A stretch of 64,000 nt of DNA from Dactylorhiza incarnata (lineage: Eukaryota > Streptophyta > Magnoliopsida > Asparagales > Orchidaceae). A program made the translations under genes and the position numbers. Every line of letters begins with the position of its first letter. The stretch's first letter is position 1. The notes under the pieces are model-generated. The model saw only the letters and a list, made by a program, of their open reading frames with translations, was not told the DNA's origin and ran no database searches. Positions 1 through 64,000 of this stretch are shown here, one piece after another. The DNA lies in NCBI GenBank assembly GCA_033032865.1, contig JAWHQI010000262.1:2232001-2296000 (forward strand). The letters are read 5' to 3'.

Positions 1-237
1 TGGGAGATATAGGCTATAGCCAAACTGTCCTTAAGAGAAGGACCGGTGAAAAGAGACAAGAGATTTATTAATTGTAAGCCTTTGATTCCAAGCTTTATTG
101 GAATTATTTCTACTCATTATCTTTGATGAAATAAAATCTTGTTTTCGTTAGTTACAAAAATTATCAAAGTTTTAAATTGCCCTTATTCACCCCCCCCCCC
201 CCCCCCCCCCCCTCTAAGGGCGCCACAAGATCCAACA
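1..237 (+). repeat. 5' LTR of copia-1, 3' portion only
   Basis: Matches 9800-10073 of the 3' LTR almost throughout and ends in the same ATCCAACA. It contains a run of 23 C at 190-212 (22 C in the 3' LTR) just before the end. It lacks a block of about 43 bp (TTTAAATTCAATTATTTG and following) present in the 3' LTR near 9943-9985. Confidence 0.95.
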
Positions 238-239
238 AG

Positions 240-257
240 TGGTATCAGAGCCAGGTT
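240..257 (+). other. primer binding site (tRNA-iMet type) of copia-1
   Basis: TGGTATCAGAGCCAGGTT lies two bases after the LTR end and matches the complement of the 3' end of plant initiator-methionine tRNA, the usual primer for copia elements. Confidence 0.93.
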
Positions 258-288
258 AATTCCTCATAAGGTTTAACCACCTGGAATT

Positions 289-2220
289 ATGGCGCACCAT
301 GATCATGCATTTTCCGAGGGGCAAGGAATAACTAGACCACCATTATTTACGGGTTCCGATTATAATTATTGGAAAACTAGGATGAGGTGTTTTTTAATAT
401 CATTAGATATTGAAGTATGGAATATGGTTGAAACAAATTATACTCATCCTACTTTTACAATTGGTGATGTTGTCATGGAAAAACCCAAAGATAAATGGGA
501 TGACCAGGACAAATTAAAATGCAAAAATAATGCAAAAGCAATGAACGCATTATTTTGTGCTCTTGATAAAACTGAATTTAATAGAACCTGCGCATGTCAA
601 ACTGCATATGAATTTTGGAATTTATTGGAAATTACCCATGAAGGTACCTCGCAGGTGAAGGACTCAAAGCTTTTCCAATTGGAGTCAGAATTCGAAAAGT
701 TCAGGATGGAGGTAGATGAGGATGTGGATACCATGTACACAAGATTCACTAAGATAGTGAATGACTCAAAAGTTTTAGGAAAAAATTTCTCAAATGGTGA
801 TTTGGTAAGAAAACTTCTTAGATCTCTCCCCCCTAAATTCAATCCCAAAGTGACGGCTATTTCTGAATCTCATGATCTTAAAGCTCTTAATATTGAAAGC
901 CTGATTGGGAACTTGAAAACTCATGAAGTTGAATTGAAAATTCAACAACAAGAGTATATGGAGCCAAAGAAGAAGGGATTGGCTCTAAGATCTAAGAAGG
1001 AGGAAAGTAGTGATTCTGAGGAGGAAGAAGAAGATGAGGAAAGTTTATTTGTTAGAAAGTTTAGAAAATTTATGAAAAATCCAGAGAGGAGGAATTCATT
1101 TAAGAAGTATTTTAAGAAGGAGACATTTAGAAAGAAAAAAGGAAAGGAAGACAATGAGGAGGAAGAGAGACCGCCACCGGAGTGTTATCACTGCAAGAAG
1201 TTAGGACACATCCGAAGCAAGTGTCCAAAATACTTAAAAGAACTTAAAGAAAAGAAGCACAAAGGGACGAAGAAGGTGCTGAAGGCGGAAACATGGGATG
1301 ATACTACTTCTGAGGATGCAAGCAATTCAAGCTCAAGTAAAGAAGAGGAGGCCAACATGTGCTTAATGGGAAAGAGCATCATATCTGATGACGAATGCAG
1401 TGTCCAAAGTGACACTGAGGTAACTCCTCCAACCTACGATGAATTATTTTCTGAATTTTTAAAGACTTGCAAATTTTTTGAAAAGAGTTTAAAAGATAAT
1501 GATCTTCTTAAATCTGAAAATGAAATTTTGCTTAAAGAAAACAAAAAATTGTTTAATGAAATTAAGACTATTGGAAAAAGAGAAATTTCTTGCCAAGAGT
1601 GTGATCACTTTTTGGGAAGAATTAAAGAACTTAAAGAATCTCTTTCCAAATCTCATTCTACAATAACAATTCTTACCAAAAAGAATGAGATTTTAGAGAG
1701 AGATCTGAAATCTTCAATTTCCAAAGTCCATGAGGGAAAGAAATCTTTTGAACGTAGATGTGTAAATCTAGTATCCGAAAATACAGAAATGAGAAACCAG
1801 ATTCATGACTTAACGCTAGCCATGAAAAAATTTGGAATGGGACGAAGATCACTGGATATGATCTTAGGATACCAATGCCATAGATTTGGAAGGTTTGGAC
1901 TCGGATACACGTCAGGAAGCTATCGCCCGGCGACAGCAACTGTCGCCGACGACAGCAAAAAGTCCAGAAATTCTATTTTTAAAAATTCTGAAGTTAGTAA
2001 ATTGTCTAATACTGCATCCACATCCAGCAAAAGTCCAGAAAAGTTATACTCTTCTCAATACATTACATGTGCCAAATGCAATAGATTTGGTCACACTACG
2101 GACTCTTGCTGGAGGAAAGGTAAAAGTAAAATAAAACAAATCTGGGTGCCTAAGGCTTCTACCTATACTATGGGTGGAATCACTTGTGTAACCAGATCAT
2201 TACTCACCCCTTCTTTCTAG
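289..2220 (+). CDS. gag: Gag polyprotein of copia-1
   Basis: The 643-residue frame encodes the structural capsid/nucleocapsid protein. Residues about 15-50 look like the DUF4219 leader (FTGSDYNYWKTRM), followed by a UBN2-type gag domain to about 220. An acidic stretch lies near 240-256. A CCHC zinc knuckle (CYHCKKLGHIRSKC) is near 300, a Lys/Glu-rich likely coiled coil near 390-510, and a second knuckle (CAKCNRFGHTTDSC) near 594. The start is the first ATG after the primer site. The frame is open and ends at a TAG (2218-2220); pol continues in the same frame after that stop. Long gags with C-terminal coiled coils are typical of Sireviruses. Confidence 0.93.
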   Translation: MAHHDHAFSEGQGITRPPLFTGSDYNYWKTRMRCFLISLDIEVWNMVETNYTHPTFTIGDVVMEKPKDKWDDQDKLKCKNNAKAMNALFCALDKTEFNRTCACQTAYEFWNLLEITHEGTSQVKDSKLFQLESEFEKFRMEVDEDVDTMYTRFTKIVNDSKVLGKNFSNGDLVRKLLRSLPPKFNPKVTAISESHDLKALNIESLIGNLKTHEVELKIQQQEYMEPKKKGLALRSKKEESSDSEEEEEDEESLFVRKFRKFMKNPERRNSFKKYFKKETFRKKKGKEDNEEEERPPPECYHCKKLGHIRSKCPKYLKELKEKKHKGTKKVLKAETWDDTTSEDASNSSSSKEEEANMCLMGKSIISDDECSVQSDTEVTPPTYDELFSEFLKTCKFFEKSLKDNDLLKSENEILLKENKKLFNEIKTIGKREISCQECDHFLGRIKELKESLSKSHSTITILTKKNEILERDLKSSISKVHEGKKSFERRCVNLVSENTEMRNQIHDLTLAMKKFGMGRRSLDMILGYQCHRFGRFGLGYTSGSYRPATATVADDSKKSRNSIFKNSEVSKLSNTASTSSKSPEKLYSSQYITCAKCNRFGHTTDSCWRKGKSKIKQIWVPKASTYTMGGITCVTRSLLTPSF

Positions 2221-3810
2221 GTGTGTTGGCAGGCTAAGGGCAAAGAAGACGTGTGGTACTTGGACTCGGGTTGTTCAAAGCACATGACGGGTAATAAAGA
2301 GAAGTTCCTTAGCCTGGAGATGAAGAAAGGAGATGTTGTTACATTCAGAGATGATGGAAAAGGAAAAATCATCGGCATCGGAGTTGTGGGTAACAAAAAT
2401 TTTTCAATTTCAAATGTTTTATTTGTAGAAGGATTAAAGCATAATTTGATTTCTATTAGTCAATTATGTGATAAAGGTTTAGATGTTTTATTTGAGTCTT
2501 CTACAAATTTGTGCAAAATTATTAATTTTAAAACAAAAGAAATTGTTTTTACCGCACCTAGATGTCATAATGTATATATGATTAAATTTCTTGATTTTTC
2601 AAATTCTACTTTAAAATGTTTTTTATCAAAAAATGATGAATTAGAATTATGGCATAGGCGACTTGGACATACTAGTGCCAAGTTAATTACAAAACTTTCA
2701 AAAGATAAATTAATTAAAGATTTGCCATTGTTAAATGGAAATTTATCTTCTTCATTATGTGTGCCTTGCCAAAAAGGAAAATTTTCAAAATCATCTTTCA
2801 AAAGTAAAAATATTATTTCTACCACTAGGCCACTTCAATTAATACATATGGATTTATTTGGGCCAATTGGAATTCCTAGCTTAGGAGGTAGAAAATATAC
2901 ATTTGTATTGATTGATGATTATTCTCATTTTTGTTGGACTTTATTTCTAACCTCCAAATCCGATGCATTTTCAGAATTTTCAAAATTATGTTTGCGTATT
3001 CAAAATGAATTTGAATTAAAAATTAAACGCATACGATCGAATCATGGAGGAGAATTTGAAAATGAAAAGTTTATTTCTTTTTGTACGGAGTTAGGAATTA
3101 AACATGAATTTTCCGCTCCACGCACACCACAACAAAATGGTATAGTGGAGAGGAAAAATAGAACTCTTCAAGAATTAGCCCGTAAGATGCTATCTGAATT
3201 TAAATTACCAAAATCTTTTTGGGCTGAAGCGGTTAGTACGACATGTTATGTAATTAATAGAGTAATGCTTCACCCTATTTTAAAATTAACTCCTTATGAA
3301 TTAATTTTTAATAAAAAACCAAATGTTTCTTATTTCAAAGTTTTTGGTTGTAAATGTTTTATTTTGAATTCTAAAGATTCCTTAGGAAAATTTGATGAAA
3401 AATGTGATGAAGGTATTTTTATTGGCTATTCTTCAACTAGTAAAGCTTATAGGATTTTTAATAAAAGAACAAAAATAGTTAAAGAATCTATTCATGTTAG
3501 GTTTGATGAGTTTGCTTCATGTGTAGAAAAGAAAATTACAGGAAAAGAAGATGAACCCCTTCCTTCGGTGGAGAATGATGATGAAGAACTTGGAGAAAAT
3601 GAAGAAGAAAAAGAAGAAGAAAGAGAAGGAGAAAGAGAAGAAGAAGATAGAGAAGTAGAAGAAAGAGAAGAATATGTGCCTCCAAGTGAATTGAGATTTT
3701 CAAAGGATCATCCAAAGGAGCTTATCATTGGAGATCCGCAAAAAGGGGTTAGTACTCATTCATCGTTACATGTTTTATTTTCAAAAACCTTTGCTTTGTC
3801 TCTGAAATAG
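2221..3810 (+). pseudogene. pol: copia-1 pol, protease and integrase part
   Basis: Directly in frame with gag after a TAG. Aspartic protease motif WYLDSGCSKHMTG lies near the start (residues about 12-24). The GAG-pre-integrase zinc-binding segment (WHRRLGH then CVPCQKGK) follows at about 143-190. The integrase core begins at MDLFGP. The second catalytic Asp is replaced: the sequence reads RIRSNHGGEFEN where the family has RSDHGGEF. The glutamate (NGIVERKNRT) is kept. A Glu/Arg-rich linker near 455-490 precedes the expected RT start. The frame is lost near 3770-3790 and ends at 3810, so this polyprotein is disrupted. Confidence 0.9.
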
Positions 3811-5339
3811 AACCAAAAGATGTTTCCACCGCTTTAAATGATGAATTTTGGTCTTAAGCTATGAATGAAGAACTTAATCAATTTGAACGTAATAAGGTTT
3901 GGAATCTTGTAGAACGACCCAAAAATCGTCCTATAGTTGGAGTCAAGTGGATTTTTAAAAATAAATTGGATAATGAATCTAGAATTGTTAGAAATAAAGC
4001 CAGATTAGTTGCAAAAGGTTATGCACAAATTGAAGGGATAGATTTTGATGAAACTTTTGCACCCGTAGCAAGATTAGAAGCGGTTAGGATATTTCTTGCA
4101 TTTGCTTGTTTTAAAAGATTTAAATTATATCAAATGGATGTCAAAACCGCATTTTTAAACGTGTATATAAAAGAAGAGGTTTATGTAGAACAACCCCCTG
4201 ACTTTATAAATGAGAAATATCCAAATTATGTTTATAAATTAGATAAAGCGATTTATGGACTAAAACAAGCGCCTCGTGCTTGGTATGATCGATTAACTCA
4301 ATATTTATTAAAGTACTATTATAAAATAGGAAGTGCGGATTCTACACTCTTCATTAAGCAAATTGATCATGATTTAGTTATTTTGCAAATTTATGTTGAT
4401 GATATTATTTTTGGAGCCAATAATGAAGAGTTGTGTAATGAAGTAGTTCAAATTATGAAAAATGAATTTGAAATGAGCATGGTAGGAGAACTTTCATATT
4501 TTCTAGGTTTTCAAATTACACAAAAACATGATGGTATTTTTATATGTCAATCCAAAAATATTCATGATATGTTAAAAAGATTTGGATTTGAAAATCTTAA
4601 GCATGCAAACACTCCTATGAGTACTTCACTAAAATTAGGAAAAGATGAAAGTGGAGTTTCAATTGACCAAACCCTTTATAGAAGCATGATAGGATCTTTA
4701 TTATATTTAACCGCATCTAGACCTGACATTATGTTTGCCGTTTGTTTATGTGCTAGATTTCAGGCTAATCCTAAAGAGTCACATTTAAAAGCGGTGAAAC
4801 ACATCTTTCGATATCTTATAGGAACATCTAAATTAGGATTATGGTATCCTCATAATGATTCCTTTATTTTACATGGCTTTTCGGATTCAGATTATGCGGG
4901 ATGTTCTTTAGATAGAAAAAGCACTAGTGGCACTTGTCATTTTATCGGCCCTTCACTTATATCATGGTCGAGTAGGAAATAGAATTCTGTTGCCCTCTCT
5001 ACTACCGAGGCCGAATATATTGCACTAGGTAGTTGTTGTGCCCAAGCTGTTTGGATGTCACAAACATTAGAAGACTTTGGCATGCAATAAAGTAGTGTAG
5101 AATTAAAGTGTGATAATAAAAGTGCTATAGACTTAACTAATAATCCTGTATTACACTCTAGATCTAAGCATATAGATGTCCGACATCATTTTATAAGAGA
5201 TCATATTAAGAAGGGTAATGTAAAAATCAATTTCATAGGAACGGATTCACAACTAGCAGATATATTCACTAAACCGTTACCGGATTCCCTCTTTTCTATG
5301 ATTAGGCTAGAATTAGGAATCCTAGACATTTCACAATGA
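3811..5339 (+). pseudogene. pol: copia-1 pol, reverse transcriptase and RNase H part
   Basis: Shifted one frame from the integrase part. After a TAA at 3855-3857 the RT domain starts at 3861 ([20 protein letters not shown]), with [22 protein letters not shown] and the catalytic IYVDDIIFG. RNase H follows with [18 protein letters not shown]. It is broken by TAG at 4980-4982 and TAA at 5088-5090, but the reading resumes each time (ALSTTEAEYIALGSCCAQ, then SKHIDVRHHFIRDHI and LADIFTKPLPD) and ends at TGA 5337-5339. The RT active site itself is intact; the polyprotein is not. Confidence 0.92.
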
Positions 5340-5672
5340 TTATTTCACTATTTATAACCTATAAAATTTAACAAAAAAAAACCATCACAATAGCTATTTA
5401 TTTAAAAAAAAGGAAGAAAAACTCAATCTTAACATAGACATTCACCATCATATAACATGTCCAAATATCAAAAATTATTACAGAATTTTAATAAAAAAGT
5501 ACTTAAAATGTCTCATAAAATAAATTCTCAAAATTAGAGAGAGATCTGGGCTGGGCAGCTGTCGGATGGCGACAGTGGGATGTCGGATGGCGATAGCTCC
5601 CAGAAGTCTTTTTCACTTCGAATCCTCTTCATTTCTACTGCCTGCTCCACTACTTTCTGGAATATCATAATT
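5340..5672 (+). other. copia-1 post-pol spacer
   Basis: AT-rich noncoding sequence between the RNase H stop and the antisense ORF. The only structure seen is a pair of GTCGGATGGCGA-type motifs at about 5560-5600, the same palindrome family as in the LTR. Confidence 0.6.
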
Positions 5673-6821
5673 TCATCTCCTTATCAATGTCTTCCTCCAC
5701 CGACCCTGACTAACCGATTGGCGACGCGGCTCTTCCTCCGTCGGCACTTCCCATTCCGCGGCTTCAGAAGGCGTAGGCTTTAATTTAAGTCCTTTCACAA
5801 GGAACTTCATGAATTTCTGCATTCGCGTTCGATCTTTCTTCACCTCTACTTTATGTTCTTCAAAGGACCTTCTATGCTCTTGAAACTCATCGATATGTCT
5901 ATCCAACCTAGTTTGGAAAGAATCGAGTGCCTCCCGCATAGACCCTCCACGTGTAATAGGAGGCTCTCTCATTTCCGTAGTAGGCGGCTTCCTTTGATTT
6001 TTCTTACCCTTTATACACGTCGTTTGATATATTTTCAGAACACAATCTCCAACATAAAAGCTTTGATCTATCCATGTATATTTCTTGAATAGAATATGCT
6101 GAATAATCGCACCCAACGGGAGAGTGTGTGCCTTTTTCCATTCAGGACTTTTGAGGCGAAATGTATAACGAATCATAGACAAAAGAAGATCGGCCACATC
6201 AAATAATTCGTTCTCCACTATATAGTAAGTCACAAGACTAAGTTGAGCCGTAATACTATGGGTATCACCGGACTTCAACTTAATCGTGTGCCTTAGTATA
6301 TCTTGAACAAGACGAGCATCGTCTGTCAATGTCGTCATAGTGGTTATAAGGTTTTTTGTGGAATTTCCATGCAAAGATATATTCATTAGGGTCCAATCTC
6401 TCTCAAGTCTATAATTTTCCACTATGTCCAACACATTCTCACTCTCCATTATTCCAAATTCACTTCTTAAATCAAATGGAGTGATCTCCACATATTGGCC
6501 TTGAATTTTGGATCTAACTCCTCCATTCAAATCGGTATATGACGGATCCTCAATATGATTATAAAATTCTCGGACTAAAAAGGAGGAGAAAATGTCTTGG
6601 ATAATGACCGAGAGTATACCTGCCTCAGCAAGCATATAATAGACTCGTTCATGCCGGGGGAGATCAAATTCCACGACTTTTGAAATTCCGATTTGGGCCT
6701 TTTCTATGCCCGAGAAACTTTGATAAGAAGAATGGGCGTCTCTTGACTCACCCCTTCTCAATCTCCAACTGGAAGACATATCTGCATGAGACATAAATTT
6801 TTTATTTTTTTTTAAAAACAA
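5673..6821 (-). CDS. antisense accessory ORF of copia-1 (plant transposon-protein-like domain)
   Basis: An open 382-codon frame runs opposite to pol between pol and the 3' LTR. Translation may start at 6821 or at the later MSSSWRLRRGES. Residues about 60-250 form an alpha-helix-rich domain with FLVREFYNHIED, a VEITPFDL strand and ADLLLSMIRY. I recognise its pattern as resembling the domain called putative plant transposon protein in family databases; this assignment is from memory. Residues about 300-350 are rich in charged residues and may form a coiled coil. No transmembrane segment or signal peptide is evident, so it is not an envelope-like protein. It resembles the accessory ORF of copia-2 (25497 to 23270), which lies in sense orientation. 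Biochemical function is unknown. Confidence 0.7.
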   Translation of the reverse strand: MFLKKNKKFMSHADMSSSWRLRRGESRDAHSSYQSFSGIEKAQIGISKVVEFDLPRHERVYYMLAEAGILSVIIQDIFSSFLVREFYNHIEDPSYTDLNGGVRSKIQGQYVEITPFDLRSEFGIMESENVLDIVENYRLERDWTLMNISLHGNSTKNLITTMTTLTDDARLVQDILRHTIKLKSGDTHSITAQLSLVTYYIVENELFDVADLLLSMIRYTFRLKSPEWKKAHTLPLGAIIQHILFKKYTWIDQSFYVGDCVLKIYQTTCIKGKKNQRKPPTTEMREPPITRGGSMREALDSFQTRLDRHIDEFQEHRRSFEEHKVEVKKDRTRMQKFMKFLVKGLKLKPTPSEAAEWEVPTEEEPRRQSVSQGRWRKTLIRR

Positions 6822-8560
6822 TAAAATGGACCTGTCGGATATCCGATACCCCTTTGTCAGATATCCGATAGCTAAAAATTTTTATGCTTCCAAAAATTTT
6901 TCACAAAAAATCTTCCTATCACAAATCCACACAGTTTTCACACAGAAAATATTCTTCAACATTTATATAATTTTTTAAAAAGTCAAAATTTTGGTGAAAA
7001 TCACTATTCATCATCTTCTTCCGATAACACTTCAAATTTTTTTTGATAATCATCTTTTTCCTATAAAGCTGATACCTATGAACTTCTAGATCTCCACACA
7101 AACAACAAGAAAAAAAGGAAAATCATGTTTCAACACAAAAATACAACAAAAATTTCTCATTTTACTTCAAAATCACATGATCTAAATCTCTTATAAACAC
7201 CAAGATCTAAAATGTCTAGATCAACTAAACATTCTACAAATTCTCTTCACAAAACTCCATGAAAACTAAGAGGATTATCAAAATCACAAAACTATTGGAG
7301 AAATTTTAAACAAAACTTGCAAAATCCACATATATCACCTTAGATCTGAAGTTTTCCGTCACCTGGAGCTCTAGATCTCGGAATTTTGCCTAAAACTGAA
7401 GTGAGGTGTCAGTCAAATGACGAAACGCATCCTTTTATCTTTTCCGAGCTGTCGGATTGCGACATCTAGCTATCGGAAATCCGACAGCTCCCAAAAAATA
7501 AAATACCTATTTTTCCCTAGCTTCTTCATTACTTGTTTCTATAAATGTTCGTAAGGGATTTTTTTTTTAATCTGGCATAAATGCTTCTTCATGTGTTATC
7601 TGTCTTACAAGTGGCTTAACACTTAATTATGATGTTCAATCTTAAGTTATCATTGTCATGACACTTTCATATAGGAATTACGAATTGTTTTCGCATGCCT
7701 CTAAATATAAGAAATCTTTTATCTATGACAATAAGCCATCACAAACACTTACTTTGCCATTACATATAAATAAAATTTATTTTATACATACATCATGATT
7801 GCTCGAACATAACAAAATACATTTCATAAATGCTACCTTCAACTTTGCTACTTTGCACTTATTCAAATTATACCATTTTTGCATGCAAGTGAATTCGGAG
7901 ATCCTTTCCATATACAAATATTCAAAAAAGGGGGGCAAATCAAAAAGCAAAACATATATTTTGCCAACACAAAAATTTAAAAGCACTAAATAAAAAATTG
8001 AAAAGGATCCTCCACCAAGCACTATTTAGCCTCCTGATAAGTCTTAATGAGCATTGTGAGGTTAAGCACCTTAGAAAGAATTGTAAAGTGTCTTGTTATG
8101 CAAAACCAAAATGGTCCTTTTATGTATAATTGCAAAGTTTCTATAAGTTCATAAGTTTGGCTTTATGTATATTTATGTTATGTTTAACAATTCCATGATC
8201 ATGTATATTTTAAATATATTCATATGTATTCTTTCTCAAAGTATCACTACTACATTTCATTGTTATTTATAAAATTTCTTCTTATGAGAATTGGACTGAA
8301 ACGATTCTATATTCTATATTCTCATGTGTATTTCTCTGATATTGAAATTGAATCTCATCATGGTTAAGTATATTTGCCTCTATACACTATAACACATTAC
8401 TAGAATGCTTAGCCTAATCTCTACGGTTTCCTATCTCATATCATATAACTTACAAGGCTTCCGCTAGTGTACTCCAATTTCCCTATCCTCTTTCTTATTT
8501 TTCTTCCATATCTCTATGATACTATTTCCTCGTCTCTATTCATTACTTTTGATAATATCA
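6822..8560 (+). other. copia-1 3' noncoding region
   Basis: A long AT-rich stretch with no convincing gene. Palindromic motifs related to the LTR occur at 6832-6870 (GTCGGATATCCGATA) and 7447-7490 (CTATCGGAAATCCGACAGC). The region may hold the promoter and 5' leader of the antisense ORF, but no clear TATA box was identified for it. Confidence 0.6.
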
Positions 8561-8824
8561 AAGGGGGAGAAGATAATAAGAAATCATAAGTAATCACTTA
8601 ATTCACTTAAATCACTTAAAATACTTAATTAATTAAGTGAGCATTCATGTAGGGGGAGTTTATATGCCGGGGGAGAATATTTTGGGGAAATCATATCATA
8701 TTAAGGGGGAGATCATGAAGATCAAACATTCACATTTGTACACACATGATATACTTTTCAATATCTCTATAGGATTTATTCGATTTCTTTTTATAAGGAT
8801 TTGTTATTATCAAAAGGGGGAGAT
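8561..8824 (+). other. polypurine tract cluster of copia-1
   Basis: G-rich purine runs recur at 8561 (AAGGGGGAGA), 8651 (AGGGGGAG), 8669 (GGGGGAGAA), 8703 (AAGGGGGAGA) and finally 8812-8823 (AAAAGGGGGAGA), which abuts the 3' LTR. The last is the expected primer for plus-strand DNA synthesis. Several such tracts in a row are a known Sirevirus trait. Confidence 0.88.
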
Positions 8825-8967
8825 TGTTGGAGCATGCATTCCGCACTCGTTCGGTTTGAGAATAACAAATCCCGAATGTATTTGATCCTATTTTTGATTA
8901 ATGGTGTGCAGATAACAGGTGCAAGGATAACATGTTTGCAATTGGAGCAAAAAACTGATTTTCCAGA

Positions 8968-9325
8968 AATTGGAGCTATCGGATTTCCGACAGCTAGCTA
9001 ACGGATTTCCGATAGCGCATGATTTATTCTCAGCGGTTGAGAGCTAACGGATTTCTGACGGTGCACGATATCTTCCCAGCGGTTTAGAGCTAACGGATTT
9101 CCGATAGTGATATCGGATATCCGACAGCCCACGATCTTCCCGCAACTCTACGACGTGCAGCAGTTACGCAAGCTAACAGATTTCCGATAGTGATATCGGA
9201 TATCCGACAGCCCACGTCTCAACCACGACCTGAACTCCGCGGAGAAACATCGAATTAGTGGGACACGTGGCAGCCTATGGAGATATCAGATTCTGGCGAT
9301 ACCTAGCTATCGGACGGCGACAGCT
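8968..9325 (+). promoter_or_regulatory. palindromic motif cluster in U3 of copia-1
   Basis: Variants of GCTATCGGATTTCCGACAGC recur here: CTATCGGATTTCCGACAGC, CTAACGGATTTCCGATAGC, ATATCGGATATCCGACAGCC (twice) and CTATCGGACGGCGACAGC. They lie upstream of the TATA-like box. Repeated palindromes at this place are described for Sireviruses; binding factors are not known from this sequence. Confidence 0.75.
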
Positions 9326-9331
9326 CTTTTC

Positions 9332-9340
9332 TATTTAAAG
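9332..9340 (+). promoter_or_regulatory. TATA-like box in copia-1 LTR
   Basis: TATTTAAAG immediately follows the U3 palindrome cluster, the position expected for the core promoter of the LTR. Confidence 0.55.
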
Positions 9341-10389
9341 GGTCCAGAACTTCGTGGATTTGATTCCTACATGCTTTCAAGCCTTCTTCCTGAGTGTTAT
9401 CGTCCAGAGAGCTCCAAAGAACAAAAATCCCCATCCTTGAAGATGAAAAGAGAGAGCGAAGCCGAAGATTGAGCACGCGTTCCAAGGAGACTTTCTCAAG
9501 GGTTCTTCGCTGCTTTGGTCCAGAAATTCTAAAGAGGGTTCTTAATTTGTATTTCATTTATATTTACATTCATCTTGTAATCGTTGTAGAAATCATCATC
9601 TTGCGTGCGGCGTCTAAGTCCGTGTGAGGCTTAGGGGAATTCATCACCTTGTGTGTGGTGTTAGATCCTTGTGTGGTCTAGGGTAAATCATCATCTTGTG
9701 TGCGGTGTCATGTCCTTGTGTGGCTTGGGAGAAAATCGCCGCCGTGTGTGCTGCGTCTAGATCAAGATTTGATTTAGGGGGAGGCTAGTGTCTATATCTG
9801 GGAGATATAGGCTATAGCCAACCGGTCCTTAGGAGAAGGACCGGTGAAAAGAGACAAGAGATTTTATTAATTGTAAGCCTTTGATACCAAGCTTTATTGG
9901 AATTATTTCTACTCATTATCTTTGATGAAACAAAATCTTTTTTTTAAATTCAATTATTTGTCTCTATATACATATATTATTTCGTTTGTTACAAAAATTA
10001 TCAAAGTTTTAAATTGCTCGTATTCACCCCCCCCCCCCCCCCCCCCCCTCTAAGGGCGCCACAAGATCCAACATATTTCTCCTTATCTAAGGGCATGATT
10101 AGCCCTTTCTCTTGAGTTACCTGAGCCTGTACATCTTACAAAAATGTGGCTTTATCAAATACATCTTGTACTTAGCATTGTGAGTGATGCCTCTTCAAAT
10201 CAAAGGAATATTGACGGAAATATTCGCAACAGCCATAAGTGGAGATTTCAGTTACACTTGGGGGGTTGAATTGGGCATCAATGTGTCCGGGAGAAGGCTG
10301 GAAACTCCTCCTTTCCACAAGAGGAGATGAGTGGTTCCATCAATGGAAGGATTTGGGGGTTTCTTCTTCTCCTCCATTAACTCCCCCTT

Positions 10390-10390
10390 C

Positions 10391-10441
<51 letters not shown>
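10390..10441. repeat. (CT)n microsatellite
   Basis: An almost pure CT dinucleotide run, interrupted once by CCC near 10400. Confidence 0.95.
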
Positions 10442-10445
<4 letters not shown>

Positions 10446-11140
10446 AATTGGGTTTTCTCTCTCCTGGCTGATTTCCCTGAAATTGAATGGCCTAATCAGT
10501 AGCACTCAACCCCATTAGGTAACGGACCACCTCAATTGGGTCTAGCCCAGGAGGATTGGGCTTGGTTTGGGCAAATTAGGTCATTTTGACCTAATTTAGG
10601 ACAAGGTTGACTTTGGTCAAATTTACCATTTGGGTTGACCACTATGGGTGGTAGTGACCCCTTGGACTCCCTCAAGGTCTAGGAAGGTCTAGGTAGGGTT
10701 CATATGGCAAGGTGAGGGTGAATTGCCCCTTAATAGGGCACTTTTGACCAAATTGGGGCTAGGGTTGACTTAAGTTAAATTGGCCAATTTGGAGGTCCCA
10801 TGATGGCTAGTTTTGGTCCACTAGGTCCCTAGTATACCTATAAGGGTAGGGGCAAGGTCAATTTGGCATAGTGAAGGCCAATTGGCCCTAATTGAGTTAG
10901 TTTGACCAATTTAGGGTTAGGGTTGACTTTAGTCAATTTGGCCTCTTTGGTTGACCCCAATGAGTCCTTGGTGCTCTAAAGAGACCCCTAATGGGTTAGG
11001 GATGTTATGGTGGGGTCAACTGTTCAAGCTGAGGCTCTAAAGTCCAACCATATGCTTGTTAATTGGAAATTGCTATTTGCAGACCGCTATGGTTTCCTTC
11101 TTCTTGGCTAAAGCCAAGTGGTCTCTTCAAGCTTCCTAGG

Positions 11141-11169
11141 GTTTTGTCATGACCTAGTCATGACAAAAC
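11141..11169. other. perfect 12-bp stem hairpin
   Basis: GTTTTGTCATGA and its exact complement TCATGACAAAAC are separated by five bases. A second hairpin (CTTGGCT / AGCCAAG) lies at 11104-11119. Both sit near the start of the LTR remnant. Confidence 0.7.
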
Positions 11170-11213
11170 CACTCTAAGGGTCTATTTGTTTGGGGGATGT
11201 TACAATTTATGTC

Positions 11214-11987
11214 ATCCTCTCTCGAGGAGTGCATGCAACTCCTTTCACCCTTGAGCGATCTTCTCGTATTCACGGATCTCTCGATCAACTAAAATACGGA
11301 TCATTAGTTGAAAAGCATATGTCAAAAATATGAAATCAATACGATTAAAATCAAAGGTGAATCGTAATAATTCTAAATCTAACATTATGAAAATGAGAAA
11401 TTACGAAATAAGAAACTAAAGAATTCTTCCGATCAAATGCTATAAAACTAGTTACTCCTAATTAAAGGGAAAGAACAATTTTATAAATAGGGTACGGTAA
11501 TACAATTGCAAGAAATGAAATTCTATCTTAGGAATTGAAAAGTACAAGGCATAAAGTAAATTGCGTAAAAGGAAAAATACAATAAAATGCAGAAAAACTA
11601 AGCTAAAGTTGATCCAATCGAAGCATGGCTAGATGCGGTTCACTTTTGCAGTAGCTGACTTTTATAGGCAGAAAATTGAAGAGTCAAGCCCATGGTCACG
11701 CCCGTGACCAAGGGGGTGTAAGTTGTGTAACTGCTATCAGGATCTATTTGCTATTGAACGCCCCAGGTCACACATGCGACCTAGGGTGTTTACTTGGGAT
11801 TTTTGCAGATTTGTTCCAGTATTTCCCCTGAACCCGGCCGTGGGCTTGAACTTACTATTGACAGCCCCAAATTACCTGAAAATACAAAACAAAGTAAATT
11901 ATTCATAAATTAAACTAAAACTAAATAAAAATAAAATAATTATTAATTAAATATTATATAAAAATAACTATAAATAATGTACTATCA
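11214..11987 (-). repeat. truncated Athila-type LTR fragment
   Basis: ATTTATGTCATCCTCTCTCG and following sequence parallels the Athila-2 LTR from 44166 (GATTTACGTCATTCTCTCTC). It holds GGTCACGCCCGTGACC-type motifs near 11690-11790 and ends ACTATCA, the complement of an Athila LTR start (TGATAG). The left portion is missing, apparently because the Tekay-like remnant inserted there. It interrupts the left LTR of copia-0, with ATATA at 11988-11992 as possible duplicate. Confidence 0.65.
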
Positions 11988-12541
11988 ATATACCTTCTGA
12001 ATAAACATCAGGATCTATTCCAAGAAGTTTTTTGAATCTTTGACTATATTTGACATTGCGTCGAATAACTTTTGACTTCATATCGACGCACCTTTGAATT
12101 CTACTAGAAGTAGTTTCGAAATCTGCTTCAAAAAACCTCAACTTTAAATTGAACTCTGCTATCGACATTGCATCGATTCCTTATCAACGTATCCATCAAG
12201 ATAATGAACGTAGACATCAAACTCTAACTTCTGCGTCGAATACCATTCAATGTTGCATTGACTTCCAATGAAGCGTCAACTTCCAGTCTGAGTTATCTTT
12301 ACGTCTATTCGAAGTTACTTTGACTTTCAATTGAAGATGTGTCGACTTCTTTTTGACGCAGATTTACCTCAACATGTTTTTGATCTCCTTTTGACAAGGC
12401 TTTGACACTCTAAGGTGAATATGTCATCCTAGGAAATCTAAAGACCATATTAACCTCACAATATAACATGGATAATAAATCCTAGAGAATTTCACATTTA
12501 TAGAATTTGTAAGGTAAATTATGAGGAGGTTTTTCCCAACA
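11988..12541 (-). repeat. 3' LTR of copia-0, truncated
   Basis: From ATATACCTTCTGAATAAACA to TTCCCAACA it parallels the right LTR from about 61309 to 61863, including AGGATCTATTCC, TGCGTCGAATAACTTT and CATCCTAG. About 970 bp of the LTR, corresponding to its R/U5 side, is missing, replaced by the Athila-type fragment. Confidence 0.85.
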
Positions 12542-12557
12542 ATCCCCCCTATTTATC
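12542..12557 (-). other. polypurine tract of copia-0
   Basis: On the minus strand AAATAGGGGGGATT lies directly before the LTR start TGTTGGG. Confidence 0.8.
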
Positions 12558-12604
12558 TTAACAAATTTTAAAGACTATTAAGTGATTTCAACATATTAAA
12601 AAAA

Positions 12605-14315
12605 TTAAAGAATATAAATCAAAGCATATGTTAAAAGACAACAACATAAACTGAGAATCTTCTGAAATGAAATTAAGAAACTTCTGAATAAGGAAATGAT
12701 TGTCCACCATAACTGTTTCTCAGATATATGCATTGAAGAGTATAGGAGAAGTTTATAACTTTTTCTCACCAGATTGTGACTGATTTTTATATTTAGGAGA
12801 AGCTTTTCTTTTTCTAGAAAAGAAATGTGTAAGAAATGTGTTGGCATATTTCTTTGTGGAAATTTGAGAGGCTCCTCCTCCTTCTCCTCAGCATTCCTGT
12901 CAGCATCTTTCTCCTCATCCTCCTCAATAGTCTTGTTAGAATTTTTGAAGCTCCCCTGAGTTGATGTAGCATCTTCAACAGTGAGGAAATCTTCATGAGA
13001 AATTGTAGTAACTTCCTTTAGAAGTTGTTCATCAGCTATGAGAGGCTCCCCTTGAGTTTTTGCAGGCAACTCCCCCTGGATCTGTGCAAGCATTTATGGA
13101 GCAGGAACTGAAACATCTGTTGCAGGCACTTCCTCCTCTTAAATAATCTCCCCTTTCTGAACCTTACTGGCTAGTGTGGTTAAGAATGATCTTATTATTT
13201 TGGAGGAAGATATCACTGTGTTGATTACTTGTATTCATTCTTTTGTTTCTTTTATTTCAGTTTCCATCTATGAATATTTTTTTTAAACTTCCTTGAATGT
13301 ATTTGTAGTTGCTCAATGAATGTCCCAGTGGCCAGATCCACTGCTTTAGATATTGTCTGATCAATATCAAAAGTAGATATTGTTTGGGCGGTAGAAGGAA
13401 TGTCAATAAAATGGGTTGGTTAAAGATGGGCCAATTCTAGGGGAGTAGGAAGAATGGTTGTAATGTTAGGTTCTGGAGAAGTGGTAGATTGTGGTTGTAG
13501 AGGAGGGATATGTGCTGGATGAATATCAGCCAAAGTATCTGGTATGGATGCTCCTTGTTCTTCAGCAACTGGAGATGATTGAGGAGATGGTGGAATTTGA
13601 CCAGGCTACAGAATTTGTCGGGTCCATTTTATGAAAATCCCTATATTTATTTTTTTCCAGGAGGAATGGGCACTCCTTTGGATCTGCATACCACTGGATA
13701 GTGGTGATATAACACCTAACTCATAATCTGCCTATTAGCATTCTCCTTATGAGCATACTTATGTCCAATCAGTTTTAGAAGATATTTTCCCCAATTGATT
13801 CTTTAATTCAGAAACAAAATCCCCATTATTTGCATCTGTTGTTTTGGGATGGCATCATGCGTAGAGATTTTGCATAGTAAAACTTTTCCTACTATGTCTG
13901 CCATAAATCTGTTTTCTTCCGAAAAGTCATTCTTCTTCAAATTAATTGTCTTGACTTTGTTGAAGTTCATAGCCTGCTGAGCTTGTTGTATTTCCTATGT
14001 TAATAGTTCTGACGAATCATCACCTGTTGGCAGATCAAATGTGAGATTCAAGGTTTCCTCTGTGATGTGGATATTATTATCAGAAATTCTCCCTCGAAGA
14101 GACCCATCCTCGTCAATATGAATATTATCTTTCAACTCTGTCAATTCAACATCATAAATCTTGCTTCTACTGGAAATTAATTTGATGAGTCTTTCGGTTT
14201 GGAAAAGAGCAACAATTCCCTTGAAATTATCAGCAGCAACATTGAATGCTTCAATGTCGACATCAAAACCAGAATTAACTTTTGGAGGCATCATTGAATG
14301 TACCTGCAAACACAA
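12605..14315 (-). pseudogene. degraded accessory ORF of copia-0 (sense to gag)
   Basis: Two main open pieces remain, 14315-13995 and 13093-12605, with stops and frameshifts between. The N-terminal piece (about 106 residues, MPPKVNSGFDVDIEAF) contains DEDGSLRGRISDNNIHIT, matching in pattern the EGRMLISFVDNLKIKIS segment of the copia-2 accessory ORF. Between them lies a proline-rich stretch (IPPSPQSSPVAEEQG), as in copia-2. The last piece is Glu/Lys-rich. I therefore read it as a decayed member of the same accessory family, lying downstream of pol in sense orientation. Its function is unknown. Confidence 0.6.
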
Positions 14316-14809
14316 ACTAGAGAAGAAGAAAGAAAGGGGAACAAGAATGCAAGAGGGCGAGAGAGAGAAAATTTGAAAGCATGAAAAGATCTAATGACTG
14401 TGTTGCTTTAAGAAGGCAATTCGTCGTAGATTAGGGATTTAATCAAAACAACGTCGAAAAGAAACAGATACAGCGCTCCAAAATAAGTCAATGTACCTTC
14501 TATGAGAAAAATGTGTGCGCGCTAGGCATGTCGATGTTACGTTGAGTGCTAATCGATGTGACTTCAAATATAAGCAACAATGATTGATTCGATGCATGCA
14601 TCGATAAGAATTCGATGCTACGTCGAGTGCTATTTGAATTAACTATCCCAAACAATTGTCGTAGCTGGCATCGAGTAGAAATCAACAGTGTGTCAAATTC
14701 TATTCGACGCAGCTCTGAATTAACATTTGAATTTTCTTCAAATAATTTTGCTATTTTTCCCAACAATAATTTTTTTATTGAAAATAGGATTAACTAGATA
14801 ATATTTAAA
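14316..14809 (-). other. copia-0 spacer with repeated TCGA-containing motifs
   Basis: Noncoding. From 14517 to 14720 it carries repeated motifs such as GTCGATGTTACGTTGA, GATGCATGCATCGAT and ATTCGATGCTACGTCGA, the same kind of repeat as in this element's LTR (12050-12360 and 61370-61690). Confidence 0.6.
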
Positions 14810-14965
14810 TTAGAAAGCTCCATCAAGAGGCTTAGAGAAGAGATCACCCCTTTGATTATTAGTAGCTACACATTGAAGAGTTAATTTCCCTTTTTCTACA
14901 TTGTCTTTGGGAAAGGGACCCTAAGTTTACTTGCACATGAAATTCAAACATTAGAGGGTACCCAT
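14810..14965 (-). pseudogene. pol: RNase H C-terminal stub joined to gag end (copia-0)
   Basis: The minus strand reads KGKLTLQCVATNNQRGDLFS then KPLDGAF and a TAA at 14812-14810. This is the closing segment of copia RNase H, which reads LTDKQVADIFTKPLDETKF in copia-2. About 60 bp upstream the gag frame ends in GPKVAWVP, the usual gag/protease border. Protease, integrase and RT are missing between them. Confidence 0.75.
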
Positions 14966-16193
14966 GCTACCTTGGGCCCTTTACTTTTACCATTGTAGGG
15001 TGATATGAAAGAGTAGATTGGTCTTTCATTGTACCCTTTTGGATGACAGAGAATTGGTCGATCAAACCAAGACATGTTAGCTTGGTGCTGAAAATTTGCA
15101 TAATATTTATCTCTGTATAATAAATCAACAGAATGCCTAATGATATTTCATTTGTTTTTAGATTTTTGATTGTTGTTTATTGGTTTTTCTAAAGGATGTT
15201 TGCCTAGAATTCTTTTTTGATTATTAGGGTTCACCCTGTTAAATGCATTAACTTTATTGGGATAATTAGTTAATTCTTCATAAATTTCACTGATTTCATT
15301 TACTTGATTCTCCCTAGATCTAACAAATACTACTGGATTTTTCTAAGCTGGTTTGCTGGAAGTTACAGTACTAGTTTATGGGTCATCTCCTAAACCAAGA
15401 CATTTGAATCTCCTAAAGAGATTCTCTGAGATATCTTTTAGCTATTGACTTCTCCCATTGAGAGAATGTTCAAAGGCTCTTACCTTCATAAGCTCTTCCT
15501 TTAGTGCTTGATTTGCAGTATTCAACCTATATATTTATTTTTGCAATTTAGATACTTCAACTCTTAATTCACAGTGATTATAACATGTATCTAGTTCCTT
15601 AAGCTCTTCTAATTCTTTTCTAAGAGTTTTAATTTCTTTCTGAGCTTTTAGATGATCATAGAAAAATTCTTTAAAATAATTTTTGAATTCATCTGAAGAG
15701 AAATCAAACACGTCAAAGAGAGATACATGATCTTCCTCAACATCTGAGGAAGCCTTCAAAGAAATCAAGCAGGCTTCTTCAGCAGCAGCTTCTTCATCAC
15801 TTTCAAATGAAGAGCTTGACTCAGATTATGAGTCACTCCAAGTTTCAGCCATGAAACCTCTTCCTTTCTTCTTGTCCTTCTTTCTGAAGGTCTGCTTCTT
15901 GTGCTCCTTCTTATTGCTTTTGTCCTTTTGCTCTTCTGGACATTCAAGAGCAATGTGCTCGGGCTTTCTGCAGGCAAAACATATGACCTCTTATTTAGGA
16001 GTCTTATCAAACTTTGGATTACTTGAGCTCCTGTCCCTTCTTCTGGAGTCTTCAGTTTTGACCCACCTTCTGAACTTTCTGGCCAAGATATTAAACATCT
16101 ATTCTTCAGAGGTTGAAGGCTCTCCTTCAGCCGCCTTTCATGCAATGGTCCTTTATTTAGGAGTTGAGACTTTCTCCTTTGCTTCAATCTCAG
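14957..16193 (-). pseudogene. gag: copia-0 gag, C-terminal half
   Basis: Continues the gag started at 59597-60240 after the 43-kb Athila-1 insertion. A CCHC knuckle (CFACRKPEHIALEC) lies near 15950-15990, followed by a basic stretch (KKEHKKQTFRKKDKKKGRG), an acidic Ser/Glu stretch and a likely coiled coil (KAQKEIKTLRKELEELKELD, about 15590-15650). Several stops break the frame, for example around 15827, 15991 and 16093. It ends near 14957 in GPKVAWVP. The organisation equals that of copia-1 gag. Confidence 0.8.
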
Positions 16194-16198
16194 CTCTA
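16194..16198. repeat. target-site duplication of Athila-1, left copy
   Basis: CTCTA directly before the 5' LTR TG; identical to 59592-59596 after the 3' LTR. Confidence 0.92.
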
Positions 16199-17929
16199 TG
16201 ATGAGTAGTTTTTATACACATCTTTTAGTATACTTATAATGTAACTTTAATTTGAATATATATAATTTATATGTATTATCCTAAATAAATTGTTCCTTTT
16301 CATATTTATGTACTAACTTAAGTTATTTCTGGTTTACAGGTTTTCTGGACATTTTGAGCAGAAATTGCAAGTACATGCACTGGGTCACGGGCATGACCAA
16401 GGGCATGACAACCTAAGATGTTGTTCCGGACCTGCAACCACCTTCCTGGGATCATTCTAAGAAGATTGGCCAAGTACGCGCCCTAGGTCACCGGCATGAC
16501 CGAGGGCGTGTTAACTTAAACCACGTTTCCAGCTCATTTGGGCATGAACCAAATCCATAACGTGCATCTCACCAAGAACATGCCCGTGACATACAAGTCA
16601 CGCCCGTGTCTGATCACACTGCACACGACCAGTCCAGATCACGCCCGCTATAATGCCCCGAGGATATTTTTCACATGTCAAGCTCGTGTAATTCAAAGGT
16701 CACAGGCATATAACTTCATTGTTGCCAGATCACGCACCATCCTGCCAAAAGTTTCCCACCAAACTGTAGTTTAAAGATTACACGCCAAAGGTCAGGTCAT
16801 GACCAAGGGCGTGACACACAACGTAATGCCTATAATTACTCAAGAAGGCACCCTCTCCGCATCCGTTTCACTTCCAACCCATAAAAGACCTTGGTCACGG
16901 GCGTGGCCGAGGGCGTGTAACATTCAACTTTTGCCTACGTAAAGGTAGCTTCTCCATAACTCAAGGGACAAATTTTGGGAGTTCTTTTATGCATTTCTTG
17001 TGCTATTTTTAGTATTCTTGTACTTCACTTTCTTCTTTGCACTTGTAAGTTTCAATTCCATAGCTTGTAATTTTCTTTTGCAAAATCAATAAAATTTGTT
17101 ATTTCTTCTATCTACTCTCTTCTTATTTTATCATGAATTCTTCTACTTTTGTTGATTCCTCCATCTCAATAAGTAGCTAAATTCTTATTAGTACTCGATC
17201 GAGATGATCCAAGGAATAATATACGTCATGAATTAATTTAGATTTTCTTCCTCTCTCTCCTTTAAAATGCTTAAGTTTTATTCTTGATTTTAATGAAATG
17301 ACATTAGATTTTCGATATATAATTCTCATTCTTATTTTTGTAATTTAGTTAGTTGAGCAGCTCGTAAGGCGAATCGATCATTCAAGGATAAAGAGAGTTG
17401 CATGGATCCCACGAGAGAGGATGACATAATCTTCGAGATTATAGTCAAATCCAATAGAGGGCTTCACCACGATAAAGGGAGTTTTAGGGGTTTCTATTAT
17501 AGAATGAAAGTTCAGTTGATCAACCTAAACTCAGTTGAACGTATCCTCGATAAAGGTGCACTAAGAATTTGGGAACCTCCACGGTCAAATCATTTTCTTT
17601 AAGAGAATTAAAATCTTATTCTTCTTGTTATTTTTATTCTAAGGTGACTCAAATATCGAGTGCTAGTCTTCTAAACTATCATTTTTATCATCGTTTTAAT
17701 TTACTTTGCTTTTCTTGCAAACCAACTCAAAGTTCTATTGATAGAATAATAGAAATTTTCTTGAAGTAAGAGTATTCAACTCGCCTGGATTTTATACGAC
17801 CTTGATATTTCAAATATCATATACTATATTCGATAAGGTACGCTTGCCTTTATCAATATAGGATTGGAGAACATCATCATTCCTCTTTGATTTCCATATC
17901 TCCAATCGGGTACGATTTTATGCACATCA
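16199..17929 (+). repeat. 5' LTR of Athila-1
   Basis: Starts TGATGAGTAG, ends GCACATCA, 1731 bp. It aligns end to end with 55769-59591 once the palindromic block is set aside. U3 (about 16380-16920) is full of GGTCACGGGCGTGACC-type motifs. The TATA position corresponding to the 3' LTR is mutated here (CCTACGTAAAGG). Confidence 0.92.
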
Positions 17930-17935
17930 AGTTTT

Positions 17936-17954
17936 TAGTGCCGTTGCCGGAGAC
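17936..17954 (+). other. primer binding site of Athila-1 (degraded tRNA-Asp type)
   Basis: TAGTGCCGTTGCCGGAGAC differs at three positions from the Athila-2 site TGGCGCCGTTGCCGGGGAC. It lies six bases after the LTR. Confidence 0.85.
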
Positions 17955-18400
17955 ATTGAGTTGATATTTCAAAAAAAGAAATATCTATAAATTTTATCGT
18001 TTCTTTTCTTCATTTTAAATTTTTTTAAGGTGCAACAATATTCTTGGAAAGGGAGGTTTGGGATGTCACCCCAGCATATCTCTTAGTACGAGACCTTCAC
18101 CGAGTAGACCTTGGGAAGTCCAGGACTAATCTTAAATCGCCCAATAAATTATAAAATATATATATATATATTATATATATAATAAAATTATAATTTTCGC
18201 ATTCCCTTCTTTTTCTTCTTTTTATTTTTAATATTTTCCTGTTTTACTTTTTGGTGTATGACCTGAGGAAATTCTTCGAATAATCCTAATTTTTATTTCG
18301 ATCCAAAAATTGAGCGCACCTTACAGCGACACCTCCGATTTCGTGAACAAGAATTACCAATATTCCCGAATAATCTATCGGAGACACAAACATCGAAATT
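17955..18400 (+). other. Athila-1 5' leader
   Basis: Noncoding. It contains a segment of about 93 bp (18041-18133, from TTCTTGGAAAGGGAGGTTTG) that recurs in the 3' noncoding part of the same element at 54620-54717, then a TA-rich microsatellite near 18157-18180. Confidence 0.7.
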
Positions 18401-19864
18401 ATGTGTGAGCCAAATCCGAAAGAGGCCCAGCAACAGATCATGTCCTATTATGCGCGGCCGAACCTGGAAGGGACACAATAATGTATCGTACACCTTACAG
18501 TGGAAAATAATAAATTTGAGATCAAGTCTAGCATCATCCAAATGGTGGAACAATCGGTAACCTTTGATAGTATGTCGGACGAACATTTAAATTCTCATCT
18601 TTCTAACTTTCTTGAAATATGCAATATGTTTAAGAGAAATGGCTTTACTAATGACGCCATTCGATTTCATTTATTTCCTTTTTCTTTCCGGTCAAAAGTC
18701 AAGCAGTGGTTGGGCTCACTTCCTAGAGGATCCATCTTTACATGGGCTGAAATGGAGGAGAAATTTTTAACGAAATATTTTCCTCCGTCCAAGACAGCTA
18801 AATTGCGCACCGATATCACGTTATTTCTGCAAATCGAATCGGAGACTCTCTACGATACATGGGAGCACTTCAAGGAGCTTTTGCAGAGATGCCCTCACCA
18901 TGCACTTGCTAATTGGCAACTAATCCAAATTTTCTACAATGGTTTGAATTTCCAAATTAGGCAAATGATTGATGCGGTCGCCGGAAGTACTTTAAATATT
19001 AAAACCCCAGAATCCGCTCAAAAACTTTTGGAGGAAATGGCCATGAATGCTTACCAGTGGAATGTGCCACGGACGCACCCTAATATGCCAGTCAGACTCA
19101 ATGAAGTCGGTTTAGCGTTACAAGTAGAAAGGCTAACTAAGCAAGTGGCAGAGATGTCTGCTTCCTCCGCCACCACTAATTGGGCGAATAATAATAATAA
19201 TAATAATAATATTTAAATTAAAGAGCATGTTAACTACATGAGAAACTCTTATCGTCCTTCCTTCAACCCAGAAAATATTCCATTTAAAACGCATACAATC
19301 CGGGTTTAAGGAATCATCCTAATTTCTCATGGAGCAACCAAAATAATGTTTAGCGCCCACCAAATATGAATCCACTAGGATTTCTGCTGCCACCCCCCCC
19401 CCCCCCCCCCCCCCCCTGAAGCCCTCTGCAATTGATGAGGTCTTCAATAATATGTTGTATCCAACGAGTCCAATAACAAGAATCTGACCGAATCTATTAA
19501 AAATTTGGAAAATCAAATTGGACAACTTGCCAAAATGTTCTATGGACGCCAGCAAGGAGCTCTGTTGGTCAATACTGAGCCCAATCTATGGGAGAGCGCC
19601 AACGCAATAACCCTCCGTAGCAAAAAGGAGGTAAAATCTTCAAAATTGGTTGAGTCTGAGGTAAACGTTTCAACCCCACCTTCACATTTTATTTCTTCTG
19701 ATTTAGCTTCGCGCAATATTCAAGCTTCTTCTATTCTTTATCCTTCTAAAATTCAAAATGAATGCAATGAGGAGCAATATAAAAAATTTATTAATATTTT
19801 AAAACAAATTCAAATAAACAGTCCATTCTGCGAGGCACTCTCTCAAATGCCTAAATACGCATAA
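18401..19864 (+). pseudogene. gag: Athila-1 gag
   Basis: The frame opens near 18401 with [11 protein letters not shown] (compare [11 protein letters not shown] in Athila-2), hits TAA at 18479-18481, then stays open from 18500 to 19216. That part carries the Retrotrans_gag domain: [40 protein letters not shown] and TFYNGL-like FYNGLNFQIRQMID. It ends in a (AAT)n run coding poly-Asn. A run of 24 C (19393-19416) sits in the following disrupted part. A further piece, 19505-19864 ([20 protein letters not shown]), is the C-terminal linker before protease. Clearly non-functional. Confidence 0.9.
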
Positions 19865-19876
19865 TATCTCAAGGAT

Positions 19877-20371
19877 TTGCTGTCAAATAAAAAGAAACTT
19901 GAAGATATTTCACGCGTTTCTTTTAACGCTGAATGCTGGGTGATTGTTTTAAATAAACTGTGGGAAAAATTAAATGATTTGGGGCAGTTTTCCATCCCGT
20001 GTTTGTTCGGCAATTTATTAATCAAGCACGACTTGGATGACTTAGGAAATAGTATAAATTTGATGTCATTCTCTTTATTTAAAAAGCTTGGTTTGGGCAC
20101 CACAAGCCCAACTAATATGAGTATCCAACTAGCGGATCTGTCAGTTAAGTACCCAATAGGGGTCATAGAGGATGTGCTCGTGAAGGTTGACAAGTTTATC
20201 ATCTCGGTAGACTTTGTAATCCTCAATATTGAAGAGGACGCTGAAGTACCCCTCATACTTGGCCGACCCTTCCTAGCCACCGCTCGGGCAATATTAGATG
20301 TACGTAACGGAAAACTTCTCTTTCGAGTTGGGGATGAAGAAGTTACTTTCAGTGTTAATCAATCAACGTGA
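19877..20371 (+). pseudogene. pol: Athila-1 protease region
   Basis: A 164-codon frame aligns with residues about 560-720 of the Athila-2 polyprotein. The aspartic protease site reads [19 protein letters not shown] where Athila-2 has [19 protein letters not shown]; the catalytic Asp is kept. Downstream [16 protein letters not shown] is the conserved flap-distal motif. The stop after NQST and the upstream breaks leave it detached from gag and RT. Confidence 0.85.
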
Positions 20372-20427
20372 AATACGCTTCCTAATGATGATTCTTGTTT
20401 TTCTTTAGAATCAAATTTTGAAGAGAA

Positions 20428-21098
20428 TTGTCGCCTTTTTTAGAAATAATTTCTTCTTTTTTGGAAGATCCGGAGTTAGAAACTTTGTTTGGTCTTAAAG
20501 AAATAACTCGGCCGTTAAATTTTGAACAAATAATTTTAAATAATTTTAAAATTAAAACATCTTATGATGAGCCGCCGAGTCTAGAATTAAAACAACTGCC
20601 AGATCATTTAAAATATATTTTCTTAGAAGAAAATCCATAATTGTCCGCAATTATTTTTTCTGCGCTTAACAATTCGGAAATTTTCGAATTAATAAAAATT
20701 CTAAATAATCATCGCCATGCAATTGCATGGCAACTTTCTGATATTAAGGGGATTAAATCCTCATTTTGCATGCATAAAATTATGCTAGAGTACCGTGCAG
20801 CCACAATGACGATTCAACCCCAATATGAAGGACATAATTAAGTTGAAATTATTAATTATTAGATGTGGGTATTACATACCCAATTTGGGATAGCACTTGG
20901 GTTAGCCCAGTGCAATTTGTGCCAAATAAGGGAGGGATAACGGTAGTCACTAATGAAAATAATGAATCAATCCCAACCTTTATTGTTACAGTTTGGCAGA
21001 TGTGCATCGATTATAGAAAATTAAATGATGCCACCTGCAAGGATCACTTTTCATTACCCTTCATCGACCAAATTTTAGAAGGTCTCTCCGGTCACTCC
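20428..21098 (+). pseudogene. pol: Athila-1 RT N-terminal part, cut by copia-2
   Basis: Pieces in changing frames carry the linker (LKQLPDHLKYIFLEEN), FCMHKIMLEYR and the RT fingers [20 protein letters not shown] followed by FIDQILEGLSGHS. The reading stops exactly where the copia-2 LTR begins and resumes at 33608 with YYFLDGL. Confidence 0.9.
21094..21098. repeat. target-site duplication of copia-2, left copy
   Basis: ACTCC before the LTR; the right copy at 33603-33607 is ACTCT, one mismatch. Confidence 0.8.
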
Positions 21099-21823
21099 TG
21101 AAGTATCTAGTTGCCTACCTAAATCACTTAGAGGGGGGGGGGTGAAAAGGTGATAAATGCATCTTTTGCGGAATTAAAAACTTTAATGAAATAGAACGGA
21201 CAGAAAGGAAATCACAATCACAGGTTACACAAGCAATTTATAGTGGTTCCCCATTCTTGGGTACTCCACTTGCCGGCCTCGCCAATCTAGCACCACAGCT
21301 AGACTTGACTACTTCATTATAACTCGGATCAAGAATGATCCTACAATCTCGGAGTCAATACTCATACAATCTCAGAGAAAATCTCTCTTACAACTCGGAG
21401 AAAAACCTCTCCTACAACTCGGAGAAAAACCTCTCCTACAACTCAGAGAAAACTTCTCCTACAATCAAATGCAATTAAGGTTTGACAGAAACTTATCAAT
21501 ACATAATCAGATCTGAAAGAACTGATAGATCTTCTTCCTTTCTTGAGACTTGAAAAAGTTTGACTTGATGTCGATGAGGAAGAACGATAAAAACTCAGAT
21601 CTGGCCTTCTTCAATTCGACTTGATCAAATAGATGTAGTAGAGGAAGGAGCAATGATTAATCGAACCTTTTCATCCACTGGACACAACTGATTTAGAACA
21701 ACAGACCGATCTCCAGCTTTTTCGACAGGAGGCAGCACTTTCTCGTTCTTGGAACGAAAAGAGAATTAATGTTGATCAGAATTAATTATTAAGAATCTTA
21801 TTATTAATCCTTAAACAAGAGCC

Positions 21824-21833
21824 TTATATAATC
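21824..21833 (-). promoter_or_regulatory. TATA-like box in copia-2 3' LTR
   Basis: Minus strand TTATATAAGG, downstream of the palindrome cluster; the same box is at 32364-32373 in the 5' LTR. Confidence 0.6.
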
Positions 21834-21959
21834 AAAGGCTTAACGACATCAATTAAGGTAGAATAAACCTTAAATGAAATCAAAAGAGCCGTCAGAACAG
21901 ACAGAATGAATTAACGTCCCGTCAAAAGGATTGAAAAATGATTTCAGGAATTGAACAGA

Positions 21960-22740
21960 TTTCTTGAGAACAAAAAAACTTCCCGAGAAATAAATAAGCT
22001 TCTGAGAAAACAGAATTAAGAATGAAAGATTTAATTTCTCGAGAACAAAGAATTTCTTCTAGAAATGGTAGCTTCTGCTTCGAGAAAGAAAATAGAAGGA
22101 TTTTACGGGATAGGGAAAATCTTCTCGCGAGACAGATATATTTCTCGAGAGATTATTTTGGATTCTCGAGAAACATAAGTCTTACCGAGAACCATCAAGA
22201 ACTTTAAATAAAGGAGAGAAAAAAATTTCTTGAGAAATAGAATGACTTCTCGAGAAAATAAATTGAGAATCAAAACAACACAGAGTCAATTCGTCGGCCA
22301 GCAAAGATTAGTCGAACTGAGCTCAAAGAAACACTTCAATTTCAACAAACAACGATCGATGAAACTTCTTCACATCGTCGAACGCCGATCGACGATCGAC
22401 GAAATGACTTAAACTTCAGTGAAACTGAGATCGACAAAACTATTTCAATTCGTCGACTCGAGATCGACGAACGCGATTGACAAAATAACTTCAACTTTGG
22501 CGAAACAGCGGTCGACGAAAACTTCTTCTGTTCGTCGAACGGAGATCGACGAACGCGATCGACAAAACTACTTTCATCTTGGGCAAAATCAAGATCGACA
22601 AAATTTATTCAATTCGTCGAGCGGAGCTTGACGAAAGCTGAACTTAGATTTCCAGTAAAATTGACCATCGAACAGAGCTCGGCGAAAGCACTTCAGTTCG
22701 TCGAACTGAGATCGACGAATGCACCAACTTTCGTCGAACG
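21960..22740 (-). promoter_or_regulatory. palindromic motif cluster in U3 of copia-2
   Basis: Two motif types: TTTCTCGAGAAAT-like palindromes and alternating TTCGTCGAAC / GATCGACGAA blocks. The other LTR has the same cluster at about 32500-33285, and more TTCTCGAGAA copies occur internally at 25795-25950. Confidence 0.7.
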
Positions 22741-23060
22741 CAGAAATACTTAGAAAAATATTTCTTCTTTCAGATCAAAAGAACAGCAACATATTTCTAC
22801 TAGCTTTTTCTTTGTGTTTGAATAAGAAGTACATCCCAATAGAGAGATTTCACATGAGTCAACACCTTGGTCCATACAATGAGGAATTACATTGCATAGG
22901 CCTGTGATTGATGACCCATTGAAACCTGACATTGGTTTGTACTTAGCCATTTTAAACCTGCAAACACTTTACTAGAGAGCAACATCAAATACAAACTCAA
23001 TTCAACTTAGTTCAAGGGAACTTCTTCAAATCAAGGTAATTGTGGATACAATTCCCAATA

Positions 23061-23075
23061 ATCTCCCCCTATTTG
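23061..23075 (-). other. polypurine tract of copia-2
   Basis: Minus strand ACAAATAGGGGGAGAT lies directly before the 3' LTR. Confidence 0.85.
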
Positions 23076-23269
23076 TAGAAGTCAGAACCCTATATACTAA
23101 GATGAATTGCAACAAAGAAAACAAATATGCTACACAACGCAGGAGAAAGAATATTAAATCAAAGAGAGCATCAAAATCAAAAACTATATATGATTAAAAT
23201 TGTCAAAATGATTTAATGTTCAAACAATCAGAATTATCAAATGATTTGATGACACACATAAACTTTTCT

Positions 23270-25497
23270 TCAGTTATGGCCTCTTCTCTTCTGTCCTTGT
23301 CTTGCAAAATAAGCAGAAGGCTTAGGATGATATTTTGTAGGAGGGGCTGGAGCTGAAGAATTGTTATAACCATAAGTCTTGAAATGAATCCTTCTCTTTG
23401 TCATGCTTGTCTCATACTTTTTCCATTCAGATGTGTTGTAATAGTCTAAAGCTTTCATTCCACCTTCATCCATAAGCTTGAGTGTCTCAAGAATGATTAT
23501 CTTAGAAACAGGACTCCACACTTCAGGAAGTTCTTCCTCAACAACTGCTTTACCAGAACCTGTTGAGTTGGACCCAGGGACAGACCTGCTGGCAGAAGGA
23601 CCATCACCATACTTTCTTTTCCTGGAACTAGGCCTCAAAGAAGGACCTTCAGAATGATCCGAAGCCCACACCTGGGAAGAATCCACAGGAGGAACAAACT
23701 CAGGTTGGACTTCCAGCCTGGGAGAAAATTGAGGTGGAAGAACATTTTGAACCTGCAACTCTGGAAAAATTTCATTGTGAAGCCAAACTGCAGTCTTGAA
23801 TGTATATAAATTTACATCTGCAATTTCCTTCTGAACACTAACATTCAACTGCTTAAATTGATCGGCCCAACTTCTTTGGAGCTGAGAAACCTGATTATCC
23901 AAAAGCTCTGCCATTTAATCCTCCCCCTTTCTGACTTCTACAAATAGGGTTTGGATGACAGACTCTTTGAATTGACCAACCTCATCAACAATTTTGAATG
24001 TGTTATTTTCTGCATTGGATTCAATTGATTCTAGAGACCTTTTTACCTGGAGAGTGTGAGCTAAATCTGTTCCCACACCCTCAATTGTTTGATCAATTGC
24101 CTTTCCCCCTTGAATCACAATCTCTTTGAGAGAATCTGTCTTGGCTTGAACTGCAGCCAGACTTTTGCTCATGCCCTTTTCAACTTCTAAAATCCTAGCA
24201 TGAACTTCCTTGAAAGACTTCTCAAACTTGTCACTTTGCTTCTGGAGCATCAACTCTATTTTGCCCAGAAGAGAATTTTCTTCATATAAAGAAGGAAAAG
24301 GAGGAGGAGTAGGAACAACATTATCAAAAATTTCTTGAATAACTAAAGAACTTACAACCTTTGGACCCACAACTCCTTTCTCACCAACTAGCTCTCCCTG
24401 AGCATCCTTGTTGGCTTCTTCACAAAACTCTTTCTCCCACTCAATTTGTGCTGGGGGAGGAGATTGCCTAAGAGCTGATATATCATCAGCTTCAATAGAA
24501 AAATCAAATCAGCACCTGACCCTGCCCTTTGGCCACTGGGACTGTACTCTTCAAGGTTTTCTTGTTGAATCTCAGTAACAATATCAATAATTATGCTTTC
24601 AACAGTATCATCCTGAATATTGTCAATAACAACAACTGGAGGAGGAGGAGGAGATGGAATAACATCATCTTGATGAGGTGTATCAGAAGGAGGAGCTGGA
24701 GATGAAGTCCCACCTAGAGCTTGAGCTGGAGTCACAACCTCATTGCCAACATTTGCAGAAGGTTGAGGCTCCCCCTGAGAACTTGCACCTATATTACCTA
24801 GCTTGGTTATCCTGATGTCCCACCTCTGAATTGTGGAGACATTGAGCTTCTTCAGATGATGAATCACTGCACCTTTAGACATATCAAACATGGAAGGGTT
24901 CATCTGATTCAGATACAAAGAAAGTATCCTTGCATAGTTTGGAGCAAGGAGACTTGCTTTAATCTTTGAAAGAAGAAGAGTGGCCCAGTCACATCTCTTC
25001 CTAGTCACAATTGCAATCATCAAACAAAACACATCTTCGGAAACATAACCCAAATTTCCTGTATTGCAGAGAATTATCTTAGACACAATGTCTACCAACA
25101 GCTTTCCAACAGCATTCATCTTCTGTCTTCTAACAGAAGTATCTTCCTTATCTAAACCACAATATGTCATAGTTCTGTCCCAATCAACATCATCTAGGTC
25201 ATCTTCAGAATCTATCACTAGAAGCCTGAGATATTTTGTCAAAGAATTGGTGGAAATCTTAATCTTCAAATTATCTACAAAGGAGATTAACATTCTCCCT
25301 TCCTTTACAACTTTTACATTTAGAAAGAATTCCTCTACCTCTCTGAACAGAATACGACAAGGATGATCCAAAATAAAAGATAACCCAGCTGCATCTATGA
25401 GATAGAAAAGATTTTGAAAATCGTCTGAAAGATCGATCAGACCTAACCTTTCGAGCTCACAGTCGATGCCAATCTTTGCTTTAGGGCACGGGGACAT
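23270..25497 (-). pseudogene. accessory ORF of copia-2 (sense, downstream of pol; nearly intact)
   Basis: About 740 codons in three blocks: 25497-24388, then one frameshift near 24510, 24370-23915, one in-frame TAA (23917-23915), and 23914-23270. Residues 1-235 form a helix-rich domain (LFREVEEFFLNV, EGRMLISFVDNLKIKIS, ATLLLSKIKASLLAPNYARI) similar in pattern to the antisense ORF of copia-1. Then comes a proline-rich linker (HQDDVIPSPPPPPVVV), a likely coiled coil (SDKFEKSFKEVHARILEVEK) and a basic C-terminus (ARQGQKRRGHN). No membrane segment or signal peptide is seen. It could be a single protein before mutation; role unknown. Separate translation from a subgenomic RNA would be needed because pol ends at 26063. 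Confidence 0.75.
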
Positions 25498-26062
25498 CGA
25501 ATCAAAGCTGATGAACTTGCGCTTGCTGCGAGAAATCGCGAGAAGAAATGAACTGGAGACTGGATGACGCGAGAAGAAGATGAACAGTCGAGGGGCTTTC
25601 GAGAAGAACGAGAAGGGTTTTGCGTGAACATTAAATCATTCGTGATTTTCTATTTATAGTTTTGATTTGATTTAACATTTAATGAATTTATTTAATATTT
25701 AAAATAAAAACTGCGTACCTGCCCTTTCGAATTCCCGAAAGTAAATGTTTTAGAATTCCGATAAGTAAGTGCCATTTCGCGAGAAACTAGTTGATGTCTC
25801 GAGAAATAGAAGAGTTCAGCAGACTTATCTTCGCAAGCTCATTTCTCGAGAAGTATAATGTCATTTCTCGAGAAGAGCTAAAATTCTGTCTTCATCCTTT
25901 TTCATCAGAGAGATACCATTTCTCGAGAGATTAACTCCATTTCTCAAGAATTTTCTTGATGACTTAGATTTTTCTTCTTCAGAAATTCCAAACCTCTGCT
26001 TCCTTTAGATTTTGAACATATGACGATCTACCTCTCTTCTTGTCTTCTTCTTGGCTTGAGTA
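25498..26062 (-). other. copia-2 spacer between pol and accessory ORF
   Basis: Noncoding AT-rich leader of the accessory ORF. TTCTCGAGAA-type palindromes recur at about 25795-25950, copies of the motif of its LTR. Confidence 0.6.
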
Positions 26063-27516
26063 TTACTCCATGTTGAGCATTCCAAGTTCTGTCTTGAAGA
26101 AAGAGAACTTAGTCTCATCCAACGGCTTTGTGAAAATATCTGCAACTTGCTTATCCGTAAGGACATAGCATAGATTGATATCCCCATTTTCCACATGCTC
26201 CCGGATGAAATGATATCTTAACTCAATATGCTTTGCCCGGCTGTGCGAGACTGGATTATTTGCAATTGGTATAGCACTGGACGAGTTGCAAAACATTGGA
26301 ATTTCATTGAACATCAAGTTATAATCTTCAAGCTGATTCTTTAGCCAAAGAAGTTGTGCGCAACAACTACCTGCAGAAATGTATTCTGACTCGGCGGTTG
26401 AAATTGCAACACAGTTCTGCTTCTTACCACTCCAGGAAATAAGTCTTCTTCAAAGAAATTGGCATGTCCCGGAAGTGCTTTTCCTGTCATCTTTACTACC
26501 TACAAAGTCTGCATCTGAAAAACCTATTAGCTCGCTATCATTACTTTATGGGTACCATAAGCCAAGATTTGGTGTACCCTTAAGATATCTCAAAATTTGC
26601 TTTGCAGCAGTATAGTGAGATTCCTTAGAGTTCACCTGATATCTAGCACATACACATGTAGAAAACATTATATCAGGCCTACTAGCTGTAAGGTAGAGCA
26701 GAGAGCTAATTATGCTTCTGTACTTGGTTTCATCGAAAGGTTTCCCTTTCTCATCCTTGTCCAGAGACATAGCTGAGCTCATTGGAGTCCTCATAGAGGT
26801 TGCACTCTCCATTCCAAATTTCTTAACCAACTCCTTGGTGAATTTTGTCTGTGAGATGAAAATTCCATCTTCAGATTGCTTCACCTGAAGTCCTAAGAAA
26901 TATTTCAGCTCACGCATACTGCTCATTTCAAACTTCCCTTGCATAAGTTTGGGGAACTTCTTACAATGGTTGTTGTCCGTAGAGCCAAAATAATGCCATC
27001 AACATAGATTTACACTAGCAAAATCTTGCCTTTTACTTTCCTAAGAAATAATGTCTTATCTATCTTTCCTCTTGTGAACTTGTTCTCAACAAGAAAGTTA
27101 GACAGCGTCTCATACCAAGCTCGAGGAGCTTGTTTCAAACCATATAAAGCTTTTTGAAATAGAATAACATAATCAGGATGTTCAGGAGTAACAAAACCTG
27201 GAGGTTGTTCAAAGTATACTTCTTCTTTTATATTACCGTTGAGAAAAGATGACTTGACATCCATTTGGTATTCGGTGAATCCTTTGAATGCAGCATAAGC
27301 TAGAAACAGCCTGATCGTTTCGAGCCTTGCTACAGGAGCATAAGTCTGATCGAAGTCAATCCCTTCTTCTTGTATGTATCCTTTTGCTATAAGTCTGGCT
27401 TTGTTCTTTATTATCGTTCCTTCTTCATCCAACTTGTTTCTGTATACCCACCATGTTCCAATGATGTTCTTATCTTTGGTTTTTGGAACAAGTGTCCATA
27501 CATTGCAACGCTTGAA
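26063..27516 (-). pseudogene. pol: copia-2 reverse transcriptase and RNase H
   Basis: RT opens near 27432 ([20 protein letters not shown]) with [12 protein letters not shown] and [11 protein letters not shown]. The catalytic motif reads IYVDGIIFG (26989-27006), so the second Asp of YVDD is Gly. A TAG precedes it near 27012. RNase H follows with [37 protein letters not shown] and VADIFTKPLDETKF, ending at TAA 26063. Frame changes occur near 26550 and 26430. The domain order and wording are Sirevirus-like. Confidence 0.9.
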
Positions 27517-28880
27517 CTAATTTAGTTCTTCTTCCATTGTAATTATCCAATGGGGGTCTTCATTTGCTTCTTGGAACTTCTTTGGTTCAACCTGCGAGAG
27601 GAATCTTAAATGCATATTTTCGTTAGTAGTACCTCTTCTGGTTTTAATGTCGCCATGAGGGTCTCCTATGATCTGATCAATAGGATGGTCCCTCAGATGT
27701 CTGAATTCAAGATTCCTTGCATTATTTGGAGCACCAGGAGCTTCTTCTACAACTGGAGTGTCTTCCTCCACTTGGATTGGCTCTTCATCAAGATGATCTT
27801 CCTCTTTAGTTGAGGTTGGGCGAGGGATCTTGATGAAGTGTTGAGCATCTTCTTCAGCTAGCTTCTCCAAGCATAACTCTTGCAGCCTTGAACCTACATC
27901 TTCAACAGAAACAATAGAGCAGCTGCTATGTAGCATACTCGTCTCATCAAATACAACATTAATAGATTCTTCTACAACCATGGTTTTTTGATTAAAAACT
28001 CTATAAGCTCTACTATGGCTACTATAGCCTACGAAAATACTTTCAAAGCTCTTTTCACTAAACTTGGTTTTGTAATGCTTTCCATTATTAAGTACAAAGC
28101 ATTTACTGCCAAAGATTCTAAAATAAGAGATGGTTGGTCTCTTGCCTGTTAGTATTTCATAAGGAGTCTTTTCATGGTTCTTGTTTATGAGTGCTCTGTT
28201 TTGCACGTGGCAAGCAGTGTTGACGGCTTCAGCCCAGAGGTATTCGGGTAGTGAAGTGTTGCTCAACATTGTTCTGCAAGCCTCAACGAGTGTTCTATTC
28301 CTTCTCTCAGCTACCCCATTTTGTTGTGGAGTTCGAGGAGAGGAAAACTCATGAAAGATACCAAGGCTTTCACAGAAATCTGTGATGGCTCCATATTCAA
28401 ATTCTATTCCATGGTCACTTCTGATTTTGACCACTGAACAATCTAATTCGCTCTGAATTTGCTTGACAAATTTAGTGAAAATATCAAATGTATTTGACTT
28501 GTGTTTTAGAATGAATACTCATGCAAAACGTGAGTAATCATCTACAATAACCAATGTATAAGACTTTCCTCCTAAACTTCTAATTTGCAAAGGACCAAAC
28601 AAGTCCATATGAAGCTGGTATAAACACCTGGTAGAGTCTTTGCCAATAATGCTCTTAAAGGTAGCTCTTGTTTGCTTGCCTTTTATACGTGCATGATAAG
28701 GTCTATCTTTAATGTACGTAACATTTGGCGCATCACGCAATAAGTTTTGAGAAAACAGTTTGTTTATAGTTTTGAAATTAATATGTGATAATCTCTTATG
28801 TCATTGGTCAGCAAGAGATGCACTATCTTTTGCTAACAAGCATACTGGTGTAGACGATGATAAACAAAGAAAATTTAAAC
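27517..28880 (-). pseudogene. pol: copia-2 integrase
   Basis: The core from 28740 reads LHMDLFGP (first Asp), then after a stop near 28520 IRSDHGIEFE (second Asp kept) and NGVAERRNRT (Glu). The following segment to 27517 holds the C-terminal FVGYSSHSRAYRVFNQKT motif and the acidic linker to RT. The N-terminal HHCC zinc finger is decayed: the CxxC part reads RPYHARIKGKQTR. Confidence 0.87.
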
Positions 28881-29342
28881 AAATATATTTCTATAACGAG
28901 TTCCTGATAAAATCATTTCCGAATTTTCTGCCGACTTTATCAAACACTTATCTTTATGAAAATCAACTACGTATCCTTTGTCACAGAGTTGACTTATGCT
29001 TATCAGATTATGTTCAAATCCTTCCACATAAGCCACATCGGAAAAGGATACATTACCATTTGAAATCATACCATAGCCTTTGGTTATTCCTCTGTCGGAT
29101 CCGCCAAAAATGACTTTTGGCCCGCTCTCAACTGGAATATAGTTTTACAATAGGATTCTTGTCCCGGTCATATGCTGAGAATAACCACTGTCCAAATACC
29201 AGATAGGATTTTTGTTATCCTTTGGACATACATGCAAAAGCAAATTATTTTGCCTTAGGAGCCCAAACAAATTTGGGTCCTTGGTCCCGTGATATTTGAG
29301 AACCACGTGGAATGTTAACATTGCGAGTGATCTTTCTTGCAA
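28875..29342 (-). pseudogene. pol: copia-2 protease
   Basis: PIWYLDSGYSQHMTGT gives the DSG active site near 29175-29195. After a frameshift the C-terminal half reads VEGFEHNLISISQLCDKGY. It overlaps the gag end, which lies in another frame because of indels. Confidence 0.85.
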
Positions 29343-31500
29343 TGTTTACTTGTGGTCTATTAACATAAGTAGAATTGAACCAACAATCTACGGCAAAGTG
29401 ACCTATTTTGCTGCAACACCAACAGTCAAACTTGTTGTACCTTCTCTTAGTATTCTCCTGCTTAACTTTTTGAACGTTAGTTTTGGCAGGAGCATTCCTT
29501 CTAGATGAGGATACCTCATGAGTACAGCACACACATGGTAGTGCTTTCTCCATAGGCTTAGGTGCAATAGCATTCACTATTGGTGCTCTCTTAGCACTCG
29601 GACCATGAACAAAAGGACCATAGTCTTTCAGATTTATCTCTTGATAAGGTGCTTTAAAAGCACTTTCACCGAGGTTTCGAGGATGAGTCCACCCCTTATA
29701 GTCATTGGCAGGCGCAAAATTAATTGGTCGTGTCAAGTGACCATAAGTGCTCTCCATATCGTAGACATTTGTAGGAAAGATAACTTTCTTGAATGCCACT
29801 TGATCTTGATGGGCTTTCCCTTTCTCTTCGGTGGTAGCTTTCTTTGCATTCTTATCGTTCTTCTTGGCATGGGTGCCCTTAGAAGAATTACTAGGACCAG
29901 CCACATGACCTAATCCACTGCTACCTGCTTTAGCAGAGAATCAATCAATGATTGGAAGAATAGATTTAGGTTGCGAAAACTTTTCAACTAGCTTCTTCTC
30001 AGCGGCTAGCTGTTCTTCCAGCTCTTTGATACTTTCCTCCCTCAGGACAAGGAGCTCATCCGAGCTTTTGATCTTGTCTTGTAAGACTTGGATTTCCTTT
30101 CTGAAAGAATAAAGTTGTTCAACTTCCTTTCTCAGATTAGATTCCACTTCCTTGAGAGACATGATCTCCTTGGCCTAGGTTTTGACTACCTTTCGGCATT
30201 TGTCAAAGATTTTAAGCATTTTAGTATATTGGGTCATGAGTTCTGAGTAATCATCTGAGGGGTATTCCTTTTGCTCAGTTGAGGCATAATCAGAATCAGA
30301 TAAGATGGTGTGAGAATTTACCTTCCCGGTATATGGAGGTTCTTCTTCATCATTAGTCATGGCCATCATCCTGAAGTAGGCTTCTTCTTCATCACTGGAA
30401 TTTTCTGAGTCACTATCACTGAGAGTTTTGGCCTTCTTGGCTACGAAGCTTCTTTCATTTTTCTTTTTCCCGTGGGTGGATTTCTTTACTTCTTTTCTTC
30501 CGCCCTCTTTCTTTTTGAAAGGGCATTCAGCGATCATGTGCCCTGGCTTATTACAGCAATAACAAACAATGTCAGAAGAAACATGTTTATTCGGCTTATT
30601 GTTATACCTATCATGGTTGCTTGAGCCCTTCCTATGATAATCCCCATCACGACGAGAGTGTCTATAGTCTGAGGAAGACGTCTTGTTCTTAATGCGCCTT
30701 CTTTTGCTAAGCAGTTTCTTGAACTGACGGAAAATTAAGGAGAACTCCCCATCAGACAGTTCAGAGCAGGAGGAGCTAGCTTCTGATTCTTCTTCATTGT
30801 CAGTTTCTTTTTCTCTGATCGGGGACACAGCTTTACTTTTCCTTGTACTTTCAGCCTTCAGTGCCAAGATCCTTTCCTTGCCTGAGACCCGATTTACATC
30901 CTCTTCAGATTTGCGGATGTTCATTTGCATTTCATATGATAGCAGCTTCCCGAATAGATTTTGCGGGTGAAGACTTGGTAGTTTTCCAAACTACCTGATT
31001 GCAACTATCTTGCTATCCCAATCTTTTGTCCGGGATTGCAGGAATTTATCATTTAGCTCACCATTTGTAAAGACCCGGCCATAGTTTCTTAGGCCGTTAA
31101 CTATTTTGAAGAATCTTTCATATGCATCGGCAATGCACTCCTTCTTACCCTGCTTGAAGGCCTCATACTCTTGGTTGAGTAGAGATCTTCTATCGTCCCT
31201 TACCTCTTCGGTACCTTCCATGAGAACAATCAAGGATATCCATATCTCTTGAGCAGATTTGCAGTGAATTAAGTTTTGCAACATCGAATCGTCCACTGCA
31301 CTGGAAATTATGTTCTTCGCCTTTTTGTCCAAGGCAACGATGACGATCTCATCCTTGGTTAAGTCCATCATCTTTTTAGGCACCCTTACTGTAGGGTCAA
31401 TTGTAGAGACAGTCATAGGCACTTGACGGCCTTCTTCCACAACTTGAAAAATTCTCGGATCTGCGGCCTCCATGTAGAATCTCACTCTCTCTTTCCACAT
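29245..31500 (-). pseudogene. gag: copia-2 gag
   Basis: Blocks 31500-30991, 30930-30175, 30162-29941 and 29904-29245 in changing frames. The first (WKERVRFYMEAADPRIFQVV) is the UBN2/DUF4219-type gag domain with its N-terminus lost to an upstream stop. The second carries an RS-rich segment and a knuckle (CYCCNKPGHMIAEC), the third a coiled coil (LREESIKELEEQLAAEKKLV), and the last a second knuckle (CWCCSKIGHFAVDC) and the terminal GPKFVWAPKAK. The layout equals copia-1 gag. Confidence 0.9.
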
Positions 31501-31627
31501 GGGGAAAAATTAGCCTTAATGCAGATAGGCAACTTCAACGAAGATTCCTTGATTCTATCCATGACTTTCTAGCAACTAAAATGGATGGATCCTGTTAAAG
31601 GTGTCAACCTAGCAACGAACAACGACC

Positions 31628-31638
31628 CTCTGATACCA
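31628..31638 (-). other. primer binding site of copia-2 (tRNA-iMet type)
   Basis: Minus strand TGGTATCAGAG, two bases after the 5' LTR, continuing GGTCG. Confidence 0.9.
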
Positions 31639-31640
31639 AT

Positions 31641-33602
31641 TGAAGTATCTAGTTGCCTATCTAAATCACCTAGAGGGGGGGGGGGGTGAATTGGTGATAA
31701 CTGCGTCTTTTGCGGAATTAAAAATTTTATGAAATAAAACGCACAGAAAGTAAATCACAATCACAGATAACACAAGCAAATTATAGTGGTTCCCCATTCT
31801 TGGGTACTCCACTTGCCGGCCTCGCCAATCTAACACCACAGCTAGACTTGACTACTTCACTATAACTTGGATCAAGAATGATCCTACAATCTCAGAGTCA
31901 ACACTCCTTCAATCTCAGAGAAAATCTCTCTTACAACTTGGAGAAAAACCTCTCCTACAACTCGTAGAAAAACCTCTCCTACAACTCGGAGAAAACTTCT
32001 CCTACAATCAAATGCAATTAAGGTTTGATAGAAGCTTATCAATACATAATCAGATCTGAAAGCACTGATAGATCTTCATCCTTCTTGAGACTTGAAAAAC
32101 ATTGACTTGATGTCGATGAGGAAGAACGATAAAAACTCAGATCTGACCTTCTTCAATTCGACTTGATCCAATAGATGCAGTAGAGGAAGGAGCAATGATC
32201 AATCGAACCTTTTCATCCACTGGAGACAACTGATTTAGAACAACAGATCGATCTCCAGCTTTTTCGACAGGAGGCGGCACTTTCTTGTTTTTGGAACGAA
32301 AAGAGAATTAGGGTTGATCAGAATTAATTATTAAGAATCTTATTATTAATCCTTAAACAAGAGCCTTATATAATCAAAGGCTTAACGACATCAATTAAGG
32401 TAGAATAAACCTTAAATGAAATCAAAAGAGCCGTCAGAACAGACAGAATGAATTAACGTCCCGTCAAAAGGATTGAAAAATGATTTCAGGAATTGAACAG
32501 ATTTCTTGAGAACAAAAAAACTTCCCGAGAAATAAATAAGCTTCTGAGAAAACAGAATTAAGAATGAAAGATTTAATTTCTCGAGAACAAAGAATTTCTT
32601 CTAGAAATGGTAGCTTCTGCTTCGAGAAAGAAAATAGAAGGATTTTACGGGATAGAGAAAATCTTCTCGCGAGACAGATATATTTCTCGAGAGATTATTT
32701 TGGATTCTCGAGAAACATAAGTCTTGCCGAGAACCATCAAGAAATTGAAATAAAGGAGAGAAAAGAATTTCTCGAGAAATAGAAAGACTTCTCGAGAAAA
32801 GAAATTGAGAATCAAAACAACACAGAGTCAATTCGTCGGCCAGCAAAGATTAGTCGAACTGAGCTCAAAGAAACACTTCAATTTCAATAAACAGCGATCG
32901 ACGAAACTTCTTCACTTCGTCGAACGACGATTGATGATCGACGAAATCACTTAAACTTCAGCGAAACTGAGATCGACAAAACTATTTCAGTTCATCGAAC
33001 TGAGATCGACGAACGCGATCGACGAAACAACTTCAACTTTGGCGAAACAGCTGTCGACCAAAACTTCTTCTGTTCGTCGAACGGAGATCGACGAATGCGA
33101 TCGACGAAACTACTTTCAGCTTGGGCATAGTCGAGATCCATGAAATTTATTCAATTCATCGAACGGAGCTTTACGAAAGCTGAACTTAGATTTCCAGTAA
33201 AACTGACCATCGAACAGAGCTCGACGAAATCACTTCAGTTCGTCAAACTGAGATCGACGAACACACCAACTTTCGTCGAACGCAGAAATACTTAGAAAAA
33301 TATTTCTTCTTTATGATCAAAAGAACAGCAGCATCTTTCTCCTAGCTTTTCCTTTGTGTTTGAATAAGAAGTACATCCCAATAGAGAGATTTCACATGAG
33401 TCAACACCTTGGTCCATACAATGAAGAATTACATTGCATAGGCCTATGTTTGATGACCCATTGAAACCTGACATTAGTTTGTACTTAGCCATTTAAAACC
33501 TGCAAACACTTTACTAGAGAGCAACATCAACTACAAACTCAATTCAACTTAGTTCAAGGGGACTTCTTCAAATCAAGGTAATTGTGGATACAATTCCAAA
33601 CA
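31641..33602 (-). repeat. 5' LTR of copia-2
   Basis: Starts TGAAGTATCTAG and ends ATTCCAAACA on the plus strand. Its length equals that of the other LTR (1962 bp), with scattered substitutions. TATA-like box on the minus strand at 32364-32373; G-run near 31675-31686. Confidence 0.93.
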
Positions 33603-34834
33603 ACTCTCACTATTATTTTCTCGATGGTCTTTAGGGATATTTTCAAATCCCAATCGCACCCGAAGACCAAGAGAAAACCACTTTCAGTTGTCCCTTCGGC
33701 ACCTTCGCCATCGAACGATGTCGTTTGGCCTTTGCAATGCATCGGCTACATTCAAAATATGTATGCAAGCAATTTTTAACGAGTTAGTAGAAGACGTGAT
33801 GGAGGTATTTATGGATGATTTTTCAGACTTCGGCGATTCTTACAAAAATTATTTAAATAATCTTGATCGTGTTCTTCAACGTTGCGAAGACACGAATTTG
33901 GCACTCAATTGGGAGAATTGCCACTTTATGGTCCAAGAGGGATTAGTCCTCGTACATAAAGTTTATAGTAAATAGATCAAGGTCGATAGGGCCAATATTG
34001 ATGTCATAGAAAAAACTCCCCCCTCCAACCAACGTTAAATCAATTAGAAGTTTTCTAGGACACGCGTGCTTTTATAGGCGGTTTATTCAAGATTTTTCAA
34101 AAATTACAAAACTGCTAACACAATTATTAGAAAAAGAATTTGCTTTTATTTTTGACCATGAATGTCTAAAGGCATTTAATAAAATTAAAATTGGACTTAT
34201 TAATTCGCCAATTTTAACCGCGTCGGATTGGTCTTTTCCGTTCGAAATAATATGTGATGCGAGCGATATTGTCGTAAGATATGTTTTAGGCCAACGGGTG
34301 AATAAATATTTTCACCTGATTTATTACGCAAGTAAAATGCTAACATCCAAACAAGCAAATTATACCACAATGGAAAAAGAGCTTCTGGCAATAGTATTTG
34401 CGTTTGATAAATTTCGCTCATATATAACGCTTTGAAAAGTTATTGTTTTTACAGATTACTCCACTCTCTGATATTTACTAAACATAGGGGATGTAAAACG
34501 CCGAATGCTGAGATGGCTCATCCTCATACAAGAATTTGATTTAGATATCCGATACAAGAAGGGAACGAAGAATGTTGCGGCCAACAACCTCTCACGGTTG
34601 GAGATTCCGGTTGCAGGAGCATTAGTGGACGCCGAAATAAAAGACAAATTCCCTGAAGAGCGCCTCCTTGCCATCAATAAGGTAACGACTTCTTCAACCC
34701 ATTGGTACGTGGATCATGCCAACTATTTAGTGGCACGGGTCCTACAAAAAGATAATTCAAGTCAACAAAAGAAAAATTCTTTTCAGATTTGAAAAATTAT
34801 TTTTTGGAAGACCCCATTTTCTTTCATGTCTGCG
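33603..34834 (+). pseudogene. pol: Athila-1 RT and RNase H, between copia-2 and Tekay-1
   Basis: Resumes RT at YYFLDGL, with frameshifts through [17 protein letters not shown] and CPFGTFA. The piece 33688-33975 carries the palm motif VFMDDFSDFGDS with both Asp present and LALNWENCHFMVQEGLVL. A TAG at 33973-33975 follows. Connection and RNase H pieces read [67 protein letters not shown] and VAANNLSRLE. It stops at VCA (codons of FSFMSALT in one frame) where Tekay-1 begins. Confidence 0.9.
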
Positions 34835-34839
34835 CTGAC
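34835..34839. repeat. target-site duplication of Tekay-1, left copy
   Basis: CTGAC; identical at 42808-42812. Removing one copy and the element rejoins the Athila-1 frame at CADHVVRRC. Confidence 0.95.
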
Positions 34840-36476
34840 TGTAACACCCTCACTGTTACATAGAACATAGCAGTAGGTCCGGCCGGGACCCCACGCCATA
34901 TTAAACAAACAGTAGAGCGCGTTACTGAATTAGTCTAAACAGTTAAGAATATAACCATCTCAGCACACAGAGTCGCATAACGCAAGCATTTATTTTGTTA
35001 AGATAAAATCAGGCCACAACTTGTCCACTTCTATACAGGGAATGAAAATACAACAAGATTTGTTTATTACACTGTTTATATCAACTAAGTGGCTTACAAA
35101 CATCAGCACGCAGGCTGGCCACACATGAAAAATAGTAAACAAAACACTTCGGCCTTCGAGGGCCAGTAAAGTGCAGCAGCAGAGGCTTCAGCCCACTATT
35201 TCCCGCTAGTCTCGCCAGGACCTGTACAAACAAATCCACCAAGCAGTAGGAAAACAGGCAACCGGTCAGCTTTAGCTGACCAAATATTATAACGACCCCA
35301 CCCCATGCCCGGGGTGGTGGTACTCCTTCCCTGTAGGTGAGAGTTAGCCGCATATAAACCCATATATCCGCAAACAACACCAGCATCGGCAATCATAGCC
35401 GTCCGCTTCGTGCTCTCAAGGAACACTTTGGCATACTCCCCAAGTTACGCCTCCACGCTAAACATTTTTCGACTTAGCTAATTATTTGAGCTAGGCTGTA
35501 CACACGAAGTTTCGGCACTCTTCCATAACTCGGTGCACCGAGGGGCGACCTCTTCACCACCACTATGGGCAGGTTTAGATCAGCTAGGCCCGTGCTCACT
35601 CATCGCGATCAACTCTGCACGATGCGGGTAAGCTTTCACCAGTGCCCATTTCTCAAAGCTAGGCTCTCCAGGCCCTTCAGCTTCTTCTGCCACACACTGA
35701 GCCTCCAGGACATAGGTTGTGCAGGAACAAACAATAAGCTTAATGGGCGCTACCACCGGCGCTAACAATATCACCCGGCGCTAGCAACAGAACCAGTTCT
35801 GCCCAGCACTAGTAACAGAATCCAGTTCTACTACCTCTGGAGTAATATTCCCAGAATTCATCATCTTTTGCTAACCTGGAGCTACCGCCGGCGCTACCGC
35901 TAGCGCCCGACGCTAGTAACAGAACCTAGTTCTGCTACCATATTTCGGATATTTTCTGGGAAACACCTCCAGAACCATTTACAGTACGAATCAGTACCCA
36001 GAACCCGAAAAATACAGCATATAGCACAGAGTCTTCACCGGCACGTGATTAACAGGCATCACCAATCCAGACCAACCTGTCCGGATGGGCTTCACACAGT
36101 ATGCCTATATCCGTACTTCGATTTTGGATTCTAAATGCAAATTATTGCGGGGAAAACATCAACCAACGGAACAACCCATCTACTAATTAGTAGAAGTCTT
36201 CCAAATCATGCAAATCAAAGGACACACATGTCTATAGATGTAAGGACGAGAATCATTGCACTCGACGTTCGTTTTGACGCCATAGATCTGCAATTGCTCC
36301 GGAGAGAACTTGCTGAAATTGCTTCCTCTCCACGGAGTCGATGATGGCACGCACACACCGGATCTCCTTCGCGGATTTCCCCTTAGTTTAACGAACTGCT
36401 AGCCCAACCCTCTACTTCCTTACTGAAGGAGAGAGAGAATGAAAGCAGGAAATGAGAAGAGAACCCCGAATTCAGC

Positions 36477-36486
36477 CTCTATATCA
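36477..36486 (-). promoter_or_regulatory. TATA-like box in Tekay-1 3' LTR
   Basis: Minus strand TGATATAGAG, just downstream of the GCTAGC-rich U3 cluster (36490-36720). The equivalent is near 42537-42546. Confidence 0.45.
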
Positions 36487-36489
36487 TTT

Positions 36490-36720
36490 TCCCGCTAGCG
36501 CTAGTGCTAGCCGCTAGCGCCTGGCGCTAGCCCAGAGTCGGTACCGCTTAAGGACTTTTCTACCGCTAGCACTCGCGCTAGCGCTACCGCCCGCGCTATC
36601 ATTCGTCGACGAATTCACTTAGGTTCAACATGGTTGATCGAAACATATTCGTCGGCATGCTATTCGTCGATAAGAGCTACCGCCGGCGCTATCACTAGCG
36701 CCTGGCGCTAGCTCCAAAGC
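36490..36720 (-). promoter_or_regulatory. GCTAGCGC motif cluster in U3 of Tekay-1
   Basis: Repeated CGCTAGCGCTAG, CTAGCGCCTGGCGCTAG and GCTACCGCCNGCGCTA blocks with dyad symmetry. A weaker copy is in the other LTR (42550-42750). Confidence 0.65.
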
Positions 36721-36768
36721 TTTCAACACCTTATGACTTCAGTGCACTTGATAAACTGGGGTCTTACA

Positions 36769-36783
36769 ATTCTCTGCCCCTTA
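36769..36783 (-). other. polypurine tract of Tekay-1
   Basis: Minus strand AAGGGGCAGAGAAT directly before the 3' LTR start TGTAAG. Confidence 0.85.
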
Positions 36784-36851
36784 TAAAAATTTCGCCCAGA
36801 AATTTGTATAGTGCAAAGAAACATACGGATACAAAACTTTTAACTTGTACC

Positions 36852-38234
36852 TCAACGAAACAATTCGGGGAACTCGACAAGCATGGTTTGCTCGCGCTCC
36901 CATGTAAGCTCCTCACGACCGCAGTTGTTCCAGTGGACTTTGACCATCTTGATCAATTTATTCCGCAGTTGTTTGACATCAGTGTCTTCGATGCAAATAT
37001 GCGTGACAATCGTCTTCGGCCCATCATCGACCGGCACCTGTCTAGCCACACGCACTTGGCTAGGCTCTGGTACAGCTTTCCTCAGCACCGATATGTGGAA
37101 CACATCGTGCAAACTACTCAACTCTGTCAAAAGAGCGAGCCAATAGGAAGCTTCGCCAACACGCTCCTGTATCTCAAACGGTCCAAGATATATTGGACTC
37201 AGCTTTTTCAAGCATCGAATCCTAGAAACACCCTTGAAAGGTTTAATCTTGAGATATACCCAATCGCTCACGGCGAACTCAACATTCCTGTGCTTGGCGT
37301 TGTAGTATTTTGCCTGCCTATCCTGCGCCACCAACAATCGCTCCTGAATTGTTCGAATAGTCAAATTTGCATCTTTGACTTCCTTCCGCTTAAACAGCTT
37401 TGTTTCGCCAGTCTCGGCCCAAGCCAAGGGAGTACCATAAGCTCTACCATAGAGGGACTCGAAGGGCGCCATCTTTATACTTTCCTGGTAGCTGTTATTA
37501 TAAGCGAACTCGATCATGAAGAGATGATCTTCCCACTTCTTACCGAAGTCCAGGACGCACATGCGGAGCATATCCTCCAAAGTTCTGTTAGTGTGTTCAG
37601 TCTGTCCATCCATTTGAGGGTGGAAAGAAGTACTAAATTTCAATTTTGTACCCAACAATTGGTGGATTAGCCTCCAATCTTTTGAAGTAAAATGCCCATC
37701 TCTGTCACTTACGATGCTACGGGGCACACCTTGCAATCGTACAATGCTATCAACATATAGCCTGTCTAACTTCTCCACTGAGTCGTCCTTCCGGTTTGGA
37801 ATAAAGTGGGCTACCTTCGTCAAGCGATCCACGATAACCCAAATAGCGTCATTCCCACTCTACGATCTCGGTAAACCGTGTACGAAATCCATCGAAATGT
37901 CATCAAATTTCCATTTTGGTACAGGCAACGACTTCAGGAACCCTCCAGGTTTCTGACATTCGGCCTTCAAAAGTGTGCAAGTTTTACACTTTGCCATGTA
38001 AGGAGCAATGTCCTTCTTCAAACCTGGCCACCAAAACAACTTCTTCAGGTCCTGGTACATTTTTGTTCTCCCTAGGTGAATTGAGTACTTTGAGAAATGT
38101 GCTTCGTACATCAATTCCTCCCACAATTTTCCAACCTTTGGGATGCACAACTGACCGTCTTTCCACAAAAGACCATCGTCCAATACAAACTCTGCAGCAG
38201 ACCCATCCCCAGTCTCTGCCAAGAAGCGTTGCAT
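36852..38234 (-). pseudogene. pol: Tekay-1 integrase with chromodomain
   Basis: Block 38234-37860 carries the zinc finger (H-S-K...H, then CKTCTLLKAECQKPGG) and the first catalytic Asp (DDISMDFVHGLPRS). A TAG at 37862-37860 interrupts. Block 37832-36852 (326 codons) carries the second Asp (IVSDRDGHFTSKDW), the Glu (DGQTEHTNRTLEDM), the C-terminal GPFEIQERVGEASYWLAL module and, at residues about 275-325, a chromodomain-like segment (VHWNNCGREELTWE, FPELF). The catalytic triad is intact. Chromodomains of this clade direct integration toward heterochromatin (established for chromoviruses; binding here not tested). Confidence 0.92.
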
Positions 38235-38365
38235 GCTCGAATCAAGCTGCAGGTCCTGTCATATCCTTTTTGCGAGGTCGTATTGCACCTCCGTCTAGTT
38301 CAAGCACGCACCCACACTAGAACTCTTCTCCACACAGGAGATCTCTAAAGCTTCCAAGTCACTGA

Positions 38366-39008
38366 TCAGACACGAGTCATGCATCTGAATCCAGCTGTCC
38401 ACTCTTGGATAGAAAATATCTTTGTCGGATCTACCGCGATACCCTCACCATTAAATACATGACCAAGGAATGCCACCAAGGCTAGCCAAAACTCACATTT
38501 GGAGAACTTGGCATACAGTTGACTCCATCGCAAGGTCTCCAAAACTACGCATAAATGAATCGCGTGTTCTTCCTCAGACTTAGAGTATACCAGAATATCG
38601 TCAATAAAGACGATCACAAACCGGTTAAGGCACTCTCTAAAGTTCAAATTCATTAGATCCAAACGGCATAACGGTAAACTCATAGTGTCTGTAGCGGGTA
38701 CTAAATGTCGTCTTGGGAATGCCGCACTCCCGAATCCGCAATTGGTAGTATCCAGACTTAAGATCCAGCTTAAAATATACTGTTGATCTGACTAGCTGAT
38801 CAAACAAGTCGTCGATACGAGGAATCAGATACTTGTTCTTATCGGTCAGCTTGTTCAATTCTCGATAGTCTATGCATAGACGCAGACTTCTGTTCTTCTT
38901 CTTCACAACGAGGACCGGAGCACCCCAAGGGGATGTACTTGGGCGTATATAGCCTTGCTCTAGCAACTCCTGTAACTGGACCTTCAACTCGATCATCTCC
39001 TTTGGCAT
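38366..39008 (-). pseudogene. pol: Tekay-1 reverse transcriptase
   Basis: Block 39008-38637 reads [40 protein letters not shown] and [15 protein letters not shown]. After a frameshift, 38683-38366 carries [19 protein letters not shown] with both active-site Asp. The frame ends just after [12 protein letters not shown]. The expected thumb-distal part and the whole RNase H domain are absent: integrase begins only about 130 bp further on. Confidence 0.9.
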
Positions 39009-39191
39009 AATTCAGTAAAGAGAGCGTGACACAGGCTTGGCACCTGGAACCAGCTCTATAGTGAAGTCTATCTCTCGCTAAGGTGGCGCCCCAGGAAGTT
39101 CTTTAGGAAACACATCAGGGTACTCCGAGATAATAGGAACGTCACTCAGAAGGGGCTGAGGCTTTGCAGCCACAACTAGCACAACACACAA

Positions 39192-39644
39192 TTATGCGCC
39201 TTGCCGAACTGCCTTGACTACTTGGACAGCAGACATCAACGTCTTGCTCGATCCACGCAAACAAGCAAACTTAGTCGCACGCTCGGTATTCCTCCCCAGA
39301 GTGACCTCCTTTGAAGTGCAATCAATGTAGGCCTGCTGCACGGACAGCCAGTCCATACAAAAGATCACATCGAACTCCGAAAGCGGTAGTATCAGTGCTT
39401 CCAAATCAAAGTCTTGACTTTCGATTTGTACCTTTACCGCACAACCTTTATCCGCACATATAGAACACCCATTGGGCAGCATCACATCTAACCTTTCCGT
39501 TATCGTCATCGAAGGCACTCCAAGTTGTCGTATGAAGGCCTCCGATAGAAAGGAATGTGAAGCTCTCGTATCGAACAGTGCTCTCATCGGACAATTAAAT
39601 ATTAGGACAAAGCCTAATACACGCAAGGTTAACAAATAATGCAC
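39192..39644 (-). pseudogene. pol: Tekay-1 protease
   Basis: A 150-codon frame with the retroviral-type aspartic protease core. The active site reads RALFDTRASHSFLSEAF where the family has D-(S/T)-G-A-S-H-S-F, so the catalytic-loop Gly is Arg. FDVIFCMDWLSVQQAYIDC is the conserved downstream part. It is separated from gag and RT by frame changes. Confidence 0.87.
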
Positions 39645-39749
39645 AATGTATGAAGTATAAAAAGAAACAAAATCTATATACTAACACATACTTGTCACCA
39701 CGTCACTCTGCTTTATGGCCTCCTGCTAGCCAAGATTGTACACCCTGGG

Positions 39750-40598
39750 CTAGGCTGGAGCAGCATGGGATGCATTTGACTCCCCCGCCTTCCCTTTTTC
39801 TGCCGCATACGCTGCAACTACCCTCTTGCAGCTGCGACAGTCACGAGAATAATGCCCCGGCTTGCCACAGTTATAACAGATGAGTGGGCCCCGCCCAGTC
39901 GTCACACCCGAACCAGCAGACTGAGCTAACCCAGACGGTCTCGCTCTTTTCCTCCATCTGCCTTGCCTAGACCTTGTAGACCTCGGTGCTTTGAACTCTG
40001 GCTTTACAGACGCTAATTCCTTTATACTTTGGGACCGCTTCATATCCTTTTCCAAGGAACGAGCCGTATTGACCAGGGTCATATACCCCTGTGTCATTGG
40101 CCCCGATAGAAGGAACAACAACTCTTCCCGCAGACCTTCATAAAAATGATTAGTCTTCTGAGCTTCATTTGCAAAAGTTGTTCCTACGTATCTCCCCAAC
40201 TGAGTAAACTCGTGTAGATAGTCATCAATCAAACTATCACCTTGAGTTAGGAGATACCACGCCAAAAACAATCTTGAAAACTCGTCGAACGAGATATCCG
40301 ACAGCTGCCTTCCTGCTAGCTGATGCAACTCTAGCTCATCCCACCACAACTGTGCTTCCCCATCTAGAAGGAAGGTTGCCACTGTAACCTTCTGCTCTTC
40401 CTCAGTATCCGTGGACTTCAAGGTCTTTCTCACTGGCACTGGTCTTTCAACCACTGGTTCAACTGCTACAGCCGACACCGGAGCCACCCCTAGGGTAAGA
40501 GGTTTTCTAGGGACCTGCCCTCCAAGTTGTGTAGTGAACATATCAAACACCGCTTCAGCTATCATCCTCACTGTCTCAGCAGAAGGAGGAGTAGGCAC
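39750..40598 (-). CDS. gag: Tekay-1 Gag (short)
   Basis: A 282-codon open frame. EEEQKVTVATFLLDGEAQLW and FDEFSRLFLAWYLL belong to the Retrotrans_gag domain; the residues that usually precede EEQKV (the WL..E motif) are missing, suggesting an internal deletion. A basic stretch (STRSRQGRWRKRARPSG) precedes the CCHC knuckle CYNCGKPGHYSRDC near residue 245. The start at 40598 is the first ATG of the frame, about 270 bp from the primer site. Confidence 0.85.
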   Translation of the reverse strand: MPTPPSAETVRMIAEAVFDMFTTQLGGQVPRKPLTLGVAPVSAVAVEPVVERPVPVRKTLKSTDTEEEQKVTVATFLLDGEAQLWWDELELHQLAGRQLSDISFDEFSRLFLAWYLLTQGDSLIDDYLHEFTQLGRYVGTTFANEAQKTNHFYEGLREELLFLLSGPMTQGYMTLVNTARSLEKDMKRSQSIKELASVKPEFKAPRSTRSRQGRWRKRARPSGLAQSAGSGVTTGRGPLICYNCGKPGHYSRDCRSCKRVVAAYAAEKGKAGESNASHAAPA

Positions 40599-40869
40599 CT
40601 CAGCTGGTGCACCGCTCGCAATTGAACGCGGGGGTCAAGACGGCCCCGCTCCACTCCCAGCCACCTATATATGTGCACAAAACACAATTAGTGACTAAGA
40701 GATAGCAAGGAATAACAAAGGAACACATAAGTTCAATCACAAAGCTACAATCATACAGGTACTTCATTCCTAAAGTGGACAGTGACTGGTTATTTACATG
40801 TCTTAACGGCAAAGCACACACGTTCTCACCACCTCTTAAAATAATTCAGCCATGAATTCAGATGGAAAG

Positions 40870-40894
40870 GGATCGAGACCCGGAGCTGATACCA
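40870..40894 (-). other. primer binding site of Tekay-1
   Basis: Minus strand TGGTATCAGCTCCGGGTCTC, then GATCC. It matches initiator tRNA for the first nine bases and again at CGATCC, with differences between. It lies three bases after the 5' LTR. Confidence 0.75.
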
Positions 40895-40897
40895 ATT

Positions 40898-42807
40898 TGT
40901 AACACCCTCCCTGTTACATAGAACATATTAGTAGGTCCGACCGGGACCCCACGCCATATTAAACGAACAGTAGAGCGCGTTACTGAATTAGTCTAAATAA
41001 TTAAGAATATAACCATCTCAGTACACAGAGTCGCATAACGGAAGCATTTATTTTATTAAGATAAAATTAGGCCACAACTTGTCAACTTCTATACAGAGAA
41101 TGAAAATACAACAAGATTTGTTTATTACACTGTTTATAACAACTAAATGGCTTACAAACATCGGCACGCAGGCCAGCCACACATGAAAAACAGTAAACAA
41201 AACAATTCGACCTTCGAGGGCCAGCAAAGTACAGCAGTAGAGGCTTCATCCCACTATTTGCCGCTAGTCTCGCCAGGACCTGTACAAACAAATCCACCAA
41301 GCAGTGGGAAAGCAGGCAACCAGTCAGCTTTAGCAGACCAAATATTATAACGACCCCACCCCATGCCCGGGGTGGTGGTACTCCTTCCCTGCAGGTGAGA
41401 GTTAGTAGCATATAAACACATATATCCACAAACAACACAAGCGTAGGCAATCAAAGTCGTCTGCTTTATGCTCTCAAGGCACACTTTGGCATACTCCCCG
41501 AGTTACGCCTCCACGCTAAGCATTTTTCGACTTAGCTAATTATTTGAGCCAGGCCATACACACGAAGTTCCGGCACTCTTCCATAACCCGGTGCACCAAG
41601 GGGCGACCTCTTAACCACCACTATGGGCGGGTTCAGATCAGCTAGGCCCGTGCTCAATCATCACGATCAACTCTGACGATGCGAGTAAGCTTTCACCTGT
41701 GCCCATATCTCAAAGCTAGGCTCTCTAGGCCCTTCAGCTTCTTCTGCCACACACTGAGCCTCCAGGACATAGGTTGCGCAGGAACAAACAATTAGCTTGT
41801 TGGGCGCTACCGTCGTCGCTAACGATAGTGCCCGGCGCTAGCAACAGAACCCAGTTTACCGGGCACTAGTTACAGAAGCCAGTTCTGCTACCTCTGGAGT
41901 AACATTCTCAGAATTCATCATCTTTTGCTCACCTGGAGCTACCGCTGGTGCTACTGCTAGCGCCCGACGCTAGTAACAGAACCTATTTCTGCTACCATAT
42001 TTTGGGTATTTTTTGGGAAACATATCTAGAACCATTTACAGTATGAATCAGTACGCAGAACCTGAAAAATATAGCATATAGCACGGAGTCTTCTCCGACC
42101 CGCAATTAACAGGCATCACCAATCCAAACCAACCTGTCCGGATGGGCTTCACACATCATGCATATATCCGTACTTCGATTCAGGAATCTAAATGCAAATT
42201 ATTGTGGGGAAAACATCAACCCACCGGAAGAACCCATCTACTAATTAGTATAAGTCTTCCAAATCATGCAAATCAAAGAACGCACATGTCCATAGATGTA
42301 GGGAGGAGAATCGTTACCCTCGACGTCGTTTCAACGCTATAGATTTGCAATTGCTCTGAAGAGAACTTGTTGAAATTGCTTCCTCTCCACGGAGTCGATT
42401 ATGGCACGCGCACACCGGATCTCCTTCACAGATTCCCCCATAGTTCAACGAACAGGTAGCCCAACCCTCTGCTTCCTGACTGAAGGAGAGAGAGAGAATG
42501 AAAGCAGGAAATGAGAAGAGAACCCTGAATTCGGCCTCTATATCACTTTCCCGCTAGCGCCGGCGCTAGCCCAGAGTCGGTACCGCTTAAGGACTTTTCT
42601 ACCACTAGCGCTCATGCTAGCGCTACCGCCCGCGCTATCATTCATCGACGAATTCACTTAGGTTCAACATGGTTCTTCGAAACATATTCGTAGGCATGCT
42701 ATTCGATGATAAGAGATACCGTCGGTGCTATCACTAGCGCCTGGCACTAGCTCCATAACTTTCAACACCTTATGACTCCAATGCACTTGAAAAACTTGGG
42801 TCTTTCA
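40898..42807 (-). repeat. 5' LTR of Tekay-1
   Basis: TGTAACACCC to GTCTTTCA, 1910 bp. Collinear with 34840-36768. Confidence 0.93.
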
Positions 42808-42812
42808 CTGAC
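42808..42812. repeat. target-site duplication of Tekay-1, right copy
   Basis: CTGAC, identical to 34835-34839. Confidence 0.95.
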
Positions 42813-43796
42813 CATGTGGTAAGAAGGTGTATTTCGGGCGAGGAAAGTGTGCAAATTCTTTGGCACTACTATGAAGGACCAACCGGTGGACAGTACCAAG
42901 CAAATCGGACAGCTAGGAAGGTGCTAGAGGCGGGCTTCTGTTGGCCCACCTTATTCAAATACGCTCACACTTTGTTGAGTAAATGCAATAGCTGTCAAAG
43001 GTTAGGAAATATTTAAAACCGGGATGAAATGCCCCAAAACGTATTTTAAGGATGCGAAATTTTTTATTTATTGGGATTAGATTTCGTAGGTCCGCTACCT
43101 TCTTCTTGTAAAAATAAATATATTCTTGGTCTGGTCGATTACGTGTTGAGGTGGGTGGAAGCACAAGCCCTTCCCACCAACGATGCGAGAGTCATTGTAA
43201 AATTTTTAAAAAAATTATTTTTAAGATTTGGCACACCACGCACACTAATTATTAATAGAGGCACACATTTTTGTAAAAACCAACTTGCTAAAATTTTAGC
43301 AAAGTATGGAGTTACACACAAGCTCTATACTACTTATCACCCACAAGCAAATGGCCAAGTGGAGATTATTAACCGTGAGTTAAAAAGAATCTTAGAAAAA
43401 ATGGTGTTCGTTAATAGGAAGGATTGGTCGTTAAAACTAGATGATGCACTATGGGCTTATCAGACAGCATACAAAAATGTCATAGGATGTACACTGCATC
43501 AGTTAGTCTATGGAAAAGTGTGTCATCTACCGGTGGAATTAGAGCATCGCGCATTTTGGGCATTTAAATTTTTAAATTTAGATTTAAACTTAGCCTCTGA
43601 ACAAAGAAAATTTCAATTGAATGAACTAGATGAATGGCGTGCAAATGCCTACGAAAATAATAAATTTTATAAAGAGTGTATTAAGTATTGTCATGTTAGA
43701 AAAATTAAAAATCCAAAATCTTTTTCATCGGGAGATCTAGTCCGTCTTTTAAATTATAGACTTATGCTTTTTCTAGGCAAATTAAAAACCCGATGG
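42813..43796 (+). pseudogene. pol: Athila-1 integrase, cut by Athila-2
   Basis: VVRRCISGEESVQILWHYYE opens the HHCC region; the second His of Athila-2 (GGHYQANRT) is Gln here (GGQYQANRT), while CNSCQRLG is kept. After a TAA (43012-43014) and a frame change, 43071-43811 holds [11 protein letters not shown] (first Asp), LIINRGTHFCKNQ where the family has SDRGSHFC, so the second catalytic Asp is Asn, and NGQVEIINRE (Glu). GCTLHQLVYGKVCHLPVE and [20 protein letters not shown] follow. It breaks off after LKTRWS at the Athila-2 junction. Confidence 0.92.
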
Positions 43797-44730
43797 TCCG
43801 AGAACCGTTGATTACTTATACTCAAACGAATTACTATTATTTTATCTTAATAATTTTTTGGAAGGTTTTGTCTGCTAAGTTGAAATAAAAGCTGGATAAA
43901 AGTACGGCTAAACGATGATTAAGAAATAGCACTCGATCTTGACTTACTTCGACTTAAGTTGATCAAAATTCAAAAGCAAACTTAAAACTTAATAAAGTAA
44001 GGGTAGCTTGACCGTGGGGGTTCCTATAGTTTGAACATGCTTCTCTCGAAGATATGCCCAACTGAGTTTAGGAAAATCCGACCGAACTCTCGTCCCGTAT
44101 TCGAATACCTAAAACTCGCTTTAAGTGGTGAACCCCGCTATTGGGTTTGACTCCAATCCAGGAGATTTACGTCATTCTCTCTCGAGAAATGTGTGTAACT
44201 CTCTTTACTCTTAAGTACTCACTTCAGACTATCGGCCTCTCGGCTAGCCAAGAATGAAAGCAAAGGTGGAGATTATATATCGATAATATAGCTCCACTAA
44301 ATTTTAATTAAGAGTGAATCTAAGGCCCAACACTTTAGAAAGTGAAAGAAGACTAAAGGATCATAACTTGATCAACTCATCCTCAGATCATCAAGATCGA
44401 GTACTATGAGGATTTAGCTACTCATGGTGGAGGGGTAGGAGAGAGAAATGATGAAGATTTTAAGAGAGCAAAAACATACAATTTTTATTAAACAAAAGTT
44501 CAACTGAGATTACAATTGCATGGAAAGCCTACTAAGCATTAGTAATACACTATAAAAGGAAATTACAAAGGCATTACAACATTCATATGAAAACTAGAAA
44601 AGGAAATGCATTGAAATAAGAGAGAGAGAGAGAGAAAGAGAATAAAATGACATGAAAATCACTGAAAATAGAGTAGTAGCACTAGTTCTCTCTCCAAAAA
44701 CTGAATGGGGAAAGCTTGGAGGTCATTTCA

Positions 44731-44740
44731 ATTTATAGAA
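44731..44740 (-). promoter_or_regulatory. TATA-like box in Athila-2 3' LTR
   Basis: Minus strand TTCTATAAAT, just downstream of the U3 motif cluster; also present in the other LTR near 53680. Confidence 0.55.
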
Positions 44741-44749
44741 ATTTTTCTG

Positions 44750-45240
44750 CCTCGGTCACACCCTCAGTCACGCCCGTGACTAGGGGCATGACATTGTTTA
44801 ATCAATTATGCGGCTTGGATTAGGTTCGACTCACGATTATGACACGATTTGATGGGTCACGCCCTAGGTCACGCCCGTGACTGAGGGCGTGACCATTTCG
44901 GTGGTTAGCTCGGGTCATGGGCGCTGGCGGCGATCATGGGCACTGGCGGCGATCATGGGCGCTGGCGGCTGGCTGACGTGGCAGTCACGGGCGTGACTGG
45001 AAGCACGCCTGTGTAATAGTGGCGTGACCAATTCGGTGGTCAGCTGGTCGAATCAGAGCTGTTCACGGGCTGGTCACGGGCGTGGCTTGCGTGTCACGGG
45101 CGTGACTTGTGTGTCACGGCCGTGTACTTTGGGCGTGTCTGACCAGATCTTCTGAATTATGTTGGCAGCAGCTTAACTGGAAACAGCAACTTACACGCCC
45201 TAGGTCACGGGCGTGACCTAGGGCGTGACTTAGGAAATTT
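44750..45240 (-). promoter_or_regulatory. GTCACGSSCGTGAC palindrome cluster in U3 of Athila-2
   Basis: Many copies of GTCACGCCCGTGAC and GGTCACGGGCGTGACC, plus tandem GATCATGGGCGCTGGCGGC units (three here, two in the other LTR). CpG-rich. The same motif type fills U3 of Athila-1. Confidence 0.75.
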
Positions 45241-45394
45241 TGCATTTTTGACCTGAAAATTCAGAAAACTTAAGTTAGCACTAAAAATAGGAAAATGAAC
45301 CAAAATTGCATTTAGGTAAACAACAATAAGCAAAAAGTAAGAGTAAATAACCTAAAAAATAACCTAATTAAACTAACTAGATTTAGCATTATCA

Positions 45395-45409
45395 AATTCC
45401 CCCAAGCTT
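45395..45409 (-). other. polypurine tract of Athila-2
   Basis: Minus strand AAGCTTGGGGGAATT directly before the 3' LTR start TGATAATGC. A second similar run (GTAAGCTTGGGGGAGAATG) lies at 46802-46820. Confidence 0.9.
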
Positions 45410-47177
45410 ACACTTTGCTTGTCCCCAAGCAAAGAAATATGCTTTAGCTAATAAAATAAAATGACTAATCAAAAAGATTTAATTATGCTAAACACGAGTA
45501 CCTTGCGAAATTCCAAGTAGGGAGAATAGTGAAAAGGAAACCTAAAATAAGTACTTTATTTAAGCTTAATTTTTATACCCTTTACTAACAAAAATTAATC
45601 ATCCAAAATTTTAACTAAAAAGTTTTAAAATAAAATTGAGCAAAGTAACAAGTGAGATAGTGCATTGAATTGTTACTAAACCCTAAGAGACAAATTATAA
45701 TTATATCATTCTAAGAACAAGGATCTAAATTCATACCCAAGACTTAACTATTCTACTTTTCTTCTTTACTTAGCTAAAGCAAATTTAGGAGCATGAATCA
45801 AGAGGACTTTATTAGGACCGAAATGTTTGGTTTAGTCATATGATTTGGAATGGGAATCGAAGATAAAAGTGATTGCTATAATCACACTAAACCATAAACA
45901 TGAGTTTTATAAAATTTCCGATATGAATGATAAGAGGCAATCCTTCATTATAAGCATATAGCATATTTTCTTTCTTTCTCTTTCATAGCCAATTTTTTTT
46001 TTATAAAACTCACACTAACATTTTTTTTTTTTTTTGAAATTTTGGCAAAGATAACTAATACAAATATGCTTAAAATATCTCCTTTTTGAATAAATTCTTT
46101 TCTTTGAAGCTCTCCATGCAATAAACCAATCACACTCTTTTAGAAATTTAAATAAAACTCAAAGTGTTAGTGTGATTCAAATAGGTTTGGAAATTTTGGC
46201 TTTGGTGAAAAATTTGATAAGTGGAGGTGACAATAAAACATGGGAAAAGGCTCAAAAGAGGCTAACAACGGGTTTCTTTTTAAGGCTTGGCATGAAGGCT
46301 CAAACTTAAAACAAAAATGGCCTAAATCATATTCATTGCTCTCTAAATTTATTTAAAGCATGAGTTTTGAAGGATTTCAAAAAGTAAGCCCTAGATATTA
46401 AATAAAGACTAATGAACTTATCCTGAAAATAAGAATAATAAGCGTCTAGGATTATTCACATTTACTACACAAATCAAAAGTTAACCTTGCAAAATATATC
46501 TAAAAATGAAGAGAAAAATAGTGGATGAAGAATTTTTACGAAAGTAAAGAAGATAAAAGAGAAAACGATAAGGAAAGTACAAGATTTTAGAAAAAACTTT
46601 TCAGATTAACATGCTACCTAGAATTAGAACACTACATGAGTCAACAATTTACTTGTGAAACATAATTAAAAGTAGGATTAGAAATTTTGAAATTAACTAA
46701 GGCTATATAAAATATTTTGGGAAAAACAAAACATAAAGCAAGGGGTACTATTGATTTTACCAAAATCTAATTTAGACTACTAAAACAAAAGAAAAGAAGA
46801 CATTCTCCCCCAAGCTTACGATAGACATTGTCCTCAATGGAAAAGGAGAGTGAAGGAAGGGGTAACTAAGAAAAGAAATTAAAACTGAAAAACTGAAACA
46901 GGCACTTCCCTGGATTTATGGGCTTGAAAGGATGTGTGATGCCGCTCCCCCTTGTTGGCGCTTTGAATCTTCATGAAATATCATCTTGAATTTTTCTTGA
47001 AACCAGCAATGTTGAAGCAGGCGATCGCCGAAGTTGAGAGTATCGGAGCCATCCAGGGCCAAAGAAAAATTAAAACAACAAATTTTAAAAACCTTGGGTT
47101 ACCTCCCAAGAGCGCCCTCTGTTTAATGTCGTTTGAGCTCGACTAAAGGAATATAGTTCAAAAGTTAATCCAAATTA
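45410..47177 (-). other. Athila-2 3' noncoding region
   Basis: About 1.8 kb of AT-rich sequence after pol. No env-like or other credible frame was found. Features seen: AAACAGAGGGCGCTCTTGGG near 47112-47131, a motif also found after Athila-1 pol; and a second polypurine-like run at 46802-46820. Confidence 0.7.
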
Positions 47178-50100
47178 TTACAGTCCAGACAAAAGAAGTT
47201 TTTCACTGTCCATGTCAACATTGTCACCAGAAAAATAAAGTTTTAGATGATGCCCATTAACCTTGAAATCACCCTTATCTGGGTGTGATATCAAAACAGT
47301 TCCATACGGATAAGCTTCCTTTACATTAAAAGGACCTGACCATCTAGATTTTAACTTTCTAGGAAATAAACGTAGACGAGAATTATAAAGTAATACTTGG
47401 TCGCCTGGTTTAAATGTTTTCGGGTGCCTTAAATTTTTATCGTGAAAGCATTTCGTTCATTCCTTGTATAATTTATTATTTTCATACGCATTGGAGCGCC
47501 ACTCATCGAGTTCGTTGAGTTGGAATTTTCGAAGATCGGCGGTGGAGTGGGGATCAAACTTTAAAAATTTAAGGGCCCAGAAAGCACGATGTTCTAATTC
47601 GACCGGTAAATGGCATGATTTCCCATATACTAACCGATACGGTGTACAACCGATGGCGGTCTTGTACGCTGTTCGGTAAGCCCATAGAGCATCGTCTAAT
47701 TTATGTGACCAGTCCTTACGTGAGGTGGAAACAGTTTTTTCTAAAATACGTTTGATTTCTCTATTCACTACCTCGACCTGGCCGTTAGTTTGGGGGTGGT
47801 AAGCAGTTGAAAGCTTATGTGTAACGCCATATTTTAAAAGTGTTTTTGCAAATTGTGCGTTACAAAAGTGCGAACCCCTGTCGCTAACGATGGCCCTAGG
47901 AGTACCGAATCGAGAAAATAATTTTTTTAAGAAAATAATAACGACTCGGGAGTCATTGGTAGGAAGAGCTTGGGCCTCTGCCCATCGAGACACGTAGTCT
48001 ACCGCAACTAAAATGTATTTATTACCATGGCTAGAAGGAAGAGGACCTACAAAATCAATTCCCCAAAGGTCGAAAACTTCGCACTCGAGGAAATAATTTT
48101 GCAACATTTCATTTTTATTTGAGATATTTCCGGTCCGTTGGCAGCTATCGCACCGTCTCAAAAAAGATTGGGCATCTTTAAAAAGGCTAGGCCAATAAAA
48201 GCCTGCACTAAGTACTTTGTGAGCGGTCCGATTGGCTTGATAGTGCCCACCAGTCGGTCCTTCGTGTAAGTGTTTGAAAATATTTTGTCCTTCTTCGAAA
48301 GAAACACATCTCCTTACTACTTGGTCTGCACAAACTCGAAACAGATACGTGTCCTCCCAAAAATAATTCTTCAGGTCAGAGAAGAATTTCTTCTTTTGCT
48401 GATAGGAAAATTCTCTTGGGAGGACTCGAGCTACTAAGTAGTTGGCGAAGTTTGCAAACCAAGGAGAAGGAGTAGTGTTGATTGATAATAACTTCTCGTC
48501 GGGAAAATAATCATTAAAAGTTTGTTCATTTAAATCTTCAATAAATGGGTTATCTAATCGTGAAAGATGGTCCACGGCCAAATTCTCAGCCCCCTTTTTA
48601 TCTCGGATTTCCAAGTCGAACTCCTGGAGGAGTAAGACCCAGCGAAGTAAGCGTGGTTTGGCATCCAGTTTAGAAAGTAAATATTTGAGGGCCGAGTGGT
48701 CCGTAAAAACAATAATTTTTGAAAGCGTAATATAAGGTCGAAATTTGTCGAATGCAAAAATAACTGCTAATAATTCTTTCTCCGTTGTGGTATAGTTCGC
48801 TTGCGCGGATGTAAGTGTTTTACTTGCGTAGAAAATAGGGTGGAAGTTTTTAGATATACGTTGTCCTAAAACGGCTCCCACCGCGAAGCTACTTGCATCG
48901 CACATGATTTCGAATGGAAGGTCCCAGATTGGAGCTATCATAATTGGCGCATTTATTAGCTTATTTTTGATTAATTGAAAAGCAGATAAGCATGTATCAT
49001 CAAAAATAAATGGAGTGTCTTTTTCTAAAAGATGAGTGAGTGATTTGGTAATTTTCGAAAAATCTTTTATAAACCGCCGGTAAAAACCGGCATGTCCTAG
49101 AAAGCTTCTTATGGCCTTAACGTTGGTTGGCGGTGGCAGTTTTTCGATCACTTCTATTTTTGCTTCATCGACCTCAATTCCTCTTGCTGATATCTTATGA
49201 CCTAAAACCAATCCCTCCCGTACCATGAAATGACATTTTTCCCAGTTCAGGGCGAGATTGGTCTCCTCACACCGTTCTAACACTTTTTTTAAATTTTCTA
49301 AACAAAAATCGAAGGAATCACCAAACCTGGAAAAGTCGTCCATAAATACCTCCATAATACTTTCTACGTACTTGTCGAAAATGGCCAACATACACCGTTG
49401 AAATGTTGCCGGCGCATTACATAAGCCAAACGGAATTCTTCGATAGGCAAAGGTGCCGAAAGGACAAGTAAACGTCGTTTTCTCCTGGTCCTCGGGCGAG
49501 ATGGGAATTTGGAAGTAGCCCGAGAGACCATCGAGAAAACAATAAAAGCTATGGCCGGATAATCGTTCTAAGATTTGATCGATGAATGGCAAGGGGAAAT
49601 GGTCCTTGCGGGTGGCGTCATTCAATTTGCGATAATCAATACACATACGCCACCCAGTCACCGTCCGTGTTGGGATTAAGTCATTATTATCATTTAACAC
49701 TACCGTGATACCTCCCTTTTTAGGAACTACTTGAACGGGGCTTACCCATTTGCTATCTGAAATTGGATAGATAATTCCTGCGTCTAATAATTTCACGACC
49801 TCACCCTTTACTACTTCTTTCATGTTTGGGTTTAATCGGCGTTGAGGTTGAATAGAATTTTGTGAATTATCTTCCATTAGAATTTTGTGCATGCAGAAAG
49901 ATGGACTTATGCCCTTAATATCAGAAATCTGCCAAGCAATTGCTTGGCGATGTTTTTGTAAAACTTTTAGCAATTTGGCATTTTCAGATCCACTTAAATG
50001 GGCCGACACTATTACTGGTAACTTAGAGTCTTTTTCTAAATATTCAGATTTTAAATGATTGGGTAGTTCTTTAAGTTCTAAAGTGGGAGGTTCCTCGTAT

Positions 50101-52463
50101 GAAGATTTGAAAGACTTTTCTTTTTCAAAAGTAATTTCTTCAAAAAATTTTGATTTAATTTGAAAATTTGAGGGGGCGGGAGCAATGCCCATTTTCATTT
50201 CTTGTAATATTTCAGTGGAGGTGTTTGAAGATGAACAAAAAGAAGAAGAACCATTTTCAGAATTACAAAAAGAAGGGTCTTCACTTAACACATCTAAGAA
50301 AAAACACGAATCGTCATTTTCTAGGGTATTTTTCATAGAGGGTGTTATGGAGAAGGTTACTTCATCATCTCCAACTCGGAGGAATAGCTTACCATTACTC
50401 ACATCAATGATAGCACGGGAGGTGGCAAGGAAGGGGCGGCCAAGGATTAGGGGAACCTCGACATCCTCTTCAATGTCCAAAATGACAAAATCCACCGGGA
50501 AGATGAATTTGTCTACTTTTACGAGCACGTCCTCCACAATTCCCAGCGGATATTTTATCATCCTATCTGCTAGTTGTATACTCATACGTGTGGGGCTAAG
50601 GGTGCCCACTCCTAACTTCTTAAACAAGGAGAATGGCATTAAGTTGATGCTTGCTCCTAAGTCGGCCAACGCGTTCTTTACAAATAGATCACCAAAGAGG
50701 CACGGGATAGAAAAACTACCCGGATCGTTAGCCTTTTTCGGTAATTTATTTGTTAGGATGGCGGAACACTCAGCATTTAAAGTTACGTGCGATAGATTTT
50801 CTAGCTTTTTCTTATTAGTTAGAAGATCCTTCAGGTACTTAGCGTACTTGGGCATTTGTGATATCGCTTCATGGAAGGGCAAATTGATGTGTATTTGCTT
50901 AAACATTTCCAGGAAGCGATGATATTGATCATCTAATTTTTCCTTGTTGAGTTGAGATGGATAAGGCGGGGCGGGGTTGTTTTTGAAAATATGAGGTGGA
51001 GTGATAAAATTTGTTTGAGTGAGTGGTGTTTTTAAAATAGGGGCGGATCTTGCCTCGGGCTCTTCGCTAACTGGACCGGATACTTGCTTTCCACTCCGAA
51101 GAGTTACAGCTTTCGCTTGCTCTTTCGGGTTGGGCTCGGTGTTAGCGGGAAGAGTCCCGGGCGGTCGCTCGGATATTATTTTGGCGAGCTGCCCGATTTG
51201 GTTTTCTAGATTTTTAACGGATCCGGCTAAGTTCCGGACGGTTGCTTCGTTCGTACTTATATATTTTGAAAACATCTCCTCCAAAGATGGAGGTTTTTGA
51301 AAGTTAACAGGGGGTGGAGGTGGTGTAAATTCATTTTGTAGAGGTGGGCGAGTTGTGTTTGCAGGATTACTCCAAGAAAAGTTCGGGTGATTACGCAGCG
51401 CAGGATTATAATTATTCGGTAATTGAAAACCAGGTGCATGAAAATTAGAAGCAGAATAATTATTATAAGCATTTCTATTGCCTACGTAATCAGCTTGTTC
51501 GGAGGTGGCTTTTTCGAATTCCCAAACCTGAGGTGCGGAAGGAGCATTCATTTCAGATATCTTTTTGCTAAGCATTTCCACTTGTAGTGCCAGCTGGGAG
51601 ACGTTATCCACTTCGTACATACCTGCAGCTTTGTTTGGGCGGGATCTTGGCACATTCCACTGATAGGTGTTCATGGCAATATCCTCAAATAGTTCAAGAG
51701 CGGCTTCCGGGGTTTTGTTATTTAAGGTACCACCGGAAGCGGCGTCTATCATTTGCTTAGTATGTTGGTTTAGCCCGTTATAAAACGTCTGCACTTGTAA
51801 CCATACAGGCAGAGCGTGATGAGGGCAATGTCTTAAGAATTCTTTATACCTTTCCCAGGTATCATATAGCGTTTCAGAATCTATTTGGCAAAAAGAAGAA
51901 ATATCATTTCTAAGCTTAGCAGTTTTCGCAGGTGGAAAATACTTAGTTAGAAATTTTTCAGTTAACTTGGCCCAAGTGGTGATAGAACCTCTAGGTAGAG
52001 TTGACAACCACTGCTTAGCCTTTGTTCTTAAAGAAAATGGGAAGAGTCTTAGCCTAATTGCATCATCCGTAACACCATTTATTTTGAAGGTGTCACAGAT
52101 TTCAAGGAAGCTAGCAATATGTGCATTCGGATCTTCATCTTGTAATCCGTCGAACTGCACGTATTGCTGCACCATGTGAATTATGCTTGGCTTTAGTTCG
52201 AAATTATTATTATTTATGGCAGGGCGGACTATACTAGTTTCCGTCCCTTCCAGGTTAGGCCTTGCATAATGGGACAGAGTCCATTCAGGGGCCGCAACCA
52301 TGTTGGGGACTTCATTTTGGTTAGGTTCGCCCATATTAACAACCGACTCCGAATCCTCAGCCAGTTCTTGGAATGTAGGATCTTGAACTTGCGATTTTCT
52401 CCGAAGAGTACGCTCAAGTTCTTGGTCCAAGTCTACAAGTTCTGACGGATTCGCTCGGGTCAT
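47178..52463 (-). pseudogene. gag-pol: Athila-2 Gag-Pol polyprotein, one stop from open
   Basis: One frame of 1761 codons broken only by TGA at 47459-47457; 1668 codons lie before it. Gag (about 50-420): [51 protein letters not shown]; no CCHC knuckle seen. Protease [12 protein letters not shown] near 640. [22 protein letters not shown] and [13 protein letters not shown]. RNase [50 protein letters not shown]. Integrase: [51 protein letters not shown]. All catalytic residues I can identify are present. The stop fits a CGA-to-TGA change at a CpG; the remaining 92 codons hold LKSRWSGPFNVKEAYPYG. Gag and Pol lie in one frame without a recoding signal, as usual in this clade. Confidence 0.94.
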
Positions 52464-52617
52464 AAACTAGAAAGAGAGAAGGGAAAATAAGATTGAGAAA
52501 TTCGAAAAAGTTCTCTCTTTTTTTTGAGTTAATTTTGTTTTTTCAAGAAAGAGGAGAGAAAAAAAAGAGGTGATAAAAGTAATAGATTCGTTCTTTCAAA
52601 ATATCAACAAAATGCGA

Positions 52618-52636
52618 GTCCCCGGCAACGGCGCCA
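52618..52636 (-). other. primer binding site of Athila-2 (tRNA-Asp type)
   Basis: Minus strand TGGCGCCGTTGCCGGGGAC, six bases after the 5' LTR; the standard Athila primer site. Confidence 0.93.
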
Positions 52637-52642
52637 AAAACT

Positions 52643-54293
52643 TGTTGATTAAAATTCCGCTTGCACGAAATGAAATCCGAACTAGCAATCCGAGAAGGCA
52701 AGTATACCTATCGAACTGTAGTATAGGAACACAAGTGTCGTATTAAAATCCGAGAACCGTTGATTACTTATACTCAAACGAATTACTATTATTTTATCTT
52801 AATAATTTTTTGGAAGGTTTTGTCTGCTAAGTTGAAATAAAAGCTGGATAAAAGTACGGCTAAACGATGATTAAGAAATAGCACTCGATCTTGACTTACT
52901 TCGACTTAAGTTGATCAAAATTCAAAAGCAAACTTAAAACTTAATAAAGTAAGGGTAGCTTGACCGTGGGGGTTCCTATAGTTTGAACATGCTTCTCTCG
53001 AAGATATGCCCAACTGAGTTTAGGAAAATCCGACCGAACTCTCGTCCCGTATTCGAATACCTAAAACTCGCTTTAAGTGGTGAACCCCGCTATTGGGTTT
53101 GACTCCAATCCAGGAGATTTACGTCATTCTCTCTCGAGAAATGTGTGTAACTCTCTTTACTCTTAAGTGCTCACTTCAGACTATCGGCCTCTCGGCTAGC
53201 CAAGAATGAAAGCAAAGGTGGAGATTATATATCGATAATATAGCTCCACTAAATTTTAATTAAGAGTGAATCTAAGGCCCAACACTTTAGAAAGTGAAAG
53301 AAGACTAAAGGATCATAACTTGATCAAATCATCCTCAGATCATCAAGATCGAGTACTTTGAGGATTTAGCTACTCATGGTGGAGGGGTAGGAGAGAGAAA
53401 TGATGAAGATTTTAAGAGAGCAAAAACATACAATTTTTATTAAACAAAAGTTCAACTGAGATTATAATTGCATGGAAAGCCTACTAAGCATTAGTAATAC
53501 ACTATAAAAGGAAATTACAAAGGCATTACAACATTCATATGAAAACTAGAAAAGGAAATGCATTGAAATAAGAGAGAGAGAGAGAAAGAGAATAAAATGA
53601 CATGAAAATCACTGAAAATAGAGTAGTAGCACTAGTTCTCTCTCCAAAAACTGAATGGGGAAAGCTTGGAGGTCATTTCAATTTATAGAAATTTTTCTGC
53701 CTCGGTCACGCCCTCAGTCACGCCCGTGACTAGGGGCATGACATTGTTTAATCAATTCTGCGGCTTGGATCAGGTTCGGCGCACGATTCTGACGCGATTT
53801 GATGGGTCACGCCCTAGGTCACGCCCGTGACTGAGGGCGTGACCATTTCAGTGGTTAGCTCGGGTCATGGGCACTAGCAGCGATCATGGGCACTGGCGGC
53901 TGGCTGACGTGGCAGTCACAGGCGTGACTGGAAGCACGCCCATGTAACAGTGGCGTGACCAATTCGGTGGTCAGCTGGTCGAATCTGAGCTGTTCACGGG
54001 CTGGTCACGGACGTGGCTTGCGTGTCACGGCCGTGTACTTTGGGCGTGTCTGACCAGATCTTCTGAATTATGTTGGCAGCAGCTTAACTGGAAACAGCAA
54101 CTTACACGCCCTAGGTCACGAGCGTGACCTAGGGCGTGACTTAGGAAATTTTGCATTTTTGACCTGAAAATTCAGAAAACTTAAGTTAGCACTAAAAATA
54201 GGAAAATGAACCAAAATTGCATTTAGGTAAACAACAATAAGCAAAAAGTAAGAGTAAATAACCTAATTAAACTAACTAGATTTAGCATTATCA
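52643..54293 (-). repeat. 5' LTR of Athila-2
   Basis: Complete, 1651 bp, TGTTGATTAA to ATTATCA on the plus strand. Compared with the other LTR it lacks one GATCATGGGCGCTGGCGGC unit and one CGTGTCACGGGCGTGACTTG unit. Confidence 0.94.
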
Positions 54294-55754
54294 CTGCGGT
54301 AAACAAAGCTCTTTTGGGAGACACCCCAACGTTATCTTCTTTCTCTTTTGTTTTTTGTTTTTAACTTGTTTTTGCAAGTTTTTGTTCCGGCAACCCCGAC
54401 TACCAACCAGGGAAGCCCTCTCCTCCCCTCTTCTTCCCCCTAGTTAGTTTTTTCTATTAAATTTAACGTAAATTCTTCTACTTTATTAATCGTGTTGGTA
54501 CTACATACTTAGTTTTAAACATTGGGGACATTGTTTAATTTTAAGTATATGGGTGTAGTGTGTAGCTTTCTAGAGTTTCTTTTTGAAAAAAAATTATATA
54601 CATTATAAAAAAAATTATTTTCTTGGAAAGGGAGGTTTGGGATGTCACCCCATCATATCTCTTAGTACCGGTGAGAGCCCTTCACAGGGAATACCTCAGG
54701 AAGTCCAAGAATTAATCTAAAAAAAAATACTCCTTACTTGTTGCTTTTATTATTATGTAGAAATCTAGTTTGAGGATTAATTATAAGCATTCTTATGTTT
54801 TTAATTTAGCTAATATTTTGTTTTATAAGAATTTGTTAGATTTAAATTTGAAGTAATTTAGTTTTAAGAAACACTTTATGTTTTTAATTCGATTAGAAAA
54901 TTTATTTAGCGCTACTTCTCTTTTTAATTTTAAATGTCTTTACTTTGTAGTAAATTGGCTAAACATTCTTGTATTTTTATTATATTCTCTACTAACTTTG
55001 AGATCTTAGAAAATTTCATTCCACTAAAAATTTGCACTCAAAATAGTTTAATTTAAAAACTAGAAGTATTGCTTTATCCCCCACCCTTTGTTGGCAAATA
55101 TAAAACGAGTTGTACAATATCATATACCATGGTAATAAGAGGATAAAATTCATTATCCCCTAAACATATGCACCCAAAATCTTTTAAAAGACTATATGTC
55201 ATGATGTATGAGGTTAAAATTCATTACTTCTAAATATATACATTTTGGGTTTTTGTTTGGAGAGAAATTTTTAAAAGATTATATGGCATGGAAAATGAGA
55301 GGATAAAATTCATCATTTTCCTAAACATATACAAATATGAAATTATGAGTGAGGATTCACCACCTCCAATTCAGGATCTCTTCATTTGCCATTTGGATTA
55401 AAACCCCTCCATAGCTAATTTTATTGGTTCTATACCTAAATGAAATTATTAAGAGAGCAATATTTTGGTAGGTGTCTTCTCCTTAAGTCTCTTTTAAGTT
55501 AGAGTTTCTATAATTTCAATCTAATTTTATATGAAATTTTCTACAATTTCGTTTGCTAAATAGTCATCTTTAGAAGTCTTTATCTAAGCATGTTTCTCTG
55601 TTTAAATTAATACCATAACTTATGACTTAATCTTGAATTTCTAGAATTTGTTTTTAACTTACTCTTGGTTTAATAAAATTTTAGTTAGATAGAAATAATA
55701 TCATTGTCTTGTAAATTATCTCTCATTCTTTTGCTCTGGAATAACAAAAGCTCA
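54294..55754 (+). other. Athila-1 3' noncoding region
   Basis: Resumes with GGTAAACAAAGCTCTTTTGG, the counterpart of the post-pol motif of Athila-2. It contains the repeat of the leader segment (54620-54717). No gene or env-like frame seen. About 240 bp of Athila-1, including the pol end, is missing at the Athila-2 junction. Confidence 0.75.
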
Positions 55755-55768
55755 AGTATGGGGGTGTT
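55755..55768 (+). other. polypurine tract of Athila-1
   Basis: AGTATGGGGGTGTT directly before the 3' LTR TGATGAGTAC. Confidence 0.85.
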
Positions 55769-56048
55769 TGATGAGTACTTTTTATACTGATCTTTTAGTA
55801 TAGTTATAATATAACTTTAATATGAATTTATATAATTTATATGTATTATCCTTAATAAATTGTTCCTTTTCATATTTATGTACTAACTTAAGCTTAATTT
55901 CTATTTTTCTGGTTTTTTGGACATTCTGAGCAGAAATTACAAGTACATGCCCTAGGTAACGGGCGTGACAAAGGGCGTGACAACCTAAGATGTTGTTCCA
56001 GACCTACTGCCACCATCCTGGGCTCATTCCGAGAAGATTAACCAAGTA

Positions 56049-56053
56049 CACGC
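56049..56053. repeat. target-site duplication of palindromic block, left copy
   Basis: CACGC, repeated at 58135-58139. The sequence with one copy removed reads AGTACACGCCCTTGGTC, matching the empty site AGTACGCGCCCTAGGTC in the 5' LTR (16474-16490). Confidence 0.88.
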
Positions 56054-58134
56054 TGTAACGGCCCAGCCCCGACCACCACACCAGAGGCCTACGGCACCGC
56101 CCCATCCCTGGTGGGCCGGCTAACCGGCCGTTGACAAGGACTGCAGTCCGGTGCACCCCACCCATGGCTGAGCCTGTTTCTCAGCTACAGTGGGATGTTG
56201 ATGGCGGGTCTCGATCCCCCGCCACCCTTGATAAGGCACCTTCAACAGTCCTCATCACCAACTGAGCTGCAGCTCAGTTGGTGATGAGGACTGTTGAAGG
56301 TGCCTTATCAAGGGTGGCGGGGGATCGAGACCCGCCATCAACATCCCACTGTGCACTTTTTTGTAACGGCCCAGCCCCGACCACCACACCAGAGGCCTAC
56401 GGCACCGCCCCATCCCTGGTGGGCCGGCTAACCGGCCGTTGACAAGGACTGCAGTCCGGTGCACCCCACCCATGGCTGAGCCTGTTTCTCAGCTACAGTG
56501 GGATGTTGATGGCGGGTCTCGATCCCCCGCCACCCTTGATAAGGCACGTTCAACAGTCCTCATCACCAACTGAGCTGCAGCTCAGTTGGTGATGAGGACT
56601 GTTGAAGGTGCCTTATCAAGGGTGGCGGGGGATCGAGACCCGCCATCAACATCCCACTGTAGCTGAGAAACAGGCTCAGCCATGGGTGGGGTGCACCGGA
56701 CTGCAGTCCTTGTCAACGGCCGGTTAGCCGGCCCACCAGGGATGGGGCGGTGCCGTAGGCCTCTGGTGTGGTGGTCGGGGCTGGGCCGTTACAAAAAGTG
56801 CACTTTTTTGTAACGGCCCAGCCCCGACCACCACACCAGAGGCCTACGGCACCGCCCCATCCCTGGTGGGCCGGCTAACCGGCCGTTGACAAGGACTGCA
56901 GTCCGGTGCACCCCACCCATGGCTGAGCCTGTTTCTCAGCTACAGTGGGATGTTGATGGCGGGTCTCGATCCCCCGCCACCCTTGATAAGGCACCTTCAA
57001 CAGTCCTCATCACCAACTGAGCTGCAGCTCAGTTGGTGATGAGGACTGTTGAAGGTGCCTTATCAAGGGTGGCGGGGGATCGAGACCCGCCATCAACATC
57101 CCACTGTAGCTGAGAAACAGGCTCAGCCATGGGTGGGGTGCACCGGACTGCAGTCCTTGTCAACGGCCGGTTAGCCGGCCCACCAGGGATGGGGCGGTGC
57201 CGTAGGCCTCTGGTGTGGTGGTCGGGGCTGGGCCGTTACAAAAAAGTGCACTTTTTGTAACGGCCCAGCCCCGACCACCACACCAGAGGCCTACGGCACC
57301 GCCCCATCCCTGGTGGGCCGGCTAACCGGCCGTTGACAAGGACTGCAGTCCGGTGCACCCCACCCATGGCTGAGCCTGTTTCTCAGCTACAGTGGGATGT
57401 TGATGGCGGGTCTCGATCCCCCGCCACCCTTGATAAGGCACCTTCAACAGTCCTCATCACCAACTGAGCTGCAGCTCAGTTGGTGATGAGCACTGTTGAA
57501 GGTGCCTTATCAAGGGTGGCGGGGGATCGAGACCCGCCATCAACATCCCACTGTAGCTGAGAAACAGGCTCAGCCATGGGTGGGGTGCACCGGACTGCAG
57601 TCCTTGTCAACGGCCGGTTAGCCGGCCCACCAGGGATGGGGCGGTGCCGTAGGCCTCTGGTGTGGTGGTCGGGGCTGGGCCGTTACAAAAAGTGCACTTT
57701 TTTGTAACGGCCCAGCCCCGACCACCACACCAGAGGCCTACGGCACCGCCCCATCCCTGGTGGGCCGGCTAACCGGCCGTTGACAAGGACTGCAGTCCGG
57801 TGCACCCCACCCATGGCTGAGCCTGTTTCTCAGCTACAGTGGGATGTTCATGGCGGGTCTCGATCCCCCGCCACCCTTGATAAGGCACCTTCAACAGTCC
57901 TCATCACCAACTGAGCTGCAGCTCAGTTGGTGATGAGGACTGTTGAAGGTGCCTTATCAAGGGTGGCGGGGGATCGAGACCCGCCATCAACATCCCACTG
58001 TAGCTGAGAAACAGGCTCAGCCATGGGTGGGGTGCACCGGACTGCAGTCCTTGTCAACGGCCGGTTAGCCGGCCCACCAGGGATGGGGCGGTGTCGTAGG
58101 CCTCTGGTGTGGTGGTCGGGGCTGGGCCGTTACA
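56054..58134. mobile_element. palindromic array of a 216-bp tRNA-like repeat, alternating orientation
   Basis: Five units of head-to-head inverted arms: 56054-56361 (second arm truncated), 56362-56793, 56809-57240, 57256-57687 and 57703-58134. Full units are 432 bp (two 216-bp arms meeting at CTGCAG); they are joined tail-to-tail by 15-bp A/T spacers around GTGCAC, giving a 447-bp period. The block starts TGTAACGGCCC, ends GGGCCGTTACA and has CACGC duplicates. Copies differ at only about four positions (56548, 57491, 57849, 58094). GC-rich, unlike the surroundings. No ORF of note. TG/CA ends and 5-bp duplicates suggest retroviral-type integration; the arms look SINE- or LTR-derived. Family not identified. 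Confidence 0.85.
56578..56640 (+). promoter_or_regulatory. tRNA-like A and B boxes in palindrome arm (example copy)
   Basis: CAGCTCAGTTGG (56578-56589) matches the tRNA A box TAGCTCAGTTGG except for the first base. GGATCGAGACC (56630-56640) resembles the B box GGTTCGANTCC. Spacing (41 bp between) is compatible with a pol III internal promoter. The pair is present in every complete arm, in both orientations. Confidence 0.55.
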
Positions 58135-58594
58135 CACGCCCTTGGTCATGGGCGTGACCGAGGGCGCGTCAACTTAAACCACGGTTCCAACTCAGTCGGG
58201 TGTGAACCAAACCCATGACGTGAACCTCGCCAAGAACATGCACGTAACTCATAAGTCATGCCCGTGTTCGATCACGCTTCACACGCCTATCCCAGATCAC
58301 GCCCGTTATCACTCCCTGAGGATATTTCGCACATTTCACGCCTGTGTAATTCAAAGGTCACAGGCGTGTAACTACTTTGTTGCCAAATCACGCGCCATCC
58401 TGCCGAAAGTTACCCGCCAAACTGCAGTTTAAAGATTACACGCTCTAGGTCATGGGCATGACAAAGGGCATGATGTGCAACGTAATGCCTGCAATTACTC
58501 CAGAAGGAGCCCTCTCCGTAGCCGTTTCACATCCGACCCATACATGTCCTTGGTCACGGGCTTGACTGAGGGCGTCTAACCTTCAACTTTTTCC

Positions 58595-58603
58595 TATTTA
58601 AAG
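58595..58603 (+). promoter_or_regulatory. TATA-like box in Athila-1 3' LTR
   Basis: TATTTAAAG downstream of the GTCACG motif cluster. Confidence 0.5.
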
Positions 58604-59591
58604 ACAGATTCTCCAGAACTCAAGGGACGAATTTAAGGAGTTCTTTTCTACATTTCTTGTATTGTTTTTTTGTTTTTAGTATTCAACTTCACTTTCTTCT
58701 TTGCACTTGTAAGTTTCAATTCTATAGCTTTTAATTTTCTTTTACAAAATCGGTAAAATTTGTTATTTCTTCTATCTACTCTCTTCTTATTTTATTATGA
58801 ATTCTTCTACTTTTGTTGATTACTCCATCTCAATGAGTAGCTAAATTCTTATTAGTACTCGATCGAGATGATCCAAGGAATAATATACGTCATGAATTAA
58901 TTTAGATTTTCTTTCTCTCTCCTTTAAAATGCTTAAGATTTATCATTGATTTTAATGAAATGATATTATATTTTTGATATATAATTCTCGTTCTTATTTT
59001 TGTACTTTAGTTAGCGGACCAGCTCATAAGGAGAATCGATCATTCAATGATAAAGAGAGTTGCATACAACCATCTAGAGAGGATGACATAAATCTCCCAG
59101 ATTATAGTCAAATCCAATAGAGGGGTTCACCACGATAAAGCGATTTTTAGGGGTTTCGATGATTGAATGAGAGTTTGATTGATCAACCTAAACTCAGTTG
59201 AACGTATCCTCAACAAAGGTGTGCTCAGAATTTAGGAACCTCCATGGTCAAAGCATCTTCTTTAAGAGAATTAGAATCTTATTTCTTCTTGTTATTTTTA
59301 TTCCAAGGTGACTCAAAGATCGATTGCTAATCTTCTAAATTATCATTTTTATCATCGTTTTAATTTACTTTGCTTTTCTTGCAAACCAACCCAAAGTTCT
59401 ATTGATAGAATAATAGAGATTTTCTTGAAGTAAGAGTATTCAACTCGGCCAAATTTTATACGACCTTGATATTTCAAATATCTTGTACTATATTCAATAA
59501 GGTACGCTTGCCTTTGTCAATATCGGATTGGAGAACATCATCATTTCTTTGATTTCCATATCTCCAATCGGCTATGATTTTACCTACACCA

Positions 59592-59596
59592 CTCTA
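59592..59596. repeat. target-site duplication of Athila-1, right copy
   Basis: CTCTA, identical to 16194-16198. Confidence 0.92.
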
Positions 59597-60240
59597 CTTT
59601 TTAGCAGTAGTTCATAGGACTTAATCTTTTCTAGTAGGGCATCTCTGGATATCTCCATATGGCATCTGGACTCTTTCATGGTCCAGATCCTTGAATCCCA
59701 AGTGCTTGGGAAGCACATAAGCAACTTGTCATTTATCACAGTCAATGAGATCTCCTTGTCCACTACTTTGAGCTCATTGATTGTGATGTTGAATCTTTCA
59801 TACATTTCAGCAACATTTTCTTTAGACTTCTTCTGAAAGTCCTCATATTGGGATATGAGAAGGGATTTCATGTCCTTCCTTTCATCAGAACTTCCTTCAA
59901 CTAATCTAAATAGTGAATCCTAGATATCTATTGCAGATTGTCATTCAACCAGTTTTTGAAATATATCATCTGACATAGTTGATACCAATATTTTCATAGC
60001 CTTAGCATCACAGAATTTTACTTTCTTCTCAGCTTCAGTTCACTCAGATCTGGGAACTAGTTCTTGTATTGAAGTCCCACTAGCATCCTTTCTGTATTGC
60101 ATTGGAGGACCTGTCAACACAATATTAATGATGTCCTGATCAGTAGAATTCATATATAATTTTATTCTAGCCTTCTAGAGTATAAGCTTATTCAGATTAC
60201 ACACTGGTGGTCTAATGGATGCATAGCCCTTAGAACTCAT
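59597..60240 (-). pseudogene. gag: copia-0 gag, N-terminal half
   Basis: Starts near 60240 (MSSKGYASIRPPV) and contains the UBN2-type gag pattern: DAKAMKILVSTMSDDIFQKL, KSLLISQYEDFQKKSKENVA, EMYERFNITINELKVVDKEI and LLMCFPSTWDSRIWTMKES. Stops occur, for example near 60178, 60050 and 59923. It is cut by Athila-1 at KIKSYELLLKS; the remainder is at 14957-16193. Confidence 0.85.
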
Positions 60241-60322
60241 TTTCTTAAAATTCTATTGAAATATAAAATTATGAGTCAGTGGATCTTTTGATCAAGGTGT
60301 TAACCTTTTCTGATCAAACAAA

Positions 60323-60333
60323 CTCTGATACTA
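60323..60333 (-). other. primer binding site of copia-0
   Basis: Minus strand TAGTATCAGAG, a one-base variant of TGGTATCAGAG, two bases after the LTR. Confidence 0.85.
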
Positions 60334-60335
60334 AT

Positions 60336-61863
60336 TGAAAGTGCACAGTAACTCCCCTGAGTATTCTCTTGAGAGAGGTGAATAGAGGTTTAAAAACTTT
60401 TTACTATTAAGTGCACAGAAAATTAATCATAATTACTATGCATCAAAGATTCCAACCAGATTTAATATAATCATAGAAAAATGGAAATAATTAAGAGGCA
60501 AACACAAAAAATATACAAACACAGAAGACACAAGTACTATAGTGGTTCCCCAAAATAATGGGTCCATCCACTCTTCTACACCCTTCGTAGGAATCCACTA
60601 TCACAATGCTGAGTCTTTTGATAAGGAGACTCTTAGAACCACTAAGTCTTTTGATAAGGAGACTCTTAGAACCAGTTCTGAATCCTTTGAAGAGCGATTC
60701 TTAAAACTCTTTTACAATGTGTTTGGATGAAAAAGAATTAGAAATATGAATAAGAAATTAGAATAAGAGGTTAGAAGAATTATAGGAGATAGAGAATTCT
60801 TCTGATCAAGATCCTCTCTCAGAAACACTATTGATCTTTGAGAACTATAGTGGATGATGAAACATCAGATCTGATGAGTCCTTGATAGGCAGAAGGTCAA
60901 GGATTGTTCTTCTTTACTGATGTAGTTCAGATGATCTTGTTATTGATTATCTTTTTTAAAAGAAAGGATGAAGATAAATCTCTACAGATTGAGAGAAGAA
61001 ATCAGTAGCCCAAAATTATGTCGGCTAGACTGAGAGAGAAATAGAAGAATGATTGGTACCTCTTGGAATTATGTATGTATACAATCTTCTGTCGATTCAA
61101 TTAAATTTAAATTGAATGACTTTCCCTTTCTTATCCTTCTTCAGTTGGAATGTCCAGAAAGAATTATTGCTCTCTTTCTATTTACATTGACAACACATCA
61201 ATAACCTTATAAATATATATGTTCTAATTTCATCACCTTTGAATCTCTGGAATGATTCTTTCTTTTCTTGTACATGTGTGGCCCTTTATATTTCAAATAT
61301 CTTCCATATATACCTTCTGAATAATCATCAGGATCTATTCCAGGAATTTTTCCAAACTTGTGACTGTATTCAGCGTTGCGTCGAATAACTTTTCACTTCT
61401 TATCGAGGCACCTTCAAATTCTACTAGAAGAAGCTCTAAAATCTGCTTCAGAAAACCTCAGCTTTGAATTGAACTATGTTATCGACGTTGTCTCAATCCC
61501 TTATTGACGTATCCAACGAGATAAAGCAAGTAGAATTTAAACTCTGACTTCTGCATCGAATACCATTCAACGTTGCATCGACTTCCAATGAAGCGTCGTT
61601 TGCCAGCCTGAGTATATTTACTTCTAATTGAAGTTACTCTGACTTCCAATCAAAGCTGCGCCGACTTCTTTTCGATGCAGATTTAACTTAACTAGTTTTT
61701 GATCTCCTTTTGACTAGGCTTTGACAGTCTAAGGTGAATTTATCATCCTAGCACATCTAAATAACATATTACCCTCACTACATAACATGGGTAATAAATC
61801 CTAAAGAATGAAATTACTTTTACAGAATTTGTAAGATTAATCAAGAAAATGTTTTTACCAACA
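60336..61863 (-). repeat. 5' LTR of copia-0
   Basis: TGAAAGTGCACAG to TTTACCAACA, 1528 bp. It carries GCGTCGAATAAC, CAACGTTGCATCGAC and similar motifs at 61370-61690, upstream (minus sense) of a TATA-like box. Confidence 0.9.
61282..61291 (-). promoter_or_regulatory. TATA-like box in copia-0 LTR
   Basis: Minus strand AATATAAAGG, just downstream of the motif cluster. Confidence 0.5.
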
Positions 61864-62343
61864 GCTAAAATTAAGAAAATCACCTACCATGCCTGCTCGA
61901 TCAAGTGCGTCAATATATTTCCTACAGAGCTACCCTGAAGTGGTAGAACCTGTCGTAGGCGCTAGCTCGTAGTGTTATAAATATGACAAGTTTGCTCCTT
62001 TCACAATGAATATGAAGAAAGGAATATTTCTCTAGCAATTCAAATTTCCAGAGCCTCATCTCAGATCTCCATATCATCTCCCTTGGGCAAATCTGAAGAT
62101 CAAAAGGAGGACTTGAAGGAGAAGCACTTCTACAATAATTCTACGCGAAGGTCATGAATAAACAACGATTATTCTTCTTGTTCTTTCATCTTCACCTTCA
62201 GAAGTTCTTCATAGGGAGCTCTACATCATATTTTATATTGATCATCTCTTTTGTATTTGTCTTTTCTTTTGGTTACTTTTATTGTAAATGGTAGAGGAAT
62301 TCGATTGTATTGGAGACTAGGTTCGGGTACAACTAAGCATAGA
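61864..62343. other. flank of copia-0, LTR-like but unassigned
   Basis: No gene. A TATA-like GTTATAAATATGAC at 61974-61987 followed by CT/TC-rich transcribed-leader-like sequence suggests the R/U5 end of another LTR, but no partner copy lies in the window. GCTAA at 61864-61868 is the expected right duplicate of copia-0. Confidence 0.4.
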
Positions 62344-64000
62344 TGTTGGGATCCTTGCCAATAATGTTCCTGATTTGAAGAAGTCCTCAAGTCAAGGGTA
62401 ACTACACTTTTTAATTGATGCATAACTTTAGTATGTTGTTTTCAGTTATTAGATAGTGCAAGCCTGACATAGGGCAAGACTTAATATCATCAGACATAGT
62501 TTTGCCAATGTAATCCCTTATTGTGTAAAACACCATGTCAACCTAAGATCTAGATTAAATTAGACTTATCACACACTCATAAACATCAGTAAGAAAGGTC
62601 TAGCAAGTTAGATAGAGCAAAGGATCCGAATTCAGGATGATAAGAAATTTTCCAAGACATATCGTCTTGGAGAGTAACAAATATCGTCTTGTAGAGGTAT
62701 CAATATTGGCTTGATGACCTTAAGCTTCAGGACGACATCATCTTTTAGACTCTCAGCTAAAGTATCAAATCGTCTTGATTAGAAGAAACAACTCAAGCTC
62801 CAAATATGATCTTGGTATTACACAATCCAAGATGATATCATTTTCATAAGGATCAGTTATACAAATATCATCTTGAAAAAGATCAACAAGATGTTTGGAA
62901 GCTCTTCATTGAAGGTGGAATTTTTCTAAGTCAATTATCATCGAAGTTAAGTCAATTATGTTCGAGGATATATCGGTTATCGTCGAGGATAAGTAAAACG
63001 TCATCGAGGAGCCTACATGACAATTCAAAGGTATATTGAGTTAAGAATAACTTAAGTCCATATCATCTAGATAGGGCTCCTCTGTTGCCTAGACAATGCT
63101 CAGATCTAAGTGTTAAATCTTATCATCTTGACAAGCTATAATGTTTTCTTGATAAGCTTAACATTCGGCTTGATGACGGTGATCGTGTTGAACTCGGAAA
63201 TTGTCTTGATAAGCTTAATCATTCGACTTGAGATAGTGGTCGTGTTGAACTCAGATATCATCTTATAGACCATAAGTATTGTTAACAAGAAATGAAATAT
63301 CATCGAGACAATGCAAATGTCATTGAGATAGATCAAGACTGGGAAATTCAAAGATTGATGTCGTCAATTTCGCCAATCAGATCAGACATTTAAAGAAAGG
63401 AATATCTGAAATTAAGTATTACTAGTTTTCGATCGTTAAGGGTTAACTCTCATATAAATACTAATAAGATATAAGATGAAAACCCTAATCGTGAAAACTA
63501 TTGATCTTCGGAATATTCTAAGTGATGTTCACGATAGAACAGCCCTTTCCTCAAAAAATGAAAAGGTTACTTTCAAGATACTAAAAGTCTGCGAACAAGA
63601 ATTTTAAGGAGAATTATTCAAGAATCATCATGTTCTCCTAGCGTGCTCTAGTTCTTCACTCTCAATCATTTTAGAGCAAAGAAGTTCAAGGATCTCAAGC
63701 TCAGTCTGATCTAAGTTTTCTAACAGAAGATTCAATCAAGATCTTAGCTGAACTAGTGAAGGCTAACTGCTTAGAAGCCTAAGAAGACTCGATCCTTACA
63801 AAAACATATTTCTTGAGTCTATTTGTATTGTTGTAAACAAAATTGTGTTTTCTGTGGTAAGATCTTTTAAGATCTGAGTGTATGGTTCTGTGTGAGACTG
63901 AGGTAGGATTCAAGGTTGAATCTGAGTTGTAGGATCCAGTGTTTGGGATCTTAGATAGGGAACTTGATGTTGTTCATGAGGTAAGAGTTCTGTACTCTAA
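62344..64000 (+). repeat. probable 5' LTR of another copia element, truncated by window end
   Basis: TGTTGGGATCC with CTGATTTGAAGAAGTCC shortly after parallels the minus-strand start of the copia-2 LTR (TGTTTGGAATTG, then TTGATTTGAAGAAGTCC). It continues with AGCCTGACAT-like and AATCCC-TATTGTG segments in the same order. A repeat-rich U3 (62650-63330, ATCGTCTTG and CATCGAGGA motifs) precedes TATAAATA at 63453, then a pyrimidine-rich leader to the window end. No polypurine tract precedes it, so it is a 5' or solo LTR. Confidence 0.6.
63453..63460 (+). promoter_or_regulatory. TATA box of right-end LTR
   Basis: TATAAATA downstream of the motif-rich U3; about 1.1 kb from the LTR start, similar to the 1.2 kb in copia-2. 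Confidence 0.6.

Follow-up and report, generated by a model that had tools for sequence, protein, structure and literature searches.

The closest described relative of the element family reported here is Helenus, judging from the accessible part of its description, where the elements are said to carry direct LTRs, a PBS and a polypurine tract (PPT), together with a tRNA-like part that is not complementary to the PBS; their 5-bp duplications are reported there for plants (one species) and for fungi (Kojima 2024, PMC10886601). Cassandra, as far as the consulted text goes, has a 5S-derived promoter, and the pattern used to search for it includes TGGTATCAGAGC (PMC7215508). For retrozymes, the available sections report 4-bp duplications, a tRNA-Met PBS, a PPT and hammerhead ribozymes, and propose a Ty3-gypsy helper as well as the formation of multimeric cDNAs and their integration (PMC4918200).

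On the basis of these partial texts, our family has in common with Helenus that it is non-coding, carries LTR-like repeats with tRNA-like candidate Pol III boxes, is flanked by 5-bp duplications and would rely on autonomous LTR elements, while it differs from Helenus in its palindromic repeat, its 16-bp self-complementary internal stretch and the absence of a visible tRNA PBS or PPT (PMC10886601). With respect to the direct LTRs of TRIM and Helenus elements, its 432-bp repeats recur as direct copies, each of which is itself palindromic. A Pol III promoter within the repeat (here only Pol III-like boxes) and tandem arrays are shared with Cassandra, for which the consulted text does not describe alternating palindromes (PMC7215508); with retrozymes, as portrayed in the sections available, the family shares its nature as a non-coding plant element, together with a proposed LTR-retrotransposon helper and the proposed integration of multimeric cDNAs (PMC4918200). 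The first-pass annotation of this DNA knew of no described plant element that had this structure plus TG/CA ends and 5-bp duplicates. This calls for qualification, since TRIMp3 elements (Helenus, Cassandra) and retrozymes have several of the features; alternating palindromes of this kind appeared in none of the literature searched. Likewise, neither a palindromic-LTR element nor a self-primed Pol III element was found in the open literature, as represented by titles and abstract openings; Repbase and subscription papers fell outside this scope.

The array lies within a 64,000-nt stretch of Dactylorhiza incarnata DNA (the window; Table 1). The first-pass annotation had read it as five near-perfect alternating palindromes. 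We found inverted arms of 667, 663 and 447 nt with 100% complementarity and a direct period of 447 bp, and the centres alternate between CTGCAG and GTGCAC exactly as proposed. Five units are indeed present, but only four of them are full 432-bp units, the first being truncated to 216+83 bp, which accounts for a 308-bp spacing in the repeat search of the window. The earlier estimate of about four arm differences over 2 kb proved accurate: among the ten arm copies (2027 bases), we counted exactly four private differences, each confined to a single arm, and given these the array looks young. The termini read TGTAACGG...CCGTTACA with CACGC on either side, in agreement with the TG/CA ends and 5-bp duplicates that had been noted. 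The linkers of this array are 15 bp long, are built around GTGCAC and fall one base short of exact self-complementarity (4A/5T or 5A/4T).

Table 1. Coordinates of the array and its features within the window
Feature	Positions	Strand	Remark
Left target-site duplication CACGC	56049..56053		
Unit 1, truncated: 216-bp arm + CTGCAG centre + 83 bp of second arm	56054..56352		
Partial linker GTGCACTTTTT	56351..56361		2-nt overlap (GT) with truncated arm; read by eye
Unit 2, 432-bp palindrome TG...CTGCAG...CA	56362..56793		
Linker AAAAGTGCACTTTTT	56794..56808		
Unit 3, 432-bp palindrome	56809..57240		
Linker AAAAAGTGCACTTTT	57241..57255		
Unit 4, 432-bp palindrome	57256..57687		
Linker AAAAGTGCACTTTTT	57688..57702		T-run would terminate outward transcript
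Unit 5, 432-bp palindrome	57703..58134		CA at end
A-box-like CAGCTCAGTTGG	57919..57930	+	first base outward of centre; mirror copy 57907-57918, - strand
B-box-like GGATCGAGACC	57971..57981	+	2 mismatches to RGTTCRANYCC; mirror copy 57856-57866, - strand
Right target-site duplication CACGC	58135..58139		

The window array is one of many related insertions in this genome, which together make up a large family of short mobile DNAs that are non-coding and insert as strings of mirror-image units. In the 3.27-Gb genome (3184 contigs), the linker pattern GTTACA-N3-7-GTGCAC-N3-7-TGTAAC was found at 1380 places and its reversed control at 0, a count that lies far beyond chance. An exact 20-nt centre occurred at 911 places (control 0), and two arm searches gave at least 260 and at least 202 matches from the 40 of 1206 and 40 of 1276 candidates that were scored. 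We parsed 34 loci (the window array, L002 and L039-L070), which were high-scoring matches and are therefore biased toward young, multi-unit copies. This set leaves out listed places on C2549, C584, C332, C206, C3073, C99, C2928 and C299, and L001 and L003-L038 are not counted separately, as they mostly overlap parsed loci. The check proposed in the first-pass annotation, namely a search for other loci with differing unit numbers and duplicates of their own, succeeded among the parsed arrays.

Across these loci the inserted module has the form n x (TG-arm-CTGCAG-arm'-CA), in which AAAAAGTGCACTTTTT-type linkers connect the units and a single pair of 5-bp duplications encloses the whole. Thirty arrays yielded 143 complete arms, 50 of them distinct, in length classes of 213, 214, 216, 217, 249, 250 and 266 bp that are mixed, several occurring within one array. 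The linker is usually 16 bp long, with AAAAAGTGCACTTTTT accounting for 42 of the 53 linkers in the 30 arrays, and the internal stretch between units spans 15-18 bp and occurs in 7 variants besides AAAAAGTGCACTTTTT. An exact 5-bp duplication at TG...CA was present in 27/34 arrays and a 6-bp one in 0; chance would give about 0.45 among the 460 start/end pairs that were compared. The search was confined to ends carrying the TG/CA motif, which is part of the reason why linker bases are absent from the integrated ends. When the ends of the 27 exact arrays were shifted as a control, 5/1890 and 4/1890 matches were obtained against an expected 1.8 each. The duplication pair flanks the whole array and not the single units. 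By reading, the duplication is off by one base in L061, L066, L067 and L002, and L053, L056 and L062 have no canonical end on at least one side. Of the 27 exact arrays, 25 include at least one linker, within a set of matches biased to multi-unit copies. A few copies are shorter: L064 consists of one 432-bp unit flanked on either side by GTGCC, L065 shows a single centre and lacks a linker, and L066, a lone unit of 428 bp, has an imperfect duplication. TG...CA ends combined with a fixed short duplication, as in LTR-type integration, are therefore a property of the family.

Palindromes are prone to produce chimeric reads, and an assembly or fold-back read artefact would be one way to obtain such arrays. 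We consider this extremely unlikely, because 34 loci could be parsed, 27 of them with exact duplications and with subtypes mixed within arrays, and because the 500-bp flanks of the 27 exact loci showed only 10 partial matches between loci.

The identity of the arms that meet at each type of junction bears on how the arrays were made. The first-pass annotation had ascribed them to fold-back or hairpin-primed copying. Partners across the CTGCAG centre differed at no more than 3 positions in 56/62 pairs of complete arms, as compared with 18/34 pairs across the linker (30 arrays; Fisher p 7e-5, where pairs within a single array are not independent). Non-adjacent mates of one array were alike in 115/202 pairs, which equals the linker pairs (p 0.71), and arms from different arrays in 74/381; these counts leave out L053, L056, L062, L002 and every incomplete arm. 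Since linker partners resemble random array mates, the linker joins independently drawn units. In contrast, the near-identity of arms over the centre indicates that one arm was probably copied from the other. The remaining 6 of the 62 centre pairs had more than 3 differences, and thus single arms can also reassort and intramolecular fold-back is not universal. The proposed copying therefore agrees with the data at CTGCAG, also in mixed arrays, but not at GTGCAC: because this linker often joins unlike subtypes, strict two-ended hairpin replication does not account for it. The linker joins better fit RNA pairing or cross-priming via the self-complementary linker.

Tandem duplication alone is ruled out for the family by mosaic arrays with a single duplication pair. 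A related possibility is that one palindromic unit was inserted and then expanded locally by unequal exchange or replication slippage. This would suit the window array, which is nearly uniform (4 differences) and where, given this homogeneity, amplification could have followed insertion, and also L068 (span 649-2792), in which two adjacent 401-bp units of non-identical sequence share a rearrangement, the same off-centre fold-back at an internal CCTTGATAAGG. As arm subtypes common to unlinked loci adjoin within one array that has one duplication pair, we regard local expansion as an improbable source of the arrays.

The arms carry candidate transcription signals. An A-like box, exactly CAGCTCAGTTGG and starting at base 1 outward of the centre, was found in 45/50 distinct arms, and a B-like box with 1-2 mismatches to the B-box consensus RGTTCRANYCC was found in 50/50 at about base 52-55 outward. 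When five representative arms were shuffled 4000 times each, 146 to 240 of the sequences per arm (4-6%) held an A/B pair, and the inward strand also holds such a pair in 3/5 of these arms. The boxes are weak alone, and as motif matches the Pol III signs are at most suggestive. No tRNA was detected by ARAGORN in the window or at the Rfam gathering score in L002 and L062, and neither a tRNA nor a hammerhead appears in the 88 Rfam matches (E up to 10) for window positions 55900-58400. A microRNA reading (mir-789 and others) was rejected, as the matches lay under the Rfam gathering scores and are expected of any perfect hairpin. Membership among the retrozymes was set aside given the lack of a hammerhead match and duplications of 5 bp rather than 4 bp.

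The outward strand is free of TTTT before the linker in 143/143 arms, so that the first run of at least four T is the linker itself; simple shuffling of one arm (2000 sequences) likewise left about 76% without TTTT, and the inward strand of the 143 arms also lacks it. In computed folds, the linker RNA formed a duplex between two molecules at -18.3 kcal/mol as compared with -0.7 kcal/mol for the linker hairpin alone, a difference that favours cross-priming; within an arm-plus-linker fold, the linker formed a 6-bp hairpin. Pairing with the CCA end of a tRNA needs TGG, and no TGG, and hence no PBS for a tRNA CCA end, is present in AAAAAGTGCACTTTTT or its 7 variants. A polypurine tract was also not found before the TG of the next unit, where GTGCACTTTTT precedes TG on both strands.

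These features bear on the alternative that the family is a TRIMp3/Helenus-type element of the ordinary sort whose LTR is palindromic. Such an element would be copied as an LTR-to-LTR RNA from an external primer and form arrays by LTR-LTR recombination or via circular DNA. The TG/CA ends, 5-bp duplications, short size and tRNA-like boxes are all as such an element would have them, and tandem arrays are on record in the accessible text for both Cassandra (PMC7215508) and LTR-11_DR (PMC10886601). Nevertheless, the 16-bp internal stretch is devoid of TGG, no polypurine tract precedes the next TG, and recombination between homologous units alone gives no preference for a change of subtype at the linker. 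We therefore judge this alternative rather unlikely.

We conclude that the family consists of non-coding LTR-type retroelements whose nearest kin are TRIMp3/Helenus and the retrozymes; in them, the palindrome takes the place of the "LTR" and the 16-bp self-complementary linker that of the "internal region". Copying apparently proceeds by way of RNA and relies on enzymes borrowed from retrotransposons. Our main reading, to which we assign a probability of roughly 0.55, is that of a non-coding, high-copy LTR-type retroelement with a Pol III-like transcript that is self-primed via the linker and integrated as a concatemer. According to this model, Pol III would start at the CTGCAG centre, transcribe outward and stop in the linker's T-run, yielding an RNA of about 230 nt that ends in AAAAAGUGCACUUUUU. 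This end is fully self-complementary and could form a hairpin in one RNA or a 16-bp duplex between two, and it would then prime reverse transcription on its own RNA or on that of a partner. The U5 of the transcript end would pair with A5, making the T of TGTAAC the next base copied, and removal of the RNA primer would leave a cDNA starting exactly at TG. The cDNA is predicted to stop at the centre and to fold or pair there, upon which the second arm would be copied, giving a palindrome with like arms. Read-through of an unremoved RNA primer would add a linker and the next arm, giving concatemers with mixed subtypes, and the concatemer would be inserted by the integrase of an LTR retrotransposon with TGTAAC termini.

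If the linker serves as both terminator and primer, the minimal active source would be an array of at least two units, and because the palindrome offers the same primer site on both strands, a polypurine tract would be unneeded. The strongest argument for self-priming appears to be the coincidence of the TG ends with the predicted primer boundary in 27 arrays, within a search restricted to such ends. Tf1-type LTR retrotransposons also use their own RNA as primer, with its 5' end folded onto the PBS; our family would instead prime with the 3' end. SINEs are Pol III transcripts that LINE machinery inserts; their duplications are variable and they have a 3' tail. Membership among them is ruled out by the fixed 5-bp duplications and the TG/CA ends.

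Irregular junctions suggest that the molecules had one end near the centre and the other at TG or in the linker, and that strands were switched where short homologies allowed, a behaviour seen in reverse transcription. In L042, L046, L055 and, in reverse, L051, the linker passes into the centre via a common TGCA, which is the sole 4-mer common to the 16-nt linker and the 16-nt centre. This junction occurs at 218 places genome-wide (120+98; control 1+0). End-to-end joins with a CA overlap were seen in L042, L062 and L051, and the exact, longer pattern for this join matched 4 places, a figure that is not comparable with 218 because the patterns differ in length. L056 starts at CTGCAGCTCAG, adjoining unrelated sequence, and L042 and L053 switch into LTR-like sequence at TGCAGCTCAG; these sites may mark a molecule end near the centre. 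The breaks in L040, L043, L049, L050, L052, L054, L067 and L002 lie elsewhere in the arms or linker and follow no single rule.

Two arrays have captured foreign LTR-like sequence, as is expected if reverse transcription occurs in particles of such elements. L042 (3518 bp, one CCGGG pair) contains 1036 bp that are 99.8% identical to a piece of contig C33, and the genome matches of this piece include four pairs about 6.4 kb apart. The match begins two bases upstream of TGTAACGCCCC in one C33 copy and at TG itself in the other, as expected beside a 3' LTR. L059 (3236 bp, one ATGAA pair) includes foreign sequence over about 2.2 kb; a search with 616 of these bases gave 99-100% identity to three pairs about 6.45 kb apart. 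The two captured stretches are weakly related to one another, and both contain TGTAACGCCCC, which is close to the array end TGTAACGGCC. L053 adjoins a further related LTR-like family, two copies of which lie on one side of the array; as both are on the same side, this sequence may be a neighbouring insertion. Four copies of the same family follow one another at about 5.79-kb spacing at C255:1609784-1627755, a series that looks like a tandem LTR-internal-LTR run.

The capture of LTR-like sequence also weighs on a different origin, namely transposase-driven movement of a foldback or MITE DNA transposon. Long terminal inverted repeats and a unit with no coding role would be in keeping with it, but linked concatemers with a constant linker, TG/CA ends with 5-bp duplications and captured LTR-like sequence would not, and on these grounds we reject it as very improbable.

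A search for an autonomous helper among frames and pieces of the C33 copy, L075 and L059 found none. For the 1.5 kb read within the C33 copy and for the 213-aa open frame in L075, the sole domain match was a zinc knuckle slightly under its cutoff, and no homologue was found (E 1e-3 for the L075 piece). In L059, a stretch of 50 aa that on inspection resembled a Ty3 RT start was not confirmed: it matched no Pfam family, hit one PDB polymerase at E 0.19 and gave no useful match to the Ty3 frame of the window.

We place the family among the non-autonomous LTR-type retroelements, with a fair chance that it forms a kind of its own. Somewhat more doubtful than the main reading, and offered tentatively, is the proposal of a separate retroelement class that has no tRNA primer or polypurine tract, in which a self-complementary Pol III RNA 3' end primes both strands as a hairpin or dimer; such an element would necessarily be palindromic, set its own integrase ends and be concatemeric, with two units as the minimal replicator. 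If this is true, one 16-bp self-complementary sequence, in an element of a few hundred non-coding bases, does the work for which LTR elements need a tRNA primer, a PBS and a polypurine tract; the palindrome is then a consequence of the mechanism itself, and SINE-like transcription is linked to LTR-type integration. The occurrence of alternating inverted arrays in a large genome would also be accounted for, the arrays would be young, high-copy sources of long double-stranded RNA, and first- and second-strand priming would be open to direct testing.

Some linkers carry extra A/T about an unchanged GTGCAC core (for example, AATAAAAAGTGCACTTTTTAT), and two neighbouring pairs of these are spaced 555 and 551 bp apart (C44:4249717-4250302; C66:7285475-7286054). 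From this 551-555-bp spacing, more diverged sister families probably exist.

The window also holds other retroelement sequences. Its frame at 2221-3810 contains gag_pre-integrs, rve and SH3_retrovirus domains, and that at 27517-28518 contains SH3_retrovirus, with rve below the cutoff; we take these integrase-region domains to be of the kind usual in Copia elements. On the - strand, positions 43797-54293 are taken up by a Ty3-type element. Its LTR-like direct repeats lie at 43797-45394 and at 52749-54293 and show 95% identity, and its single open frame of 1669 aa (47457-52466) has gag, RT, RNase H and integrase domains along with a protease match below the cutoff. GGGCGTGAC-type motifs are found inside its LTR-like repeats and also on both flanks of the array, at 55945-55990 and 58134-58587. 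The motifs on the flanks suggest that the array may have landed in an older element related to the neighbouring Ty3 one.
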